From Methanofastidiosum sp. (GTDB taxonomy: Archaea; Methanobacteriota_B; Thermococci; Methanofastidiosales; Methanofastidiosaceae), in contig JABLXD010000006.1 in NCBI GenBank assembly GCA_013178285.1, positions 1 through 61,172 of the forward strand: a DNA stretch of 61,172 nt. Direction: 5' to 3'. The notes beneath the pieces were generated by a model. That model had not been told where the DNA came from, ran no database searches, and saw nothing but the letters and a program-made list of their open reading frames with translations. Numbering within the stretch: the first letter of the stretch is position 1; every line of letters begins with the position of its first letter. Shown here in pieces: positions 1-61,172 of the stretch. A program made the translations under genes and the position numbers.

Positions 1-49
1 AGTATATTGAAAATATTAGATATTAAATAAAATTATAAAAAATTTAATA

Positions 50-1135
50 TTATATTTTTGTTAATATTTGCTCTAAGAGTTCCTTTGCTTTTTTAAGGTC
101 GTTTACTGCTTTGATCATGTTTCCTGTTTTCTTGGCATTCTCGATATATTGTTCTGATTGAGTCCACATTGTTTTTACATTGTCAGGAACACTGCATCCT
201 GCACTTGAAACTCCGCTCTGCTTGCATCCTGCCGGTAGCTTATTTAATATCTGTGTCTGTAGAGAATTAACTGTTTTTACTCTGTTGTTGTAAGAAGCCT
301 TTAATTCTGCGTGTATCGGTAATGTAGAATTATTTAACACAACTACTTTTACAGTTGCTGTTGGTAGAGTTGATACATCATTTGGCATTCCACCATATTC
401 TACTAGATATCCCTCAGCTTCGCTAGAATCCACAAGAAGATCGTTCCAGAATCCAGAATAATAAAATTCTCCGTAACTCTCTCCTCCATTAGCCCCATTT
501 GGTTCTCCAGAATTCCAATTGCAGTAGACATAACATTCAGGTCCAATATCGGGGTATCTTCCATAGAAAAATTTAGTACCTGCTTCTGGACCTGTGGCCC
601 AATACCAAGTATCTTCTGTATCCCCAGTTAGGTTGGGATCATCAGTAGCGCCCATCCATCCTGAATAATCTTCGGGTACTAAAGAAGTAACAAAAATATT
701 TTCTTTTTCAGAAGTAATTGTTACAAGGTATCCCTTCAATCCATAGAAATTTCTTGTTGATGCGGTCGTGTTTGCATCGCTCCAAGAAAGAGTGCCTGAG
801 ACATATTCATAATAATGTCCAGTTTCAGTGCAAAATAATGCTGTGTCTTTAGCTGTTGTGGCAGAGTATGTAAATGTGTCAATTCCATACCAAGTTGGAT
901 CAGGAGTGTATCTTATCTTACCATTCTCTAAAACTGCCTTTCCGTGCATTGGTTGACTAATAGGGCCTATTTGTGTCAATCCCGTATCATTGGCTAAGAC
1001 ATCAATTAAAACTGTGCTGCCTTTGTTACATATTGCTGAGTCATCTGCTGCGCCTCCAGAAGCCCATACTGAAGATACCAAAATGATGGGCATAACTAAA
1101 GAAAGCGCCATAAGCATTGATATTGTTTTTTTCAT
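50..1135 (-). CDS. Secreted protein with cadherin/Ig-like repeat and C-type lectin-like domain
   Basis: Residues 1-25 form a signal peptide ending near VWA-SG, so the product is exported. Residues about 30-95 carry the VLANDTG...YTPDPTWYGIDTFTY pattern of the bacterial/archaeal cadherin- or Ig-like repeats used in adhesins. Residues about 108-248 look like a C-type lectin fold: GYLVTITSEKEN (135-146), EPN (211-213) and WND (230-232) are the family hallmarks, the last two being calcium and sugar contacts in true lectins. The C-terminal about 80 residues are helical and contain two cysteines. It stands alone at the window edge. A surface adhesion or glycan-binding role is inferred. The strong GGAGGT site lies 15 bases before the ATG, unusually far (see findings). 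Confidence 0.75.
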   Translation of the reverse strand: MKKTISMLMALSLVMPIILVSSVWASGGAADDSAICNKGSTVLIDVLANDTGLTQIGPISQPMHGKAVLENGKIRYTPDPTWYGIDTFTYSATTAKDTALFCTETGHYYEYVSGTLSWSDANTTASTRNFYGLKGYLVTITSEKENIFVTSLVPEDYSGWMGATDDPNLTGDTEDTWYWATGPEAGTKFFYGRYPDIGPECYVYCNWNSGEPNGANGGESYGEFYYSGFWNDLLVDSSEAEGYLVEYGGMPNDVSTLPTATVKVVVLNNSTLPIHAELKASYNNRVKTVNSLQTQILNKLPAGCKQSGVSSAGCSVPDNVKTMWTQSEQYIENAKKTGNMIKAVNDLKKAKELLEQILTKI

Positions 1136-1187
1136 TGATAACGTATTATTACCTCCTTGTTATACATTGTATGCCAAGGAATATTAC

Positions 1188-1205
1188 AATACTATATAAA
1201 CTTTT
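1188..1205 (-). promoter_or_regulatory. TATA/BRE promoter of the lectin-like gene
   Basis: On the bottom strand an A-rich BRE-like stretch precedes GTTTATATAG, a good archaeal TATA box. Transcription should begin about 25 bases downstream, giving a leader of roughly 35 bases that contains the GGAGGT site at 1151-1156. Confidence 0.5.
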
Positions 1206-1296
1206 TGGAAATATTAGTTATCAATAATGGTGACCAATAACTAAAATAAATAATATATTTTAAAAGTGGGCATATGTCAGAGTAGGAACAACTAAA

Positions 1297-2178
1297 TTAT
1301 AAATTAATTTCTAGAAAATCTTCAGCAACTATTGCGTTTTCACAGTATTTTTTCGATTCTTCAATAACTTCTTTTGTCTCATACCTCTGGCTTATGTGTG
1401 TCAAAACAAGTTTTTTCGCAGAAAGGAGTTGAGAAACTTCACATGCTTCTTTAACAGTAGAATGGTATGTCTCTTTTTTATCCTCTTGAGAAATAAAAGT
1501 TGACTCATGAATTAAAACATCGCAATGATATGCTTCCTCTGGAAAAACTTCAAGTTTTTCAGTATCTCCCGTATAAACAATCTTTTTTCCTTTCTTTGTT
1601 TTCCCCGTAACTTCATCGATTGAGATTTCCCTTCCATTGACTTCTATCTTGCCATTTTTTTCAAGTAGGGCAAACATCTCTCCTTTAATACCAAGTTCAT
1701 CACAAAGTTTCTTGTTAAATTTCCCTCTTGAATCATTTACTCCAAAAATATACCCAATTGCAGGAACCCCGTGAGATACTGGAAATGGCCGTATCCAGTA
1801 ACCGTCAAATTCAATCTTTTCATCAAAGACTTCTATGACGTGGATTTCAAAATCTGCAGAAAAATAAGGTATAGAAAATAGTTGCACCATATATTCTATA
1901 GTGTCTTTTGGTATAAATATTTCTAGTAGTTGCGTTCTTCCGTTTAGCTTCATAGATTGAATCAATCCAACAAGACCAATTATGTGGTCTGCATGAAGGT
2001 GAGTGATAAAGATTTTAGATACCTTCATTGGAGAAACTTTCTTTATCATCTGCCTCTGTGTTCCCTCGCCACAATCAAAAAGCATGAACTCCCCATTATT
2101 GTATTGCAGAGCTACAGAAGAGGGATTTCTCTCCGAAGTTGGCTTAGATGCTGATGTTCCAAGAAATATAATCTTCAT
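1297..2178 (-). CDS. rnz: Ribonuclease Z (tRNase Z), tRNA 3'-end processing
   Basis: Metallo-beta-lactamase-fold endonuclease that removes the 3' trailer from tRNA precursors so CCA can be added. The zinc-binding motif T-H-L-H-A-D-H is at residues 59-65. The N-terminal FLGTSASKPTSERNPSS and the later YTGDT, HESTF and final LTHIS histidine motif are all typical of the 300-residue RNase Z family. The 293-residue length fits. It is a single gene between a lectin-like and a GOLD-like secreted protein. It matters here because the tRNA-Ser and tRNA-Lys genes in the window do not encode CCA and need such trimming. Identification is by motif and overall pattern. Confidence 0.93.
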   Translation of the reverse strand: MKIIFLGTSASKPTSERNPSSVALQYNNGEFMLFDCGEGTQRQMIKKVSPMKVSKIFITHLHADHIIGLVGLIQSMKLNGRTQLLEIFIPKDTIEYMVQLFSIPYFSADFEIHVIEVFDEKIEFDGYWIRPFPVSHGVPAIGYIFGVNDSRGKFNKKLCDELGIKGEMFALLEKNGKIEVNGREISIDEVTGKTKKGKKIVYTGDTEKLEVFPEEAYHCDVLIHESTFISQEDKKETYHSTVKEACEVSQLLSAKKLVLTHISQRYETKEVIEESKKYCENAIVAEDFLEINL

Positions 2179-2217
2179 CGTATTGAAGAAATTAAAAGAA
2201 GTTTAAATTATTTATTA

Positions 2218-2889
2218 TTATAAGATATCAATCTGTAGTTCTCCAGCTTCGGAAGAATTTGTTACTAAAAGAAGATACCATTCGCCACTTTCAGGAACTG
2301 TGTAAGTTTGGCTGTAGTCCACACCAACGTTAGATGGGAGTTCAATTCCACCAATGCTAAGATCATATGTGAAGTAACTGGCATTTTTAAATCTGTTAAA
2401 ACTGTTCTTATCCATAAAATATATCGACACATCCCCTTTTGTTACCTTATAACTGAATTGTATAGTCTGACCCTGTGAAACATAAAAAGAAATGAAATCA
2501 TGTTTTTTGTAAGAGTATACATTCAAAGTAACATTTCTTTTATAGTCAGAAGCTCCAGAGGTAGAAGGTAAAATTAATTCCTTTGACATAAGAGTTTTAT
2601 TTAATGTATGATCATTGGAATCTAAACCTAAAATATTATTACAATCCTTAATCCGCTCATTTGCAGTGTAGGCCAGGTAATTGTTACCTGCGTTTAAAGC
2701 TTCATTTTGAGAATATATAAAAAAATCTTTGGCCTTTAGAAAATCTTCTGCCCTCATTAAACTTGCACCCGTACTGAAAAAATCTTGTGCCACTTGATTC
2801 TTCTGTTGATTTGTAAGAGAGGATACGGCAAGAAAATTAGAGAAAATTAAAATAAGAGTCACAAAAAGTACCAAATACATTTTTTTCAT
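2218..2889 (-). CDS. Secreted protein with helical N-terminal region and GOLD-like C-terminal domain
   Basis: The first 25 residues are a signal peptide (MKKMYLVLFVTLILIFSNF...). Residues about 28-90 are helical and TPR-like (FFSTGASLMRAEDFLKAKDF). The last about 110 residues form a beta-rich domain with the pattern FISFYVSQGQTIQFSYKV...YTVPESGEWYLLLVTN, resembling the GOLD/emp24-like beta-sandwich seen in exported archaeal proteins. No catalytic residues are visible. The domain label is a resemblance judged by eye, and the function is unknown. An extracytoplasmic binding role is an inference. Confidence 0.6.
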   Translation of the reverse strand: MKKMYLVLFVTLILIFSNFLAVSSLTNQQKNQVAQDFFSTGASLMRAEDFLKAKDFFIYSQNEALNAGNNYLAYTANERIKDCNNILGLDSNDHTLNKTLMSKELILPSTSGASDYKRNVTLNVYSYKKHDFISFYVSQGQTIQFSYKVTKGDVSIYFMDKNSFNRFKNASYFTYDLSIGGIELPSNVGVDYSQTYTVPESGEWYLLLVTNSSEAGELQIDIL

Positions 2890-2921
2890 GGAAATAATTT
2901 AATATATACCAATATTTAAGC

Positions 2922-3482
2922 TTATCTTGTTGTGTTTTCTTTTAGTAGTATACAGCCAGTCCAAACTATCTTATCAGGATAAAATTTATTGTCAAGGCCA
3001 AAATTATCAAGAAGTTTTTGTACATCTATCCCAAGTGATTCTAGAGAGGGTCTTGCCTTATGAGGATGTTTGCAAGGCCTATTAGTTATGGCTTTGCACT
3101 CAATGCAAAAAGAACAACTACCACCTACCAATCCCCATGACTCAATTCCTCCTTGAGATAGGAAATTTTCTATCTCCAGTATTATCTTGTGGAAGTCAAT
3201 TTTAGATCTTTTAACTTTCTTTCTATCATTTTTTACATCTACTTCTTCTGAATACCTCACAAGAATAGCTTTGTTGTAGAGATTTAGTTTAGATTTGATT
3301 TCTTCAACTGTTCCTATAAGCGGGGGGCACATGTAATGTTTTCCATAGTTCCCACATATATTCTCGTAACAATACTTCCTAATCCTTTCTTCAGGGATCA
3401 ATAAAGATGGGTCAAATTCAATAAACTCATCAATTCCTAATTTAGTTGACAGTTTCTTTAATCCAATAATATAATCTTCCAC
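2922..3482 (-). CDS. DUF2284 family metal-binding protein
   Basis: A 186-residue cytosolic protein rich in cysteines: C-Y-E-N-I-C-G-N-Y...C-P-P near residues 38-53 and a second cluster CSFCIECKAI...PCKHPHKARPSLESLGID near residues 123-155. This arrangement is characteristic of DUF2284, a family of predicted metal (probably iron-sulfur) binding proteins common in anaerobic archaea and bacteria. No pathway is established for the family. It is transcribed divergently from the DUF371 gene with about 50 bases between them. Confidence 0.8.
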   Translation of the reverse strand: MEDYIIGLKKLSTKLGIDEFIEFDPSLLIPEERIRKYCYENICGNYGKHYMCPPLIGTVEEIKSKLNLYNKAILVRYSEEVDVKNDRKKVKRSKIDFHKIILEIENFLSQGGIESWGLVGGSCSFCIECKAITNRPCKHPHKARPSLESLGIDVQKLLDNFGLDNKFYPDKIVWTGCILLKENTTR

Positions 3483-3532
3483 GATAAAAATTTTAAAGCA
3501 ACGCTTTTAAGATTAAAGGTTTTTTTTCGAAT

Positions 3533-3934
3533 ATGATTTCCTTTACAGCTAAGGGCCATCCAAAAATAACTGCTGAGCACAGAAGCACTTTAGAGTTCAC
3601 AAAAGAGGATCATATCTCAGGCAATGGCGACTGTATATTAGGCGTATCTTCAAATCACAATATCAGAGAACTCAATAAATTAAGCGGAAGATTAATTTTT
3701 GTAATAAATGTAGAGGGAATAGAAGATACATTCGAAGCTACAATCCCAAAAAATCATGAGATAAGTGATGAAAAAGAACTAGTCATAAGAACTTCTTCAT
3801 TTGTATCTAGTAGAACTTATGCAATAGGATCAAGCAAAGCTTCAATCGACATTGATAGAAATTTAATCGAGTCTCTTATAAAAGGAAAAGAAATGAAAGT
3901 AACAATCTATGAAAAGGTAAAATCTATGCAGTAA
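3533..3934 (+). CDS. DUF371 family protein
   Basis: A 133-residue archaeal protein with the family's conserved start (FTAKGHPKITAEHRSTLEFTKE) and the GNGDCILGVSSN segment. DUF371 proteins are small, widely conserved in archaea and of unknown function. It runs towards the trm5 gene, and the two reading frames overlap tail to tail by 28 bases, so their mRNAs share complementary 3' ends. It is short, soluble and without membrane segments. Confidence 0.85.
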   Translation: MISFTAKGHPKITAEHRSTLEFTKEDHISGNGDCILGVSSNHNIRELNKLSGRLIFVINVEGIEDTFEATIPKNHEISDEKELVIRTSSFVSSRTYAIGSSKASIDIDRNLIESLIKGKEMKVTIYEKVKSMQ

Positions 3935-4896
3935 ATGTCTGTATTAGGGGAATAACTTTTTACAGTTCTTTCAAAAAGAAACTCTACACTTTTATTGTGT
4001 TTTTTCGACTCTTCAAGTATCTTCTTCTTTACAAGATTGATATTCTCTGACACTGAATAGAAGTGCACTATTGAACTTTTGTAGGTTGAGAATACATCTG
4101 GAAGAAACTCAAATGATGAGTGGGGAAGATTCATAATTACCCTGTCTGGACGTTCAATATTCTTAATTTCCATTCTTGAATCCCCATGAATCGGAATTAT
4201 ATTGTAAGTTTTATTTAGTGCAATGTTCTTTTTTAGGTAGTATATGGCCGTTTCATTTATATCAATAGCATATATCTTCTTGGGCTCTGATTTTTTCGCT
4301 ATCATTAGCGAGAATGGGCCCACCCCACAGAACATATCTAAGACTATTTCATCTTTTTTGACAAGTGATGCTATTCTTTTTCTTTCTTCAGATAGTCTTG
4401 GGGAGAAATATACCTTAGAAACATCAAGTAAAATCCTTACCCCAAACTCTAGATATACCGATTCAGTGATGTTTTCTCCAGCAATTAACTCTAATTTGGG
4501 AACCCTGTACTCGCCCTCAATGCTATCCTTCCTAAAAACTGCTTTGATGAAAGGATTTAATTCTAAAAGAGCATCCCCTATTATTTTTTGGTAAGGGATT
4601 AGTTCATCACTTAGCTGAATCAAAGCTATATTACCTATAGCATCAAATGCTCTTAGTTTGAAAAGATAAGATTCAGGGACTTTATTGGAGAGTATTTCTC
4701 TCAGTGAACTCTTTCTTTTTTCACGGGGTAAAAAATTGTATTCGACAATAGTATAGCCACTTATTTCTTCCTTTAAGGGAAATATTATATAGTCTCCATC
4801 GTAAGCAATTTTATAATTAATATCAAGAACTCCCATATCTAAAAGAGTTTTTCTATGCTTTTCCCCTTCTGACCTAGAGACTCTAGCACCTATCAT
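3907..4896 (-). CDS. trm5: tRNA (guanine(37)-N1)-methyltransferase Trm5
   Basis: Class I SAM-dependent methyltransferase that methylates N1 of G37 next to the tRNA anticodon, preventing +1 frameshifts and supplying the first step of wyosine synthesis. The N-terminal region (HRKTLLDMGVLDINYKIAYDG) is the archaeal Trm5 D1-like recognition module. The Rossmann core has VLDMFCGVGPFSLMIAKK (motif I), IYAIDINETAI (motif II) and the MNLPHSSFEFL catalytic motif, an NLPH variant of NLPP. The length of 329 residues is usual. It is the last gene of the ribK-pyrH-trm5 operon, 13 bases after pyrH. A TYW2-type paralogue is possible but less likely given the NLPH motif. Confidence 0.88.
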   Translation of the reverse strand: MIGARVSRSEGEKHRKTLLDMGVLDINYKIAYDGDYIIFPLKEEISGYTIVEYNFLPREKRKSSLREILSNKVPESYLFKLRAFDAIGNIALIQLSDELIPYQKIIGDALLELNPFIKAVFRKDSIEGEYRVPKLELIAGENITESVYLEFGVRILLDVSKVYFSPRLSEERKRIASLVKKDEIVLDMFCGVGPFSLMIAKKSEPKKIYAIDINETAIYYLKKNIALNKTYNIIPIHGDSRMEIKNIERPDRVIMNLPHSSFEFLPDVFSTYKSSIVHFYSVSENINLVKKKILEESKKHNKSVEFLFERTVKSYSPNTDIYCIDFTFS

Positions 4897-4909
4897 GGCG
4901 ATCTAACAA

Positions 4910-5584
4910 TTAGGATATCTCTGTCCCTTTATGTTTTCCCTCTATAACTGCCTTAATATCCTTAAGTTCTTCCTTTCCACAAACAATTGTTTTTATTTTT
5001 GATCTTTTCAATATTTTTGCTGCTAAGGGGTCAATTACGGTATTTACACCGGCCTCTGCTTTTGTTCCTTCAACTATTTCAAGTAACGTTTCATGTGAGA
5101 TTTTTCCAAGCTTCTTTGCATCTTTATACTTTCTTGGATCCTTATCATATACTCCGTCCACGTTTGTAAATCTTAGGAATAAGTCTGCACCTGCAAACTC
5201 AGCAAGCATTGACGAAACAGCATCTGTGGTGTGGCCTGGATGTGTTCCACCAAGCAGCGGGATCTTTCCCAAATACAATGTGGAAAGTGCATCTTTAAAA
5301 TCATTTGAGATTTCAACTGGTGCTTTTTCGCCTAATGAGCCCATGAAGAGAGAGGCATTCAATTTAGCAACTTCCATGCCTATAAAGTCAAGGAACGTGT
5401 CATCCTTTCCTATGGATTTTAAAGCACCAATATATTCCCTGGCTATTGTTCCCCCGCCAACTACAATCAAAAATTCATGATTCTTTGATAATGAAATTAT
5501 TTGTTTAGAAACACTCTTTACAAGTTCAACGTCAATTTTATCAGAAAAAACAATAGATCCACCAATCTTTAAAACAATCCTCAT
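4910..5584 (-). CDS. pyrH: Uridylate kinase (UMP kinase)
   Basis: Amino-acid-kinase-fold enzyme converting UMP to UDP in pyrimidine nucleotide synthesis. Motifs visible are KIGGSIVF at the N-terminus, VVGGGTIAREYI (phosphate loop), LGGTHPGHTTDAVSSMLAE (UMP site), TNVDGVYDKDP and the archaeal AGVNTVIDPLAAKIL segment. At 224 residues it matches the short archaeal PyrH type. It starts only 3 bases after ribK ends, so the two are translated from one mRNA. Isopentenyl phosphate kinase shares the fold but has different substrate-site motifs. Confidence 0.9.
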   Translation of the reverse strand: MRIVLKIGGSIVFSDKIDVELVKSVSKQIISLSKNHEFLIVVGGGTIAREYIGALKSIGKDDTFLDFIGMEVAKLNASLFMGSLGEKAPVEISNDFKDALSTLYLGKIPLLGGTHPGHTTDAVSSMLAEFAGADLFLRFTNVDGVYDKDPRKYKDAKKLGKISHETLLEIVEGTKAEAGVNTVIDPLAAKILKRSKIKTIVCGKEELKDIKAVIEGKHKGTEIS

Positions 5585-5587
5585 AAA

Positions 5588-6256
5588 TTATACCTCAATT
5601 GTAATCCTAACTAGTTCTCCATCTTTTTTCTTTAAAGTTTCTTTAAGATTTTTAGGAGATATTATTTCAACGACATTATGCGGGTGATGAGTTCTCAAAG
5701 GTATTATGACTGCTCCTTCTACCTTACCGTCAATCAATGCTTTGTAACACCTAACGTGGCCAAAAGACCTTCCTTCATCAGTACCTGATTTTAGAATAAC
5801 AGAAGGATATCTGTCAAGGAATTTTCTAAGTAATATGTCAGTTTCATCTGTAAGCTTGATATTTAGGGTTCCTGGATAGGGACTAAAACCAAGGCCTACC
5901 TCAAACTGCTTTTTATAGAAAGGTCTAGAAACATAATACTTTCCCTCTCCAATTCCAGAAATAATTGTTCCCTCAATATTAAGTTCATCATTCTTTTTGT
6001 TGAATAATCCACATAGGTCCACATAGAAAGTCTTAAGATAATTTCGCCCTTGTTCTGTAATCGTAATTGTCTGGCCTCCTTTTACAAGTTCTCTCTCTAT
6101 TGCACCCAAAGATTCAAGTTCTTTTAACCATCTTGAAGCAGTCTGCTGAGAGACTCCAAGCTCTTTTCCAAGATCCTTTGAAGAGATATAAACAGACCCT
6201 TTGATCTTACCTTTTTTAGCTAATGTTAAAAGAGGCAAGAGATGGCTGTCTTTCAT
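5588..6256 (-). CDS. ribK: CTP-dependent archaeal riboflavin kinase with N-terminal winged helix
   Basis: Archaeal RibK phosphorylates riboflavin to FMN using CTP. The catalytic half (residues about 97-222) has GEGKYYVSRPFYKKQF and FSPYPGTLNIKL, the signature of the DUF120/RibK family. Residues 1-90 are an HTH domain (VSQQTASRWLKELESLGAIERE) like MarR/winged-helix regulators. This fused form is found in many euryarchaea, and the HTH part may let the enzyme act as a flavin-responsive regulator (inference). It leads the operon with pyrH and trm5. Flavin supply fits a genome that also encodes flavodoxin. Confidence 0.92.
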   Translation of the reverse strand: MKDSHLLPLLTLAKKGKIKGSVYISSKDLGKELGVSQQTASRWLKELESLGAIERELVKGGQTITITEQGRNYLKTFYVDLCGLFNKKNDELNIEGTIISGIGEGKYYVSRPFYKKQFEVGLGFSPYPGTLNIKLTDETDILLRKFLDRYPSVILKSGTDEGRSFGHVRCYKALIDGKVEGAVIIPLRTHHPHNVVEIISPKNLKETLKKKDGELVRITIEV

Positions 6257-6299
6257 ATATTAGAGATTGTTTTAATAAATTTAAAAGGTTATTGGGATT

Positions 6300-6752
6300 T
6301 TAAGCAAGAGTTACTAGAGAATGTATAAGCTCGTTTACTCCATTTCCCATCTTTGCAGATCCTGATATGACTGGGAATCCATTAAACTTCTTTCTTATTG
6401 CTTCTGTATCGGCAATATCGCTCTTATTCAAAAATATAAGACAAGGTATGCCTTTATGTTTTAATTCCTGCAAAAGATTAATGTCCATCTCTGAGATATT
6501 CATTGTCGAATCCAAAACCATTATTCCTATATTAGCACCCTTTGACAGTATGTCCCTCATAAAGTCAAATCTTTCCTGTCCTGGCGTTCCATAAAAATGG
6601 ATTTTTTTCCCGCCAACAACAGCCCTTCCATAATCCATAGAAACTGTAGTGTCTTTTTTATCAATGTTTATTGCATCGTGTTCTATGGCTTTAATTAAGG
6701 TACTCTTACCGGCATTTTCCTTCCCAAAGACTACAACCTTAACATCTTCCAT
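6300..6752 (-). CDS. Small Ras-like GTPase
   Basis: A 150-residue stand-alone GTPase. The P-loop GKENAGKST is at residues 10-18, the G3 motif GTPGQERF near 54-61, and the G4 motif NKSD near 110. The GTPGQE form of G3 and small size resemble the MglA/Arf-like and Rup-type GTPases found in archaea and bacteria, which often act with Roadblock proteins. No Roadblock gene is adjacent. It is divergent from an SDR gene, sharing a 137-base promoter region. Its specific partner or process cannot be told from sequence. Confidence 0.85.
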   Translation of the reverse strand: MEDVKVVVFGKENAGKSTLIKAIEHDAINIDKKDTTVSMDYGRAVVGGKKIHFYGTPGQERFDFMRDILSKGANIGIMVLDSTMNISEMDINLLQELKHKGIPCLIFLNKSDIADTEAIRKKFNGFPVISGSAKMGNGVNELIHSLVTLA

Positions 6753-6889
6753 AATAATCCTCTCAAAGTACTAATTATTATTGCTAATCAATATAGTTAA
6801 CTAATACTATATAAATCTATTGGTATTATTGGATATAAATACAAATTAATCAGATAATTATTTAATTCAAAAAAGCAATAATCACGATT

Positions 6890-7651
6890 ATGGAACTCTC
6901 AGAAAAGATAGTTTTGTTAACGGGGGCTAGTGGGGGCATTGGTAAACCTCTTCTCGAACATTTGAATAGAAATGTTAAAATTCTAATAGGAAGCGGAAGA
7001 AAAAATCTTCAGGATTTTACAAGGATAAAAGAAGATGATAAATTCAATTACATGCCTATGGACCTAAACTCGGAAGACAACATAAAATTCCTTTTTAGTT
7101 ACATCAATGATGAATATGGTCGGATAGATGTAATTATCAATGCTATAGGGGGAAGTCTATATTCTCATCCAATTGAAGAGTTCCCCATGGAAGAGTACGC
7201 AAAAGTCATAGATACAAATCTAAAAACTGCTTTTATGCTGACAAAAGAATCAATCAAATACATGAAAAGAAATAAAGAATCTGGAGGAAATATTCTGCAT
7301 TTTGTTTCTTCTTCTTCAAAAGATATATCACATAACAAAGCTCCATACGGTATAGCGAAGGCAGGACTTGAAGCTCTAATAAGGTACTCCGCATATGAAG
7401 CTGCAAAATACAACATAAAGGTCAACGGATTATCCCCCACTTATGTTTTCACAGAAAGACATGAAAAAGAGATAGAGATACAATCAAGAAGAACTGACAC
7501 TCCTATAGAAAAAATAGAAGAAAAGATGATGGAAGGCCAACTACTAAAAAGAAAATTATATCCGAAAGATCTATTCCCGCTAGTTGATCTATTAGTTAAC
7601 ACAGAAGTCATAACTGGAAAGATATACGAATGCACTCTTGGGAAAACATAA
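6890..7651 (+). CDS. Short-chain dehydrogenase/reductase (SDR)
   Basis: Classical SDR of 253 residues. The Rossmann dinucleotide motif TGASGGIG is near residues 11-18, the NAIGG motif near residues 86-90, and the active site serine and Tyr-x-x-x-Lys (YGIAKAG) near residues 155. It probably reduces a carbonyl or oxidises an alcohol with NAD(P)H; the substrate cannot be told. It is convergent with the PAS protein and divergent from the GTPase. No Shine-Dalgarno sequence is obvious before the ATG, so translation may be leaderless. Confidence 0.87.
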   Translation: MELSEKIVLLTGASGGIGKPLLEHLNRNVKILIGSGRKNLQDFTRIKEDDKFNYMPMDLNSEDNIKFLFSYINDEYGRIDVIINAIGGSLYSHPIEEFPMEEYAKVIDTNLKTAFMLTKESIKYMKRNKESGGNILHFVSSSSKDISHNKAPYGIAKAGLEALIRYSAYEAAKYNIKVNGLSPTYVFTERHEKEIEIQSRRTDTPIEKIEEKMMEGQLLKRKLYPKDLFPLVDLLVNTEVITGKIYECTLGKT

Positions 7652-7661
7652 TAGGAAATAA

Positions 7662-9842
7662 TCATCCATATTTTTTCAAAAACTTTTTTGTATCCTCTGT
7701 ATCCATCCAGCCTTTATCCAACATCTTTATGATTTCTTCTATCCTATCAACTTGTCTTAGTAATCTTTCCTTTGTTTCTCCTTCTTCAACTTTTACCTGA
7801 ATAAATCCGCTTAAGATGGCCAAAGGATTTCTTATGTGATCAATTAAGTGTGCAAAATATTCTATATTCTCATCAATTTGCTTCTTGACCTTCTTCTTCA
7901 TGGTAATATCTTCAGAGACTTTTATGTAATTTGTAATTTCACCTTTCTCATTTCTTACCGGAGATATTGTTGCATATTCCCAGTAATATTCGCCATCCTT
8001 CTTTCTATTATGGAATTCCCCTTTCCATGTTGAGCCCGATGAGATTGTGTCCCAAAGACTTGAATAAAATTCAGGAGGTAAGAAATTTGACTTTAGCACC
8101 CTAAGGTTTTCACCGATTATCTCTTGATTTGTGTATCCAGTAACTTCACTAAACTTAGGATTCACATATTCTATTTTTCCCTCTATATCTGTTATTACAA
8201 CTATGCCAGGGCCTTGATCTATCGCCATGTAAACTTTCTTTAGTTCGTCTTGGGCTAATTTTGCTTCAGTTATATCCCTAATAGTTTCAATTGCTCCAAT
8301 AATATTGCCACTGGAATCGTGGAGTACAGTCGCCTTGGCCCACACATAAAACTTTTCTCCTTTTGTATTGAAAACTTTAGTTTCACCTTCAATTGTATCT
8401 CCATCCTTAGTCAAAAAATCATAATTTCCTTCGAACTCTATTTGAGGATCCAATACCAAATCGACTAATGCTGGGCGGCGCTCTCCATAGAAAGGCATTG
8501 CATATTCATAATTATTTTTTCCTAAAATATCTTGAGATTTTATGCCCGTCATCTCTTCTATCTTTTTATTCCAAGATAGTACTTTTCTATCGATATCTAT
8601 AGAAAAAGTTGGATCTGGTAAGGAATCAACTATATTTTGTAATAGATGTTTTGAGTCTATAATCTCCTTATTAGCCCTTTTTCTATTAGTAATGTCATGA
8701 ACAATTCCGATGTAGCCAAGGACTTCATTTTTTGAATTTGACCAAAGTGAGGAAGAGAATAAACAATCTATTTCTTTTCCATCTTTTCTTTTCAGTTTTA
8801 CTTCATAATCTCTTACCGATTTTTTTTGTTCAACTTCCTTTCTAAATTCATCTCTTTCTTTTGGATTTACATAAAACTCAGTTATTTTGGATCCAATAAG
8901 TTCATCAAGTGCACACCCTAAAAGATCTGATGCAGCTTTGTTTGCTTCAATTATGGTTCCATCTATTTTTGAAGCCCAAATTGCATCCATTGAACCTTCA
9001 AATAGGCATCTTATCCTCTGCTGACTTTCTTTAAGTTGTTCTTCTGACTTTCTTTTATCGGTTATATCTAACCCGATGCATACAACATACTCGACATCAC
9101 CATGGGAATTTAAAAGAGGGGTTTTAGTAATCTTAAGTAATCTTTTGTTTCCTCTAGCATCAGGTGCCCATTCCTCTGCGTGAATTGTCTTTCTTTGAGA
9201 AAAGACTTCGTTGTTACCTTTTATGCAGATTTCAGCGACATCATTAGGTAAAAAATCATTAAGATTTCTATTTTCTAAGTATTCTTTACTATGCCCTAAA
9301 AAATCAGCATGTGATTTATTTACTATCCCATATGTTTCTTTATCCTTTAGATACCAAATATGGGCCCCTATATTATCTAAAAGCAAAGACATTTCTAGAT
9401 TTTTTAATTCTAGATTTCTTTCATACGCTCTTCGATAAGAGATATCTTCTATTATACAAAAAATATCGGGAGTCTCCTCGCCATACTTATTACCAATCCT
9501 TGCAGAAAAACAAACGTCAATTTTTGATTTGCTTTTTTTGAGTATTTGAAATTCTATACCAAAAATACTATCAAAAGTTTCTAGTTTTTTTACTGAATTT
9601 AAGAAGAGACTCTTATTTTCTAGGCATATAAACTCTAAAAAACTCTTTCCGATTACTTCATTCCTTTCGTAATCAAAGGTATCCAAAAATTGTTGGCTTA
9701 CTTCATGAATAATATATTCTTGATTAATAATAACTGAAGGTATAGGAATGCTATCGTATAGTTCGTACAAATAGTCCAAAACTTCAATTGAACTTCCATT
9801 ATCTGCAATGGTAGAATACTTAGATTTTAAATCAGGAGACAT
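7662..9842 (-). CDS. Five-PAS-domain sensor protein with a kinase-like dimerisation end but no ATPase domain
   Basis: A soluble 726-residue signalling protein. Five PAS domains run in order at roughly residues 25-135, 145-265, 275-390, 398-518 and 530-645, several followed by PAC motifs (IGAIETIRDITEAK, NYIKVSEDIT). The last about 80 residues (EYFAHLIDHIRNPLAILSGF...LDKGWMDTEDTKKFLKKYG) resemble a histidine-kinase H-box helical hairpin, and this ending is a recurring one in methanogen PAS proteins. No HATPase_c motifs follow, so it cannot phosphorylate itself by the usual route. No membrane segments are visible, so it probably senses a cytosolic ligand or redox state. No response regulator is nearby. 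Confidence 0.85.
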   Translation of the reverse strand: MSPDLKSKYSTIADNGSSIEVLDYLYELYDSIPIPSVIINQEYIIHEVSQQFLDTFDYERNEVIGKSFLEFICLENKSLFLNSVKKLETFDSIFGIEFQILKKSKSKIDVCFSARIGNKYGEETPDIFCIIEDISYRRAYERNLELKNLEMSLLLDNIGAHIWYLKDKETYGIVNKSHADFLGHSKEYLENRNLNDFLPNDVAEICIKGNNEVFSQRKTIHAEEWAPDARGNKRLLKITKTPLLNSHGDVEYVVCIGLDITDKRKSEEQLKESQQRIRCLFEGSMDAIWASKIDGTIIEANKAASDLLGCALDELIGSKITEFYVNPKERDEFRKEVEQKKSVRDYEVKLKRKDGKEIDCLFSSSLWSNSKNEVLGYIGIVHDITNRKRANKEIIDSKHLLQNIVDSLPDPTFSIDIDRKVLSWNKKIEEMTGIKSQDILGKNNYEYAMPFYGERRPALVDLVLDPQIEFEGNYDFLTKDGDTIEGETKVFNTKGEKFYVWAKATVLHDSSGNIIGAIETIRDITEAKLAQDELKKVYMAIDQGPGIVVITDIEGKIEYVNPKFSEVTGYTNQEIIGENLRVLKSNFLPPEFYSSLWDTISSGSTWKGEFHNRKKDGEYYWEYATISPVRNEKGEITNYIKVSEDITMKKKVKKQIDENIEYFAHLIDHIRNPLAILSGFIQVKVEEGETKERLLRQVDRIEEIIKMLDKGWMDTEDTKKFLKKYG

Positions 9843-9927
9843 CCAAAATTTTTTTTAGAAGTGGTTTATTAAACTTTTTGATTGTCTTTGAAAATATCGC
9901 AAATAGTCAATTGTTAATCAATTTTAT

Positions 9928-10311
9928 CTAGTTAAGATTTTTCAAAGTCTTTAGAGTTAAAATATGTATACTAACCCCAAAACCTATACTTAAAAGAAGA
10001 ATTCCCAAATGAAAATTTTGTAACAAATATATTGAACTGCCAATCATAGCCCATAAAAATATCAAACTCCCAATCTTTGTTCCCCTTTTAACTGCCCCAT
10101 AATTGATATAATTATAGATAAATGAGCCAAATAATTTATGATTAATTAACCAATCGTGCAGGCGCTTTGAACTGCGAATATAGCAAAATGAACTAAGTAA
10201 CAAGAAAGGTGTTGTAGGTAAAACCGGAACAAAAATCCCCACAATCCCTAAAGCTAAGGAGGTAGATCCTGTAAAAATTAATGCGTATTTTTTGACTGAG
10301 TTTGTTATCAT
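9928..10311 (-). CDS. DUF454 (YbaN-like) small membrane protein
   Basis: A 127-residue protein with about three membrane helices. The pattern GIVGIFVPVLPTTPFLLLSSFCYIRSSKRLHDWLINHKLFG is the recognisable core of DUF454/YbaN inner-membrane proteins. The function is unknown. It sits between the PAS sensor and catalase genes, with about 75 bases to catalase, and is transcribed in the same direction as both. Confidence 0.85.
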   Translation of the reverse strand: MITNSVKKYALIFTGSTSLALGIVGIFVPVLPTTPFLLLSSFCYIRSSKRLHDWLINHKLFGSFIYNYINYGAVKRGTKIGSLIFLWAMIGSSIYLLQNFHLGILLLSIGFGVSIHILTLKTLKNLN

Positions 10312-10385
10312 GATTTCTATTTTCCTTTTTTAATAAATGAAGGGTTGAGATAACCCATCCCTTCAAAACATACTTCCTAAATTAT

Positions 10386-11849
10386 TTATTTAACTTCGTC
10401 TAGTGAAATCCCTAAAGCATCGGCCACTCCCTTTCCATAAGCAGGGTCAGCTTTAAGACAGTTTCCAATGTGCCTGATTTTGACAAATTTTGGAGCGTCT
10501 CCCATAGCACGTGCAGTATTTTCAAATAATGCTTTTTGCTGTTCTGGAGTCATTAATCTAAACAAGAGCCGAGGCTGAGTGTAGTAATCATCGTCGTCTT
10601 CTCTAAAATTCCAATTGTCTGCTGGACCAGTTATTGGAAGAGGCGGGTCTCTAAACTCTGGCTGCTCCTGCCATTCCCCATAGCTATTGGGTTCATAGCC
10701 AATTGTGCTTCCTGCGTTATTGTTTACCCTCATTTGCCCATCTCTATGGTAACTGTTTACGGGGCATCTAGGTGCATTTACCGGTATCTGGTGGTGATTA
10801 ACTCCGAGCCTGTAACGTTGTGCATCTCCATAAGAGAACAACCTACCTTGAAGCATTCTATCTGGAGAAAATCCTATCCCTGGAACAACATTTGCTGGAT
10901 TAAATGCTGCTTGTTCAACTTCTGCAAAGTAGTTGTCAGGGTTTTTGTTTAATTCAAAATACCCAACTTCGATCAGTGGAAAGTCTTTCTTATACCATAT
11001 CTTTGTTAAATCGAAAGGATTATATGGCATATTATTTGCCTGTTCTTCAGTCATTACTTGGATATACATCTTCCATTTAGGGAAATCCCCTCGCTCAATG
11101 CTCTCATAAAGGTCACGCTGATGACTTTCACGATCCTTACCAATTATAGCTTCGGCTTCTGCATCTGTCAAGTTTTTAATTCCTTGTTGAGTGGTAAAAT
11201 GGAATTTGACCCATACCCGCTCATTCTTAGCATTAATCATGCTGAAAGTATGGCTGCCAAAACCGTGCATGTGTCTATAAGATACAGGAATCCCCCTATC
11301 GCTCATAGTGATTGTGACTTGATGTAATGCTTCAGGGAGAGATGTCCAAAAGTCCCAGTTGTTCTTTGCACTTCTCATATTAGTACGAGGGTCACGCTTT
11401 ACTACGTGATTTAAATCTGGGAATTTTAGTGGATCTCTAAGGAAAAATACGGGAGTGTTGTTCCCAACAAGGTCCCAGTTACCTTCTTCTGTATAGAACT
11501 TCAAGGCAAATCCACGTATATCACGTTCTGCATCTGCAGCGCCTCTTTCACCTGCAACTGTTGAAAAACGGGCAAACAGGTCAGTCTTCTTCCCAATCTC
11601 TGAGAAAATTTTTGCTTTTGTGTATCTTGTTATGTCATGAGTTACAGTAAAAGTGCCATACGCACCAGAACCTTTTGCATGCATCCTTCTCTCAGGTATT
11701 ACTTCCCGGTCAAAGTGGGCAAGCTTTTCAAGATACCAGACGTCTTGGAGTAAGATGGGACCTCTCTGGCCGGCAGTCATAGAGTTTTGATTATCAGGCA
11801 CAGGTGCACCTGCAACTGTAGTCAGTTTTTTCTTATTTTTTTCTTCTAT
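10386..11849 (-). CDS. katA: Monofunctional haem catalase; start probably a non-AUG codon
   Basis: Small-subunit, clade 3-type catalase converting hydrogen peroxide to water and oxygen. Visible motifs are [14 protein letters not shown] (catalytic His), [14 protein letters not shown], and the proximal haem ligand tyrosine in [14 protein letters not shown]. With a GTG start at 11801 the protein is 471 residues, but the frame is open upstream and encodes [11 protein letters not shown], the conserved catalase N-terminus. It has no ATG, GTG or TTG before a stop. A perfect GGAGGT at 11856-11861 lies 6 bases before an in-frame AUA (11847-11849), so I extend the gene there (487 residues). Oxidative-stress defence in a presumably anaerobic methanogen. 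Possible horizontal origin is inference. Confidence 0.93.
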
Positions 11850-11890
11850 TTTAAAACCTCCACTCTATTCTTATTTTTGAAATACTATTA

Positions 11891-11936
11891 TTTTACTGAC
11901 ATTCAGTTAAAATAGGTTATGGTAATACTTTAAAGA
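11891..11936 (-). promoter_or_regulatory. Catalase promoter and overlapping inverted repeat
   Basis: On the bottom strand a TATA-like TCTTTAAAG lies at 11928-11936, placing the transcription start near 11904. An inverted repeat ACTGA-CAT-TCAGT at 11895-11907, extended by flanking T/A runs with one mismatch, covers that start. This is where an archaeal repressor operator would block transcription. Confidence 0.4.
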
Positions 11937-11984
11937 AAAAATAATAAAAAGTCAATAATTTTTAATTCTAATTAATAATCAATA

Positions 11985-13253
11985 TTATTTAATAAAGTTT
12001 ATTTTCTCTTCCTTACCTTTTAAGAGAATATTTGTCTCATATGGCTTTGTTCGTACGATTACTTTTCCGTTCTTAATGACAAGATATCTTCTGGCAACTA
12101 GCCTTATTGTATCAATTGCTGTTGGTGCATCAAAAACTACTAGATCAGCAGGATTTCCAATTTTAATCCCGTAATCTGTTGCTCCAAATGCTTTAGCGGG
12201 ATTTGTTGTAATCATCTCAATTAATCTCATCATTTCATTGTATCCGGACATCTGCCCATAATGGACAAAGACAAATGCTGCCTGGAGTGGATCTCCAAGA
12301 CCCAGAGGGTACCAAGGGTCCATTATAGAGTCATCAGCGACGCAAACGTTAATTCCCATTGAATCCATTTCTTTTACTCGGGTATGGCCTCTTCTTTTTG
12401 GATATGTGTCAAATCTAGCCTGCAGAACAGAATTATCGAGAGGATTTGTCACCATATTTAACTCTGCCCTCTTAATCCATCCAAGAAGTTTGAAGGCATA
12501 AGCATTGTTATAAGAATGCATTGCTGTTGTGTGGCTAGCCGTAACTTTTCCTTGATAATTGTTCTTTATTGTTTCTGCAGCTAAAACTTCTACAAATCTT
12601 GAGTGATCATCATCAGTTTCATCTATGTGAAGGTCAACCATTTTCCCAACTTCTTTTCCTAGAGAAACAGCAAATGTAGCATCCTTTACACCATCTTCTC
12701 TTGTCCACTCATAGTGGGGTATTCCGCCAACTACATCTGCTCCTTTTTCCATGGCTTTCCTCATAAGCTCCTCCCCATCTGGGTAGGAAAAGATTCCTTC
12801 TTGTGGGAAGGCTACTATCTGTAAATCAATATAATCTTTGAACTCTTCTTTTAAATCTAAAATTGCTTTGAATGCATTTAAAGAAGGATCACATACATCT
12901 ACATGAGTCCTCACTCTTGTTACGCCATTTGCAAGCTCCCATTTCAGTGCTTTTCTCACTCTACTCTTTACATCTTCTTTAGTTAGGCTCTTTTTTCTTT
13001 CTGCCCATATTTCAATTCCCTCTAAAAGGGAGCCCCCAAGATTAAATCTTGGTTCGCCTACAGTAAGAGCTGCATCCATGTGGACATGAATTTCAACTAA
13101 AGGTGGAGAAACAAATCGCCCTTGTAGGTCAATTTCTTCATCGCCTTTTGCACTTATACTCTTCTTTATCTCTGAAAATTTCCCACCGTTAATCCCAATA
13201 TCAACTAGGTAATTGTTATCACTTAATCTAGCGTTTCTCAAAATTAGATCCAT
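11985..13253 (-). CDS. codA: CodA-type cytosine (or 5-methylcytosine/isoguanine) deaminase
   Basis: Amidohydrolase of 422 residues closely patterned on bacterial CodA: HVHMD (metal ligands His56, His58), AFPQ (Gln151), DLHIDETDD (His209, Glu212), TASHTTAMHSYN (His241) and DDSIMDPWYPLG (catalytic Asp308). Such enzymes hydrolyse the exocyclic amine of cytosine and related bases, feeding uracil salvage. The residue aligning with E. coli Asp314 is Ser309 and the preceding His is Asp307, so substrate preference may differ from cytosine. It is divergent from the trkH gene and has no permease beside it. Family assignment is firm; the exact substrate is open. Confidence 0.9.
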   Translation of the reverse strand: MDLILRNARLSDNNYLVDIGINGGKFSEIKKSISAKGDEEIDLQGRFVSPPLVEIHVHMDAALTVGEPRFNLGGSLLEGIEIWAERKKSLTKEDVKSRVRKALKWELANGVTRVRTHVDVCDPSLNAFKAILDLKEEFKDYIDLQIVAFPQEGIFSYPDGEELMRKAMEKGADVVGGIPHYEWTREDGVKDATFAVSLGKEVGKMVDLHIDETDDDHSRFVEVLAAETIKNNYQGKVTASHTTAMHSYNNAYAFKLLGWIKRAELNMVTNPLDNSVLQARFDTYPKRRGHTRVKEMDSMGINVCVADDSIMDPWYPLGLGDPLQAAFVFVHYGQMSGYNEMMRLIEMITTNPAKAFGATDYGIKIGNPADLVVFDAPTAIDTIRLVARRYLVIKNGKVIVRTKPYETNILLKGKEEKINFIK

Positions 13254-13327
13254 ACACCCACCACCTAAAATTTATTTTCAGTTAATATAAATCTAATCTT
13301 AATCAGGTCAAATAAGATAAAGAAATA

Positions 13328-13336
13328 TATATAAAA
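13328..13336 (+). promoter_or_regulatory. TATA box of trkH; transcript probably leaderless
   Basis: TATATAAAA is centred 28 bases before the ATG at 13360, and no ribosome binding site precedes that ATG. The transcription start should fall at or next to the start codon. Confidence 0.5.
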
Positions 13337-13359
13337 GAAAATAAATCATTAAAAATTAG

Positions 13360-14688
13360 ATGAATAAATTCAATTTAGGGAAAATATGGGATTATCTTAC
13401 TCCAATTCAATTGCTTGTAATAGGTTATCTTTCTATATCCATTATTGGTTCACTTTTGCTTTCTCTTCCTATATCATCTTCATCAGGTATGTCTCAAAGA
13501 TACATTGATGCTCTCTTCACGTCTACTTCCGCATCTACAACAACTGGCCTTATAGTTGAAGACACAGGCAGTTACTACTCAATTTTTGGTCAAACAGTGA
13601 TTATGTTACTTTTCCAGATTGGTGCACTTGGGTATATGATTGGAGTTACACTGATGGTCTTGGGGCTTGGGGGTAAAATTTCCATCACAGATAGAATGTT
13701 ATTAAGAGAATCTGTTAAGAGACCCACGACATTAGATATGGTTTGGTTTGTCAAAGTAATAACAATAATTACATTCACCATTGAGGCTTTGGGCGCCTTA
13801 GTTCTTTCAGTTTATTGGTCAAGGGATTTTGGATTTATTAAAGGATTATATCTGGGGATTTTTCACTCTGTTTCAGCATTCTGCACTGCAGGATTTTCTT
13901 TATTTAAAGATGGATTTATCGGATATCAAAACAGTATCTTACTTAATGTAACAATCAGTATTCTATGTATACTTGGTGCAATAGGATTTTTTGTTATCTA
14001 TGACGTCCTAAGATTTGGGAAAGCTTCATATAATAAAGAACAGGAGAAACTCTCTGTCTATACCAAATTTAGCTTTTTACTTACTGCAGTCTTAATATTG
14101 ATTGGATTTGCCATTATATTTTTATCAGAAGGCGGATCTTTAATGGCTTCTATGTTTCAGTCAATATCCTCTTCAACTACAACTGGATTCAATAGCGTTG
14201 ATATTTCCATTATGGGATTACCAAGTCTTTTTATTATGATGATCTTGATGTTCATAGGGGCCTCTTCTGGAGGAACTGGAGGGGGTATCAAGACAAGCAC
14301 TTTTGGAGTATTGATTTTATTCACTTATTACCTTTTGAAAGGTAAAAAGGATGTAAATATCTTCAAGCGAGTAATAGCTTCTGAAAAAATGGAAAAGTCA
14401 TTTGGGATCTTTATAACATCCTTGATCTTTATTGTCGTTGCTCTTCTCATATTACTTTTCAGCGAAAAATTTACTTTCATTGAGCTTCTTTTTGAAGTAG
14501 TTTCAGCTCTTGGTACTGTTGGGCTTTCTCTTGGGATAACACCGTACCTTAGTTCAGTTGGGAAAATAGTTATCATATCCCTCATGCTCATAGGCAGGAT
14601 AGGGCCACTGGCCATAGGATTTTCACTATTGGGCAAACAGAAGGAAATATCTTTTAAATATCCAAAGGCAGATATCTTTGTTGGATAA
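13360..14688 (+). CDS. trkH: TrkH/KtrB-family potassium transporter, membrane subunit
   Basis: Ion-conducting subunit of a K+ uptake system in the cytoplasmic membrane, 442 residues with about ten helices arranged as four M1-P-M2 repeats. The selectivity loops with their central glycines are visible as STTTGLIV, CTAGFSLF, STTTGFNS and GTVGLSLG. The GASSGGTGGGIKT stretch after the third repeat is the intramembrane gate loop. It is followed by and overlaps trkA. Together they form a two-gene uptake system gated by nucleotide binding in TrkA. Confidence 0.93.
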   Translation: MNKFNLGKIWDYLTPIQLLVIGYLSISIIGSLLLSLPISSSSGMSQRYIDALFTSTSASTTTGLIVEDTGSYYSIFGQTVIMLLFQIGALGYMIGVTLMVLGLGGKISITDRMLLRESVKRPTTLDMVWFVKVITIITFTIEALGALVLSVYWSRDFGFIKGLYLGIFHSVSAFCTAGFSLFKDGFIGYQNSILLNVTISILCILGAIGFFVIYDVLRFGKASYNKEQEKLSVYTKFSFLLTAVLILIGFAIIFLSEGGSLMASMFQSISSSTTTGFNSVDISIMGLPSLFIMMILMFIGASSGGTGGGIKTSTFGVLILFTYYLLKGKKDVNIFKRVIASEKMEKSFGIFITSLIFIVVALLILLFSEKFTFIELLFEVVSALGTVGLSLGITPYLSSVGKIVIISLMLIGRIGPLAIGFSLLGKQKEISFKYPKADIFVG

Positions 14689-14701
14689 GAGAAGTGATTT
14701 A

Positions 14702-15364
14702 ATGAAACAGTTTGTAGTTATTGGTCTTGGAAATTTTGGGGTAAATGTTGCAACTGCCCTCCACAAACTAGGAAATCAAGTGCTAGTTCTAGATGAATCG
14801 GAAAGAAAAGTTGAGCAGATTAAAGATCTAGTTACACAAGCAATTGTAGCAGATGCAACAGATAAGAAGGTGCTAACAGAATTTGTGGATAAATCTATCG
14901 ATGCTGCCATAGTATGTATGAGAGACAACATTGAAGCTAGTGTAATGATTACTTTATACCTAAAGGATCTGGGTGTTGAAAAGATAGTCGCAAAGGCGAT
15001 AAATGAGGACCATGGCCGTATTTTGGAGCTAGTTGGAGCTACAAAGATCATATACCCTGAAAAAGATGTTGCAATTGAACTTGCTGAAACCTTAACAACT
15101 CCAAACCTTATAAATTGGCTTCCTGTCGAACCTGACTATAAAATCTTTGAATTAAAAGCCCCAAAAGAGTATGTGGGGAAGACCCTTGGCGAGCTAAAAT
15201 TGGATGATAATTATGGAGTCCAGGTCATAGCGGTAAAGGAAGGGCCAAAGGGGCCATTTCATTTGATCCCTGGAGGAAGCTTTACCATAACTGAAAATAG
15301 CTCTCTTGCTATCATAGGCAAAAATGAGGATATCGCTAAACTAAAATCAAATAATAAAGTATAA
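14702..15364 (+). CDS. trkA: TrkA/KtrA regulatory subunit of potassium transporter (RCK domain)
   Basis: Cytosolic 220-residue partner of TrkH. An RCK_N Rossmann domain (VVIGLGNFGVNVATAL, then VLDESERKVEQI) binds nucleotide, and residues about 140-215 are an RCK_C domain (VGKTLGELKLDDNYGVQVIAV). The frame is open from 14678 within trkH, but the ATG at 14702 gives the standard MKQFVVIGLGNFG start and has GTGAT upstream, so I place the start there, 13 bases after the trkH stop. The genes are translationally close and act as one complex. Confidence 0.92.
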   Translation: MKQFVVIGLGNFGVNVATALHKLGNQVLVLDESERKVEQIKDLVTQAIVADATDKKVLTEFVDKSIDAAIVCMRDNIEASVMITLYLKDLGVEKIVAKAINEDHGRILELVGATKIIYPEKDVAIELAETLTTPNLINWLPVEPDYKIFELKAPKEYVGKTLGELKLDDNYGVQVIAVKEGPKGPFHLIPGGSFTITENSSLAIIGKNEDIAKLKSNNKV

Positions 15365-15404
15365 CAAATAACTTTTTATTCTTTGATATCCAGTTATTGA
15401 TTGT

Positions 15405-15635
15405 ATGGACGATGAAGATAAAATACTCCTGGCAGGCATTGGAACTTTTGGAGCTTTGACTTATCTTGCTTTAAAAAAACTTAAGGAAAGTGAGGAATTA
15501 GAAGAAAGAGAAGAGGCTAAGAAAAAGACTGAAGACAACGAAATCTATGAAGAAACATATTCTCTTTCAAATGAAGAGGAAGAAGAGGTTCCAATCTACA
15601 AAGACATCCTAGAACTTCTTTTTGGTAGAAAGTAA
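15405..15635 (+). CDS. Small acidic protein with one N-terminal hydrophobic segment
   Basis: A 76-residue protein I do not recognise. A hydrophobic stretch (ILLAGIGTFGALTYLAL) at residues 7-23 is followed by a highly charged, mostly acidic region (KESEELEEREEAKKKTEDNE...NEEEEEVPIY). This looks like a small single-pass membrane-anchored protein with a cytosolic acidic tail. It lies 40 bases after trkA on the same strand and could be co-transcribed with it, but a functional link is only a guess. Confidence 0.55.
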   Translation: MDDEDKILLAGIGTFGALTYLALKKLKESEELEEREEAKKKTEDNEIYEETYSLSNEEEEEVPIYKDILELLFGRK

Positions 15636-15678
15636 GTAAATAGGAACTCTTTTAAAACATTTACTTTATACCACTCCA

Positions 15679-16542
15679 ATGGACAAAAAGCAAATAGGAG
15701 TTCTGGCAATAGTTGGTGCAAGCGTCATGTGGGCAATAGAGCCCATATTTGCAAAACTTGCTTATGCTAATTCTAGTGTTGTCCAGACATCAACATTCAG
15801 AGCTATATTTGTTACGATTGTTGCTTTGATTTACGCCCTTACTACAAATGGGAGAAATATCAAGATTTCAAAGAAAGAGTTTTCTGTAATATTTTATATC
15901 GCTGTTGTTGGAACGCTTGTTGCGGATCTATTATTCTATATTGCACTCACAAGAATTCCTGTACTAAACGCAGTTTTGATAGGGCATCTCCAGCCGATTT
16001 TTATTATATTGATCGGGTATTTTATTTTGAAAGATGAAAAACATTCAAAGTATGACTATGCAGGGATATTCATAATGATAATTGGGGCGCTGCTTGTAAC
16101 TACCCAAACTTTGCAGAATCTTCTTGTCTTAAGGATAGGAACTGTTGGGGACCTTTTGGTAGTTGGCGCAACTTTATCCTGGGCCACAACTGGAATAGTA
16201 GCAAGAAAATACCTAAAGACTATGAATTGCGGAATAATCACGTTTTACAGATTTTTAATTGCTGCGATATTCTTTTCAGTATATTTACTATTCATATCAG
16301 AGTTTCAATTTGGAAGTGTAAATCAGATAATAATTGGGATTATAGTTGGAGTCGGTTACATATTATACTATGAAGGACTCAAAAGAGTAAAAGCTGCCCA
16401 AGCTGGCGCTTTGGAGTTATCAACACCTTTCTTTGCTGCACTTCTAGGATTTCTAGTTCTTGGAGAACTTGTGACGCCAATGCAAATAGCAGGTATACTT
16501 ATCCTGTGTATAGGGGTTTATCTTCTTTCTAAAAAAGAATAG
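15679..16542 (+). CDS. EamA/DMT-superfamily transporter
   Basis: A 287-residue membrane protein with ten predicted helices in two repeated EamA halves. The first starts GASVMWAIEPIFAKLAY and the second GATLSWATTGIVARKYL, each with the conserved Trp/Pro-rich first helix. The final GELVTPMQIAGILILCIGVYLL is typical. DMT permeases export metabolites such as amino acids or import nucleotide sugars; the substrate is not predictable. It starts 43 bases after the small acidic gene on the same strand. Confidence 0.88.
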   Translation: MDKKQIGVLAIVGASVMWAIEPIFAKLAYANSSVVQTSTFRAIFVTIVALIYALTTNGRNIKISKKEFSVIFYIAVVGTLVADLLFYIALTRIPVLNAVLIGHLQPIFIILIGYFILKDEKHSKYDYAGIFIMIIGALLVTTQTLQNLLVLRIGTVGDLLVVGATLSWATTGIVARKYLKTMNCGIITFYRFLIAAIFFSVYLLFISEFQFGSVNQIIIGIIVGVGYILYYEGLKRVKAAQAGALELSTPFFAALLGFLVLGELVTPMQIAGILILCIGVYLLSKKE

Positions 16543-16553
16543 ATAAAAATAAA

Positions 16554-17120
16554 TTATCTTCTTTGTGTATATTCCCAGCATATCTCCCAGACTGGAATTG
16601 TAGCACATGTCGGATCATTTATCTTGTAATAAACAGGAGTTCGCGGGTGGTCAATTCCAATGTCGAATCTCTTATCTTTTTCTACCTTTGTATCAATAAA
16701 GGCGATTCTTGCAATGTTTGTTGGAGTGTAGCCGTAAAGTGGAATATTCCTAGAGTATGCCCTCTGTAATTTGACTTTAGTCTTTTGTGAAATTACTCCA
16801 TTGTCTGGCCTTCCTTCGACAACAGTGATGTATCCAAATCCAGGATCCTTCTTACGATTAATGATTATGTTTGGCTCCTTCAACTCACTAAAGATTTTTT
16901 CACTTATGTAAACGGCCTCGAAGTTATTGAAGTAATTATTTTCTTCTAATTTTATCTGGCCTGATTCTGGAATTTGAACTACTTCATATTCTTGATTAGA
17001 AAGGTACTTCTTTAGATAGTCTGTTGGCTCATCCAAAACTAAAACCTTAGCAGATACTGCTGAAATACTACATAATATAATTATAATGCAAAATAGGGAA
17101 AATTCAATCTTTGTTTTCAT
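16554..17120 (-). CDS. Secreted protein of unknown function
   Basis: Residues 1-24 are a signal peptide (FSLFCIIIILCSISAVSAK). The remaining 165 residues begin VLVLDEPTDYLKKYLSNQEYEVVQIPESGQIKLEENNYF, which suggests an alpha/beta fold such as a ThuA- or BatD-like receiver, but no family is recognised with confidence. It ends with three cysteine/tryptophan-rich lines (TCATIPVWEICWEY). The start has a strong GGGGGGATC ribosome binding site 3 bases upstream. It converges with the DMT transporter. Confidence 0.6.
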   Translation of the reverse strand: MKTKIEFSLFCIIIILCSISAVSAKVLVLDEPTDYLKKYLSNQEYEVVQIPESGQIKLEENNYFNNFEAVYISEKIFSELKEPNIIINRKKDPGFGYITVVEGRPDNGVISQKTKVKLQRAYSRNIPLYGYTPTNIARIAFIDTKVEKDKRFDIGIDHPRTPVYYKINDPTCATIPVWEICWEYTQRR

Positions 17121-17149
17121 CTTGATCCCCCCGATTAATTATATTGTTT

Positions 17150-17169
17150 CAAATATTTAAACATATTTG
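17150..17169 (-). promoter_or_regulatory. Perfect inverted repeat enclosing the TATA box of the secreted-protein gene
   Basis: CAAATAT-TTAAAC-ATATTTG has 7-base arms and a 6-base spacer. On the bottom strand it contains GTTTAAATAT, a TATA element about 26 bases upstream of the expected transcript start near 17132. A factor bound here would compete with TBP. Confidence 0.35.
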
Positions 17170-17298
17170 ATTTCTCGCCAATAAATAAGTTTTTATAGGG
17201 AAATTCCTTAATTATATCGAATAAATATGGATTTCATATCTATAACTTTGTAAAAGAATGCATTATATTGAATTTATTGGTATATGGGGCTGTTTTTA

Positions 17299-20049
17299 AT
17301 GGATAACGAAGCTAGAGCCAGGGAAGACATTGACAAGATGCTTTTTGATTGTGGTTGGGTTGTTCAGGATTATAAAATGATGGATCTCAGTGCTTCAAGA
17401 AGTGTTGCTGTAAGAGAGTTCCCTCTTCTAACAGGATTTGCAGACTACCTTCTATTTATTGATAGAAAAGCATGTGGTGTCATTGAGGCAAAAAGAGTTG
17501 GAATTCCACTTGGTGGCGTTGCAGACCAATCGATGAGGTATGTTGGAGGTTTGCCAGATGATATCCCTTCTTACGGAACTCCACTGCCTTTTGTATATAA
17601 TAGCACTGGAAAAGAAACTTCGTTTGTTGACCTCAGAGACCCAAGACCACGCTCAAGGAGAGTTTTCTCTTTCCATAGGGCTGAAACATTGAGGGAATAT
17701 CTATCCGATGAAAGGACATTAAGAAATAAATTACAAGAGATGCCCATATTACTAACTGATGGATTAAGAGACTGCCAGATTGAAGCTGTGACAAATCTTG
17801 AAAGATCATTTAAAGATGCAAGACCTCGTGCATTAATCCAGATGGCAACAGGTTCTGGGAAAACTTTCACAGCAATTAGCTTCGTTTATCGTTTGATAAA
17901 GCACTCAAATGCAAAGAGAGTCCTTTTTTTGGTAGATAGAAACAATCTAGGCAAACAAGCCATGATTGAGTTTAGCCAGTATAAAACACCCGATGATGGG
18001 AGAAAGTTTACTGAACTTTATAACGTCCAGCATCTCTCTTCAAATGTAATTGACCCAGCAAGCAGAGTTTGCATTTCAACTATCCAAAGGGTCTATTCAA
18101 TGCTTAGAGGGGAAATTGAGATGCAAGAAGAAGCAGAAGAGCAGTCACTTTTTGACCAGGATATTGATGGCGCTCCAGTTGATGTTTCTTATAATCCTTT
18201 TATTCCTATTGAAACATTTGATTTCATTATAACTGATGAGTGTCACAGGTCTATTTACAATCTTTGGAGGCAGGTTTTGGAGTATTTTGATTCATTTATT
18301 ATTGGCCTTACGGCTACCCCTTCAAAACAGACCCTTGGATTTTTCAATCAGAATCTTGTGATGGAGTACAATCACGAGCGAGCAGTTGCAGATGGAGTTA
18401 ATGTCGGATACGATGTTTATAGAATTAATACTGCGATAACTGAGAAAGGTAGCACTGTTGAGGCAGGATTTTACATTGATAAAAGAGACAGACTTACAAG
18501 ACAAGTTAGGTGGGAGTCTCTTGATGAAGATTTCAAGTATGAAGGGCGAGACCTGGATAGGTCAGTTGTTGCACCAGACCAGATAAGGGCTGTGGTAAAA
18601 ACATTCAAAGAAAGAGTATTTACTGAGATATTCCCTGGAAGAAAAACTGTACCAAAGACACTAATATTTGCCAAAGACGATTCGCATGCGGAAGATATAG
18701 TAAACATAGTAAGGGAAGAGTTTGGGCAGGGGGACGAATTCTGTAAAAAAATTACTTATAGGACTATGGGAGAAAAACCAGAAGATCTGATAAGTAGTTT
18801 CAGGAACTCTTACAATCCAAGGATTGCTGTAACTGTAGATATGATATCAACTGGTACAGATATCAAACCACTAGAGTGTCTAGTGTTCATGAGGGATGTT
18901 AAATCCAGAGTTTATTTTGAGCAGATGAAAGGAAGAGGTACAAGAACTATCTCCCCAACTGATTTGAGGGGTGTCACGCCTGACGCATATACTAAAACTC
19001 ATTTTGTTATTATAGATGCAGTTGGCGTTTGTGAAACAGACAAAACTGATTCAATGCCTCTTGAAAGGGCAAAGAACGTACCATTGGAAAAACTACTTAT
19101 GGGAATGGCCCTAAGGAAAAAGAACAGAGACATGATTACATCTCTTGCCGGCAGACTATCAAAAATTGACTTACAGATGAATGAAAAGGAGAAACAAGAA
19201 ATTCAGAACATAGCTGGAAAGAATATTAATCAAATAGTAAACGAACTACTTGATGCAGTTGATCCAGACAAAACTATTGAAAAGGCAAAAGAGATGTTCA
19301 ATACTAGTGAGCCCACTAAAGAAGAGCTAAACAAGGCTACCGAAGAGCTTCTAAATAGAGCAAGTAAGCCTTTTGATAATCCAAAGTTTAGATCTAGAAT
19401 TATTGAGATAAAAAAGAAAAATGAGCAGATAATTGATAACATTAGTAAGGATGAAATTATATTTGCTGGCTTTGATGATTTGGCAGCTGAGAAGGCAAGA
19501 ATTATTGTAAATAACTTCAAGAATTTCATTCAGGAAAATAAGGATGAGCTAACTGCACTTCAAATTATCTATAGCAATCCCTACCCAACAAGATTTTTGA
19601 CATATGATGCAATTAAGGAACTTGCTGAAGCTATAGAAAGGCCACCTTACTACCTTACACCTGATAATTTGTGGGCAGCTTATGAAAAGCTAGAGAAATC
19701 TAAGGTAAAGGGTGCAGGACCACACAAACTACTTACAGATATTGTATCTCTCTTAAGATTTGAGCTTGGAGAGAGTAAGATCCTTGAGCCTTTTTCTTAT
19801 ACTGTTGACAAGAGATTTGAAGAGTGGATTTCGAACAAGAAAAAGCAAGGTGTTACTTTTACTGAGGAGCAGATAGAATGGCTTAGAATGATAAAAGACC
19901 ACATTTCTACTTCAATGAGTATTACTAAAGAGGATCTTGAGCAGACCCCATTCCATAATAAGGGAGGACTTTTTAGAGCTAACAAAATCTTTGATGGAAA
20001 AATTGATAATGTAATGAAAGATTTACAAGAATCACTGGTGAGCAAGTGA
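17299..20049 (+). CDS. hsdR: Type I restriction enzyme, HsdR (endonuclease/translocase) subunit
   Basis: HsdR translocates and cleaves unmethylated DNA after HsdS recognition. The N-terminal nuclease core has LTGFADYLLFIDRKACGVIEAK, giving the D...E-x-K catalytic residues. The SF2 helicase motor has MATGSGKT (Walker A), TDECHRS (DEAD-like box) and LTATPS. The C-terminal third (AGFDDLAAEKARII...ENKDELTALQIIYS...LLTDIVSLLRFEL) is the EcoEI-type R C-terminal domain. About 916 residues from ATG 17299; an ATG at 17284 is also possible, and neither has a ribosome binding site. The stop overlaps hsdS by 4 bases. The order R-S-M is less usual. Confidence 0.93.
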   Translation: MDNEARAREDIDKMLFDCGWVVQDYKMMDLSASRSVAVREFPLLTGFADYLLFIDRKACGVIEAKRVGIPLGGVADQSMRYVGGLPDDIPSYGTPLPFVYNSTGKETSFVDLRDPRPRSRRVFSFHRAETLREYLSDERTLRNKLQEMPILLTDGLRDCQIEAVTNLERSFKDARPRALIQMATGSGKTFTAISFVYRLIKHSNAKRVLFLVDRNNLGKQAMIEFSQYKTPDDGRKFTELYNVQHLSSNVIDPASRVCISTIQRVYSMLRGEIEMQEEAEEQSLFDQDIDGAPVDVSYNPFIPIETFDFIITDECHRSIYNLWRQVLEYFDSFIIGLTATPSKQTLGFFNQNLVMEYNHERAVADGVNVGYDVYRINTAITEKGSTVEAGFYIDKRDRLTRQVRWESLDEDFKYEGRDLDRSVVAPDQIRAVVKTFKERVFTEIFPGRKTVPKTLIFAKDDSHAEDIVNIVREEFGQGDEFCKKITYRTMGEKPEDLISSFRNSYNPRIAVTVDMISTGTDIKPLECLVFMRDVKSRVYFEQMKGRGTRTISPTDLRGVTPDAYTKTHFVIIDAVGVCETDKTDSMPLERAKNVPLEKLLMGMALRKKNRDMITSLAGRLSKIDLQMNEKEKQEIQNIAGKNINQIVNELLDAVDPDKTIEKAKEMFNTSEPTKEELNKATEELLNRASKPFDNPKFRSRIIEIKKKNEQIIDNISKDEIIFAGFDDLAAEKARIIVNNFKNFIQENKDELTALQIIYSNPYPTRFLTYDAIKELAEAIERPPYYLTPDNLWAAYEKLEKSKVKGAGPHKLLTDIVSLLRFELGESKILEPFSYTVDKRFEEWISNKKKQGVTFTEEQIEWLRMIKDHISTSMSITKEDLEQTPFHNKGGLFRANKIFDGKIDNVMKDLQESLVSK

Positions 20050-21422
20050 ACGGAGAATTGCCCAAAGGTTGGGTTTGGACGAGTCTAGAAAATTGCATTG
20101 ATATCTTAGATAGTCAAAGAAAACCAATTAATGCAGAAGAACGTGAAGAAAGAATTCAAAATAAAAACGAATCTGATCTTTATCCTTATTATGGTGCAAC
20201 TGGACAAGTTGGTTGGATTGAGGGATATATTTTTGACGAAGAATTAATTTTACTTGGAGAAGACGGTGCACCATTTCTTGATTTTTCTAAAGATAAATCC
20301 TATCTGATAAAAGGCAAAACATGGGTAAACAATCATGCACATGTTTTACGTGCTGTTGGGAATGTTGCGAATAATCGTTATATTTGCCATTATCTAAATA
20401 TTTGTGATTATAGAAACTATATTACAGGTACAACAAGGTACAAACTTAACCAATCGCAAATGCGAAAAATACATATTCCGCTCTCTCCACTAGCCGAACA
20501 GCAGAGAATAGTAAACAAAATAGAAGAGCTTTTCACAAATCTTGATAAAGGTGTTGAATCTCTGAAAGAAGTTAAATCAAAACTTAAAGTGTATCGCCAA
20601 GCTATTTTGAAATATGCGATGGAAGGAAAACTCACTGAGAAATGGAGAGAAGAAAATAAAGATAAAACTGAGCCCGTAATTACTTTAATTAATAAAATCA
20701 ACATAGACGCAGAAGTTTCAAAAGTGCTGCCTGAAAGTTGGTCAGAACTAAGAGTTAAAGATATTGGTGAAATTGTAACCGGTACAACACCAAGTAAATC
20801 TATTAATGAATATTATGGCCATGATTGTTCATTCTTTAAGCCAAAAGATCTAAATAAAGGTTATTATGTAAAAACTTCAGAAGATGGTTTATCATTTAAA
20901 GGTATGGAAAAATCTAGGGTTTTACCAATCAAAAGTATTCTAGTAACTTGCATTGGTGCCACAATTGGGAAAACAGGATTTACTAGGGTAGAAGGTGCTT
21001 CTAATCAACAAATAAATGCCATTATACCCTTTAAGAATGTGATTCCAGAATTTGTATACTTCTATTCAATTTCACCACAATTTCAAAAGAATATTATAGT
21101 TAATTCTTCTTCAACTACTTTGCCAATTCTTAATAAATCTAAATTTGAAATTTTGGAATTATTCGTACCCCCTCTTGAAGAACAGAAAGTAATAGTAGAA
21201 AGAATAGAAAAACTATTCTCCCTTGCAGACTATATAGAAGAAACAGTCGACTCTAAGCTAGAAGAATCCAAAATTCTCCGGCAAAGTATCCTAAAAAAAG
21301 CCTTTGAAGGAAAACTTGTGCCACAAGATCCAAATGACGAGCCTGCAGAAATCTTATTACAAAAAATAAAAATGGAAAAGTCAAATAAAGGAAAACTTGT
21401 TCAGGAGAAACTGGTAGAATGA
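20046..21422 (+). CDS. hsdS: Type I restriction-modification specificity subunit HsdS
   Basis: Recognises the bipartite target site. Two target-recognition domains (residues about 1-145 and 220-385) are each followed by a long helical conserved region (PLSPLAEQQRIVNKIEELFTNL and PPLEEQKVIVERIEKLFSLAD) that set the spacing between half-sites and dock HsdM. The 458-residue length is complete for a two-TRD subunit. The start overlaps hsdR and the end overlaps hsdM, each by 4 bases, so the three are one operon with coupled translation. Its sequence is visibly more AT-rich than hsdM, as is common in exchangeable specificity genes. Confidence 0.93.
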   Translation: MNGELPKGWVWTSLENCIDILDSQRKPINAEEREERIQNKNESDLYPYYGATGQVGWIEGYIFDEELILLGEDGAPFLDFSKDKSYLIKGKTWVNNHAHVLRAVGNVANNRYICHYLNICDYRNYITGTTRYKLNQSQMRKIHIPLSPLAEQQRIVNKIEELFTNLDKGVESLKEVKSKLKVYRQAILKYAMEGKLTEKWREENKDKTEPVITLINKINIDAEVSKVLPESWSELRVKDIGEIVTGTTPSKSINEYYGHDCSFFKPKDLNKGYYVKTSEDGLSFKGMEKSRVLPIKSILVTCIGATIGKTGFTRVEGASNQQINAIIPFKNVIPEFVYFYSISPQFQKNIIVNSSSTTLPILNKSKFEILELFVPPLEEQKVIVERIEKLFSLADYIEETVDSKLEESKILRQSILKKAFEGKLVPQDPNDEPAEILLQKIKMEKSNKGKLVQEKLVE

Positions 21423-22870
21423 GTAACGAAGCACTTGCCGTACAAAAGCTATGGAACTACTGCAATGTCCTAAGGGACGATGGGGTTAGTTATGGCGATT
21501 ATGTAGAGCAACTCACCTACTTATTATTTTTAAAAATGGATGATGAGCAGACTAAATCCCCTTTCAACAGGGAGTCAAAGATACCAAAAGATCTCAACTG
21601 GGAGAGTCTTCTAAAAAAGGATGGCGATGAGCTTGAAGTACATTATCGGCACATTCTAGAATCTCTGGGAAAGGAAAAAGGAATGATCGGAGTCATCTTC
21701 AGAAAAGCCCAGAACAAGATTCAAGACCCGGCAAAACTAAAGAGGCTTGTCATGCTTATCGAAGGGGAAGAGACCTGGATGGGCATGGGTATCGATGTAA
21801 AGGGGGCAATCTATGAAGGCTTGCTACAGAAAAATGCAGAGGATATCAAAAGTGGAGCTGGCCAGTATTTCACGCCTAGAGCACTAATAAAAGCGATGGT
21901 TGATGTAATAAGACCAAAACCTGGTGAAACTATCTGCGACCCAGCATGCGGAACTGGAGGATTCCTTTTAGCATCATATGACTTGATCTCTAAATATCCA
22001 CTGAATGTTGAAGAAAAGAAGTTCCTAAGAGAAGGCACCTTCCACGGCTGGGACATTGTGGACAGCGTTGTAAGGCTCTGCACAATGAACCTCTACCTCC
22101 ACGGCATCGGTGGAGAAGATAGTCCAATAGTAACTGACGATGCCTTAACATCCGACCCAGGAGACAGATTTGACATAGTCCTCACTAATCCTCCTTTTGG
22201 GAAGAAGAGCAGCATCACAATAGTAAACGGCGAAGGTAAGATTGAGAAAGAATCTCTAACCTACCAAAGAAACGACTTCTGGGCAACTACTTCTAACAAG
22301 CAGCTTAATTTCCTGCAGCATGTTAAAACTTTATTAGAGATAAACGGTAGGGCAGCAATAGTCGTCCCTGATAATGTGCTTTTCGAAGGCGGAGCTGGAG
22401 AAACAGTAAGAAAAAGATTGCTCCAGCAGTGCGATGTCCACACACTTCTTAGACTTCCAACGGGTATCTTCTACGCCCAAGGCGTCAAAGCAAATGTATT
22501 GTTCTTTGATAAAAGAGCTGCCAGCGAAAAGCCCTGGACAGAAAAGCTCTGGATATACGACCTAAGGACTAACATCCACTTCACACTAAAAACTAACACC
22601 CTAAAATATGAAGACCTAGAGGATTTCATAAACTGCTACAATCCAGAAAATAGACACGAGAGAAGAGAAACTGAAAGATTCAAAGCCTTTACCTATGAAG
22701 AGATCATGAAAAGAGACAAGACAAATCTAGACATCTTCTGGCTAAAAGACGAGAGTCTAGGCGACTCAGAAAATCTTCCAGACCCAAAGCTCCTAGCATT
22801 AGAAATTGCAGAAGATTTGGAGTCAGCACTTGACGAGTTTAAAAGAATATATGAAGAATTAGAAGAATAG
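21419..22870 (+). CDS. hsdM: Type I restriction-modification DNA adenine methyltransferase HsdM
   Basis: N6-adenine methyltransferase of 483 residues that protects the host site and completes the HsdM2S methylase. Residues 1-135 are the HsdM N-terminal helical domain (LWNYCNVLRDDGVSYGDYVEQLTYLLFLKM). The catalytic domain has DPACGTGGF (SAM motif I) and DIVLTNPPFGKKS (motif IV, NPPF). The gene uses noticeably more C and G than hsdS or the flanking genes, hinting at a separate origin of parts of the locus. It ends 4 bases from the convergent TBP-like gene. Confidence 0.95.
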   Translation: MSNEALAVQKLWNYCNVLRDDGVSYGDYVEQLTYLLFLKMDDEQTKSPFNRESKIPKDLNWESLLKKDGDELEVHYRHILESLGKEKGMIGVIFRKAQNKIQDPAKLKRLVMLIEGEETWMGMGIDVKGAIYEGLLQKNAEDIKSGAGQYFTPRALIKAMVDVIRPKPGETICDPACGTGGFLLASYDLISKYPLNVEEKKFLREGTFHGWDIVDSVVRLCTMNLYLHGIGGEDSPIVTDDALTSDPGDRFDIVLTNPPFGKKSSITIVNGEGKIEKESLTYQRNDFWATTSNKQLNFLQHVKTLLEINGRAAIVVPDNVLFEGGAGETVRKRLLQQCDVHTLLRLPTGIFYAQGVKANVLFFDKRAASEKPWTEKLWIYDLRTNIHFTLKTNTLKYEDLEDFINCYNPENRHERRETERFKAFTYEEIMKRDKTNLDIFWLKDESLGDSENLPDPKLLALEIAEDLESALDEFKRIYEELEE

Positions 22871-22874
22871 TAAA

Positions 22875-23183
22875 TTAAAGGAGCTTGTTCTCCTTCAATA
22901 TCCTGATAACTTCATCATAAACGTCGTTTAGTTCTTTCTCACTCTTTGCACCTGTAATGATATACTTACCGTTTTTGTATATCGTGACGTGTTTTCTCTC
23001 TCCATCAACCATTACCTTCACAAGAAGTGCTGGGTAGGTCTCTGGGTTGTATTCGGCATGAACGAAGTCAATAATTCCGTAAGCCTTTACTATATCCACA
23101 TCATTTGGAAATCTTCCAGTTGCAACAATATTCGTTATTATAGGTCTTGTCCCAAAAGGTACATCTTTCTTCATCAAAATCAT
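22875..23183 (-). CDS. Stand-alone single-repeat TBP-like protein
   Basis: A 102-residue protein that matches one half of archaeal TATA-binding protein: NIVATGRF (residues 18-25), AEYNPETYPALLVKV (43-57) and YKNGKYIITGAKSEKEL (69-85), with the helix following. Normal archaeal TBP has two such repeats in about 180-190 residues, whereas this has only one and would need to dimerise to form a saddle. The two phenylalanines that kink DNA in each TBP repeat correspond to Tyr50 and Tyr69. It starts at ATG 23183 or 23174. It might be a promoter-binding regulator, or a TBP competitor; both are inference. It lies tail to tail with hsdM and upstream-to-upstream with a histidine kinase. Confidence 0.78.
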   Translation of the reverse strand: MILMKKDVPFGTRPIITNIVATGRFPNDVDIVKAYGIIDFVHAEYNPETYPALLVKVMVDGERKHVTIYKNGKYIITGAKSEKELNDVYDEVIRILKENKLL

Positions 23184-23220
23184 CCTTTATCAGTTATATT
23201 ATTAGTATTGTTGGGACTAG

Positions 23221-23230
23221 TATATAAGCT
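23221..23230 (-). promoter_or_regulatory. TATA box of the TBP-like gene
   Basis: On the bottom strand AAAAGCTTATATAC gives BRE plus TATA, predicting transcription from about 23200 and a leader of 17-26 bases before the candidate ATGs. Confidence 0.5.
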
Positions 23231-23300
23231 TTTATTTTTAACTTATTTAGAATATAGCTTCTTATCAAGATTACTGATAAAACTAAGGGAAAAAGGTAAT

Positions 23301-23311
23301 AAATATATATT
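23301..23311 (+). promoter_or_regulatory. TATA box of the PAS histidine kinase
   Basis: AAATATATATT lies about 26 bases before a predicted start near 23332, giving a leader of about 35 bases to the TTG at 23368. Confidence 0.45.
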
Positions 23312-23367
23312 AAGAAACATATTTACTAACGATCTAAAAAAATTATTAAATCAATTGGGTGCAACTC

Positions 23368-24771
23368 TTGAAAAAAGAAATAAAAAATGACATTAACAAC
23401 TCAGAATACCCCTTAACTACAAAAGAGATTGTTGAGGGCATATCAAGGGCCTCCCCAATAGGTATCGGTATTGTTAAGGATAGGAAGTTTATTTTTGTCA
23501 ATGATTTCCTTTGTGATATGCTAGAATATTCTAAAGAAGAGCTTATAGGGAATAATTCTCGCATGGTTTATCCAACTGATGAAGACTATGAATATGTTGG
23601 GAGGATAAAATATCAACAAATGAAAAAAACTAATGTTGGCACAGTCGAAACACGATTTAGAACAAAATCTGGAAAAATACTTAATGTGATTCTCTCTTCT
23701 TCTTATACAGAGAAGGATAAGCCTGAGAAGGGGGCAATATTCACAGCACTTGATATTACTGAAAGAAAAAAAATAGAAGATCAATTAGTGAATACTCAGA
23801 AAAACCTTAAAACTTTTATAAATGGTATCCCGGAATCTGCTTTTTTAATTGATACTCAAGGGATTGTAGTTGAAGCCAACGATACCCTATCAAGGAGGTT
23901 AGGAGTCTCGAAAGATAAAATGATTGGGGCATCTGCATATAATCTGCTTGACATGGAAACATCTGCTAGAAGAAAAGAATATGTTACGAGAGTTATTTCC
24001 TCCAAATTGCCATTAAAAATTGAGGATGTCCGTTCTGGCAGAATTATTGAAAATAATCTATATCCAATTCTTGATGGCAATAACGAAGTTACTTATGTAG
24101 CTGTTATTGGATTGGATGTTACTGAAAGAAAAAAAAGCGAAGAAATAATCAAGCAGTTGAATGATAATCTAAAATTGCTAAACAAAATACTAAGGCATGA
24201 CATTTCAAATGATTTAACTGTTGTTAGCCTATCACTAGAGATGATTGAAACAAAGGATGAGGAACTAAAAAATAAGGCTTTCAATGCTATTAAAAGAAGT
24301 GTAGATTTAATTGAAAAAATAAGGTCTCTTGAATCTACGATGGTTACACGATACAATCTGAAACCCGTTGTCATTGGGCAAATTACTGAATTAATCAAGA
24401 AAAGTTATAGCAATATCAATATTAATCTAATTAATGATTGCACTGTAATGGCCGATGAAGCGTTGGTATCTGTTATTGAAAATATCATTAATAATTCTAT
24501 TACCCATGGAAAAACGAATAAAATTGATATAGAAGTAGCTTCAGATGAAGGCATTTGCCAGATAAAGATTATTGACTATGGTATAGGAATTCCAGAACAT
24601 ATAAAGGAAAGAGTATTCGATGAAGAGTTCAGTTATGGTGAAAATAAGGGGACAGGATTAGGATTATACATCTCTAAGAAAACGATTGAAAGATATGGTG
24701 GCGAAATAGAAGTCAAAGATACTAAACCTAATGGGGCCACATTTGTAATAAAATTGGGAATGACCAAATAA
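23368..24771 (+). CDS. PAS-domain sensor histidine kinase
   Basis: A soluble kinase of about 467 residues with two PAS domains (residues about 25-135 and 145-260, ending in TALDITERK and IGLDVTERK). It then has a HisKA dimerisation domain with the H-box ILRHDISNDLTVV and an HATPase_c domain with N-box NIINNSITHG, G1 DYGIGIPE and G2 GTGLGLYISKK. All catalytic motifs are intact, unlike the five-PAS protein at 7.7-9.8 kb. A TTG at 23368 follows GGGTG by 6 bases; a GTG at 23359 is an alternative. No response regulator is adjacent and no membrane helices are seen, so it senses a cytosolic signal through an unknown partner. Confidence 0.92.
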   Translation: MKKEIKNDINNSEYPLTTKEIVEGISRASPIGIGIVKDRKFIFVNDFLCDMLEYSKEELIGNNSRMVYPTDEDYEYVGRIKYQQMKKTNVGTVETRFRTKSGKILNVILSSSYTEKDKPEKGAIFTALDITERKKIEDQLVNTQKNLKTFINGIPESAFLIDTQGIVVEANDTLSRRLGVSKDKMIGASAYNLLDMETSARRKEYVTRVISSKLPLKIEDVRSGRIIENNLYPILDGNNEVTYVAVIGLDVTERKKSEEIIKQLNDNLKLLNKILRHDISNDLTVVSLSLEMIETKDEELKNKAFNAIKRSVDLIEKIRSLESTMVTRYNLKPVVIGQITELIKKSYSNININLINDCTVMADEALVSVIENIINNSITHGKTNKIDIEVASDEGICQIKIIDYGIGIPEHIKERVFDEEFSYGENKGTGLGLYISKKTIERYGGEIEVKDTKPNGATFVIKLGMTK

Positions 24772-24842
24772 TACCAATAAAATTAACTTTCTTGAAAATA
24801 AGGCCAATTAACAAACTAAATTAAGTTTAAGGGAACTTAAAA

Positions 24843-24878
24843 TTTTTCTAGGAAATGGAATAATTATTTTCCTAGGAA
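24843..24878 (+). promoter_or_regulatory. Tandem CTAGGAA palindromes upstream of a TATA box
   Basis: Two copies, TTCTAGGAA (24846-24854) and the perfect palindrome TTCCTAGGAA (24869-24878), are about 23 bases apart and end directly against the TATA element (ATATATTATA, 24881-24890) of the following gene. This spacing of about two helical turns suggests a dimeric regulator bound side by side. Confidence 0.4.
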
Positions 24879-24903
24879 GTATATATTATACCCGGATTAA
24901 TCT

Positions 24904-25233
24904 TTGGATTTCGTGAAGAAATATTACCAATCAAGACTTGACCCATATCTTAAAAACAATATCCAAGAAATCGTCCCTTCTGAAAAGAAAGAAAATCCTT
25001 ATACAAATTTAAAGTGCTCTCTTCTCTCAGAACTAAATATTTCTGATTCATACTCTTATTTCAAGTGTAATTATAGAAACGGAATAGAATTTCCAAAAAC
25101 TGGTTTATGCTTTTCCTGCCCTTTGAAAAATTTTGAAGGGATATGGATTGGTGCGGAAATTGACATAAAAGAGAGAGAAAAATACTTAAAAAGCCAGATC
25201 AATCCCCAGTGGCTTTGCTTTGGAATAAAATAA
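24904..25233 (+). CDS. Small cysteine-containing protein of unknown function
   Basis: A 109-residue protein I do not recognise. It has five cysteines (about residues 38, 54, 68, 71 and 104), including a CFSC pair, and could bind a metal. The TTG at 24904 has no ribosome binding site. With the TATA box at 24881-24890, transcription should begin near 24910, so the GTG at 24913 may be a leaderless start. No membrane segments or signal peptide are seen. It is convergent with the membrane protein gene, 2 bases away. Confidence 0.6.
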   Translation: MDFVKKYYQSRLDPYLKNNIQEIVPSEKKENPYTNLKCSLLSELNISDSYSYFKCNYRNGIEFPKTGLCFSCPLKNFEGIWIGAEIDIKEREKYLKSQINPQWLCFGIK

Positions 25234-25235
25234 AG

Positions 25236-25823
25236 TTATTTTTTATTTTGTCTAATTGACTCTCTAGCCGAGTGAAATGCATCGTACAACATTTCCTTGA
25301 ACTCATTTCCAACGTCATCCCAACTTATCTCTTCTTTTGATTTGCTCTTGGTAGATGGTTTCTTCTTTGGATGGTCCCAAGAAGCGCCAGAGAGTATCGA
25401 AATGTACCCCCCTAAAAGGACAAGTAAGAATATTATCGGGTATAGGAATGGGAATGCCTTTGACATAAAATCAAACGTATCGATTTCTGAAAGATTCCCG
25501 ACTAGCCTGAATATTTTAAACAGGAAATTAAGAAGGAAAATGCTCCCTACTGCATTAAATATCGGTGCAGGTAAGTTTCCAGGAAACTTAAAGCTTCCAA
25601 AGACTTCACCGATTGTGAAGATTATTGAGAAAACAAAGATTAGCCAAATATTGTTATTGAGTAATCTAACTACTTCAGAGAGAATATTGCTATCGAATAC
25701 ATCAAGAGAGATATTGAGGAATCCTAGAATTATAAGAAATACTATAAAAGATACTAGATTGTATATCACAATCCTTGCCGGAGATTGCCTTTTTTCTTTT
25801 CTATCTGAGTTGTCTTCTGCCAT
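25236..25823 (-). CDS. Four-helix membrane protein of unknown function
   Basis: About 195 residues with four predicted membrane helices (IVIYNLVSFIVFLIILGFL, IWLIFVFSIIFTIGEVF, AVGSIFLLNFLFKIFRL and LYPIIFLLVLLGGYISIL) and a basic-then-acidic cytosolic tail ending SARESIRQNKK. I chose ATG 25823 because a TATA element (AAAATTTATAAC on the bottom strand, 25845-25856) predicts transcription from about 25824. An ATG at 25838 would lie upstream of that. No family is recognised. It is divergent from the cysteine-rich secreted protein. Confidence 0.65.
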   Translation of the reverse strand: MAEDNSDRKEKRQSPARIVIYNLVSFIVFLIILGFLNISLDVFDSNILSEVVRLLNNNIWLIFVFSIIFTIGEVFGSFKFPGNLPAPIFNAVGSIFLLNFLFKIFRLVGNLSEIDTFDFMSKAFPFLYPIIFLLVLLGGYISILSGASWDHPKKKPSTKSKSKEEISWDDVGNEFKEMLYDAFHSARESIRQNKK

Positions 25824-25870
25824 GATGTGGTATGCCATAATAATGTTATAAATTTTACTCTAATTCGAAA

Positions 25871-25914
25871 TTGCGAAAGGCGCAAGTTTTATATAATACT
25901 TATTCATTAAGTAT
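25871..25914 (+). promoter_or_regulatory. Promoter of the cysteine-rich gene, TATA box flanked by two inverted repeats
   Basis: TTGCG-AAAGG-CGCAA (25871-25885) sits just upstream of the TATA element TTTTATATAAT (25887-25897), and ATACTTA-TTCAT-TAAGTAT (25896-25914) lies just downstream across the likely transcription start. Two different palindromes bracketing one TATA box suggest dual control. Confidence 0.45.
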
Positions 25915-25925
25915 GGTGGGTTAAA

Positions 25926-26822
25926 ATGAAAAAATATATGGTTAGTCTCATTTTGACAATCCTTTTACTATGTAGTGCAATTTCTATCTCGGCAGACGTA
26001 GATGGAATATTTGAAATGTGGAAAAATCAAGACGGTAAAATAACTCTGATTTCTATATACAACGAAGATTGCACTGAATGTCGTGGGCCAGAATACCAAG
26101 AGAAAGTTTGCCAAATGGCTGAAGGTGGCTGCACTTGTTGCGGTATATGTTATTCAGATAGTTGTGGTGGAGGCGGTGCGCCAGTTTTAAGCTCATATGA
26201 AGAAAACTACTTCTTAAAGACAGTATTGAAGATGCAGGAATACCCTGACGAAGAAACATGGTTATGGAATAGCACTGGAATAAGAAGCACACCAGATGGA
26301 ATACAATACTACGACGATGAAACAGGTAATTGGGTGGATGTTCCACCTGAGATGGAGTTGCCAATTCAAGTTGAGGACTTACAATTGCAGGGTCTATTTG
26401 ACCACGATGTCAAAGCATTTTGGATATGGTTCAATTTTGGTGGAGCAGAAATAACAACGATACCAACAATAAATCCAGACGGCACAGAAGCACAATGGGT
26501 GTTTGACGACTACTGGGTTGACCGTATACATATAATTCACTCACAGATAACAGTCGATGGAAAGGAAGTCTGGGACAAAAAGACAATCTTTTTTGAAGTT
26601 CCAAATGCAGGAGGTCTTCCAACTCTAGAGCCAAAAAATTATGGAGTACAAATTCTAGGAACTAAATACGGACCTCAATCAATTGACGAAATACCGCCTG
26701 AACTCCTTAATTATGCAAAAGAAATAAATGGCCAGCTTTACACATATAGTGATTCCAAATTAGATATATGGCTATACGAAAATATCTACAAATCAAATCA
26801 TGACAAAAGTTTTATTGAATAA
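25926..26822 (+). CDS. Secreted protein with an N-terminal cysteine cluster
   Basis: A signal peptide (residues 1-23, ending SISA-DVD) is followed at residues about 49-81 by a dense cysteine cluster, with spacing C-x2-C-x8-C-x6-C-x-C-C-x2-C-x4-C, then a GGGG linker. The remaining about 210 residues are rich in Trp, Tyr and acidic residues (WIWFNFGG, WVFDDYWVDRIHII) and probably form a beta-rich domain. The cluster could bind metals or form disulfides outside the cell. The ATG follows GGTGGG. No family is recognised. Confidence 0.65.
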   Translation: MKKYMVSLILTILLLCSAISISADVDGIFEMWKNQDGKITLISIYNEDCTECRGPEYQEKVCQMAEGGCTCCGICYSDSCGGGGAPVLSSYEENYFLKTVLKMQEYPDEETWLWNSTGIRSTPDGIQYYDDETGNWVDVPPEMELPIQVEDLQLQGLFDHDVKAFWIWFNFGGAEITTIPTINPDGTEAQWVFDDYWVDRIHIIHSQITVDGKEVWDKKTIFFEVPNAGGLPTLEPKNYGVQILGTKYGPQSIDEIPPELLNYAKEINGQLYTYSDSKLDIWLYENIYKSNHDKSFIE

Positions 26823-26855
26823 TTTAATTTTTTTATTTTATTTTTAATTAATAAA
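26823..26855 (+). terminator. T-rich terminator between convergent genes
   Basis: Directly after the stop codon the top strand has TTTAATTTTTTTATTTTATTTTT, the oligo-T type of archaeal terminator. The gap between the two convergent genes is only 33 bases. Confidence 0.5.
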
Positions 26856-27212
26856 TTATATATTGGATCTAGAGAAAGGGTCTTTTTTAGTAAACCAGTA
26901 TCCAATAAAGAACAATATCATGAAACTAATCCAAGCGATACGGGACAGAATATTGTAAAATGGATCTTCAAATAGATTTGGAAAAAAGAATAGAACTGTA
27001 AAAAGGGTGAATCCTATCCCACCCATTATATTGTATAATGCATAAGGCGAATATTCATTTGGAGAAAGTGGCCTTATTCCAGCAACTATCAATTTCTTGT
27101 ACTTAAAATATCTAAGGCCGTTGAGAATAAAAAAGAACGGTGCAATAAAGAAAACTATTACATACATTATAATACTTAAGGAAGATCCTAAAAGATCCGC
27201 ATTTTGGATCAT
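26856..27212 (-). CDS. Three-helix membrane protein of unknown function
   Basis: A 118-residue protein with an N-terminal helix (SIIMYVIVFFIAPFFFILNG), a loop with IRPLSPNEYSPYALYN, and two further helices (GGIGFTLFTVLFFFPNLF and AWISFMILFFIGYWF). No family is recognised. It lies downstream of an ABC exporter on the same strand with about 55 bases between, so it may be an accessory subunit, but it may equally be independent. Confidence 0.6.
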   Translation of the reverse strand: MIQNADLLGSSLSIIMYVIVFFIAPFFFILNGLRYFKYKKLIVAGIRPLSPNEYSPYALYNIMGGIGFTLFTVLFFFPNLFEDPFYNILSRIAWISFMILFFIGYWFTKKDPFSRSNI

Positions 27213-27267
27213 TTATTCACCCGTAACGAATACCTAGGTTTTGAAGTATATAAATTATTTGTAGAAT

Positions 27268-28716
27268 CTAAAAACCAAACCTTTCATCCTTCCATTTTTT
27301 AGGTATTGTAGAGAAGATTAACTTAGAAAGAATCAACAAAAGTACCAAGGTAGCAACTAGAGTAACTAAAGAATGGAAATAATTAAATCTTATAGAAAAA
27401 GAAACTATCACTATGACTATTAATGGTGGAGTTACAAGAGCAAAGAACTTACTAAGTACCTTTGCATCAAAAAGCATTGTATTAGTTTTCAAACCAGTGA
27501 GCCTCGCAGTTACACCAACAACATAAATATTAGTGACAAGAGCCACAATTAAAGCCAACGGCAGGAGGTCAATCTCATTTCTTATAATAGATATCCCAAT
27601 AACATAGACTAAAGAAAGCCCAACGGTCAATAAGAAATAAAGGGTCATTTTTGCTTTTATAATCATATCAACTGAAACTGGCTGATAATTCAAAAATTCA
27701 TTTGTTTCAAAATTATTGAGCCAAGAATATGTCATGACACCAAAGAATCCCACCATGCTTCCATAAAATATCGCATTGTAATCAATATCTACACCTAGAC
27801 TTATCTCAAATAGGGAAACTATGAAATAAATACCCAGCAAGGGCCCAATAAATCCCATTATAACTGGCCCAAACCCCCCACTTCTCTTAAGTTCCAATAG
27901 TTCTTTAGCCATCAATGTTTTCATGCTTCCGGTAAAGGCAAATCTATTTTCAGCCGATAGTATTTCCTCATGATATTTGTTTGTTTTTTCTTCAAATCTC
28001 TCTTTCATTGAAAGGATAGCAAGAATAGAAAATAAGAAAGTAAGAATCACTGGAATAAAAAAAGAAGAAACTTGGCCATTATTTAAGTATTCAATTGGAA
28101 ATATTATCTCCTCAATTTGAAAATCAGCAAAGATAAATCTAAGTGAAAAAATCGCAAGTATACCCAGAATAAAAACAATAAGTAGCTTATGGGATATTAT
28201 AGAAATCGCAGAGGAGAGAAAGCTCAAAGACATGCCTAACATGAAAGAAATAGTAAGCATGATAAAAATTAAGGCCACAAATGAAAAGGTGAATCCAGAT
28301 ACTGGCTTAGAAACTAAAGCGCCTAATGTAAAAGGGATAATTGAATAGAATAAGTAAAATACAGAATCTTTTACGAAAAAATGCGACATGACTCTCCTGA
28401 AAGAGACTGGAAAAAGTTTTGGAAACTGAAGTATAAGATTGATCTCTCCAAAACGTCGTGTCATCACCTCTTCCCCAATCTTTCCTAGAAATCCGACAAA
28501 GATTCCATAAAAAAATGTGCCAATGTTTAGAAACAAAATAGCTTTGTATAATCCCATTGCGTTTATTATAACTGGAGAGGAAAGAGAGAGGATAAAAGAA
28601 AGTACAAATATTATTGCTGGGAAGAAGATTGATCCAACTGCCCCAACAAAGGACTTGTGGAGTCGAAGCTCTTCCTTTATCATCAAGCTGAATAGGTCTA
28701 AATCTAGAAAGGACAT
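27268..28716 (-). CDS. ABC-2 type exporter, large permease subunit
   Basis: A 482-residue integral membrane protein with about twelve predicted helices. It looks like two six-helix ABC-2 halves in one chain, with a central cytosolic linker (MKERFEEKTNKYHEEILSAENRF). It overlaps no gene and starts 2 bases after the ATP-binding gene stop, so the two make one exporter. The substrate cannot be inferred. The N-terminal FSLMIKEELRLHKS is the usual cytosolic amphipathic start of ABC-2 permeases. Confidence 0.82.
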   Translation of the reverse strand: MSFLDLDLFSLMIKEELRLHKSFVGAVGSIFFPAIIFVLSFILSLSSPVIINAMGLYKAILFLNIGTFFYGIFVGFLGKIGEEVMTRRFGEINLILQFPKLFPVSFRRVMSHFFVKDSVFYLFYSIIPFTLGALVSKPVSGFTFSFVALIFIMLTISFMLGMSLSFLSSAISIISHKLLIVFILGILAIFSLRFIFADFQIEEIIFPIEYLNNGQVSSFFIPVILTFLFSILAILSMKERFEEKTNKYHEEILSAENRFAFTGSMKTLMAKELLELKRSGGFGPVIMGFIGPLLGIYFIVSLFEISLGVDIDYNAIFYGSMVGFFGVMTYSWLNNFETNEFLNYQPVSVDMIIKAKMTLYFLLTVGLSLVYVIGISIIRNEIDLLPLALIVALVTNIYVVGVTARLTGLKTNTMLFDAKVLSKFFALVTPPLIVIVIVSFSIRFNYFHSLVTLVATLVLLLILSKLIFSTIPKKWKDERFGF

Positions 28717-28718
28717 TT

Positions 28719-29429
28719 TTACTCCTCTATGAGCCTCATGAATATATCTTCTAGATGCTCCCCTTCCTTTAGCCTAATATTTTCTAGACTTCCTTGGGCT
28801 ATAATTTTGCCCTTATTGATAACTGCAACTTCTGTGCAGAGTTTTTCTGCAATCTCAAGTATATGGGTACACATGAATATTGTGCAGCCCTCTCTGGCTA
28901 TAGTAAAAAGATACTCCCTAACTTTTCTCTGGAATATTGGGTCAAGATTTATGAAAGGCTCATCAAGAAACAAAATATCAGGCTTATGGATAAATGCAGC
29001 GGAAAGCATTAACTTCTGCCTCTGACCTTTTGAAAGATCCTTACACAAAATTTCCTTCTTTTCCTCTATTTCAAAGAAACTAAGCCATCTAGAAACATTT
29101 TCTTCAATGTTATCAACGTTTCTCAATCTACATACAAACTTTAAGAACTCTACAGCAGTAAGAAAAGAAGGTGGACTTTCAGCTTCTGGAACAATTCCTG
29201 AAATTCTTTTTATTCCAATTGAATCCGATATTGAAAGGCCCATTACTTCTGCTTCGCCGGAATCTTGATCAATCTGCCCCGTTAGGATTCTAAGAAGCGT
29301 AGTCTTACCTGCGCCGTTGGGACCCAAAAGACCAAAGAACTCCCCTTCTTTGACTTTTAGATCTATCCCATCAAGTGCTTTGTAATCCCCAAAGTTTTTT
29401 GAAATATTATGAGAAATGATTGCAGACAT
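28719..29429 (-). CDS. ABC transporter ATP-binding protein
   Basis: A 236-residue ABC ATPase with Walker A GPNGAGKTT, signature LSKGQRQKL, Walker B ILFLDEPFINLDP and the switch histidine in CTHILEIAEKL. Its closeness to the ABC-2 permease gene (2 bases) shows they form one exporter that uses ATP to move a lipid, drug or peptide out of the cell. It belongs to the CcmA/NatA-like group. The gene heads the operon. Confidence 0.93.
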   Translation of the reverse strand: MSAIISHNISKNFGDYKALDGIDLKVKEGEFFGLLGPNGAGKTTLLRILTGQIDQDSGEAEVMGLSISDSIGIKRISGIVPEAESPPSFLTAVEFLKFVCRLRNVDNIEENVSRWLSFFEIEEKKEILCKDLSKGQRQKLMLSAAFIHKPDILFLDEPFINLDPIFQRKVREYLFTIAREGCTIFMCTHILEIAEKLCTEVAVINKGKIIAQGSLENIRLKEGEHLEDIFMRLIEE

Positions 29430-29561
29430 GATGATTTATGAATGTATTGAATATTTAAGATTTCCCAACTAGTTTGTGAAAAATACAAGCATTGAGCTAA
29501 ATATTTATTATAAAAAATAGAATGTACTTCTATATTTCTTTTTAATGAGTTCAGATATTTA

Positions 29562-29569
29562 TTTATAAA
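29562..29569 (+). promoter_or_regulatory. TATA box of the membrane ectodomain gene
   Basis: TTTATAAA is centred about 24 bases before the ATG at 29589. Transcription should start at the first ATGs (29583/29589), so the mRNA is probably leaderless. Confidence 0.45.
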
Positions 29570-29582
29570 ATGAGTTGGAATA

Positions 29583-30578
29583 ATGGTCATGAAAAAAATA
29601 TTAATTATATTCTCAATAATATTTTTACTTTCTTTTTCTTTAGTTTTTGCTCATGTTCCATTTGAAACTGGTGAAGGGAAAAATCTAGAAACTGCTACTG
29701 TTATAACAGAGCCTACAAAATCATGGGTCGTTTATGAAGAACTACATGAGGAAATTCAAGTAAAATACTATCGTCTTGAAATGAATCAAGGAGAGCGAAT
29801 AAAATTAGATCTGTTTGCTCCAGTTAGAAGTGAATTCGAACCAAATATAATAGTTACTGGGCCAGGCATTAAATCAGAAGAAGATCTCCCAGAAGGTATC
29901 GAAGTACCAGAGGGCGCCGGATTTATTATTCTAAAAAGCAGCTTAGGTGAAGCTGAATATGAACCTTTCACACCTGCAAGCTATTATTACCTTTCTGAAG
30001 CAAACATTCCTGTAACAGAAACTGGAACATATTACGTTGGAGTATTTGATTTTGAAAATGAAGGTAAATATGGGCTAGCTATTGGATATGTTGAAAAGTT
30101 TTCTTTATCGGAGTGGATCGGAATACCTATATCAGTTACAAGGATCAGATTATGGGAAGGTCAAAGTTTAGTAGAGGTATTGGCCCCCATAATTCTCACC
30201 GTTATATTTGGATTAATCACCTTCTTATTAAATAAGAAAACTAAAAATAATTTAAAATCATTTTCTCAAATTTTAATAGCCTTAGCTGGACTACTTTATA
30301 TTGGAAGTGGATTCTCTGTTATATTCCAAATGGCCATTGCCTTTACAAAGGCAAGCTCAAGCTCTGCATCTGTAACGTTAATATTTGCGGCCATACCAAT
30401 AATATTGGGATTAATAGTATTAAGCTATCTTAATAAAAATGGCCAAATAAAAAATACCGATAGGCTTTTTCTTTTGATACTTTCTCTATTGGGGCTTGTC
30501 TTTTGGGCCGGATTTATAGCGGGTCCAATGATACTAGCGATTTCAGCTCTAGTGCCCTCTAAAAAATCAAAAACATAG
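29583..30578 (+). CDS. Membrane protein with exported N-terminal domain and four C-terminal helices
   Basis: A signal peptide (KKILIIFSIIFLLSFSLVFA) leads to an external beta-rich domain of about 160 residues containing YRLEMNQGERIKLDLFAP and TETGTYYVGVFDFENEGKYGLAIGY, like the GOLD/PPC-type sandwich of surface proteins. Four membrane helices follow (LAPIILTVIFGLITFLL, ILIALAGLLYIGSGFSVIF, VTLIFAAIPIILGLIVL and FLLILSLLGLVFWAGF). The ATG at 29589 is the likelier start from the TATA distance. Function unknown. Confidence 0.65.
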   Translation: MVMKKILIIFSIIFLLSFSLVFAHVPFETGEGKNLETATVITEPTKSWVVYEELHEEIQVKYYRLEMNQGERIKLDLFAPVRSEFEPNIIVTGPGIKSEEDLPEGIEVPEGAGFIILKSSLGEAEYEPFTPASYYYLSEANIPVTETGTYYVGVFDFENEGKYGLAIGYVEKFSLSEWIGIPISVTRIRLWEGQSLVEVLAPIILTVIFGLITFLLNKKTKNNLKSFSQILIALAGLLYIGSGFSVIFQMAIAFTKASSSSASVTLIFAAIPIILGLIVLSYLNKNGQIKNTDRLFLLILSLLGLVFWAGFIAGPMILAISALVPSKKSKT

Positions 30579-30631
30579 AAAAATCAGAAAGTATTTTATA
30601 GAAAAAAATATATTAGTCCTTCAGTGATTAG

Positions 30632-31207
30632 ATGGCAAAAAACATTTTGATTGTGTACGGTAGTAGATACGGATGTACTGAAGAAGTGTCTAAAGAAATT
30701 GGAAATGTATTGGAAAAAGAAGGGGTGAGTGTAAGTTTAATTAATCTTGAAATAGATAAGAATCCTCCCGATATAGAAAAATATGATGCTGTCTTAGTTG
30801 GCTCGGGAATAAAGATCGGTAAATGGACAAAAGAAACGGATAATTTTCTCAAGAAAAATAAAGGATCGTTAAAAAGCAAAACATTAGGCCTTTATACATG
30901 TTCTGGACTTGCTCTTGAAGATGCAGATAAAGCAAAGAAAACATATATAGAAGAAAAAATGGAAAAACTAGGTATTGATGCGCAATTATTCGATGTTTTC
31001 CCGGGAAGATCTATACTCACAGACTTTGACCTTTCCAATCCGAAGATTGGATTTATAGAAAGGAAAATTATAGAACAGGCAGCTAAGGCTCAAGCGAAGG
31101 ACAATAAACCAATAAAAATTGATGAAAAGTGGAAAAATGACCCACGGGGTTGGGAGCAAATTAGATCTTTTGCTTCAAATTTTGCAGAACTTGTAAAAGC
31201 TAAATAG
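30632..31207 (+). CDS. Flavodoxin-domain protein (HemG-like)
   Basis: A 191-residue flavodoxin fold protein. ILIVYGSRYGCTEEVSKEI is the FMN phosphate-binding loop, and VLVGSGIKIGKWTKETDNFL and LGLYTCSGLA the flavin-ring loops. The pattern resembles the flavodoxin-like protoporphyrinogen oxidase HemG and related archaeal proteins, which are longer than electron-carrier flavodoxins at the C-terminus. It probably acts in the cytosol as an FMN-dependent redox protein. Whether it works on porphyrinogens is not shown; no haem genes are next to it, although catalase in the window needs haem. Confidence 0.85.
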   Translation: MAKNILIVYGSRYGCTEEVSKEIGNVLEKEGVSVSLINLEIDKNPPDIEKYDAVLVGSGIKIGKWTKETDNFLKKNKGSLKSKTLGLYTCSGLALEDADKAKKTYIEEKMEKLGIDAQLFDVFPGRSILTDFDLSNPKIGFIERKIIEQAAKAQAKDNKPIKIDEKWKNDPRGWEQIRSFASNFAELVKAK

Positions 31208-31221
31208 TTATTAATTTGATA

Positions 31222-31791
31222 TTAGCACACTGTGTAGTTTAGATAATCCATCTGTACTTGTATCTTTTCTCTAATTTCTTTTCCTACAATCTTTTCGCAC
31301 AGATAAAGTCCTAAGTCAATTGCAGAAGATACTCCTCGGGCCGTTATAATATTCCCGTCCTGAACTATCCTACAATCTGAAACTTTATCTGTATATTTTT
31401 TTAATTCTTCCATAACGACTCTATGGGTTGTTGCTTTCTTACCTTTTAATTTGCCAATAGCCCCCAATAATAGCGAGGCATAGCATACAGTAGATATCAC
31501 AGTAGTATCTGGTATTTTTCTTAACCAATCTAAAAATTCTTTATTCTTCATCAACTCAAAGATCCCTTTACCGCCAGGAATTATAACATAATCATAATTA
31601 GACAAATCATTTTTGACTTTTGTGGGAACTATCTCTAGCCCCTCTACAGAGATTACCCTATCAGTGAATGAACACACATCACATTCAATCTGATTTGAAA
31701 ATCCCATAGTTTTGATTCTAGTCAAGGGATCGTATGCCCCAATAAAATCGAGAGTTGTTAAATCATTGTAAATTATAAAAGCTATTCTCAT
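31222..31791 (-). CDS. DJ-1/PfpI family protein
   Basis: A 189-residue DJ-1/PfpI superfamily protein. The nucleophile-elbow cysteine is in STVCYASLLLGAIGKLKGKKATTH, and IIPGGKGIFELM carries the conserved Gly-Gly loop. The pattern is closest to the ThiJ/isonitrile hydratase-like members. The start at 31791 is chosen because GAGGA lies 5 bases upstream; the frame is open further but without such a site. It is divergent from azlC and shares its promoter region. The substrate is unknown. Confidence 0.85.
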   Translation of the reverse strand: MRIAFIIYNDLTTLDFIGAYDPLTRIKTMGFSNQIECDVCSFTDRVISVEGLEIVPTKVKNDLSNYDYVIIPGGKGIFELMKNKEFLDWLRKIPDTTVISTVCYASLLLGAIGKLKGKKATTHRVVMEELKKYTDKVSDCRIVQDGNIITARGVSSAIDLGLYLCEKIVGKEIREKIQVQMDYLNYTVC

Positions 31792-31843
31792 AGAGTTCCT
31801 CAATTTTATATCTTTATTAACTACCACCTAGGTACAATTTCTA

Positions 31844-31894
31844 AGTTTATATATGAGAGTAATACTATTAACAAAAATTAGTAATACTTATAAA
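31844..31894. promoter_or_regulatory. Divergent promoters, each abutting a copy of the palindrome AGTAATACT
   Basis: AGTAATACT (a 4-1-4 palindrome) occurs at 31858-31866 and 31880-31888, 22 bases apart. The bottom-strand TATA (CATATATAAAC, 31845-31855) touches the first copy, and the top-strand TATA (ACTTATAAAAAG, 31886-31897) touches the second. One regulator could control both the DJ-1-like gene and azlCD. Confidence 0.5.
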
Positions 31895-31957
31895 AAGATT
31901 ATCATTTGAAAAACTAAATAAATTCTCAAATATTGGAAATTATTGAAGGCGAACGGG

Positions 31958-32647
31958 ATGAAATCGAATTTTATAAAAGGATTTACGGCCACCATACCTG
32001 TTGGGCTATCTGTCTGTGCCTATGGTCTTGTTTTAGGCGTTCTTGCATATTCAAAGGGAGTCACATTCTTTGAATTGTTATTTATGGATATCGTCACATT
32101 TGCAGGTTCGGCCCAATTACTAATGGTAGAACTTTGGAAGGACCCTTTGCCATTTACAGAGATACTCTTTGCCGTGTTTGCTATTAATTTGAGATATCTC
32201 CTAATTGGGGCTTCACTTACTCCACTTTTCAAGGGAAGTTCATTATTCGAAAAGGCAGCTTTGATGCACCTTGTCGCCGATGAAAACTGGGCAGTTACAA
32301 TGTCAAGATTAAAGAAGGAAAAGATCACTCCATACTTCCTTTTTGGTGGGGGGGTATGTCTTGTTATCTTCTGGGTGGTAAGTACACTTGCAGGCCATAC
32401 TTTTGGATTTATAATATCAGATCCATATTCTGTAGGGCTTGATTTTGTCATAATAATTATTTTTACTGCTTTGGTAGCAAGTTTTTACGATGGAAAAGAC
32501 AGCATCTTTCCATGGGTAATCGCCGCATTGTTTGCTTATCTATCTTTTTTGTTTATTCCTGGAAAATGGTATATCGTTATTGGAGGGATAGCTGGTGCTT
32601 TTAGTTATTCACTTCTAAAGCATTTTAGAGGTGATGAAAGTGAATGA
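31958..32647 (+). CDS. azlC: AzlC-family branched-chain amino acid exporter, large subunit
   Basis: A 229-residue membrane protein with the AzlC hallmarks GFTATIPVGLSVCAYGLVLGVLA and DIVTFAGSAQLLMVELW, and a run of helices through INLRYLLIGASLTPLF. With AzlD it exports branched-chain or other small amino acids. The ATG at 31958 follows AAGGCGA by 5 bases, so I prefer it to a TTG at 31943. The last codons overlap the azlD start, giving translational coupling. Confidence 0.9.
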   Translation: MKSNFIKGFTATIPVGLSVCAYGLVLGVLAYSKGVTFFELLFMDIVTFAGSAQLLMVELWKDPLPFTEILFAVFAINLRYLLIGASLTPLFKGSSLFEKAALMHLVADENWAVTMSRLKKEKITPYFLFGGGVCLVIFWVVSTLAGHTFGFIISDPYSVGLDFVIIIIFTALVASFYDGKDSIFPWVIAALFAYLSFLFIPGKWYIVIGGIAGAFSYSLLKHFRGDESE

Positions 32648-32945
32648 ATTTGACATGCTAGCAATATTCATAATAATAATCTCAGGCATTATCACATACT
32701 CTTTAAGATTTGGAGGATTATTAATAGGAAATATGCTATCAAAACATAAATTCATTGAAAATTTGATAAAGGCCCTGCCAGGAACGCTACTTCTTTCGTT
32801 TATTATCCCGAGTATAATATCAGAAGGATTTTTCGGCGCCATAAGTGCTCTTTCAGCAGGTATTATAGCAAAGAAGACAAACAACGTACTCATTGCTTTG
32901 ATAGTTGGAATGGCCATAATAATTTTGTTCAGAAATATAATGTAA
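32640..32945 (+). CDS. azlD: AzlD-family small subunit of branched-chain amino acid exporter
   Basis: About 101 residues with four membrane helices: AIFIIIISGIITYSLRFGGLL, ALPGTLLLSFIIPSII, AISALSAGIIAKKTNN and LIVGMAIIILFRNI. This matches AzlD, the obligate partner of AzlC. The GAGGTGAT ribosome binding site lies inside the end of azlC and fits a GTG start at 32640 best; an ATG at 32634 also exists. The pair forms a two-gene operon. Confidence 0.88.
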   Translation: MNEFDMLAIFIIIISGIITYSLRFGGLLIGNMLSKHKFIENLIKALPGTLLLSFIIPSIISEGFFGAISALSAGIIAKKTNNVLIALIVGMAIIILFRNIM

Positions 32946-32954
32946 TTGAATAAA

Positions 32955-33299
32955 TTAATTTTTCCCAAGGCCAATCATATTCATCAGCGCATCAAATGGT
33001 GTTTCTTTTGGGAATATCCTTACAGTAGTTTTAGTATCACAGTTCTCAAAAACAATTGTTCCGGAATTCTTTGCCCGGTATATGCAGTAATTGCCGTTAA
33101 TTGCAACTAGCTCAACAGATCCAGTAGAAATATTTTGATTAATTTTTGCATGGACGGGGCAAACAAAAAAATTATCTCCAACTTTTAAAGTATCCTTCTC
33201 AAGAATAATAGAAACACAATCATCACATATGGCTGACGTCGTCCCTAAGAAGGAGATGAATAACAATAAGCCGATACTTACAGAAATTTTTTTCTTCAT
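32955..33299 (-). CDS. Small secreted protein of unknown function
   Basis: A signal peptide (MKKKISVSIGLLLFISFLGTTSA) precedes a mature domain of about 90 residues with ICDDCVS at its start and two more cysteines (FVCPVHAKI, NYCIYRAK), probably disulfide-bonded. The start at 33299 gives a clean signal peptide; the open frame extends to 33341. It is a beta-rich small domain without a recognised family, ending next to the convergent azlD gene. Confidence 0.6.
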   Translation of the reverse strand: MKKKISVSIGLLLFISFLGTTSAICDDCVSIILEKDTLKVGDNFFVCPVHAKINQNISTGSVELVAINGNYCIYRAKNSGTIVFENCDTKTTVRIFPKETPFDALMNMIGLGKN

Positions 33300-33434
33300 A
33301 AGCAAGCGCCTTTGGATAGAATAAATGATATATTCACTCAATATAAATCTTTCTGATGGGGTGAACCTTAGTATTTATATCAATTGAAGATACTATCCTT
33401 TAGAATAAAATAGAAAAAGTAAAATAGTTGGAAA

Positions 33435-33689
33435 GTGTATTATAAATATATGTCAAAAGAAGAGAAATTAAAGAGTCTTGTAGACCAGGGTAGGCAGATA
33501 TTGGAACTTAAAGAAGGCGAATATATTAACAAGGGAGCTTTTGCGGCATGGAGAACAAATGTCTATACCTTCTTAAATGATGAATTTTCAATTGAAGAAG
33601 CCCTTGCTTTTACCAACATCTGTGAAAACAATCACCATAAAAATGTTCAAAATGGTATCTATTTCTTAGAACACCTGAATTTTGATTAG
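33435..33689 (+). CDS. Small hypothetical protein
   Basis: An 84-residue helical protein (EEKLKSLVDQGRQILELKEGEYINKGAFAAWRTNVYTFLND). This motif resembles the N-terminal helical linker found in some phage-defence and toxin-like proteins, where a long effector domain follows. Here no effector follows, so it is either a stand-alone helper or a remnant. Start GTG 33435 or ATG 33450; neither has a ribosome binding site. It is convergent with the GNAT gene, 2 bases away. Confidence 0.5.
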   Translation: MYYKYMSKEEKLKSLVDQGRQILELKEGEYINKGAFAAWRTNVYTFLNDEFSIEEALAFTNICENNHHKNVQNGIYFLEHLNFD

Positions 33690-33691
33690 AA

Positions 33692-34183
33692 TCAATAATT
33701 ATTAAGATTTAGCTCTATTTCAGGATCAATAGGGTCTTTAAATCCAAACTTGCGATACATATTAATTCCATCTTTTGTTGCATGTAGATTCAAAATATCT
33801 ATATTCATTTTTTTTGCTTCTTCAATTAGTTTTTTTAGTAACTCCGTACTTATCCCATTTTTTCTGAATTCAGGGATTGTATACATATTAAGGATGTACC
33901 CGTATCTTCCATGCAAACAATCGTATCTAGGCGCAATTCTCCATAGAACAAGGCCACTTGTGGATACTATCCTCCCCTGATACTCGGCAAGCCATGCAAT
34001 AAACTCATTTCTTTTGAGGTATTCAGAGAAAAAAAGTTCCAACTCATTTTTTAGAATATCAAGATTACCTGTATCTTCATTAGGGTTTAGTTCATCTAGA
34101 AGTAGCAATTTGAATTTGATAAGTTCAGGTATATCAGTAAGGGTTGCTTTTCTGTAAACTAAATTCTCCTTGTCTATGGCCAT
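33692..34183 (-). CDS. GNAT-family N-acetyltransferase
   Basis: A 163-residue GNAT with the N-terminal YRKATLTDIPELIKFK, the core YILNMYTIPEFRKNGISTELLKKLIEEAK (acetyl-CoA binding motif A, R-x-x-G-I/A) and LHATKDGINMYRKFGFK. It would acetylate an amine such as an amino acid, peptide or antibiotic; the substrate is not predictable. It is divergent from the membrane-anchored protein at 34220. Confidence 0.85.
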   Translation of the reverse strand: MAIDKENLVYRKATLTDIPELIKFKLLLLDELNPNEDTGNLDILKNELELFFSEYLKRNEFIAWLAEYQGRIVSTSGLVLWRIAPRYDCLHGRYGYILNMYTIPEFRKNGISTELLKKLIEEAKKMNIDILNLHATKDGINMYRKFGFKDPIDPEIELNLNNY

Positions 34184-34219
34184 GTACTACAATATATTTT
34201 TACTTATTTATCAATTTCT

Positions 34220-34849
34220 ATGAAATTAGTTTTTATATTTGTTTTAAGAAAATATGGGCGAAATAGTTATCTATTTATAATTATTACGATATACTTTGTT
34301 GTGATTACATTTACGCCCTCAAGATCATTTGTCGAGGATCCAGATTATACAAAGAAAAAAGAGAGATCGTTGGTTGATTTAGAGGATCTATTGAAGAAAG
34401 ATATATTGGATGCCCCCATTAAGGATATAATGGTAGATTTAAACAGACCTTATTACTGTTATACTTTGCAAAGTTGTTACGGCCATTTTGTTCATCTCTA
34501 CCAAAAAGATGAACATAACTTTGAATCGCTAAAAAAATATTCATCTGAAAAAATAGAGGTAACTTATCGGATAGCATACGTTGCACTTTGCATACAGAAC
34601 AATGGGTCTGGCAGATTGTTGCTAGACAATCTAAATACATTAGTTAAAATTGATCCAAGATACATTCAATTTGGAAGCTCCGATTGGTTTTGGGATCACT
34701 GTGTGAACAGTTATGTACTCCAAGTATCGCCAGAAAGAAGGAGATATGAAGATAAATTCAATATTGATATGGAAGAGGCCTTACATATTGAAAATGTTAG
34801 AAATAAATTCTACCAACAGTTAAGGGGAATGATAAAAAGGGTAAATTAA
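34220..34849 (+). CDS. Hypothetical protein with weak resemblance to TYW3
   Basis: A 209-residue frame starting with a hydrophobic stretch (YLFIIITIYFVVITF), followed by charged helices and a conserved-looking core PYYCYTLQSCYGHF...YRIAYVALCIQNNGSGRLLLDNL...FWDHCVNSYVLQV. The SC-x-G-H/R segment recalls the SSCSGR of TYW3 (wyosine synthesis), but later TYW3 motifs are not seen, so this is a weak hint. The N-terminal hydrophobic part may be untranslated if a downstream GTG or TTG is used. No ribosome binding site is apparent. Confidence 0.5.
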   Translation: MKLVFIFVLRKYGRNSYLFIIITIYFVVITFTPSRSFVEDPDYTKKKERSLVDLEDLLKKDILDAPIKDIMVDLNRPYYCYTLQSCYGHFVHLYQKDEHNFESLKKYSSEKIEVTYRIAYVALCIQNNGSGRLLLDNLNTLVKIDPRYIQFGSSDWFWDHCVNSYVLQVSPERRRYEDKFNIDMEEALHIENVRNKFYQQLRGMIKRVN

Positions 34850-34854
34850 AGAAA

Positions 34855-35265
34855 TTACTTATTGTACTCCATCATTCCGCCTTTTAGGACATATATGTTA
34901 TCAAAGCCTTCTCTTTTCAAAAGGTCTCCCGCTACGACGCTTATCTTTCCTGCAAAGCATGTCAATACGATTTTTTTATTGCCTTCTACTTTTGCTTTAT
35001 CATAGATTTCTAATCCATATGGCACATTAATACTATTCTTAATTGAACCTTCACTGAAACTTTTTTTATCCCTTAGGTCAAAAACTGTTAATTTTTCACC
35101 CTTTTCAAGAAGTTTTTTGAATTCATTTGCAGTGATCATCTGTGGACTAAACTGAGAAAGAAAATCATCAGCAGTTTTCATTATCTTCTTAACAGTTTCT
35201 ACATCATCTTTTTCTATTGCTTCCCTTACGCCTTCAGGCCATTTAACATCTTTCAACATATCCAT
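34855..35265 (-). CDS. Rhodanese-domain protein
   Basis: A 136-residue protein whose second half is a rhodanese fold: LTVFDLRDKKSFSEGSIKNSINVP, then the active-site loop LTCFAGKIS with the catalytic cysteine, and FDNIYVLKGGMMEY at the end. Such domains carry sulfane sulfur for thiol metabolism or sulfur transfer. The first about 50 residues are a helical extension without a recognised family. It is divergent from the ACR3-like transporter. Sulfur-carrier role is inferred from the intact cysteine. Confidence 0.85.
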   Translation of the reverse strand: MDMLKDVKWPEGVREAIEKDDVETVKKIMKTADDFLSQFSPQMITANEFKKLLEKGEKLTVFDLRDKKSFSEGSIKNSINVPYGLEIYDKAKVEGNKKIVLTCFAGKISVVAGDLLKREGFDNIYVLKGGMMEYNK

Positions 35266-35365
35266 AAACTCACCGAATATTTTTTAAAATAATACTGCAT
35301 TAACAGCATTATTAATCTCAGAATTTCTTAAATTATATTTTATTGTTATCCTTTTTAAATTATTG

Positions 35366-35399
35366 GTGTGAAATTTAAACCACACATAATCTTTTAAAG
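35366..35399 (+). promoter_or_regulatory. Inverted repeat upstream of TATA box of the ACR3-CBS gene
   Basis: GTGTG-(10 bases)-CACAC at 35366-35385 lies just before the TATA element CTTTTAAAG (35391-35399). Placement immediately upstream of TATA/BRE fits an activator or repressor site. Confidence 0.35.
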
Positions 35400-35429
35400 A
35401 ATACTTATTCAACAGCACTAGTGAGTTTT

Positions 35430-36770
35430 ATGTGGAAAAAACTAGCATATATCCAGAAGAATTTAGTATGGGCAATACCAATCTCAATGATTTTAGGCAT
35501 TTTGTTTGGGTATATAACAGACCCTTCATCATTAAAAATTACAATAATGCCGTTGACCTTTCTAATGGTATACCCTATGATGATAAATCTAAATATTAAA
35601 AAAATATTTTCTAAAGGGGATCTAAAAGCTCAAGTAGTCACACAAATAGTAAATTTTGGATTAATACCTTTCATAGCATTTGGAATAGGGATGTTATTCT
35701 TTAAAGAGCTCCCATACTACGCCCTTGGCCTTCTTTTGATGGGGCTTATCCCAACTAGCGGGATGACAATATCCTGGACTGGTTTCGCTAAAGGAAATAT
35801 ATCTGCTGCCATCAAGATGACAGTTATAGGTTTAATTTTAGGGGCTGTCCTTACACCTCTGTATGCTAAACTCCTTTTTGGTAGAGTCATAGATATACCA
35901 ATCTGGAGCATATTCCAACAGATATTCATAGTAGTATTTCTAACAATGGCCCTAGGTTATGCAACTCAAAGGGTCTTAGTTAGAATTTACGGGGAAGCCA
36001 AGTACAACAAAGATATCAAAATAAGGTTTCCAAGCTTATCATCAATTGGCGTGCTAGGGATAATATTTGTTGCAATGGCACTTAAAGCAAACACAATAGT
36101 GAAAAATCCTGTTATCATACTATATATCCTAGTCCCAGTTTTGGTTTTTTATGGAATTAATTATTTAATAACAACCTTGACAGGTAAATATTTACTAGAT
36201 AGAGATGACGGCATAGCTCACGTATACGGAACAGTTATGAGAAATCTTTCGATAGCATTGGCCATTGCAGTAACTGCTTTTGGGAAAGAAGGCTCTGACA
36301 TTGCTCTAATAATTGCCATATCATACGTAGTTCAAGTTCAATCTGCAGCCTGGTATGTTAAGCTATCCGAAAGGATATTCGGTGCGAAGACAGAAGATAA
36401 AGCATCAGATATCATGGAAGAAGGAATTTTTTCTCTTCACTCAGATGCACTTATACAGGAAGCTGCTAAATTGATGAGCGAAGAAGGTATACACTGCGTT
36501 GCCGTGCTCAATGAAAAAAATATTCCCTTGGGATTGATATCTTCAGAGATGATCGTTGACCTTATAGCTGAAGAGGTAGATATGCAAAAAACAAAGCTAG
36601 AAGAAGTCAAACTAAAACCGGTAATTATGGTTAAGGAAAAGATACCATTAGACAAGGTAATCAAGAAAATGAAGAAAGACAAGACTTACAAAGTAATTCT
36701 AACTGATGAGAAGGGAAATCTCAAAGGTGTTTTGACTGAAACAGACATAATCCGTAGATTCTCACAATAA
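35430..36770 (+). CDS. ACR3/bile-acid-symporter-like transporter fused to a CBS domain pair
   Basis: Residues about 1-320 are a ten-helix transporter of the BART superfamily closest in pattern to ACR3 arsenite exporters (GLIPTSGMTISWTGFAKGN). The conserved ACR3 cysteine that follows the proline in this segment is replaced by threonine, so arsenite is doubtful. Residues about 330-446 are two CBS motifs (DIMEEGIFSLHSDALIQEAAKLM and VKLKPVIMVKEKIPLDKVIKKM, ending TETDIIRRF), which usually sense adenosine nucleotides or ionic state. A T-rich terminator follows. The ATG at 35430 is preferred over a GTG at 35421. Confidence 0.8.
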   Translation: MWKKLAYIQKNLVWAIPISMILGILFGYITDPSSLKITIMPLTFLMVYPMMINLNIKKIFSKGDLKAQVVTQIVNFGLIPFIAFGIGMLFFKELPYYALGLLLMGLIPTSGMTISWTGFAKGNISAAIKMTVIGLILGAVLTPLYAKLLFGRVIDIPIWSIFQQIFIVVFLTMALGYATQRVLVRIYGEAKYNKDIKIRFPSLSSIGVLGIIFVAMALKANTIVKNPVIILYILVPVLVFYGINYLITTLTGKYLLDRDDGIAHVYGTVMRNLSIALAIAVTAFGKEGSDIALIIAISYVVQVQSAAWYVKLSERIFGAKTEDKASDIMEEGIFSLHSDALIQEAAKLMSEEGIHCVAVLNEKNIPLGLISSEMIVDLIAEEVDMQKTKLEEVKLKPVIMVKEKIPLDKVIKKMKKDKTYKVILTDEKGNLKGVLTETDIIRRFSQ

Positions 36771-36800
36771 TTAATTTTTTAATTTTAGTTTCCTTAGATA
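36771..36800 (+). terminator. T-rich terminator after the ACR3-CBS gene
   Basis: The stop codon is followed by TTAATTTTTTAATTTTAGTTT on the top strand, an oligo-T terminator of archaeal type. Confidence 0.45.
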
Positions 36801-36821
36801 AAGGCAAATATCGCCAGAGAA

Positions 36822-37604
36822 CTAGATTTTCATTTTATTAAAAGCGTAAGTGCCAAAAAGAATCATGATAACAGCAAATACACTTACAACTGCAAAATCG
36901 AAAGCTATATGAAACTGTGAAATCCCTAGCAATGCCCCCCTTACACCGTCCACGGCATAAGTAATAGGATTGACAAAAATAAATGGAGATAGCCAAGGAG
37001 GTAAATTATTTATGGGGAACAGTGCTCCAGATAAAAAGAACAGTGGAATAATGAGAAAGCTGCCAATTAATTGGAATCCTTCTGGGCTTTCCATTTGAGA
37101 CCCAATAATAAGGCCAATGCTTACAAGCCCAACAGTAGTTGTAAATAAAAATAATAAAGTAATGAGGACGGAGATAATATTCAAATTAAGCCCGGGCATT
37201 ATTCCAAGCGACACAAAGACAAAACCGATACAAATTAAAATTATTATCTGAACTAATGTGTCTGTGGATCCTCCAAGTACTTTGCCAGTGAAGAGAGAAG
37301 TTCTTCTCAACGGAGATACCAATACCTCTTTCATGAAGTCAATTTTTTTGTCCCATACTATATACACTCCGAAAAATACTGAAGAAAAAAGAGCAGATTG
37401 TATCAGGACACCCGGGTAAATAAATGTCTGATAATTGATTTCACGGAACATTCCAGTAAATGAAACTGCAGATCCAAGTCCACCTCCAATTATTAGAAGC
37501 CATAGAATTGGATTTACAATTGATGAAATGACTCTTGAACGTTCTCTTGAAAATACCTTGATTTCTCTATACCAAAGTGCATAAATTCCTTTAAATTCGC
37601 TCAT
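36822..37604 (-). CDS. ABC-2 type exporter permease (DrrB-like)
   Basis: A 260-residue membrane protein with six helices and the ABC-2 pattern ALWYREIKVFSRERSRVISSIVNPILWLLIIGGGLG at the start, LVSPLRRTSLFTGKVLGGSTD and IPLFFLSGALFPINNLPPWL...NPITYAVDGVRG. It overlaps the ATPase gene by 4 bases and together they form a daunorubicin-type (DrrAB) exporter. Natural substrate unknown. Confidence 0.9.
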   Translation of the reverse strand: MSEFKGIYALWYREIKVFSRERSRVISSIVNPILWLLIIGGGLGSAVSFTGMFREINYQTFIYPGVLIQSALFSSVFFGVYIVWDKKIDFMKEVLVSPLRRTSLFTGKVLGGSTDTLVQIIILICIGFVFVSLGIMPGLNLNIISVLITLLFLFTTTVGLVSIGLIIGSQMESPEGFQLIGSFLIIPLFFLSGALFPINNLPPWLSPFIFVNPITYAVDGVRGALLGISQFHIAFDFAVVSVFAVIMILFGTYAFNKMKI

Positions 37605-38563
37605 TTTTTCGCCCTCGCATGCATTGCTTTAACAGCCCAACTACCTTCTGGCGAATCTTCTCTTATTTCCCTTCCAGTATAATGGATAAATACATCGTCA
37701 AGCGTAGCTGAACGAATTTCGGCAGAGTCGATCTTTCCTACAATGCTCAAAATTTCTTGAATATGTATATTTGCATCTTCAACTGTTAGACTTACTTCTT
37801 CGTTAGAAGCAGTAATATTTTTTATATAACTTAAATCTTTTAGGGACTCTAAGTTTAGATTTTTTGCCTTCAATCGGATTATATCTCCACCTAATCCTTT
37901 CTTTAAATCTTCTGGAGTTCCTAAAACAATAATTTTACCGAAATCAATGATGGCCATACGATCGCATAATTTGTCAGCTTCTTCCATGTAATGTGTTGTA
38001 ATGATTATAGTTATTTTTTCTTCATTTGCCAATTTTTCTATGTATGACCAGATATATTCGCGCGATTGTGGATCAAGTCCTAGAGTTGGTTCGTCTAAAA
38101 ACAAGACCTTTGGATGATGCATTAGTCCTCGTGCTAGTTCCAAGCGTCTTCTCATGCCACCTGAGTATTTTTTTACCAAATCATCCTTTCTATTAGTAAG
38201 ATCAACTAGTTCAAGAACTTCTTTTATCCGTTGTTCTCTCAAATTATCCGGCATGTCATAAAGCCAACCATGGAGCTTCAAGTTCTCATATCCAGTTAAT
38301 ATTTCATCAGAACTTGGATCTTGAAATACAATTCCAATAGATTTTCTAACTTTATCGGATTGTTTGATTATATCATAATTATTAATAATTGCAGTTCCAG
38401 AAGTTGGTGGCTTGAGAGTTGTTAGCATAAAGAGCGTAGTTGATTTCCCGGCCCCATTTGGGCCAAGTAGTCCAAATATCTCGCCTTCTTTTATTTGAAG
38501 ATTAAGATTATCAACTGCAGTCAAATTTCCAAATTTCTTTGTAAGATTTTTGATATCTATCAT
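37601..38563 (-). CDS. ABC transporter ATP-binding protein (DrrA/NodI-like)
   Basis: A 320-residue ATPase with Walker A GPNGAGKST, signature YSGGMRRRLELAR, Walker B VLFLDEPTLGLDP and switch His in TTHYMEEADKL. After the nucleotide domain comes the DrrA-type C-terminal extension (about residues 220-310), ending AEIRSATLDDVFIHYTGREIRED. It drives the permease encoded next to it. tRNA-Ser lies about 100 bases upstream on the same strand. Confidence 0.93.
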   Translation of the reverse strand: MIDIKNLTKKFGNLTAVDNLNLQIKEGEIFGLLGPNGAGKSTTLFMLTTLKPPTSGTAIINNYDIIKQSDKVRKSIGIVFQDPSSDEILTGYENLKLHGWLYDMPDNLREQRIKEVLELVDLTNRKDDLVKKYSGGMRRRLELARGLMHHPKVLFLDEPTLGLDPQSREYIWSYIEKLANEEKITIIITTHYMEEADKLCDRMAIIDFGKIIVLGTPEDLKKGLGGDIIRLKAKNLNLESLKDLSYIKNITASNEEVSLTVEDANIHIQEILSIVGKIDSAEIRSATLDDVFIHYTGREIREDSPEGSWAVKAMHARAKK

Positions 38564-38660
38564 TTATGCCACGCTTCTAATTTAATAATTATTATGAAAT
38601 ATAAATACTCTAAATTATAAGAAAAATTGTATAGTAAGAATTATAAACTTAACTAAAAAG

Positions 38661-38747
38661 CGCCGAGGGGGAGATTTGAACTCCCGCATCCCGAAGGGAA
38701 ACCGGATCTCAAGTCCGGCGCACTAATCCTAGCTATGCGACCTCGGC
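38661..38747 (-). tRNA. tRNA-Ser (anticodon UGA)
   Basis: The bottom strand folds into a class II tRNA of 87 bases. Acceptor GCCGAGG pairs with CCTCGGC, the anticodon stem CCGGA/TCCGG holds loop CTTGAGA (UGA at positions 34-36), and the long variable arm has CCCTTCGGG. The discriminator is G. CCA is not encoded. UGA reads UCA and, by wobble, other UCN codons. A TATA box TTTATAAA (38772-38779) lies about 28 bases upstream, so the promoter is normal and transcription starts close to the tRNA 5' end. Confidence 0.95.
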
Positions 38748-38771
38748 TTAAAGTTTCATCAAGTAAGTTAG

Positions 38772-38779
38772 TTTATAAA
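38772..38779 (-). promoter_or_regulatory. TATA box of tRNA-Ser
   Basis: TTTATAAA centred about 28 bases before the tRNA 5' end, the standard archaeal distance for a transcript starting at or just before the tRNA. Confidence 0.6.
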
Positions 38780-38791
38780 ATTTGTGGGCAG

Positions 38792-39262
38792 TCAGAGTTC
38801 GATCTGAAATAAAATCTCAAATTCATGCTTATCGCCCAATTTATCGTGATATTTTACCTCTCCAATTTTTACAAATGGATAGGAATTCTCTTCAGAATAT
38901 TTGAGGAAAGCGTTATAGCTCACTTGATTTTCAGGCGAAATTGAAACTTGAATTTTATTACAGTCTAAAGAAATAGCCGCTTTACTAAAATGGTCAATTA
39001 AAACATATGCATAATTTTTTCCACGTTGATCTTTAGCTATCCCAACCTGCCAGAGATATGCAACTCCAGTTTCTATAGAGCTTTTAATGCCAGAAATAAA
39101 TCCAATTACTTTTTCATCTTCTTCCATCAGAAAGCATAGATCGGAAAAATAATTGAATAGCGTCCAGTATGTAAAAGATGTGTGCAATTCAAGAGGTTTG
39201 CAATCGCTGACAAATCTTCTAACTCTGTCAACATCTTCCACCGTGCAGTTTCTTATTATCAT
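38792..39262 (-). CDS. EctA-like GNAT acetyltransferase
   Basis: A 156-residue GNAT. The pattern CKPLELHTSFTYWTLFNYFSDLCFL, VIGFISGIKSS, AYLWQVGIAKDQRGKNYAYVLIDHF and ISPENQVSYNAF follows diaminobutyrate acetyltransferase EctA rather than RimI-like GNATs. EctA catalyses the second step of ectoine synthesis, but no ectB or ectC is in the window, so an alternative substrate (another diamine, or a related N-acetyl osmolyte) is likely. It stands alone between the tRNA-Ser and a membrane protein. Confidence 0.75.
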   Translation of the reverse strand: MIIRNCTVEDVDRVRRFVSDCKPLELHTSFTYWTLFNYFSDLCFLMEEDEKVIGFISGIKSSIETGVAYLWQVGIAKDQRGKNYAYVLIDHFSKAAISLDCNKIQVSISPENQVSYNAFLKYSEENSYPFVKIGEVKYHDKLGDKHEFEILFQIEL

Positions 39263-39285
39263 TTAATCCACCTAAAAAATAAAAA

Positions 39286-39675
39286 TTAAAAAATTCCTAA
39301 ATTTGATAGACCAGTCCCTAACAAGGCTAGCAAAACAACTGAAAGTACTATAAAGGCTATGAAGGCTAGTATCAACGCCAAAAATGCTTTTCCCCAAGAA
39401 GTTCCATACAATGCCTTTACCGCCCATAATGTCACTATGAAACTCAAAATTACTCCAAGAATTCCAAAGGGGCCCAGAACTGAACCCAAAATGGAGCTTA
39501 GTACAATGAGAACAATTACCCCAATTATTGCCTTACCAAATGAAGCTTTATCGATTCCTGCAAACTTAGTCCCTATCCATAGAAAAATAGCATCTATTAA
39601 TACTAGTGCAACAAAACCAATTATTCCAGTAAGTCCCAAAGCACCGATAGCTATTAAGTCAATCATTTCTATCAC
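39286..39675 (-). CDS. Small multi-helix membrane protein
   Basis: A 129-residue very hydrophobic protein with four predicted helices (LIAIGALGLTGIIGFVALVL, AIIGVIVLIVLSSILGSVLG, ILGVILSFIVTLWAVKAL and LALILAFIAFIVLSVVLLALL). Gly/Ala/Ile/Leu make up most of it. A start at the second methionine (MIDLIA) is equally possible. No family is recognised, and the function is unknown. Confidence 0.65.
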   Translation of the reverse strand: MIEMIDLIAIGALGLTGIIGFVALVLIDAIFLWIGTKFAGIDKASFGKAIIGVIVLIVLSSILGSVLGPFGILGVILSFIVTLWAVKALYGTSWGKAFLALILAFIAFIVLSVVLLALLGTGLSNLGIF

Positions 39676-39748
39676 CCATATATATAAATGATATTCAATA
39701 TTTAAATTTTATGATATTTAATTGCGGAAATCTTGAGGATATCATATA

Positions 39749-39760
39749 ACCTTATATATT
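39749..39760 (+). promoter_or_regulatory. TATA box of the beta-propeller gene
   Basis: CTTATATATTC lies about 25 bases before a predicted start near 39779, which would give a leader of about 18 bases containing the AAAGGTGAT ribosome binding site of ATG 39797. Confidence 0.5.
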
Positions 39761-39796
39761 CTTAATACAAAAATATATGTGCGCAAAGGTGATTTC

Positions 39797-40912
39797 ATGA
39801 AAAATAAATATGCAATCTTAGTGCTTTCAATATTTGTTTTTTCACTGCCTATAGCAACTCTTGCATACAGCTTGATGTGGGAAAGAAGTTATGATGGAGG
39901 AAAAAATGATTTTGCCAACAGTGTTGTATGTGATTTTCAAGATAATCCGATTGTAACTGGGGCCACATACATTAAAAGTTGGGATTATGTTACTATCAAA
40001 TATGATAGAAATGGTAATGTAGTATGGCAAAATATTGAATCAGAAGATGGAACACAGCAAGCTAATGACGTTACAGTAGACAAACAAAATAATGTCATAG
40101 TTACAGGCATTTCAAATGGAAGGTATTACACAGTTAAATACAATTCTGAAGGAAAAAAACTCTGGGCTGAAAAGTTCAATATGGGGGGCAATGATAGCGG
40201 TGAAGGTGTTGCAACTGATTCCAAAGGCAATGTAATCGTCACTGGACACTCCTACATAGACAATCAGTTCGATGTTTACACAGTGAAGTATGATAAAAAT
40301 GGCATAATGGTTTGGAAAATTTTATACCAAGATGATCATGACGATTATGCCTATGACATAGCCATTGATTCATTTGATAATATTGTTATCGGGGGAATGA
40401 CAATGGGCAGAAGCAGGGCAGATACTACAAACTCGTTTATGATATTAAAATACGATAAGGACGGAAATCTTCTCTGGAGACAACAATTTGACGATAGTCA
40501 AGCACATGGAATGGGGATTGCTATTGACTTTGAGAATAATGTAATAATTACTGGCTACTTCCACAATGGAAATAATTTTGACTTTAAAACTCTAAAATAT
40601 GATAAAGACGGAAAATTATTGTGGCGAAAAACGTATGACGCTGGAAAAGATGACAAAGCCTATGCAGTTGCAGTTGACAAGAAGGATAACATTGCAGTTA
40701 CAGGTTCATCGTATAAAGGTAACGCGCTTTACTTTGATTACTTGACTGTTGTCTACGATAAGAATGGGAAACAAATCTGGGAGCAGAGGCAAGCAATAGG
40801 AGAAGATGATCAAGCAAATGGAATTGCATTTGATTCCAGAGGCAATATAGTTGTTACAGGTAGCACAAGATTAAAATCTTGGGAATTCTACACGGCGAAG
40901 TATAAGACTTAA
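39797..40912 (+). CDS. Secreted seven-bladed beta-propeller (SBBP repeat) protein
   Basis: A signal peptide (MKNKYAILVLSIFVFSLPIATLA) is followed by seven repeats of the type A-x-x-V/I-A/T-x-D-x2-x-N-I/V-V-V-T-G-x4...TVKYDKNGxxxW, the SBBP (beta-propeller) repeat. The repeat cores begin ANSVV, ANDVT, GEGVA, AYDIA, GMGIA, AYAVA and ANGIA, which gives seven blades for a closed disc. No enzymatic motif is visible. Such propellers are surface or extracellular binding proteins. The start at 39797 has GGTGAT upstream. Confidence 0.85.
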   Translation: MKNKYAILVLSIFVFSLPIATLAYSLMWERSYDGGKNDFANSVVCDFQDNPIVTGATYIKSWDYVTIKYDRNGNVVWQNIESEDGTQQANDVTVDKQNNVIVTGISNGRYYTVKYNSEGKKLWAEKFNMGGNDSGEGVATDSKGNVIVTGHSYIDNQFDVYTVKYDKNGIMVWKILYQDDHDDYAYDIAIDSFDNIVIGGMTMGRSRADTTNSFMILKYDKDGNLLWRQQFDDSQAHGMGIAIDFENNVIITGYFHNGNNFDFKTLKYDKDGKLLWRKTYDAGKDDKAYAVAVDKKDNIAVTGSSYKGNALYFDYLTVVYDKNGKQIWEQRQAIGEDDQANGIAFDSRGNIVVTGSTRLKSWEFYTAKYKT

Positions 40913-40936
40913 TTTTATATTTTTATTTTTTTATAT
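40913..40936 (+). terminator. T-rich terminator after the beta-propeller gene
   Basis: The stop is followed on the top strand by TTTTATATTTTTATTTTTTT, an oligo-T terminator. Confidence 0.5.
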
Positions 40937-40958
40937 AAATTCTATCAAAGAAGAGATA

Positions 40959-40979
40959 ATTGTATTTTTTAAATACAAT
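40959..40979 (-). terminator. Hairpin at the end of the rps10 operon
   Basis: ATTGTATTT-TTT-AAATACAAT is a perfect 9-base stem with a 3-base loop, 7 bases beyond the rps10 stop on the bottom strand. It may end or stabilise the long RNA polymerase/translation transcript. It has no long T-run after it on that strand, so a stability element is as likely as a terminator. Confidence 0.4.
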
Positions 40980-40985
40980 AAAAGA

Positions 40986-41294
40986 TTAAGATAATAGTTC
41001 AATTTCTATGTTAACTCTTTCTGGAACCTTGACTCTCATTATCTGTCTCATTGTTCTTTCGTCAGCATCGATTTCAATGAGCCTCTTGTGGATTCTCATT
41101 TCCCATCTTTCCCATGTAGCTTTACCGTCACCAGAAGTTGATTTTCTTACTGGTACTTTTAATTTCTTTGTTGGTAAAGGTATTGGTCCGGCAATGTCTA
41201 CACCTGTACGCTCCGCTATCTTCTTAACTTGAGTGCATACTTCGTCAAGTTTCTGAGTTTCCATTGCAGTCAATCTTATTCTAGCTTTTTGCAA
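40986..41294 (-). CDS. rps10: Small ribosomal subunit protein S10 (uS10)
   Basis: A 102-residue S10 with the typical [18 protein letters not shown] start and the long-loop region [40 protein letters not shown]. It binds 16S rRNA in the 30S head. The start is TTG with AGGCGAT upstream, and it lies 40 bases after tef1. Tef1-rps10 is a conserved pair in euryarchaea, here at the end of the operon. Confidence 0.97.
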
Positions 41295-41334
41295 CTATAT
41301 CGCCTCGTTAAATAAAAAATAAATAAATTAAGTT

Positions 41335-42624
41335 TTAAGCCTTCTGGATAGACTGGACCATTCCAGCAGCAACTGTTGCTCCCATATCCCTTACAGCAAA
41401 CCTGCCCAACTGAGGTATTACCTTTATTTCCTCAATTACCATGGGCTTTGTTGGCTTTATTTGGACAATGGCAGCGCTGCCGCTCTTTAGGAAGTCAGGA
41501 TTTTCAGTCTTTACGTTACCGGTCTTTGGATCAAGTTCTGCAAGTAGTTTTTCAAATGTACATGCTACCTGTGCTGTGTGACAGTGGAATACTGGTGTGT
41601 ACCCGGCAGTTATAGCTGTTGGGTGTCTCAATACTACTATCTGTGCCTTGAAAGAGTCGTTTAATGTTACTACTTTTGGTGGGTTGTTTGGATGTCCTAG
41701 AACGTCTCCTCTCTTAATATCGTTCTTTCCAACACCTCTAACGTTGAATCCAACGTTGTCACCAGGTAATGCTTGGTCTAATGTTTCGTGGTGCATTTCA
41801 ATTGTCTTTACTTCACCAGAGATTGGTTTTCCAAATACTGTTGAAGCAGGTTCGAATAATACGGTATCTCCCTTCTTCATTATTCCAGTTTCTACTCTTC
41901 CTACAGGAACTGTTCCTACACCAGTGATTGTGTAAACATCCTGAATTGGAAGTCTAAGTGGCTTGTCTGTTGGTTTCTCTGGTTCTTTGAAAGAGTCTAC
42001 AGCTTCTAATAATGATGGTCCTGTGTACCATGGTGTCTTCTCAGATTTACCAACGATGTTGTCTCCGTTGAAAGCTGAACCGGGGATGAACTTTACTTCA
42101 TCTGCCTTAAATCCAACTGTCCTTACTAGTTTTTCTACTTCTGCCTTAACTGCGTTAAACTTGTCTTCAGCGTAGTTTACTGTATCCATCTTGTTTATCA
42201 AAACAGCCAATTGCTGGATACCTAATGTTCTAGACAAGAAAACGTGTTCCTGTGTCTGTGGCATGATACCATCGTTTACTGCGACAACTAAAACTGCAGC
42301 ATCTGCCTGAGATGCTCCTGTAATCATGTTTTTAACGAAATCTCTGTGGCCTGGACAGTCCACAATTGTAATGTATTTTGAATCTGTTTCAAACTTCTTG
42401 TGAGAAAGATCAATTGTAACTCCTCTTTCTCTCTCTTCCTTTAAGTTATCCATTACCCAAGCAAACTTAAACGTCTTACCTTTTTCTCCCATTTCCTCGA
42501 ACTTCTTGATAAGGTCTGCCCTGATATCACCGTGCATAACAAGTAATTGACCTACGGCAGTAGATTTACCGTGATCGACATGGCCTATAAAGGCTACATT
42601 TAAGTGTGGTTTTTGAGTTGCCAT
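41335..42624 (-). CDS. tef1: Translation elongation factor 1-alpha
   Basis: GTPase of 429 residues that delivers aminoacyl-tRNA to the ribosome. G1 GHVDHGKST, switch/G3 DCPGHRDF, G4 NKMD and the domain II-III segments ([13 protein letters not shown] and [13 protein letters not shown]) are clear. A strong GGAGGA 6 bases before the ATG fits a highly expressed gene. A separate TATA box in the gap after fusA can give tef1 and rps10 their own transcript. Confidence 0.97.
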
Positions 42625-42685
42625 AATATTTCCTCCTTTTTTTACTATATTTTTATTATATCTGGTATAATCCTCTAATTTAAAT

Positions 42686-42700
42686 CCATTTTTAAGCTTT
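42686..42700 (-). promoter_or_regulatory. Internal promoter for tef1-rps10
   Basis: On the bottom strand AAAGCTTAAAAATGG (BRE plus TATA) lies just before the fusA stop codon. It predicts transcription from about 42667, giving a leader of about 40 bases before tef1. Confidence 0.5.
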
Positions 42701-42707
42701 TTCCATT

Positions 42708-44906
42708 TTACATGTTAAGGTAATCTTCAGGTTTTGGAGGCTGTGGTTTAAGTCCTTTCCTCTTTCTGATTGACTCAACAGTCTGTGCCTGGAGTTCTGT
42801 TGGAAGTTTCTGGTATCCTGCATATTCAGTTGACCATATCGCTCTTCCTTCAGTTGCACCTCTTATGTCGCCAGCAAACCCAAACATCTGGGAAACTGGT
42901 GCTATAGATACGACTGTTGTGGAATCTCCTTCCTGAGAGATATCAACTATCTGTCCTCTTCTAGCTTGCATTTCTCTTGTGACTGCACCCATGTAATCTT
43001 GAGGAGAGGTAATTGTGACCTTCTGTATAGGTTCGTATATCACAGGTCTTGCGTAAAGCATTGCTGCAAATAAACCCTCTCTTACCGCAGGGATAACTTG
43101 AGCTGGACCTCTGTGAATTGAATCCTCGTGAAGCTTACAATCTACAAGACTTATCTTAAGCTTCATTACAGGCTCTCTTGAATATGGGCCTCCATCGATT
43201 ACTTCATGTATTGATTGAATGACAAGTTCTATTACTTCATTAATGTAAACTATTCCTTTTGTCATGTTGAAGAATATGTTTCCATTGTAAACATCTGCAA
43301 TGCCCTTTACTTCTTCAGTGCTCATTCCAAGTTCCCTAAGTTGTGGGCCTAAATCCTTACCTTTGATTCTGCCTTCTGGTATTATTCCCTCTTTTATTGC
43401 ATTGTAAATATTGTCTTCTAGTGGTTCAACTTGCATGTAGAATCTGTTGTGCTTGTTTGGAGATTTACCTTCTACAGCCTCAGATTTTCCATCAATTGAT
43501 TCTCTGTAGATAACGATTGGTTGGGATAGTTTAATATCAATTCCTCTGTCATGAGTAATTCTGTAACCTACTACTTCCAAATGAAGTTCTCCCATACCAG
43601 ACAATAAGTATTCTCCGCTGTCTTCGTTAATCTTTGCAACTAAAGTTGGATCTTCTTTTGATACCTGTCTTAATACTTCGACTAACTTTGCTAAATCCTT
43701 GGTGTTCTTTGGCTCTACTGCAACTGTAACTACAGGTTCTGAATAGTGCTTTATAGCTTCAAATGGTGTGATTGGCTCATCGCCGGTGCATATAGTTTCA
43801 CCAGCTATAGCTTCTTTTAATCCTGTGACTGCAACGATATTACCACATGGAACTACTTCCAAGTTTTCTCTGTCAGCACCCATAAATATTCCGACTTGCT
43901 GGACCCTTCTCTTGTTCTTTGTAGCTACAATCCATACTTCCTGACCTGTTTTTAGTGTTCCTGAAAAAATTCTACCTACACAGATTTCTCCAGCATGTGG
44001 ATCCTGAACTATCTTTGTAACTACCATTCCAAGATTACCCTTTGGATTGCACTCCAGCATATCCTTAGCAACGGAACTCTCAAGATCTCCCTTCCATATC
44101 TGTGGAATTCTGTATTTCTGAGATACCAATGGATTTGGAAGATGAGTAATCATCATATCTAGAAGAATTTCGTGTAATGGAGATTTTTTTGAAAGCTCCT
44201 TCTGTGTATCATTCATACAGTGCTCAATGATATCTTTGAATGTTATTCCGCTCTTTTTCATGTAAGGAACATTTATGGCCCAGTTGTAGTAAGCTGAACC
44301 AAATGATACGCTACCTTCGGTAACGCTTACCTGCCAGCTTTCCTTAAACTCTGGTGGAGCTGCATTTTTAATTAGTTTGTTCACTTCATTGATAATTTTA
44401 ATGAATCTGTTCTGTAACTCTTCAGGCGAGAGTTGAAGTTCTCTTATTAATCTATCAACTTTGTTAATGAAAAGTGTTGGTTTGACTTTTTCCTTTAGAG
44501 CTTGTCTAACTACAGTTTCAGTTTGAGGCATCTTACCTTCAACTGCGCATACAACTATGATACATCCGTCAATTGCCCTCATTGCCCTAGTAACGTCACC
44601 ACCAAAGTCAACGTGACCTGGGGTATCAATTAAGTTAACAAGATAATCTTGACCTTTGTATTTGTGTACCATTGATACGTTGGCTGCATTAATAGTAATT
44701 CCTCTTGCCTGTTCCTGCTCATCAAAATCTAAGACGAGCTGCTTTCCAGCTAGGTCTTCTGACATGAGCCCTGCACCGGAAAGAAGATTGTCACTCAATG
44801 TAGTTTTACCGTGATCAATGTGTGCGGCTATTCCAGTATTTCTAATGTGCACTGGATCGTTCATTAATTCCTTAACTCTTTTTGCCATCTCTTCTTTTCT
44901 GCCCAT
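42708..44906 (-). CDS. fusA: Translation elongation factor 2
   Basis: Ribosomal translocase of 732 residues. N-terminal GTPase motifs are [29 protein letters not shown] and NKVDRL. Near residue 600 is [12 protein letters not shown], whose second histidine (in IHRG) is the diphthamide site targeted by the Dph enzymes. The C-terminal EF-2 fold ([19 protein letters not shown]) is complete. It starts 20 bases after rps7, in the operon order rps12-rps7-fusA-tef1-rps10 that is classical for archaea. Confidence 0.97.
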
Positions 44907-44926
44907 AATGAATCACCACTATCGAA

Positions 44927-45562
44927 TTATCTGGCTGATTTTGCTATCCTCTCTACTTCTTCCTTCTTGTTAACAGAAAAGCTTGCCATTTCCCCTTTTG
45001 AAGCAAGAATTATTTCTTCAGCCAATGTTTCGTGGAATTTTTTCTTTGTTTTAAAGGTTTTAAGGCTTGCACCAAGTGCTATATTCTTAAGCGCTATATC
45101 AAGTCTTCTCTGAGAACCTGTATCTACTGAAAGATGATACTTAATTCCTCCGTAAGAAAGTGTTGTTACTTCCTCTCTTGGTCCCGCATATTCCAGTGCT
45201 TTGACCAGTACTTCTAAAGGATTCTGTTTTGTTTTTTTATTAATATCATCAAAAGCAAGTTTTAATGTTTTATAAGTGGCCTGTTTCTTACCTGTATAGC
45301 CACCATGTCTTCTTAAGAATCTTCCACCCGTCTTTCTTCCTGCAGACCCGGATCTCATCATTTTATTTTCAAGCCTTTCGACTATGTTCATTTTGTTTTT
45401 CCAAAATCTTCTCTTTTGGTGTCTTCCTGCTGTATGAGGAATTATAACAGGGGCGAGATTAACATAACTCTTTATTCCCAAATCATCAACGGCAATATCT
45501 GTATCCCACTTGCCAAAAACCTTTAGATTATCGGGAACATAAAATCTTTCTTTGACGTCCAT
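44927..45562 (-). CDS. rps7: Small ribosomal subunit protein S7 (uS7)
   Basis: A 211-residue archaeal uS7, longer than bacterial S7, with PVIIPHTAGRHQKRRFWKN and the core NPLEVLVKALEYAGPREEVTTLSYGGIKYHLSVDTGSQRRLDIALKNIALGA. It initiates assembly of the 30S head. It follows rps12 after 5 bases and belongs to the same transcript. Confidence 0.96.
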   Translation of the reverse strand: MDVKERFYVPDNLKVFGKWDTDIAVDDLGIKSYVNLAPVIIPHTAGRHQKRRFWKNKMNIVERLENKMMRSGSAGRKTGGRFLRRHGGYTGKKQATYKTLKLAFDDINKKTKQNPLEVLVKALEYAGPREEVTTLSYGGIKYHLSVDTGSQRRLDIALKNIALGASLKTFKTKKKFHETLAEEIILASKGEMASFSVNKKEEVERIAKSAR

Positions 45563-45567
45563 AATAT

Positions 45568-46002
45568 CTACCTTACCGGTTTCTCTTTCCTTCCCTTAAC
45601 CATCTCATTTAATGAGACTCTGTTTACCTTAATTACTTTAAATCTGACTCCAGGGATATCTCCCATTGACCCACCCTGTCTGCCACCTATTCCTTCAATT
45701 ACGACCTCATCGTGTTCGTCTATGAAGTTAATGGCACCGTCTCCAGGGCAAAATGCAGTTATCTGTCTACCATTCTTAATAAGTTGTACTCTAATGCATT
45801 TTCTAAGGGCTGAGTTAGGCTGTTTTGCCTCAATAGGCACCTTTTCAAGCACAATCCCTCTAGCCTGTGGGCTACCTTCTAAAGGATCAGATTTGACTTT
45901 TAGATCAAGTTCTCTGATCTTGTAAACCTTATCTTTCCATCTAAACTTTTTTCTTATTCCCTCGATCTTTCTCGCAGCATTTCTACCTTGTGGTTTGCTC
46001 AT
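45568..46002 (-). CDS. rps12: Small ribosomal subunit protein S12 (uS12)
   Basis: A 144-residue archaeal S12 that lines the decoding centre. [21 protein letters not shown] contains the universally conserved PNSALRK loop, and [30 protein letters not shown] the second conserved loop. It lies 11 bases after nusA and 5 bases before rps7. Confidence 0.97.
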
Positions 46003-46013
46003 ATTTACGACCT

Positions 46014-46445
46014 CTACATGATCATTATATCGTCAAGATTATGATGTCTCTTTAATAGGTTTTTGATTCGATCTATATTTTTTCCCTCTTTTCCTATTAC
46101 AAGACCTTTATCTTTCTTATTAATATCTAGAACGGCTATCTTCTTGCCATCTTTTCTCTCGGAAACATGAATACTTTTAACTTTAACAGGCCAGATAATA
46201 TTCTTAATAAATTTGACAGGATCATCTGAATACTCAATAATATCAATTGGCTTATTCAGAGTTTCTTTAACTCTCTGCGCATTCGCACCATTTTTCCCAA
46301 TGGCAAGGCCCATATCGCCTTCTTTAACAACATAAACAATTTTATTTTTATTGTCTTCAAAAATACAATCTTTAACAGTTGCGCCAGTCATGCTTTCAAA
46401 AAGTCCAATATACTTAATCTCGTCTGTTGAAATTTTAATTCCCAT
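46014..46445 (-). CDS. nusA: Archaeal NusA-like KH-domain protein
   Basis: A 143-residue protein with two KH domains ([19 protein letters not shown] and [19 protein letters not shown], each with the GxxG loop). Archaeal NusA lacks the N-terminal RNAP-binding and S1 parts of bacterial NusA and sits in the RNA polymerase operon in front of rps12, as here. It probably binds nascent RNA. The start overlaps rpl30e by 11 bases. Confidence 0.95.
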
Positions 46446-46743
46446 AAACCTTACCTCCAGAAAGTATGTTAGACTCTCCTGGAGACATGACTGCCATTAC
46501 TGAAACAAGGAATGGTTTACCACAAACGGTACCAAGCTCCAGTGATGTACCACCAAACTCTAAAATGGGTATGCTTGATATCTTTGAGTAATATAAAATA
46601 TCCTCTTTAATACTTTTAGGACAATTTTGTGTGTAGATAATCAGCTTAGCGTTACCCGTCTTAAGAGAATTAATGGATTTGTTGGTTCCAAGTATTACCT
46701 TCCCGGTGTCTACTGTTCTTTTAATTTCTCTATTTACGTCCAT
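46435..46743 (-). CDS. rpl30e: Large ribosomal subunit protein L30e (eL30)
   Basis: A 102-residue L7Ae/L30e-family protein: TGKVILGTNKSINSLKTGNAKLIIYTQNCPKSIKEDI and FGGTSLELGTVCGKPFLVSVMAV. It binds rRNA kink-turns. It follows rpoA2 after 11 bases and overlaps nusA, the standard archaeal arrangement between the RNAP and ribosomal parts of the operon. Confidence 0.96.
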   Translation of the reverse strand: MDVNREIKRTVDTGKVILGTNKSINSLKTGNAKLIIYTQNCPKSIKEDILYYSKISSIPILEFGGTSLELGTVCGKPFLVSVMAVMSPGESNILSGGKVYGN

Positions 46744-46754
46744 TGAATAACCTC

Positions 46755-47921
<1,167 letters not shown>

Positions 47922-50567
47922 TCACGCCTTCCTCGATGCCAATGTTTTATGTACAATCCAATCTATGTCAACGGCTTCTCCATAGGAGCTTCTTGATGGA
48001 TCAACACCATCTTCGCCGTATTCAAACTGGATTATATTATTACTGTTATCTCTTACACTTCTGTCTTTTTCAACTTTTAAGTCCTGCAAAGCGTTAATTA
48101 GCCTTCTCTGCATGTAACCTGACTGGGCAGTTCTAACTGCAGTATCTACAAGACCTTCTCTTCCACCCATTGAATGGAAGAAAAATTCAGTTGGTGAAAG
48201 GCCTTTTCTGTAACTTGAACTAACAAAACCTCTTGCCCTAGCTGAACGGTCACCACGCTTGAAGTGTGGTAAACTTCTTTCTTGGTATCCTCTGTGAAGT
48301 CTCTTTCCTCTAACGGTCATCTGCCCTAAACATGCTGCCATCTGGGTTAAATCTAGCATGTTTCCTTTTGCACCTGTCTTTGCCATTATTACTGCGTGCC
48401 TTTTCATACCAAGATACTGCTCTGCAACTCCACCTGCGTTGTCTCTTGCCTTTGCAAGTTCTGCCATAATTCTATTCTCTAGTGTATCTTCAATTGTTTG
48501 ACCTGGCTGTTTTTCTAGTTCTCCTCTGTTGTAAGCATCAATATTTTCCATGACTTTATTATGTGCATTTTCTAATATTTCTTCGATTCTTTCAAGACCT
48601 TCTTCAGGTATATCGACATCATCTATACCTGTTGTAAGGCCAACTTTCATTATTACTGAAATAATAAGCTTTGTGACGGAATCCAAAAATTCTCTTCCCT
48701 CATCAGAGCCGTAATCCTTTACAATCTTATCAAGAAGTTTACAACTTGATCTGGCCTTAAATGCTGCTCCGTCAATTACTCCCTTCAGAAGTTTTCCTTC
48801 TTTAATAACAACGTAATTGTCAAATTTACAGTTAGCAAATTCACACTTTTCACATTTTCTGCATGTCTTGGACCTGAATTCAACGCTTAAATCCTTTGGA
48901 AGTAGGACTTGAAAAAGTTCTTTCCCAGTCCATGGTTTTGATCTATCCTTGAATGCCTCGACATCGACTTTGTTCTTGAGTATGTCAGATTCATAAAAGC
49001 TCTCTTCAACTTCTTCAGCGGAAAACTCTGCACCATCTCTTGTCATAAGATATGCACCAGAAATATAATCTTGCATACCTCCGATAACTGGCTCTCCAAA
49101 CCTTGGCGAGATAATATTTTCCTGGACCTTCATGATTATGCCTGCTTCGCTTCTTGCTTCTTCTGTTTGTGGAAGATGCAAATTCATTTCATCCCCATCG
49201 AAGTCAGCATTGTATGGTGGGCACACACAAAGATTAAGTCTAAAAGTTTTGTAAGGCATGACCCTTACTTCGTGAGCCATTATTGAAAGTCTGTGTAGTG
49301 ATGGCTGTCTGTTGAAAAGAACAATATCTCCATCTCTAAGCTGTCTTTCAACTGTGAATCCAACATCAAGTTCTTCGGCAACATCATCTTTTGTAGTGTC
49401 AGTAATCTTTTTTCTTCTTCCATCATTTCTGATTACGTAGTTTGCACCGGGATGTTTGTTTGGTCCGTTTCTTACAATTGTTTTCATTTCTTCCAAATTA
49501 TGTGAAGTCACCTTTTCAGGAACAGTCAGTTCAGTTGCGACAAAATCTGGAACTCCTACTTCATTAATACTGATGTATGGATCTGGTGAAACTACAGTTC
49601 TTGCAGAAAAGTCTACCCTCTTACCAGAAAGGTTTGATCTGAATCTTCCTTCCTTTCCAGATAATCTCTGCGAGATAGTTTTTAAGATCCTGCCTGATCT
49701 ATGTCTTGCAGGAGGCACTCCTGAAGTGCTATTATTAAAGTAAGTAGTTACATGGTATTGCAAAAGTTCCCATAAATCTTCAACAATCAACTGTGGAGCT
49801 CCGGCATCTATGTTCTCCCTTAGTCTCTGATTGATTCTAATAATATCCACTAATTTGTGGGTTAAATCATCTTCACTTCTTACACTTGATTCTAGAGTTA
49901 TAGATGGCCTTACTGTGACAGGTGGAACAGGCAATACTGTTAGAACCATCCATTCAGGTTTTGAAACGTCTTTGTTTACTCCTATTAATTCATAATCTTC
50001 AACAGGTATCTTCTCTAAACGTTCTCTAACATCTATAGGGGTTAGTTTGTTTCTTTCCTCGCCCCACTCTTCATAAAAGGTATATGGCTTTTCAAACTTT
50101 ATAGTTCTCTTATCACTACCACACCACGGACATACACTTTTTGCTGCCTTGTCCATTGCTTCTTTTACAACCATTTCTCTGTTTTTTAATCTGTCAGTTG
50201 CTTTCATGAGTTGTTCATGGAAGTGCTCTCTTTGTGGTGCATCAAGTTTTAACTTTCCACAATCCCTGCATACAGATTTCAAAATCTTGTGTACATCTTT
50301 AGCATGGCCAACATGAATTACAGGTCTTGCAAGTTCAATGTGCCCAAAGTGCCCGGGGCAATCCCCAAATTTCTGACCACAGGTTTTACACTTTAATCCT
50401 GGATCAATTACGCCAAGCCTCTGGTCCATTAGACCCTTTTCTATTGGATATCCGTCATCATCATATGTATCTGCTGTAATAACTCTCAATACAGACATCT
50501 TTCTTACATCATCAGGGGATAATATTCCAAATTGTATTGTATCTATTACTTTTGGTACTTTGAACAT
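47922..50567 (-). CDS. rpoA1: DNA-directed RNA polymerase subunit A'
   Basis: N-terminal part of the largest subunit with the catalytic NADFDGDEMNLH motif (three magnesium-binding aspartates) near residue 455. The N-terminal zinc sites (CKTCGQKFGDCPGHFGH and CPWCGSD) and FNRQPSLHRLSIMAH are also present. I place the start at ATG 50567, preceded by GGCGTGATC, instead of a GTG at 50576. This ribosome binding site overlaps the stop codon of rpoB, indicating translational coupling and near one-to-one production of B and A'. Confidence 0.96.
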   Translation of the reverse strand: MFKVPKVIDTIQFGILSPDDVRKMSVLRVITADTYDDDGYPIEKGLMDQRLGVIDPGLKCKTCGQKFGDCPGHFGHIELARPVIHVGHAKDVHKILKSVCRDCGKLKLDAPQREHFHEQLMKATDRLKNREMVVKEAMDKAAKSVCPWCGSDKRTIKFEKPYTFYEEWGEERNKLTPIDVRERLEKIPVEDYELIGVNKDVSKPEWMVLTVLPVPPVTVRPSITLESSVRSEDDLTHKLVDIIRINQRLRENIDAGAPQLIVEDLWELLQYHVTTYFNNSTSGVPPARHRSGRILKTISQRLSGKEGRFRSNLSGKRVDFSARTVVSPDPYISINEVGVPDFVATELTVPEKVTSHNLEEMKTIVRNGPNKHPGANYVIRNDGRRKKITDTTKDDVAEELDVGFTVERQLRDGDIVLFNRQPSLHRLSIMAHEVRVMPYKTFRLNLCVCPPYNADFDGDEMNLHLPQTEEARSEAGIIMKVQENIISPRFGEPVIGGMQDYISGAYLMTRDGAEFSAEEVEESFYESDILKNKVDVEAFKDRSKPWTGKELFQVLLPKDLSVEFRSKTCRKCEKCEFANCKFDNYVVIKEGKLLKGVIDGAAFKARSSCKLLDKIVKDYGSDEGREFLDSVTKLIISVIMKVGLTTGIDDVDIPEEGLERIEEILENAHNKVMENIDAYNRGELEKQPGQTIEDTLENRIMAELAKARDNAGGVAEQYLGMKRHAVIMAKTGAKGNMLDLTQMAACLGQMTVRGKRLHRGYQERSLPHFKRGDRSARARGFVSSSYRKGLSPTEFFFHSMGGREGLVDTAVRTAQSGYMQRRLINALQDLKVEKDRSVRDNSNNIIQFEYGEDGVDPSRSSYGEAVDIDWIVHKTLASRKA

Positions 50568-50572
50568 GATGA

Positions 50573-53500
50573 TCACGCCCTATCCCTAAGTTTTAATTTT
50601 GGATCTAAACACATCGATTTTAACTCCTCAAGCAAAAGCTTGAAAGCATAAGACATTTCAACTGGATAAATATCAGTTTCTTCTTCACAGATTGGACAGT
50701 ATTCTCTGTTTCTGAGTTTATCATAAACTGCGAGCGATCCACATTTTCCACAAACAAGTATGTCGGCCTTATCTGATGCTTCAAGTAATCTTTCTTTCAA
50801 AAGTAAACTTGTTCCATGTCCAACTAAACAATCCCTTTCCATCTCACCGAATCTAAGACCTCCTTCTCTGGCCTTACCTTCTGTTGGCTGTCTTGTAAGC
50901 ATCTGTCTTGGACCACGAGATCTTGCATGGATCTTATCTGCTACCATGTGGTGTAACTTCTGGTAATAACAAACTCCGACAAATATGTCTGCTTCAATTA
51001 CCTCTCCAGTAATTCCATTGTAGAGCCTTTCTCTTCCGGTATTCTTGAATCCGAAATCTTGAAGTGTTTGTCTAATGTCTGTTTCTTTTTCACCTGCGAA
51101 TAATGTTGCATCTACTGTTCTTGCTTTTAGTGAACCTGCTTTGCCACCGATCATTTCCAATATCTGGCCAACTGTTTTTCTTGATGGTATAGCATGTGGA
51201 TTAATAATAAGATCGGGCGTTATACCGTGCTCTGTAAATGGCATGTCCTTCTGCGGGCATAAGAATCCCAAGACTCCCTTCTGACCGTGTCTTGATGCAA
51301 ACTTATCTCCAAGCTCAGGTATCCTCTCATCTCTAGCTTTTATCTTAACAAGTTTATTTCCGTCTTCAGTTTCACTCAATAATACTAAATCTATGATTCC
51401 TTTTTCTGATGGCCTGACACCAATTGAGGTTTCTCTTCTACCTTCAATTGCAGTTCCAAATTCATCAAGTTCCTCTAAGAATCTTGGGGGGCTTGTTCTT
51501 CCAATTAATACATCCCCTCCTTTTACCTCAGACTCAGGTCTTATAAATCCATCAATATCGAGGTTTTCATATGCATCAGGACCTCTGTATCCGCTTACTG
51601 CTTCATCAGGAACTTCAAACTTATCCTGTTGACCACCAGGGTATCTTCTCTCGTCCGAGTCATATGTTCTAAAGAAGGTTGTCCTTCCAAGACCTCTGTC
51701 GACAGAACTCTTGTTAATAATAAGTGCATCTTCTATATTGTAACCAAGATAAGAAAGGACAGCAACTACAAAGTTTTGTCCTGCAGGCCTGTTATTAAAT
51801 CCAACTGCGTCCATAACTTTAGTTTTAACTATAGGCATCTGAGGATAGTACATCAAGTGGCCCCTTGTTTCAACCTTTAATTTGAAATTAGACTGTGAGA
51901 ATCCAAGACTCTGTTTTCCCATTCCAGCCCCATATGAATTTCTTGGTGCTGCATTATGCTCTGCAAATGGAACAATTGAAGCACATACTCCAAGAATTGA
52001 TGGTGAATAAATTTCAAGGTGTGTATGCTCTGGAGTCAAATCCTCCTCTGAAAGTGCAATAAGAGTATTTTCTTCTTCTTCGGCATCTAAGTATTCAATG
52101 ATTCCCTCAGCAATTAAATCTGACCAGCCTTTAGCTCTTCTTTCAATGGCTTTTACATGTTCTTCTGTTAAGAGAGGCTTGCCATCTTCAACAATGATTA
52201 ATGGCCTTCTAACTCTTCCAGGATCACAGTTAATGTGAATCTCATTTGTCATTTCGTAATATACAATGTTTGCTTCGTTGTCGATCTTTCCTTTCCTTCT
52301 GTCTTTTCTAACAGTTTCGGTGAATGATTTTCCATCTCTTACAAATCCGATTAGATTTCCATTAAGATAAATGTAAGTCATTACTTTGAGCCCTGCTACA
52401 TCTGTAATCTGCTCTAATCCTAAAGAGAAAAGATAGTTCTGGATGTCAAGTTCATTTGAGCCTATTGAAATATAGGACATCAAAGCCATATTCTTTACTA
52501 GTCCACAATTTGGACCTTCAGGCGTTTCACTTGGACATATTCTTCCCCAGTGAGTTGGGTGAAGATCTCTAGCTTCAAAATGAGGCTGTGTTCTTGAAAG
52601 TGGTGAAAGAACTCTTCTTAAATGTGAGAATCTAGACATGAAGTTAGTATCGTCCATGAGCTGACTGATACCCATTCTGCCACCAGGCCAAGTTCCTGTT
52701 GCCATTGCATATCTGATTCTTTCTGTCAAAACGTCAGCCCTGACAGACTTCTTTACGAAGTCTCCTTCATTTCCTTCTTCAAATCTGCCCCTTGCATATG
52801 TTCTCTCAAGCTGATATTTTATATCTCTTGTAAGTTGGACAAATGATAATCTGAATAAGTTTTCTAAAAGATCTCCGGCCAATTTTAATCTCTTGTTAGC
52901 ATAATGGTCCTTATCATCTGACTCCCTCTTGCCAAGTGAAAGCTCGATTACTCTGTTTGCCATTATACCAAGGTAATAAGCCTTTCTTAGTCTGTCAGTT
53001 TCTTCAGTACCTATGTGTGGCAAAAGATATTTGTCAAGTGCCATTTCGGCTCTTTTCAATCTGTATTCTTTCTGTTGGCCCATTGCAAGTCTCTTACCAA
53101 GATAATCCAATGCAAGTTCTTTGTCTGTTATGTCCATTGACTCTTCCAAGTTATCCAAAAGCTCCTTCTGGATATCTTTTTCAGAAGATACTGCATTGAC
53201 TATATCAATATCCTTCTCAAGTCCCAAGGATTTCATTAAAGTTACAAAAGGCATCTTTCCAGGTAGAGAAGGGAATGATACTCTAAGAAGACCATCCTTT
53301 TTTCTCTCAACTGTGACTAATGCTCTAAATCCACTTCTTGTTGAAAATACTTTTGCTATAGCAACTTGAAGTCTTTCATCAATTTCAACTAAAATTCTGT
53401 TTGGCGCCAAATCTTCGATGGCAACTACAACTCTTTCTGCACCGTTAATAATAAAGTAACCACCAGGGTCTCTTGGGTCTTCCCCTTTCAAAATTAAATC

Positions 53501-53887
53501 TTCTCTTCCTAATCCGTGAAGACTGCAAGCATTTGATTTTAACATTATAGGAAGCTTACCAATCTCTACCTCAACAGGCTCTCTTTCCTTTTCTTCTATA
53601 ACAGGTATGAACTCAAGATAAAGAGGAACTACATAGGAAAGACTTCTAAGCCTTGCTTCTTGGGGGAAAAAATCTCTCTTTGAACCATCAGCTTCCTTGT
53701 AAACAGGCTCCCCAGCCCTTATCTTACCAAATTTAACATAAAATCCTTCAATATCAGTTTCAATTTTAGCTTGCTCATCAATGACTTCTTGGAGCCTTTT
53801 TCCAACAAAATCATTAAATGAATCAAGATGCTGCCTTACGAAACCTTTTTCATTAAAAAATGACTCAATAACTACCCATCTATCCAA
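50573..53887 (-). CDS. rpoB: DNA-directed RNA polymerase subunit B (undivided)
   Basis: A single 1104-residue second-largest subunit. It contains [21 protein letters not shown], the catalytic-region [18 protein letters not shown], the [12 protein letters not shown] motif and a C-terminal zinc ribbon ([23 protein letters not shown]). Many methanogens split this gene into B'' and B', but here it is intact, a lineage marker shared with for example Thermococcales and some deep-branching groups. The start is TTG with GGTGAT upstream, 12 bases after rpoH. Confidence 0.97.
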
Positions 53888-53899
53888 CTAATATCACCT

Positions 53900-54211
53900 C
53901 TATTCCTCTGCGGGTTCCTCTTCAACTATTTCATCAATCAAATCTTCTTCCAATCCTTGCTTTGTGTCCTCGCCGATGACGTACCTATAGAAAACGCTTT
54001 TTCCTGCAGGAGAATCAGATCTTACAATTTTAATTATGTTTCCAGATTTAGCCCCAATTATCTTTACGACGGGATCTGTTTCTAAAATTAAGGGAAGTTT
54101 ATCATAAGTTATATTAAATTTCTGTAGAATCTCGTTAGATTCCTCTTCGGTAAGAATAGTATGTTCAGGAACAAATTCATTATCCAATATATTAATCTTT
54201 TTTTTCGTCAT
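53900..54211 (-). CDS. rpoH: DNA-directed RNA polymerase subunit H
   Basis: Archaeal homologue of the RPB5 C-terminal domain, with the core VPEHTILTEEESNEILQKFNI, PLILETDPVVKIIGAKSGNIIKIVR and SVFYRYVI. At 103 residues it is about 20 longer than the usual 80-residue RpoH, owing to an acidic tail (GEDTKQGLEEDLIDEIVEEE). GAGAGGTAATA precedes the ATG. Only about 22 bases separate it from the tRNA-Lys gene upstream, so its promoter must lie in or before that tRNA. Confidence 0.95.
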   Translation of the reverse strand: MTKKKINILDNEFVPEHTILTEEESNEILQKFNITYDKLPLILETDPVVKIIGAKSGNIIKIVRSDSPAGKSVFYRYVIGEDTKQGLEEDLIDEIVEEEPAEE

Positions 54212-54233
54212 TATTACCTCTCCTTGGATGTGA

Positions 54234-54308
54234 CGGGCTCGAGGGGATTTGAACCCCCGACTCCCGGCTTAAAAGGCCGGTGCTCTAGCCAGACTGAGCT
54301 ACGAGCCC
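54234..54308 (-). tRNA. tRNA-Lys (anticodon UUU)
   Basis: A 75-base bottom-strand tRNA. The acceptor GGGCTCG pairs with CGAGCCC and the discriminator is G. The anticodon stem CCGGC/GCCGG carries loop CTTTTAA, so the anticodon is UUU (Lys). The D arm (AGCTC...GAGC) and T arm (GGGGGTTCAAATCCCC) are standard. CCA is not encoded. It is 22 bases before rpoH on the same strand, so it probably heads the RNA polymerase operon transcript. Confidence 0.95.
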
Positions 54309-54383
54309 GTATAAAAGGAGTTTTTTTTACAAAAAGCCTCTTCAGGGTGCAGATTTCAGTTTTTGGAATTGAAAATGGAGTGC

Positions 54384-54393
54384 TATTTAAGCT
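54384..54393 (-). promoter_or_regulatory. Promoter for tRNA-Lys and probably the RNA polymerase operon
   Basis: On the bottom strand CCGAAAAGCTTAAATAG gives a BRE and TATA box. Transcription should start near 54362, some 54 bases before the tRNA, leaving a leader that contains one arm (54339-54346, TCTTCAGG) of an 8-base inverted repeat whose other arm is at 54406-54413. Confidence 0.45.
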
Positions 54394-54484
54394 TTTCGGT
54401 GATTTCCTGAAGACGCTTACAAGAATTTTATCACCTTATTTTTCATATTAGTGGCTAATGCCTATTATATGATTATGATTATTA

Positions 54485-54562
54485 TGGCGCCCGAGTCGGG
54501 ATTTGAACCCGAGTCACAAGAGTGACAGTCTTGGATGATGGGCCGGGCTACACCACTCGGGC
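54485..54562 (-). tRNA. tRNA-Asp (anticodon GUC) with encoded CCA
   Basis: The bottom strand gives GCCCGAG acceptor, D region GGTGTAGCCCGGCC, anticodon stem CAAGA/TCTTG with loop CTGTCAC (GUC), and T arm CGGGTTCAAATCCCG. It closely follows the archaeal tRNA-Asp pattern. The discriminator G at 54488 is followed by CCA (54485-54487), which is templated here, unlike tRNA-Lys and tRNA-Ser in this window. A TATA box on the bottom strand at 54593-54602 (CTTAAATAT) is about 30 bases upstream. Confidence 0.95.
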
Positions 54563-54592
54563 ATAATAATGCAAATCCATCAATATGAATTG

Positions 54593-54602
54593 CATATTTA
54601 AG
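54593..54602 (-). promoter_or_regulatory. TATA box of tRNA-Asp
   Basis: ACTTAAATAT on the bottom strand is centred about 35 bases before the tRNA 5' end. Just downstream ATGCAA...TTGCAT forms a short inverted repeat that overlaps the start region. Confidence 0.5.
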
Positions 54603-54668
54603 TCTTTCCATTTCTATTTACAGAAACTCTTTTAAGATATTTTTAAGTAAGTTTGTAAAGGTGATTTA

Positions 54669-55181
54669 TTGAATCCAAAGGTAATGACTCACAGTAAAAA
54701 TATTACTAAAGAAAGAAACAGTAGAGGATTCTCTTTAGGAGAATTAAGAGAAGCAAAGATTCCAGTTAATCGTGCAAACTCTCTTGGCATTATTTTAGAC
54801 TTCAGAAGAGGTACAGTACGTGAGAGTAACGTTACTCTTCTAAAGGATATAGTTGATAAAAATATTGAAGCTAAAAAACAAAGGAAGATCGATGCTCAGA
54901 AGCAAGTTGAAGCAGTAAAAGAAAAAGTAAAACCTGAGAAAACAAAGAAGAAAGTAACAAAAAAGAAAGCAGCACCTAAGAAAGTAGAAGTTGAAGAAGA
55001 AGTAGAAACTGAAGTAAAAGAAGAAGTAAAACCTGAAAAGCAGAAGAAGACAACTGCGAAAAAAGCTGCACCAAAAAAGAAAGCCACAGAAGAAAAGAAA
55101 ACCGAAACTAAAGAAGCAAAACCAAAGAAGACAACTGCGAAAAAGACTACATCTAAGAAAGCAAAAGCAACTGAAGAGTAA
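54669..55181 (+). CDS. Ribosomal protein L13e-like protein with lysine/alanine-rich tail
   Basis: Residues about 15-65 (RNSRGFSLGELREAKIPVNRANSLGIILDFRRGTVRESNVTLLKDIV) match the core of ribosomal protein eL13, including the RGFSLGEL signature. Residues about 75-170 are a low-complexity tail of repeated KKAAPKK, TTAKK and EEKK blocks, histone H1-like, with both basic and acidic runs. eL13 is known from Crenarchaeota, Thaumarchaeota, Korarchaeota and eukaryotes and generally not from euryarchaea. The start is TTG 54669 with a strong GGTGAT 4 bases upstream. A nucleic-acid-binding role is inferred. Confidence 0.75.
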   Translation: MNPKVMTHSKNITKERNSRGFSLGELREAKIPVNRANSLGIILDFRRGTVRESNVTLLKDIVDKNIEAKKQRKIDAQKQVEAVKEKVKPEKTKKKVTKKKAAPKKVEVEEEVETEVKEEVKPEKQKKTTAKKAAPKKKATEEKKTETKEAKPKKTTAKKTTSKKAKATEE

Positions 55182-55237
55182 ATCAAATAATGAATTAAAG
55201 TATTAGAGGTTCTTAATAGATCCTCTATAATTATTTT

Positions 55238-55558
55238 TTAATCGTATTCTCTCCACGTATAATTACACTTTGTACATCTGTAAAATTTTGTTGCTGGTTC
55301 ATCTCCGCTTCTTGTCTGCAACATCCACCAATAGGCTTCTCTATTGTGGCATTTTTTGCATTCTTCCTTGACTTTAGGCATTACGATGTTAGAATCTTCT
55401 ATTATTACAACTTCGTCCCCAGATTCATTTTTCTCAGAATGTTCAAATCTACTTTTCTCATCAATATCTTTCTCATACCCACATCTGCAAGCATATAGAG
55501 ACTTACCATCTTTCTTGTTTATGCGTAAAAGAGTACCGCATTTTGGACAAAACTCCAT
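55238..55558 (-). CDS. tfs: Transcription factor S (TFS, TFIIS/RPB9-like)
   Basis: A 106-residue RNA-cleavage-stimulating factor. The N-terminal zinc ribbon (CPKCGTLL...CRCGYE) and the C-terminal ribbon (CKKCHN...CTKC) are intact. The tip motif TRSGDEPATKFYRC contains the catalytic Asp-Glu pair that inserts into the polymerase active site. It rescues backtracked RNA polymerase, whose genes lie nearby. It is transcribed alone, convergent with the L13e-like gene. Confidence 0.95.
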   Translation of the reverse strand: MEFCPKCGTLLRINKKDGKSLYACRCGYEKDIDEKSRFEHSEKNESGDEVVIIEDSNIVMPKVKEECKKCHNREAYWWMLQTRSGDEPATKFYRCTKCNYTWREYD

Positions 55559-55608
55559 TAGATGTTCACCAAAAAGAAGGAATTAATGTGGTTTATAAAA
55601 TTATCTAA

Positions 55609-56757
55609 TTAACATACCTTTTGTTCTTTTACTAGATTGATTAATATAAATGCGGCCAAGGATAATGTTAATGAAAAATAGAGTGGGTAATTCATCCCCA
55701 ATGTTTTCCATAGGATTCCGGCTATGAAGGAAGCAGGAAACGCCATGAGCCCTGTAATGAGCTGGAAAGATCCCAAAGAAGTAGCCCTATAATCAAGTGG
55801 GCAAATTTCTGAGGCCAATGTTTTTTGGGATACATCAATAGCCGCTTTGTAGAGCCCATAAATGGAAAATATCACGATTACTCCTATAAAATTTCTTGTA
55901 AAAATCAGACTACTACAAACAAGCGCAAAGGATAAATAAGAAATCATTAATACTTTCTTTCTTCCAATTCTATCGGCCATTTTTCCAAATGGATATGAAA
56001 AAATAGTACTAGATATTGTAAAAATTAAATAGAAGACTGGAACAGTATATATTGAAAATCCAATGTCTTTGACATAAAGCAGGAAGAAAGAATAGCTAAA
56101 AGCGCCTAAAGCAAATATGCCATTTACAAATACAAATAATCTAAAGTTTCTGTCAAATAGATTTAATGAAAAAGATCTTTTCTGTGTATCAAATTTCTTT
56201 TCTTTTATAAAAAGGTATATTATGCATACTGAGAAAAATGAAGGTATAGCTGCCAAAAAAATCAGATTTCTAAATCCAAGATACCTCAATAAGAGTATAG
56301 ATAAAGTGATTCCAATGATTGCTCCAAAATTGTCCATCGCTCTAAGGAATCCAAAGTTTGAACCTCTATTACTTTTTGAAGATAGTTCTGCAACCATTGC
56401 ATCCCTAGGTGCACCCCTAATTTTGCCTGCCCGATCTAATGCTTTAAAAAGAGCAAGATACAACCAAGTTGGGGAGAGGGCATATCCAAATCTAGCTAGT
56501 CCAGATGATAAGTATCCCGTCCAAACAAATATTTTTCTTCTTCTTAATTTGTCAGATAAATATCCAGAAAATGCGCTTGAAATTGAAACTAAAGCATCGC
56601 CTATGCCATCTATAAATCCCAATACTACAACATCTGCACCTAAAAAAACGGTGACAAATAATGGCCATATCGGGTATATCATATCTGATCCTAAATCGTT
56701 TAAGAATGAAGATAACGAGAAAACATATAAATCTCGTTTATTTTTTTCCTTTTCCAT
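55609..56757 (-). CDS. Major facilitator superfamily transporter
   Basis: A 382-residue twelve-helix MFS permease. The loop 2-3 motif GYLSDKLRRRKIF and loop 8-9 GKMADRIGRKKVL are the signature G-x-x-x-D-R-x-G-R-R-type repeats, and DRAGKIRGAPRDAMVAELS is seen in many efflux permeases of unknown substrate. It belongs to the drug/metabolite-efflux type. It stands alone between tfs and the mcr operon, in the same direction as mcr but beyond a T-rich terminator. Confidence 0.88.
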   Translation of the reverse strand: MEKEKNKRDLYVFSLSSFLNDLGSDMIYPIWPLFVTVFLGADVVVLGFIDGIGDALVSISSAFSGYLSDKLRRRKIFVWTGYLSSGLARFGYALSPTWLYLALFKALDRAGKIRGAPRDAMVAELSSKSNRGSNFGFLRAMDNFGAIIGITLSILLLRYLGFRNLIFLAAIPSFFSVCIIYLFIKEKKFDTQKRSFSLNLFDRNFRLFVFVNGIFALGAFSYSFFLLYVKDIGFSIYTVPVFYLIFTISSTIFSYPFGKMADRIGRKKVLMISYLSFALVCSSLIFTRNFIGVIVIFSIYGLYKAAIDVSQKTLASEICPLDYRATSLGSFQLITGLMAFPASFIAGILWKTLGMNYPLYFSLTLSLAAFILINLVKEQKVC

Positions 56758-56884
56758 TTTTTAACCCGTACCTTTTTAATAGATAATCCTATGTGTAATC
56801 TATTTTAACTTTTTCTCCATAAAGAAATATCTCTCAACTAAAAATTTCTTAAAAGAAAATATAAGGTCAAGTACAAGATTAAAA

Positions 56885-56924
56885 CTAAATTTAAAAATAA
56901 TAAAAGAAAAAATAAATTTTTAAT
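56885..56924 (-). terminator. T-rich terminator of the mcr operon
   Basis: Immediately after the mcrA stop, the bottom strand reads AATTTATTTTTTCTTTTATTATTTTT, the oligo-T tract typical of archaeal termination after highly expressed genes. Confidence 0.55.
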
Positions 56925-58586
56925 TTATGGTATAATAAGGTCTCTTTCCCCAGCTGGGACGAATTCTCTCATGGCACCCTTTCCGAACTCCTTTGTGATG
57001 TTTGCGAAGTCGAAAGGTAGTGACCTGTCTGCGAATGCGACCTTTATGTGTGGTGAAAGTGCCCATGCATCGAATCTTGCTGCGTGTGCAGCTGCAACGA
57101 TACCTGCGTATGCACTCTGGTGTCCTACGTTCATTGCGTAGCTTGGGTAGTTACCTCCCCTAAGCTCGAATGGTAAACCTTCATCAGATCTGTATGAGAA
57201 GGTGTTTGCAGCACCAATCTGATCCTGAAGGTCGAATCCGTAGAATCCGAATCTTCCCATCTGTTCCTTGTGTACGTTACCTGCAAGATACCATGCTGAA
57301 AGACCAGCTTGAGCATTACCTGTTGCCATTGCAACAGTTGTACCTGCTGCAGCAGAAATACATGTAGCTCTCTGGGATCCACCAAAGTGTGTTTCCATAA
57401 CTGCGGGGTAGAGTTCATACTGCTCTAAACAGTACATAGCAACATCTGTTCCCATATCGTTTATGAGTTTTACACTTGGTTTCTGTTTTGCAAGGTCTCC
57501 GTACTTATCCTTTACGTGTTCCATTCCCCAGTATACAAAGTCTTCAAGGATGTTATCGGTGTATGCTGCTGTTGCATACTGTGTGAATCCGACACCACCA
57601 GACATGTATGATCCGAGGTATATCTGATCGTAAATTAAAGCTGCGAGTGCAATTGTTTCAAGTGAGTGTCTTGCTGGGTCATCTGGGTACTTGGCCAAGG
57701 ACTGTGCACAGTCTGATACTATTCCGTACATAAGTCCACCAGGCTCATTTGGACCTCTTGCTCTTCTTGCTGGCATCATGTCAGACATCTGGATGACTGA
57801 ACCGTGCTTTGCAGCGTATGCGAAATCTCCAGTAGCGGCTTCTCCAGCGCATAGGTTGTATGCACCGATAAACGCCATACCGATCTGCATTGCGCTCCAT
57901 CTTGAAACTGTTCCTCCATCACAAATTCTTCCAACAACTGTTGGAATTCTGACTACCTGCCACATTGATTTACCAATAGCCTTCTTTAATTGTGCTGCTT
58001 GTGCTTCAGGGAATTCTTTGTTTATATCAATAACGAATCTTGAATCAATTTCATCAATTAATTCATCGTTACCAGAGTATACCTTAACGTAAGAGTCTTT
58101 TACTAACCTTGGGTCAGTTTCGACCATGTGTTCCTGAATAACTGCTGCACCAGGCATTGCGTGGTTTACTACTTCAAGATAGTGGTTAATTGTTTCTGGA
58201 GTAACTTCTTTTCCAAGTCTCTTCTCAAGAATGTTGTGTGGTGAGTCTAGGCCTACGAGGATTGTCCTTCTCATATCGTCCCATGCTTGTTGCATAGCAG
58301 CATTGTTTACGAAGTGAAGGTCATCCATGTTAGCTATAATGTCTGTGTGTGAAAGCTGGTAAGGCATTAATACTCTCTGCCCTTGTGGCATACCTACTGA
58401 TGGATTGTATCCAGGTATTCCTCTTTCCTTAGCAATCTGTTGACCTGCATCGTGGAATTCTACTTTTCTCTTGTTCTGTTTGTATCCGCCGTAAACGTAG
58501 TACTTTGTCTGTTTTTGGTCAGGAGCTTCCTCAAACTTCTTTTTCATTGCTTGCATAAAGTTATGTTTTTCATCTTTATATACCAT
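56925..58586 (-). CDS. mcrA: Methyl-coenzyme M reductase alpha subunit
   Basis: Catalytic subunit (553 residues) of the nickel-F430 enzyme that makes methane from methyl-CoM and CoB. It retains Gln151 (Ni ligand, Q147 of M. marburgensis), Phe334/Tyr337 in [13 protein letters not shown], His261 (1-methyl-His site), Arg275 in [11 protein letters not shown] (5-methyl-Arg), Gln405 in GGSQRAT (2-methyl-Gln), Gly450 in FYGFDLQDQ (thioglycine) and Asp455 (didehydro-Asp). The S-methylcysteine position is Ile457. So the active site is canonical apart from that. The gene is last in the operon mcrB-mcrD-mcrG-mcrA and has GGAGGGGAT before the ATG. Confidence 0.98.
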
Positions 58587-58599
58587 TCATATCCCCTCC

Positions 58600-59373
58600 T
58601 TAAAACTTAGCCTCCTTAAATGGCTCGAATCCACCGAAGGATCTTTCCCAGTGAACATTCTGTACCATTTGAAGAACTTCGGCATCTTGCTTTATTGTGA
58701 TACCATCTGCTCTGTAGATTGTTGTCCTCTTCTTTAGTTCGTCCTCTGATAGTGGCTTACCAACTGAAATTGGGGCTGGTATTGGTTCTCCAACCATGTC
58801 CTTTACGTATTTTACGTCTCCTGTGCTCTTATCGTAAACATATCTCTGCATAGCATCAAACATGATACCATTTTCATCAAGTCTTAGAGCGTGTCCATGG
58901 ACTGTTCTTCCTCTAATTCCTGTTCTAGCAGCATCAAATGTTTCAGATTCGATAAGCTCCTTAGCTATTGCTTCTACATCTCTTTCTCTTGCTTCTACTA
59001 CGTGTCTACCAGAAAGTGTTCCACTGTCCATTCCTCTGTATCTGTATGAGTACATCCAAGATCTCTGGTAAGGAGATATTGGGGCAAAGTAAACGGAGTC
59101 AGTAAACTGGACATATCTAATTCTGTCTCCAGCTTTTGCGCCAGGTGTTGGCTCTACAAGTTCTCTTATAGGACATTCTGGTTCTCCCATTTCTTCTAAT
59201 GGTGGGTGAACGCTCTTGTAGTCCTCTCCAGGCTGCCTGTGACCAAGAACTCTTACAACATCCTCATCGGATACTGATCTTATCTTTTGGAGTTTGTATT
59301 CAGGATCCATGTATTTTTTTCTGTTTTTTGATGGATCTGATGTTCCAGGGTGAAATTGTGCTTTATATTTCAT
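58600..59373 (-). CDS. mcrG: Methyl-coenzyme M reductase gamma subunit
   Basis: A 257-residue McrG with the start YKAQFHPGTSDPSKNRKKYMDP, the cofactor-binding segment FAPISPYQRSWMYSYRYRGMDSGTLSGRHVVEARERD and TGIRGRTVHGHALRLDENGIMFDA. With McrA and McrB it builds the hexamer with two active sites. It lies 13 bases before mcrA and 11 after mcrD, with AGGAGGA before its ATG. No mcrC separates it from mcrD. Confidence 0.97.
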   Translation of the reverse strand: MKYKAQFHPGTSDPSKNRKKYMDPEYKLQKIRSVSDEDVVRVLGHRQPGEDYKSVHPPLEEMGEPECPIRELVEPTPGAKAGDRIRYVQFTDSVYFAPISPYQRSWMYSYRYRGMDSGTLSGRHVVEARERDVEAIAKELIESETFDAARTGIRGRTVHGHALRLDENGIMFDAMQRYVYDKSTGDVKYVKDMVGEPIPAPISVGKPLSEDELKKRTTIYRADGITIKQDAEVLQMVQNVHWERSFGGFEPFKEAKF

Positions 59374-59384
59374 AACTATTCCTC

Positions 59385-59702
59385 CTAATTTAGACCTTTT
59401 ATGTAGTCAGATACTCCTTTTTTGTATTTTGTAAATCTACCTAATTCGATATTATAGCCAAAAGGCAAGAACTCATCACAAACATCTTTTATAACTTTCA
59501 GGACATCTTCATTATTGTCCTCTACTTCAATCCATATCCAACCAACCATATAGTTCTCATTTTCATTTGAATTAATAGAAGGTCCGTGAACTGAAACGTT
59601 TGTGACAAAGTCGAATCTAGTTAGTTCATCAGTTATTTTATCTGCCGTTTCTTTTGAAATCAATTTGAAAGGGAATATCTGTATCTCAGGTCTAATTTTC
59701 AA
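59385..59702 (-). CDS. mcrD: McrD, methyl-coenzyme M reductase operon protein D
   Basis: A 105-residue protein (IRPEIQIFPFKLISKETADKITDEL...VTNVSVHGPSI...GRFTKYKKGVSDYI) matching McrD, which binds apo-MCR and is thought to help F430 insertion or activation. The start is TTG with GGAGGAG 5 bases upstream. It lies 11 bases after mcrB. The usual McrC partner is not encoded in the operon. Confidence 0.93.
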   Translation of the reverse strand: MKIRPEIQIFPFKLISKETADKITDELTRFDFVTNVSVHGPSINSNENENYMVGWIWIEVEDNNEDVLKVIKDVCDEFLPFGYNIELGRFTKYKKGVSDYIKGLN

Positions 59703-59713
59703 TATTACTCCTC

Positions 59714-61042
59714 CTAGATACCTCCTTTAATCTTAGCGGCGGCTTGATTTACGTACTTCATTGGTTCGGCAAATTCAGGTACTGTGGAGAATACTTCTTT
59801 GATTAATCCGGATGTTGCTTCTGGTGAAAACATCTGTGTTCCTGCATCTAATGCCATTGCGGCAGCGATACATGGAATTACGAATCCTTTTGAGTGTCTT
59901 GTAACGATGTGGTTTCCGTTGAATATACCAGGACCTCCTCCACCATAGATAGAGTGGGAGAAGAATGACATACCAACAGTTGTACCCTGAGCTCTTCCAA
60001 AGTCTACACCAGGAAGGCCTGTTTCGTGTTCGACTAAATCGTTGAAGTATAAGACTGTTGAAGGTATTCCTTGACCTGCTCTCATTGCACCACAGTTTAC
60101 CATAACTGCGGCAAGCATACCTGATGCGGCATATGCGTTCCATAATGGTATATCTTTGGCCTTGTATACTTTGTAGCCAGAGGGTAGAGTCTTGTCTACT
60201 GCTATAACCTTATCTTCAATTGCTTTTCCAACTATGGATTCAACAACTGATCCTATTGTTCCTTTCTTTCCGTTTTCTTTAACTAATTCGTAAGTAATAT
60301 TGTTTGCATTCATTCCCTGAAATGCAAGTCCCAATAGATGCATTCTTTCAAATGGCCCTACTGCGTCTCCCATTTCAAACATTGCAGTTTGTTCAAGGAT
60401 TGAAGCAAGTGCTGCTGAATTCATTGCGTTTTTCTTTGTTGTTGCAACTATATGGTTAACCATAATGTTTCTAAGCGAATATCCAAGACCTTCATTCTTC
60501 TGAGGAACTTCAAGCATAGCTTGAATTTTTGCACCTTTAAGGTCAAGAGTCTGTGGGTAGGATCCCCATATTGCGGCCTTTACAAGGTTTGCGTCAAATA
60601 TACTAACATCAAACACATCAATAATTGCCTGTGTTACGGCTGATGCTGTTGCAGTCATACCGACAGTATATTCACAAAACATTCTCTTTGTTGGTACTTG
60701 TACCAACATTCTTTCATTGTTTCCCAAAAGCGTTACTAAAGTATCGTCTTTTGCATCAACTTTAAGAATTTCTTCTACTCTTTTCTTGATCTCTGGGGCT
60801 TTCCCGACAACATCGAGCTTCATTTCTCTTCCCATAATTGATTGGCCTTTACCACCAAGTGCTCCTGTGGCAAGTGCTGACTGGGTGCCTTTAAGATCGA
60901 CAGCAATTGTTCTGACAATTTTAGAAACTATACTCTGTATTGCCTCATTTTTTAGAGGACTGAGAGTTTCCAATGGGACTCCACTCTCAACGAGTTTACC
61001 CCTGTCAGAATACAAATCTATTTTGTCGCTATATTTTGGCAT
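59714..61042 (-). CDS. mcrB: Methyl-coenzyme M reductase beta subunit
   Basis: First gene of the operon, 442 residues from ATG 61042, which has GGAGGA 5 bases upstream. The reading frame is open to 61108, but that extension runs through the two leader hairpins and has no ribosome binding site. Motifs are [22 protein letters not shown] at the start, [24 protein letters not shown] (CoB/CoM-binding Tyr and His) and the C-terminal [16 protein letters not shown]. With McrA and McrG it forms the active enzyme of methane formation. Confidence 0.98.
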
Positions 61043-61063
61043 ATAGTATTCCTCCTTTTTTTT

Positions 61064-61119
61064 GATATCCAAAAACAGGATATCATGTCCAAGATTCTTA
61101 AAGTCCATTAAACGGACTT
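61064..61119 (-). promoter_or_regulatory. Two perfect hairpins in the mcr operon leader
   Basis: TGATATCC-(7 bases)-GGATATCA (8-base stem, 61063-61085) and AAGTCC-ATTAAAC-GGACTT (6-base stem, 61101-61119) lie between the promoter and the mcrB ribosome binding site at 61048-61053. The outer hairpin is at the predicted 5' end of the mRNA. They may act as operators on DNA or as structured RNA controlling translation or stability. Confidence 0.6.
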
Positions 61120-61138
61120 CAGAAATACCTAATACAAA

Positions 61139-61150
61139 TAATATTTAAGT
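61139..61150 (-). promoter_or_regulatory. TATA box of the mcr operon
   Basis: On the bottom strand ACTTAAATATTA preceded by an A-rich BRE-like stretch predicts transcription from about 61119, giving a leader of about 77 bases in front of mcrB. Confidence 0.5.
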
Positions 61151-61172
61151 GTTTCTATTTAGAATATTTATT

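Follow-up and report, generated by a model that had tools for sequence, protein, structure and literature searches.

The stand-alone TATA-binding protein (TBP) lobe described here carries tyrosines in place of the DNA-kinking phenylalanines, and lobes with the same signature recur beside DNA-methylating defence systems in other archaea and in viruses. We lean, if only slightly, towards the reading that this half-TBP, encoded in a 61,172-nucleotide stretch of a Methanofastidiosum contig (the window), binds promoters as a factor dedicated to defence, probably in the form of a homodimer that would tune the expression of restriction-modification (RM) genes. The broader proposal, to which we give a little less than an even chance, is that archaea hold a TBP family dedicated to restriction-type immunity, in which a Tyr/Tyr lobe, alone or fused to a TFB-binding lobe, would serve to control RM, BREX, and viral type IIG modules. 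The locus comprises the following features:

17284-20049, forward strand: hsdR, type I restriction subunit (Pfam, PADLOC)
20046-21422, forward strand: hsdS, type I specificity subunit, which varies between species (Pfam, PADLOC, tblastn)
21419-22870, forward strand: hsdM, type I DNA methyltransferase, tail-to-tail with the half-TBP at 4 bp (Pfam, PADLOC)
22875-23183, reverse strand: half-TBP, a stand-alone Tyr/Tyr TBP lobe, 102 codons from the first ATG (PF00352, AlphaFold2/Foldseek, eight orthologues)
22959-22979, reverse strand: Tyr69 (second kinking position; codon 22977-22979) to Ile75, YKNGKYI, the core of TxYxxGKYI (alignments)
23034-23036, reverse strand: codon of Tyr50, the first kinking position, which is Phe in canonical TBP (alignments)
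23172-23174, reverse strand: alternative start, Met4, with a Shine-Dalgarno-like GGATGA ahead of it
23216-23240, reverse strand: promoter block TAAAAATAAAAGCTTATATACTAGT, 25 bp, BRE/TATA-like, upstream of the half-TBP and nearly invariant in 8/8 genomes (alignment)

The gene encodes one TBP repeat, matched by the Pfam profile PF00352 as a single domain scoring 58.7 bits (cut-off 22.9 bits; residues 15-98, profile positions 3-84 of 85). The real product may be 99 residues long, starting from Met4, rather than 102. An AlphaFold2 model based on a 22-row alignment reached a pLDDT of 87.4, with its structural elements ordered as in TBP; seven near-identical rows had made too shallow an alignment (pLDDT 50), which the addition of viral TBP lobes fixed. 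When this model was compared with the PDB by Foldseek, the first 44 matches were TBPs or TBP fusions only, with TM-scores by query of at most 0.77 and fits of 1.5-2.7 Å for nearly all (about 2 Å for most). The matches at E <= 0.001 were true TBPs only, and RnlA had an E-value of 0.27. The model confidence and the identity of all of the first 44 matches exclude a chance likeness to TBP, and by both curated profile and fold the protein belongs to the TBP superfamily. It is not a canonical TBP, which has two lobes per chain: it has a single domain in 102 residues. A normal two-repeat Phe/Phe TBP, for which the sequence-only reading had suggested a search, is encoded elsewhere in the source genome (G000:C24:7183-7692). 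That reading had also considered a truncated or frameshifted copy of the full TBP, which we rejected given this separate full-length gene, the intact half-TBP in eight genomes of the genus, and its separate branch in the lobe tree.

The intercalating Phe pair that marks canonical TBPs aligns with Tyr50 and Tyr69 of the half-TBP, and both tyrosines are present in 8/8 orthologues; replacement of Phe by Tyr has been reported to affect TATA binding (PMC7221094). The two tyrosines are 19 residues apart, compared with 17 in canonical lobes, and the hairpin is therefore two residues longer. The nearest plasmid matches of the half-TBP were haloarchaeal TBPs, most of which carry Tyr at both kink positions of the N-lobe, within TxYxxGKYI, and have a normal Phe/Phe C-lobe. 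Haloarchaeal TbpC has this same Tyr lobe as its N-terminal half, and so do previously unreported TBPs from Thermococcaceae, methanogens, and viruses. Another phylum holds two half-TBPs (G372, with 52-55% identity, and G304, whose copy looks frameshifted), each just downstream of hsdR. On sequence grounds, the half-TBP is the stand-alone form of a separate TBP lobe family (the Y-lobe: Tyr/Tyr, TxYxxGKYI), which occurs on its own in two phyla and fused to a canonical C-lobe elsewhere. Across all lobes collected, the kink positions were Phe/Phe in canonical N-lobes and nearly all C-lobes, and mostly Tyr/Tyr in the Tyr lobes, some of which were His/Tyr or other. The Glu pair that contacts TFB (C.L3.2/C.L3.4 in the numbering of PMC7221094) was kept in 26 out of 28 C-lobes of Tyr-TBPs. 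One further, related TBP (L265:4938-5441, genome G371), encoded upstream of hsdM-S-R, has a Tyr/Phe pair at the kink positions of its N-lobe and is a possible intermediate.

In the lobe tree, stand-alone and fused Tyr lobes formed one clade (support 100/98) apart from canonical N-lobes, canonical C-lobes, and the half-TBPs of small-genome archaea. Removal of ten signature columns left the clade in the best tree with a support of 81/0; the signature therefore carries most of the tree support, and the tree alone leaves room for convergence. Among ten NCBIfam TBP models, the half-TBP scored best on NF001593, whose cut-off H. salinarum TbpC passes. With TbpC-type TBPs it shares an N-lobe that lacks the Phe pair, the TxYxxGKYI motif, and the grouping with TbpC N-lobes (weak without the signature columns), and it lacks what the fused members have in addition, a canonical C-lobe that carries the Phe pair and the TFB-contact Glu. 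Viral contigs scanned with the half-TBP and with Tyr-lobe alignments yielded no relative, and the viral TBPs were recovered only with an alignment of full TBPs.

Within the genus, we found the gene intact in 8 out of 10 Ca. Methanofastidiosum species genomes (91-100% identical), and we did not find it in the remaining families of the order. Of the two genomes of the genus without it, one (G003) has a contig end that cuts hsdM, so that the half-TBP site is missing, and the other (G008) is 68% complete. The dN/dS of the half-TBP was 0.045 (28 pairs, mean dS 0.8), which indicates a working gene when compared with the full TBP (0.013), HsdM (0.026), and the neighboring EamA gene (0.034). A resemblance to the promoter block near position 17178 (4 mismatches) was judged to be due to chance.

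The half-TBP sits between hsdRSM and a PAS histidine kinase (Pfam), and it lies tail-to-tail with hsdM of the hsdR-S-M operon in 7 out of 8 genus genomes, a position beside RM genes (4 bp from hsdM in the window) like that of RM control proteins. Across the genus genomes (window 20046-21422, loci L057-L063), HsdR and HsdM are 89-97% identical and HsdS about 40-62%; judged from these identities, with HsdS variable and HsdR and HsdM conserved, the type I system has been resident for a long time and switches targets. Three predicted proteins near the locus have no Pfam match (24904-25233, forward strand; 25236-25838 and 16554-17120, reverse strand), and the first two are also kept in a relative (G002). 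In the eighth genome (G005), a close HsdM is absent anywhere in the genome and the half-TBP lies about 100 bp from EamA; the gap contains 21 bp that match the hsdM 3' end exactly (E 8e-7; local score 78, compared with at most 49 after shuffling). This is most simply explained by a deletion of hsdRSM that left a 21-bp hsdM scar and spared the intact half-TBP and its promoter. The persistence of the half-TBP in this genome without hsdRSM argues against a role confined to that operon, and we rejected the idea that it is an obligate part of the system.

Outside the genus, type I RM genes lie beside Tyr-lobe TBPs in G372, G304, Halobacterium DL1, Haloquadratum PL100, G657, G516, and a member of the Thermococcaceae (G051), as they do in Methanofastidiosum. 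In the Thermococcaceae genome, hsdR-M-S is followed by a tail-to-tail Tyr-TBP, the same layout as in the window. In BREX loci, the order PglX-BrxHII-TBP with 4-bp gene overlaps occurs in H. lacusprofundi, H. salinarum pHS4, Halorientalis, and Natronomonas, and with adjacent genes in Halolamina, and the Haloarcula order is BrxC/PglX-TBP-PglZ-BrxL. Other Tyr-TBP loci adjoin BrxA/BrxC, BrxB/BrxC, or BrxL/PglZ, and further ones lie beside type IIG or other adenine methylases. Two TBP genes accompany a single hsdRSM at L193 (G516:C5), and two are found beside PglX with a BrxHII fragment at L194 (G491:C12). In two virus sequences, a type IIG RM gene is directly followed by a Tyr-lobe TBP (L153:5986-6525 in HRTV-9, MZ334505.1; L239:4992-5285 in IMG/VR 3300000875_000007), so that on viruses, too, the TBP and the RM module travel together.

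By hand tally, DNA-methylating defence systems (type I RM, BREX, or type IIG) were present at about 30 out of 34 Tyr loci versus 0 out of 24 Phe/Phe controls. A stricter count, using an identical tblastn test on both sets within about 6 kb, gave 17 out of 25 Tyr loci versus 0 out of 20 controls (p 1e-6), from modest samples and with reference proteins drawn partly from Tyr loci. Haloarchaea dominate the Tyr loci, which are thus not fully independent. It is important to point out that five loci first chosen as controls by score were Tyr-lobe TBPs and were moved to the test set on their motif. Three of these lie beside BREX genes (L202, L210, and L211) and two beside candidate defence genes (L208 and L209), and for L202 and L210 the neighbor matches were visible in the same output as the motif. 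The Phe/Phe controls gave only three weak matches, to a generic methylase model. Four Tyr loci had no recognized RM or BREX gene nearby, two of them with candidate defence genes only; no recognized RM gene was close by at L184/L186 (stand-alone haloarchaeal halves, one element in two genomes) or L197.

We propose that the half-TBP lobe would dimerize into a TBP-like saddle and, because of its tyrosines, bind AT-rich minor grooves with a weaker or shifted preference, and that it would act at the promoters of the RM locus, perhaps also at its own or at viral promoters, as an archaeal counterpart of RM control (C) proteins. The two-lobe relatives, which keep the TFB-contact Glu in their C-lobe, would be promoter-selective initiation factors, and the half form, without a C-lobe, would more likely be a repressor or competitor of the normal TBP. 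Among the partner enzymes, only the DNA methylases are related to each other, which speaks for a common regulator rather than a common structural subunit; together with the DNA-binding face of TBP and the TFB contacts of the fused members, this makes a transcription role at the defence locus the simplest common denominator. The sequence-only reading had correctly described one TBP repeat with tyrosines at both kinking positions and aromaticity kept, located between hsdRSM and a PAS histidine kinase, and folding the chain alone, as it had advised, returned TBP. It had also proposed an alternative or competing TBP that tunes promoter choice. A true, selected stand-alone lobe with altered aromatic kink residues beside a normal TBP agrees with this in part, but the systematic linkage to RM and BREX, which it had missed, makes a factor dedicated to defence more likely than a general tuner of promoters.

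The strongest rival, which we nonetheless consider unlikely, is that the Tyr lobe is an effector or sensor subunit, i.e. the nucleic-acid-binding part of the defence machinery (for RNA-DNA hybrids, transcription bubbles, or unmodified DNA), and not a transcription regulator; TBP-like lobes have such a recognition role in RNase HIII and may have one in TOTE/TALON systems. At L5.1, the position of Tyr69, the bacterial TBP-lobes of RNase HIII and of the toxin RnlA have Tyr (or His), and in RNase HIII this residue contacts the RNA-DNA duplex (PMC7221094). TBP genes are also found in the defence operons of TALON/TOTE (PMC12458937), Tyr-TBP genes lie inside BREX operons between PglX and PglZ, and the half-TBP outlasts hsdRSM in G005. 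However, one protein interface would be hard to conserve across partners as different as type I, BREX, and type IIG systems, the TFB-contact Glu pair kept in two-lobe members would be needless for a sensor, and Pfam recognized no TPR-CSD gene among eight locus proteins, three of which matched no family. Somewhat less probable again is a general alternative TBP that competes with or modulates the normal TBP across many promoters of the host; the defence linkage would then stem from carriage on mobile islands and not from function. This would fit the presence of the half-TBP in nearly all species of the genus and its persistence after hsd loss, and haloarchaeal TBP paralogues do choose promoters (TbpD, PMC2121645). 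Against it, Phe/Phe paralogues, plasmid ones included, lack the defence linkage, the linkage of Tyr lobes is often operonic with 4-bp overlaps, and the same tail-to-tail layout occurs in two lineages.

Two further explanations fare worse. An antiviral decoy, in which the Tyr lobe would occupy viral TATA boxes or compete with viral TBP and so block virus transcription, could explain the defence linkage and would find targets in viruses that encode their own TBPs, including a Tyr-TBP. We regard it as very unlikely, as the viral Tyr-TBP adjoins the virus's own RM gene and so serves the RM module rather than being inherently antiviral. Least credible, with hardly any probability, is that the half-TBP is a decaying, functionless remnant of a two-lobe TBP: TbpC has been suggested to be possibly nonfunctional (PMC4230888) and the G304 copy looks damaged, but the low dN/dS, the intact gene in eight genomes, the conserved promoter, and the conservation of the Tyr signature across phyla contradict it.

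For the favored promoter-binding factor, a homodimeric saddle is plausible by analogy, because nine small-genome archaeal families include genomes that yielded single-lobe TBPs only, with TFB present in those tested. This suggests that single-lobe TBPs can suffice. In such families, with genomes of 0.7-1.2 Mb, we observed only stand-alone Phe/Phe half-TBPs (1-3 separate genes) and no two-repeat TBP, for instance at G141:C3:371209-371454 (L085/L230) and at G308:C1 119095 and 881769 (L231 and L232), and likewise in G121, G143, G258, G325, G239, G393, G119, G203, and G194; these are apparently natural homo- or heterodimeric TBPs. The lobe tree and the Phe/Phe state of these proteins led us to reject them as relatives of the Methanofastidiosum half-TBP. 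Another small-genome archaeon (L072, G183:C31) has a two-repeat TBP with lobes nearly identical over the core, which suggests that half-TBPs were recently fused again or converted. Within the order to which Methanofastidiosum belongs, one family (G019:C83 and G020:C7) has a TBP open frame of 317 residues with its two repeats far apart.

Haloarchaeal TbpC homologues are known to have lost the N-terminal Phe pair, for which loss of function or a specialized role was suggested (Becker et al. 2014, PMC4230888); the main text of that paper contains neither 'tyrosine' nor 'restriction'. The Halobacterium tbpC knockout is viable with no apparent phenotype (PMC2121645), and no tbpC transcript was detected (PMC4230888). 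Single-lobe archaeal TBPs are mentioned in PMC7221094, which cites Brindefalk 2013, and a survey of archaeal RM systems (PMC10609329) does not mention TATA-binding proteins. As far as the literature searched shows, with incomplete coverage, neither the Tyr signature nor the RM/BREX linkage of TBPs has been reported, and the signature and the defence link are what is new beside the known Phe loss of TbpC. If our proposal is true, archaea have made a restriction controller out of their general transcription machinery, which would link basal transcription to antiviral restriction and give a concrete, testable role to TbpC-type TBPs previously set aside as possibly nonfunctional. Haloarchaea and Thermococcus can be grown and genetically modified, which allows a simple two-gene test, and a natural Tyr/Tyr single-lobe protein allows a trial of the long-standing proposal that the ancestral TBP was a homodimer.

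Among known systems, the haloarchaeal TbpC class (NF001593) resembles the half-TBP in its N-lobe Tyr/Tyr positions and TxYxxGKYI, and several of its genes lie in RM/BREX operons; it differs in its second, canonical Phe/Phe lobe, whereas the half-TBP has one lobe only, the longer hairpin, and an N-terminal extension. Canonical archaeal TBP shares the fold, the Asn/Val groove contacts, and the TGAKS segment, and the half-TBP departs from it in its one repeat, its Tyr instead of Phe, and its separate branch in the lobe tree. The small-genome TBPs likewise have one lobe per gene, but they retain Phe/Phe and group separately, and no other TBPs were found in their genomes. The lobes of RNase HIII, RnlA, and TOTE/TALON are single, TBP-like, and set in defence, with Tyr at L5.1 in the first two; unlike RNase HIII and RnlA, the half-TBP has no nuclease fusion or other domain (Pfam), and unlike TOTE/TALON, it has no TPR-CSD partner recognized by Pfam among the eight locus proteins, three of them without a family. 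RM control (C) proteins are also small DNA-binding proteins, as the half-TBP is predicted to be, with their gene beside an RM system. The C proteins are helix-turn-helix proteins, whereas the half-TBP, for which we infer RM regulation, is a TBP lobe.
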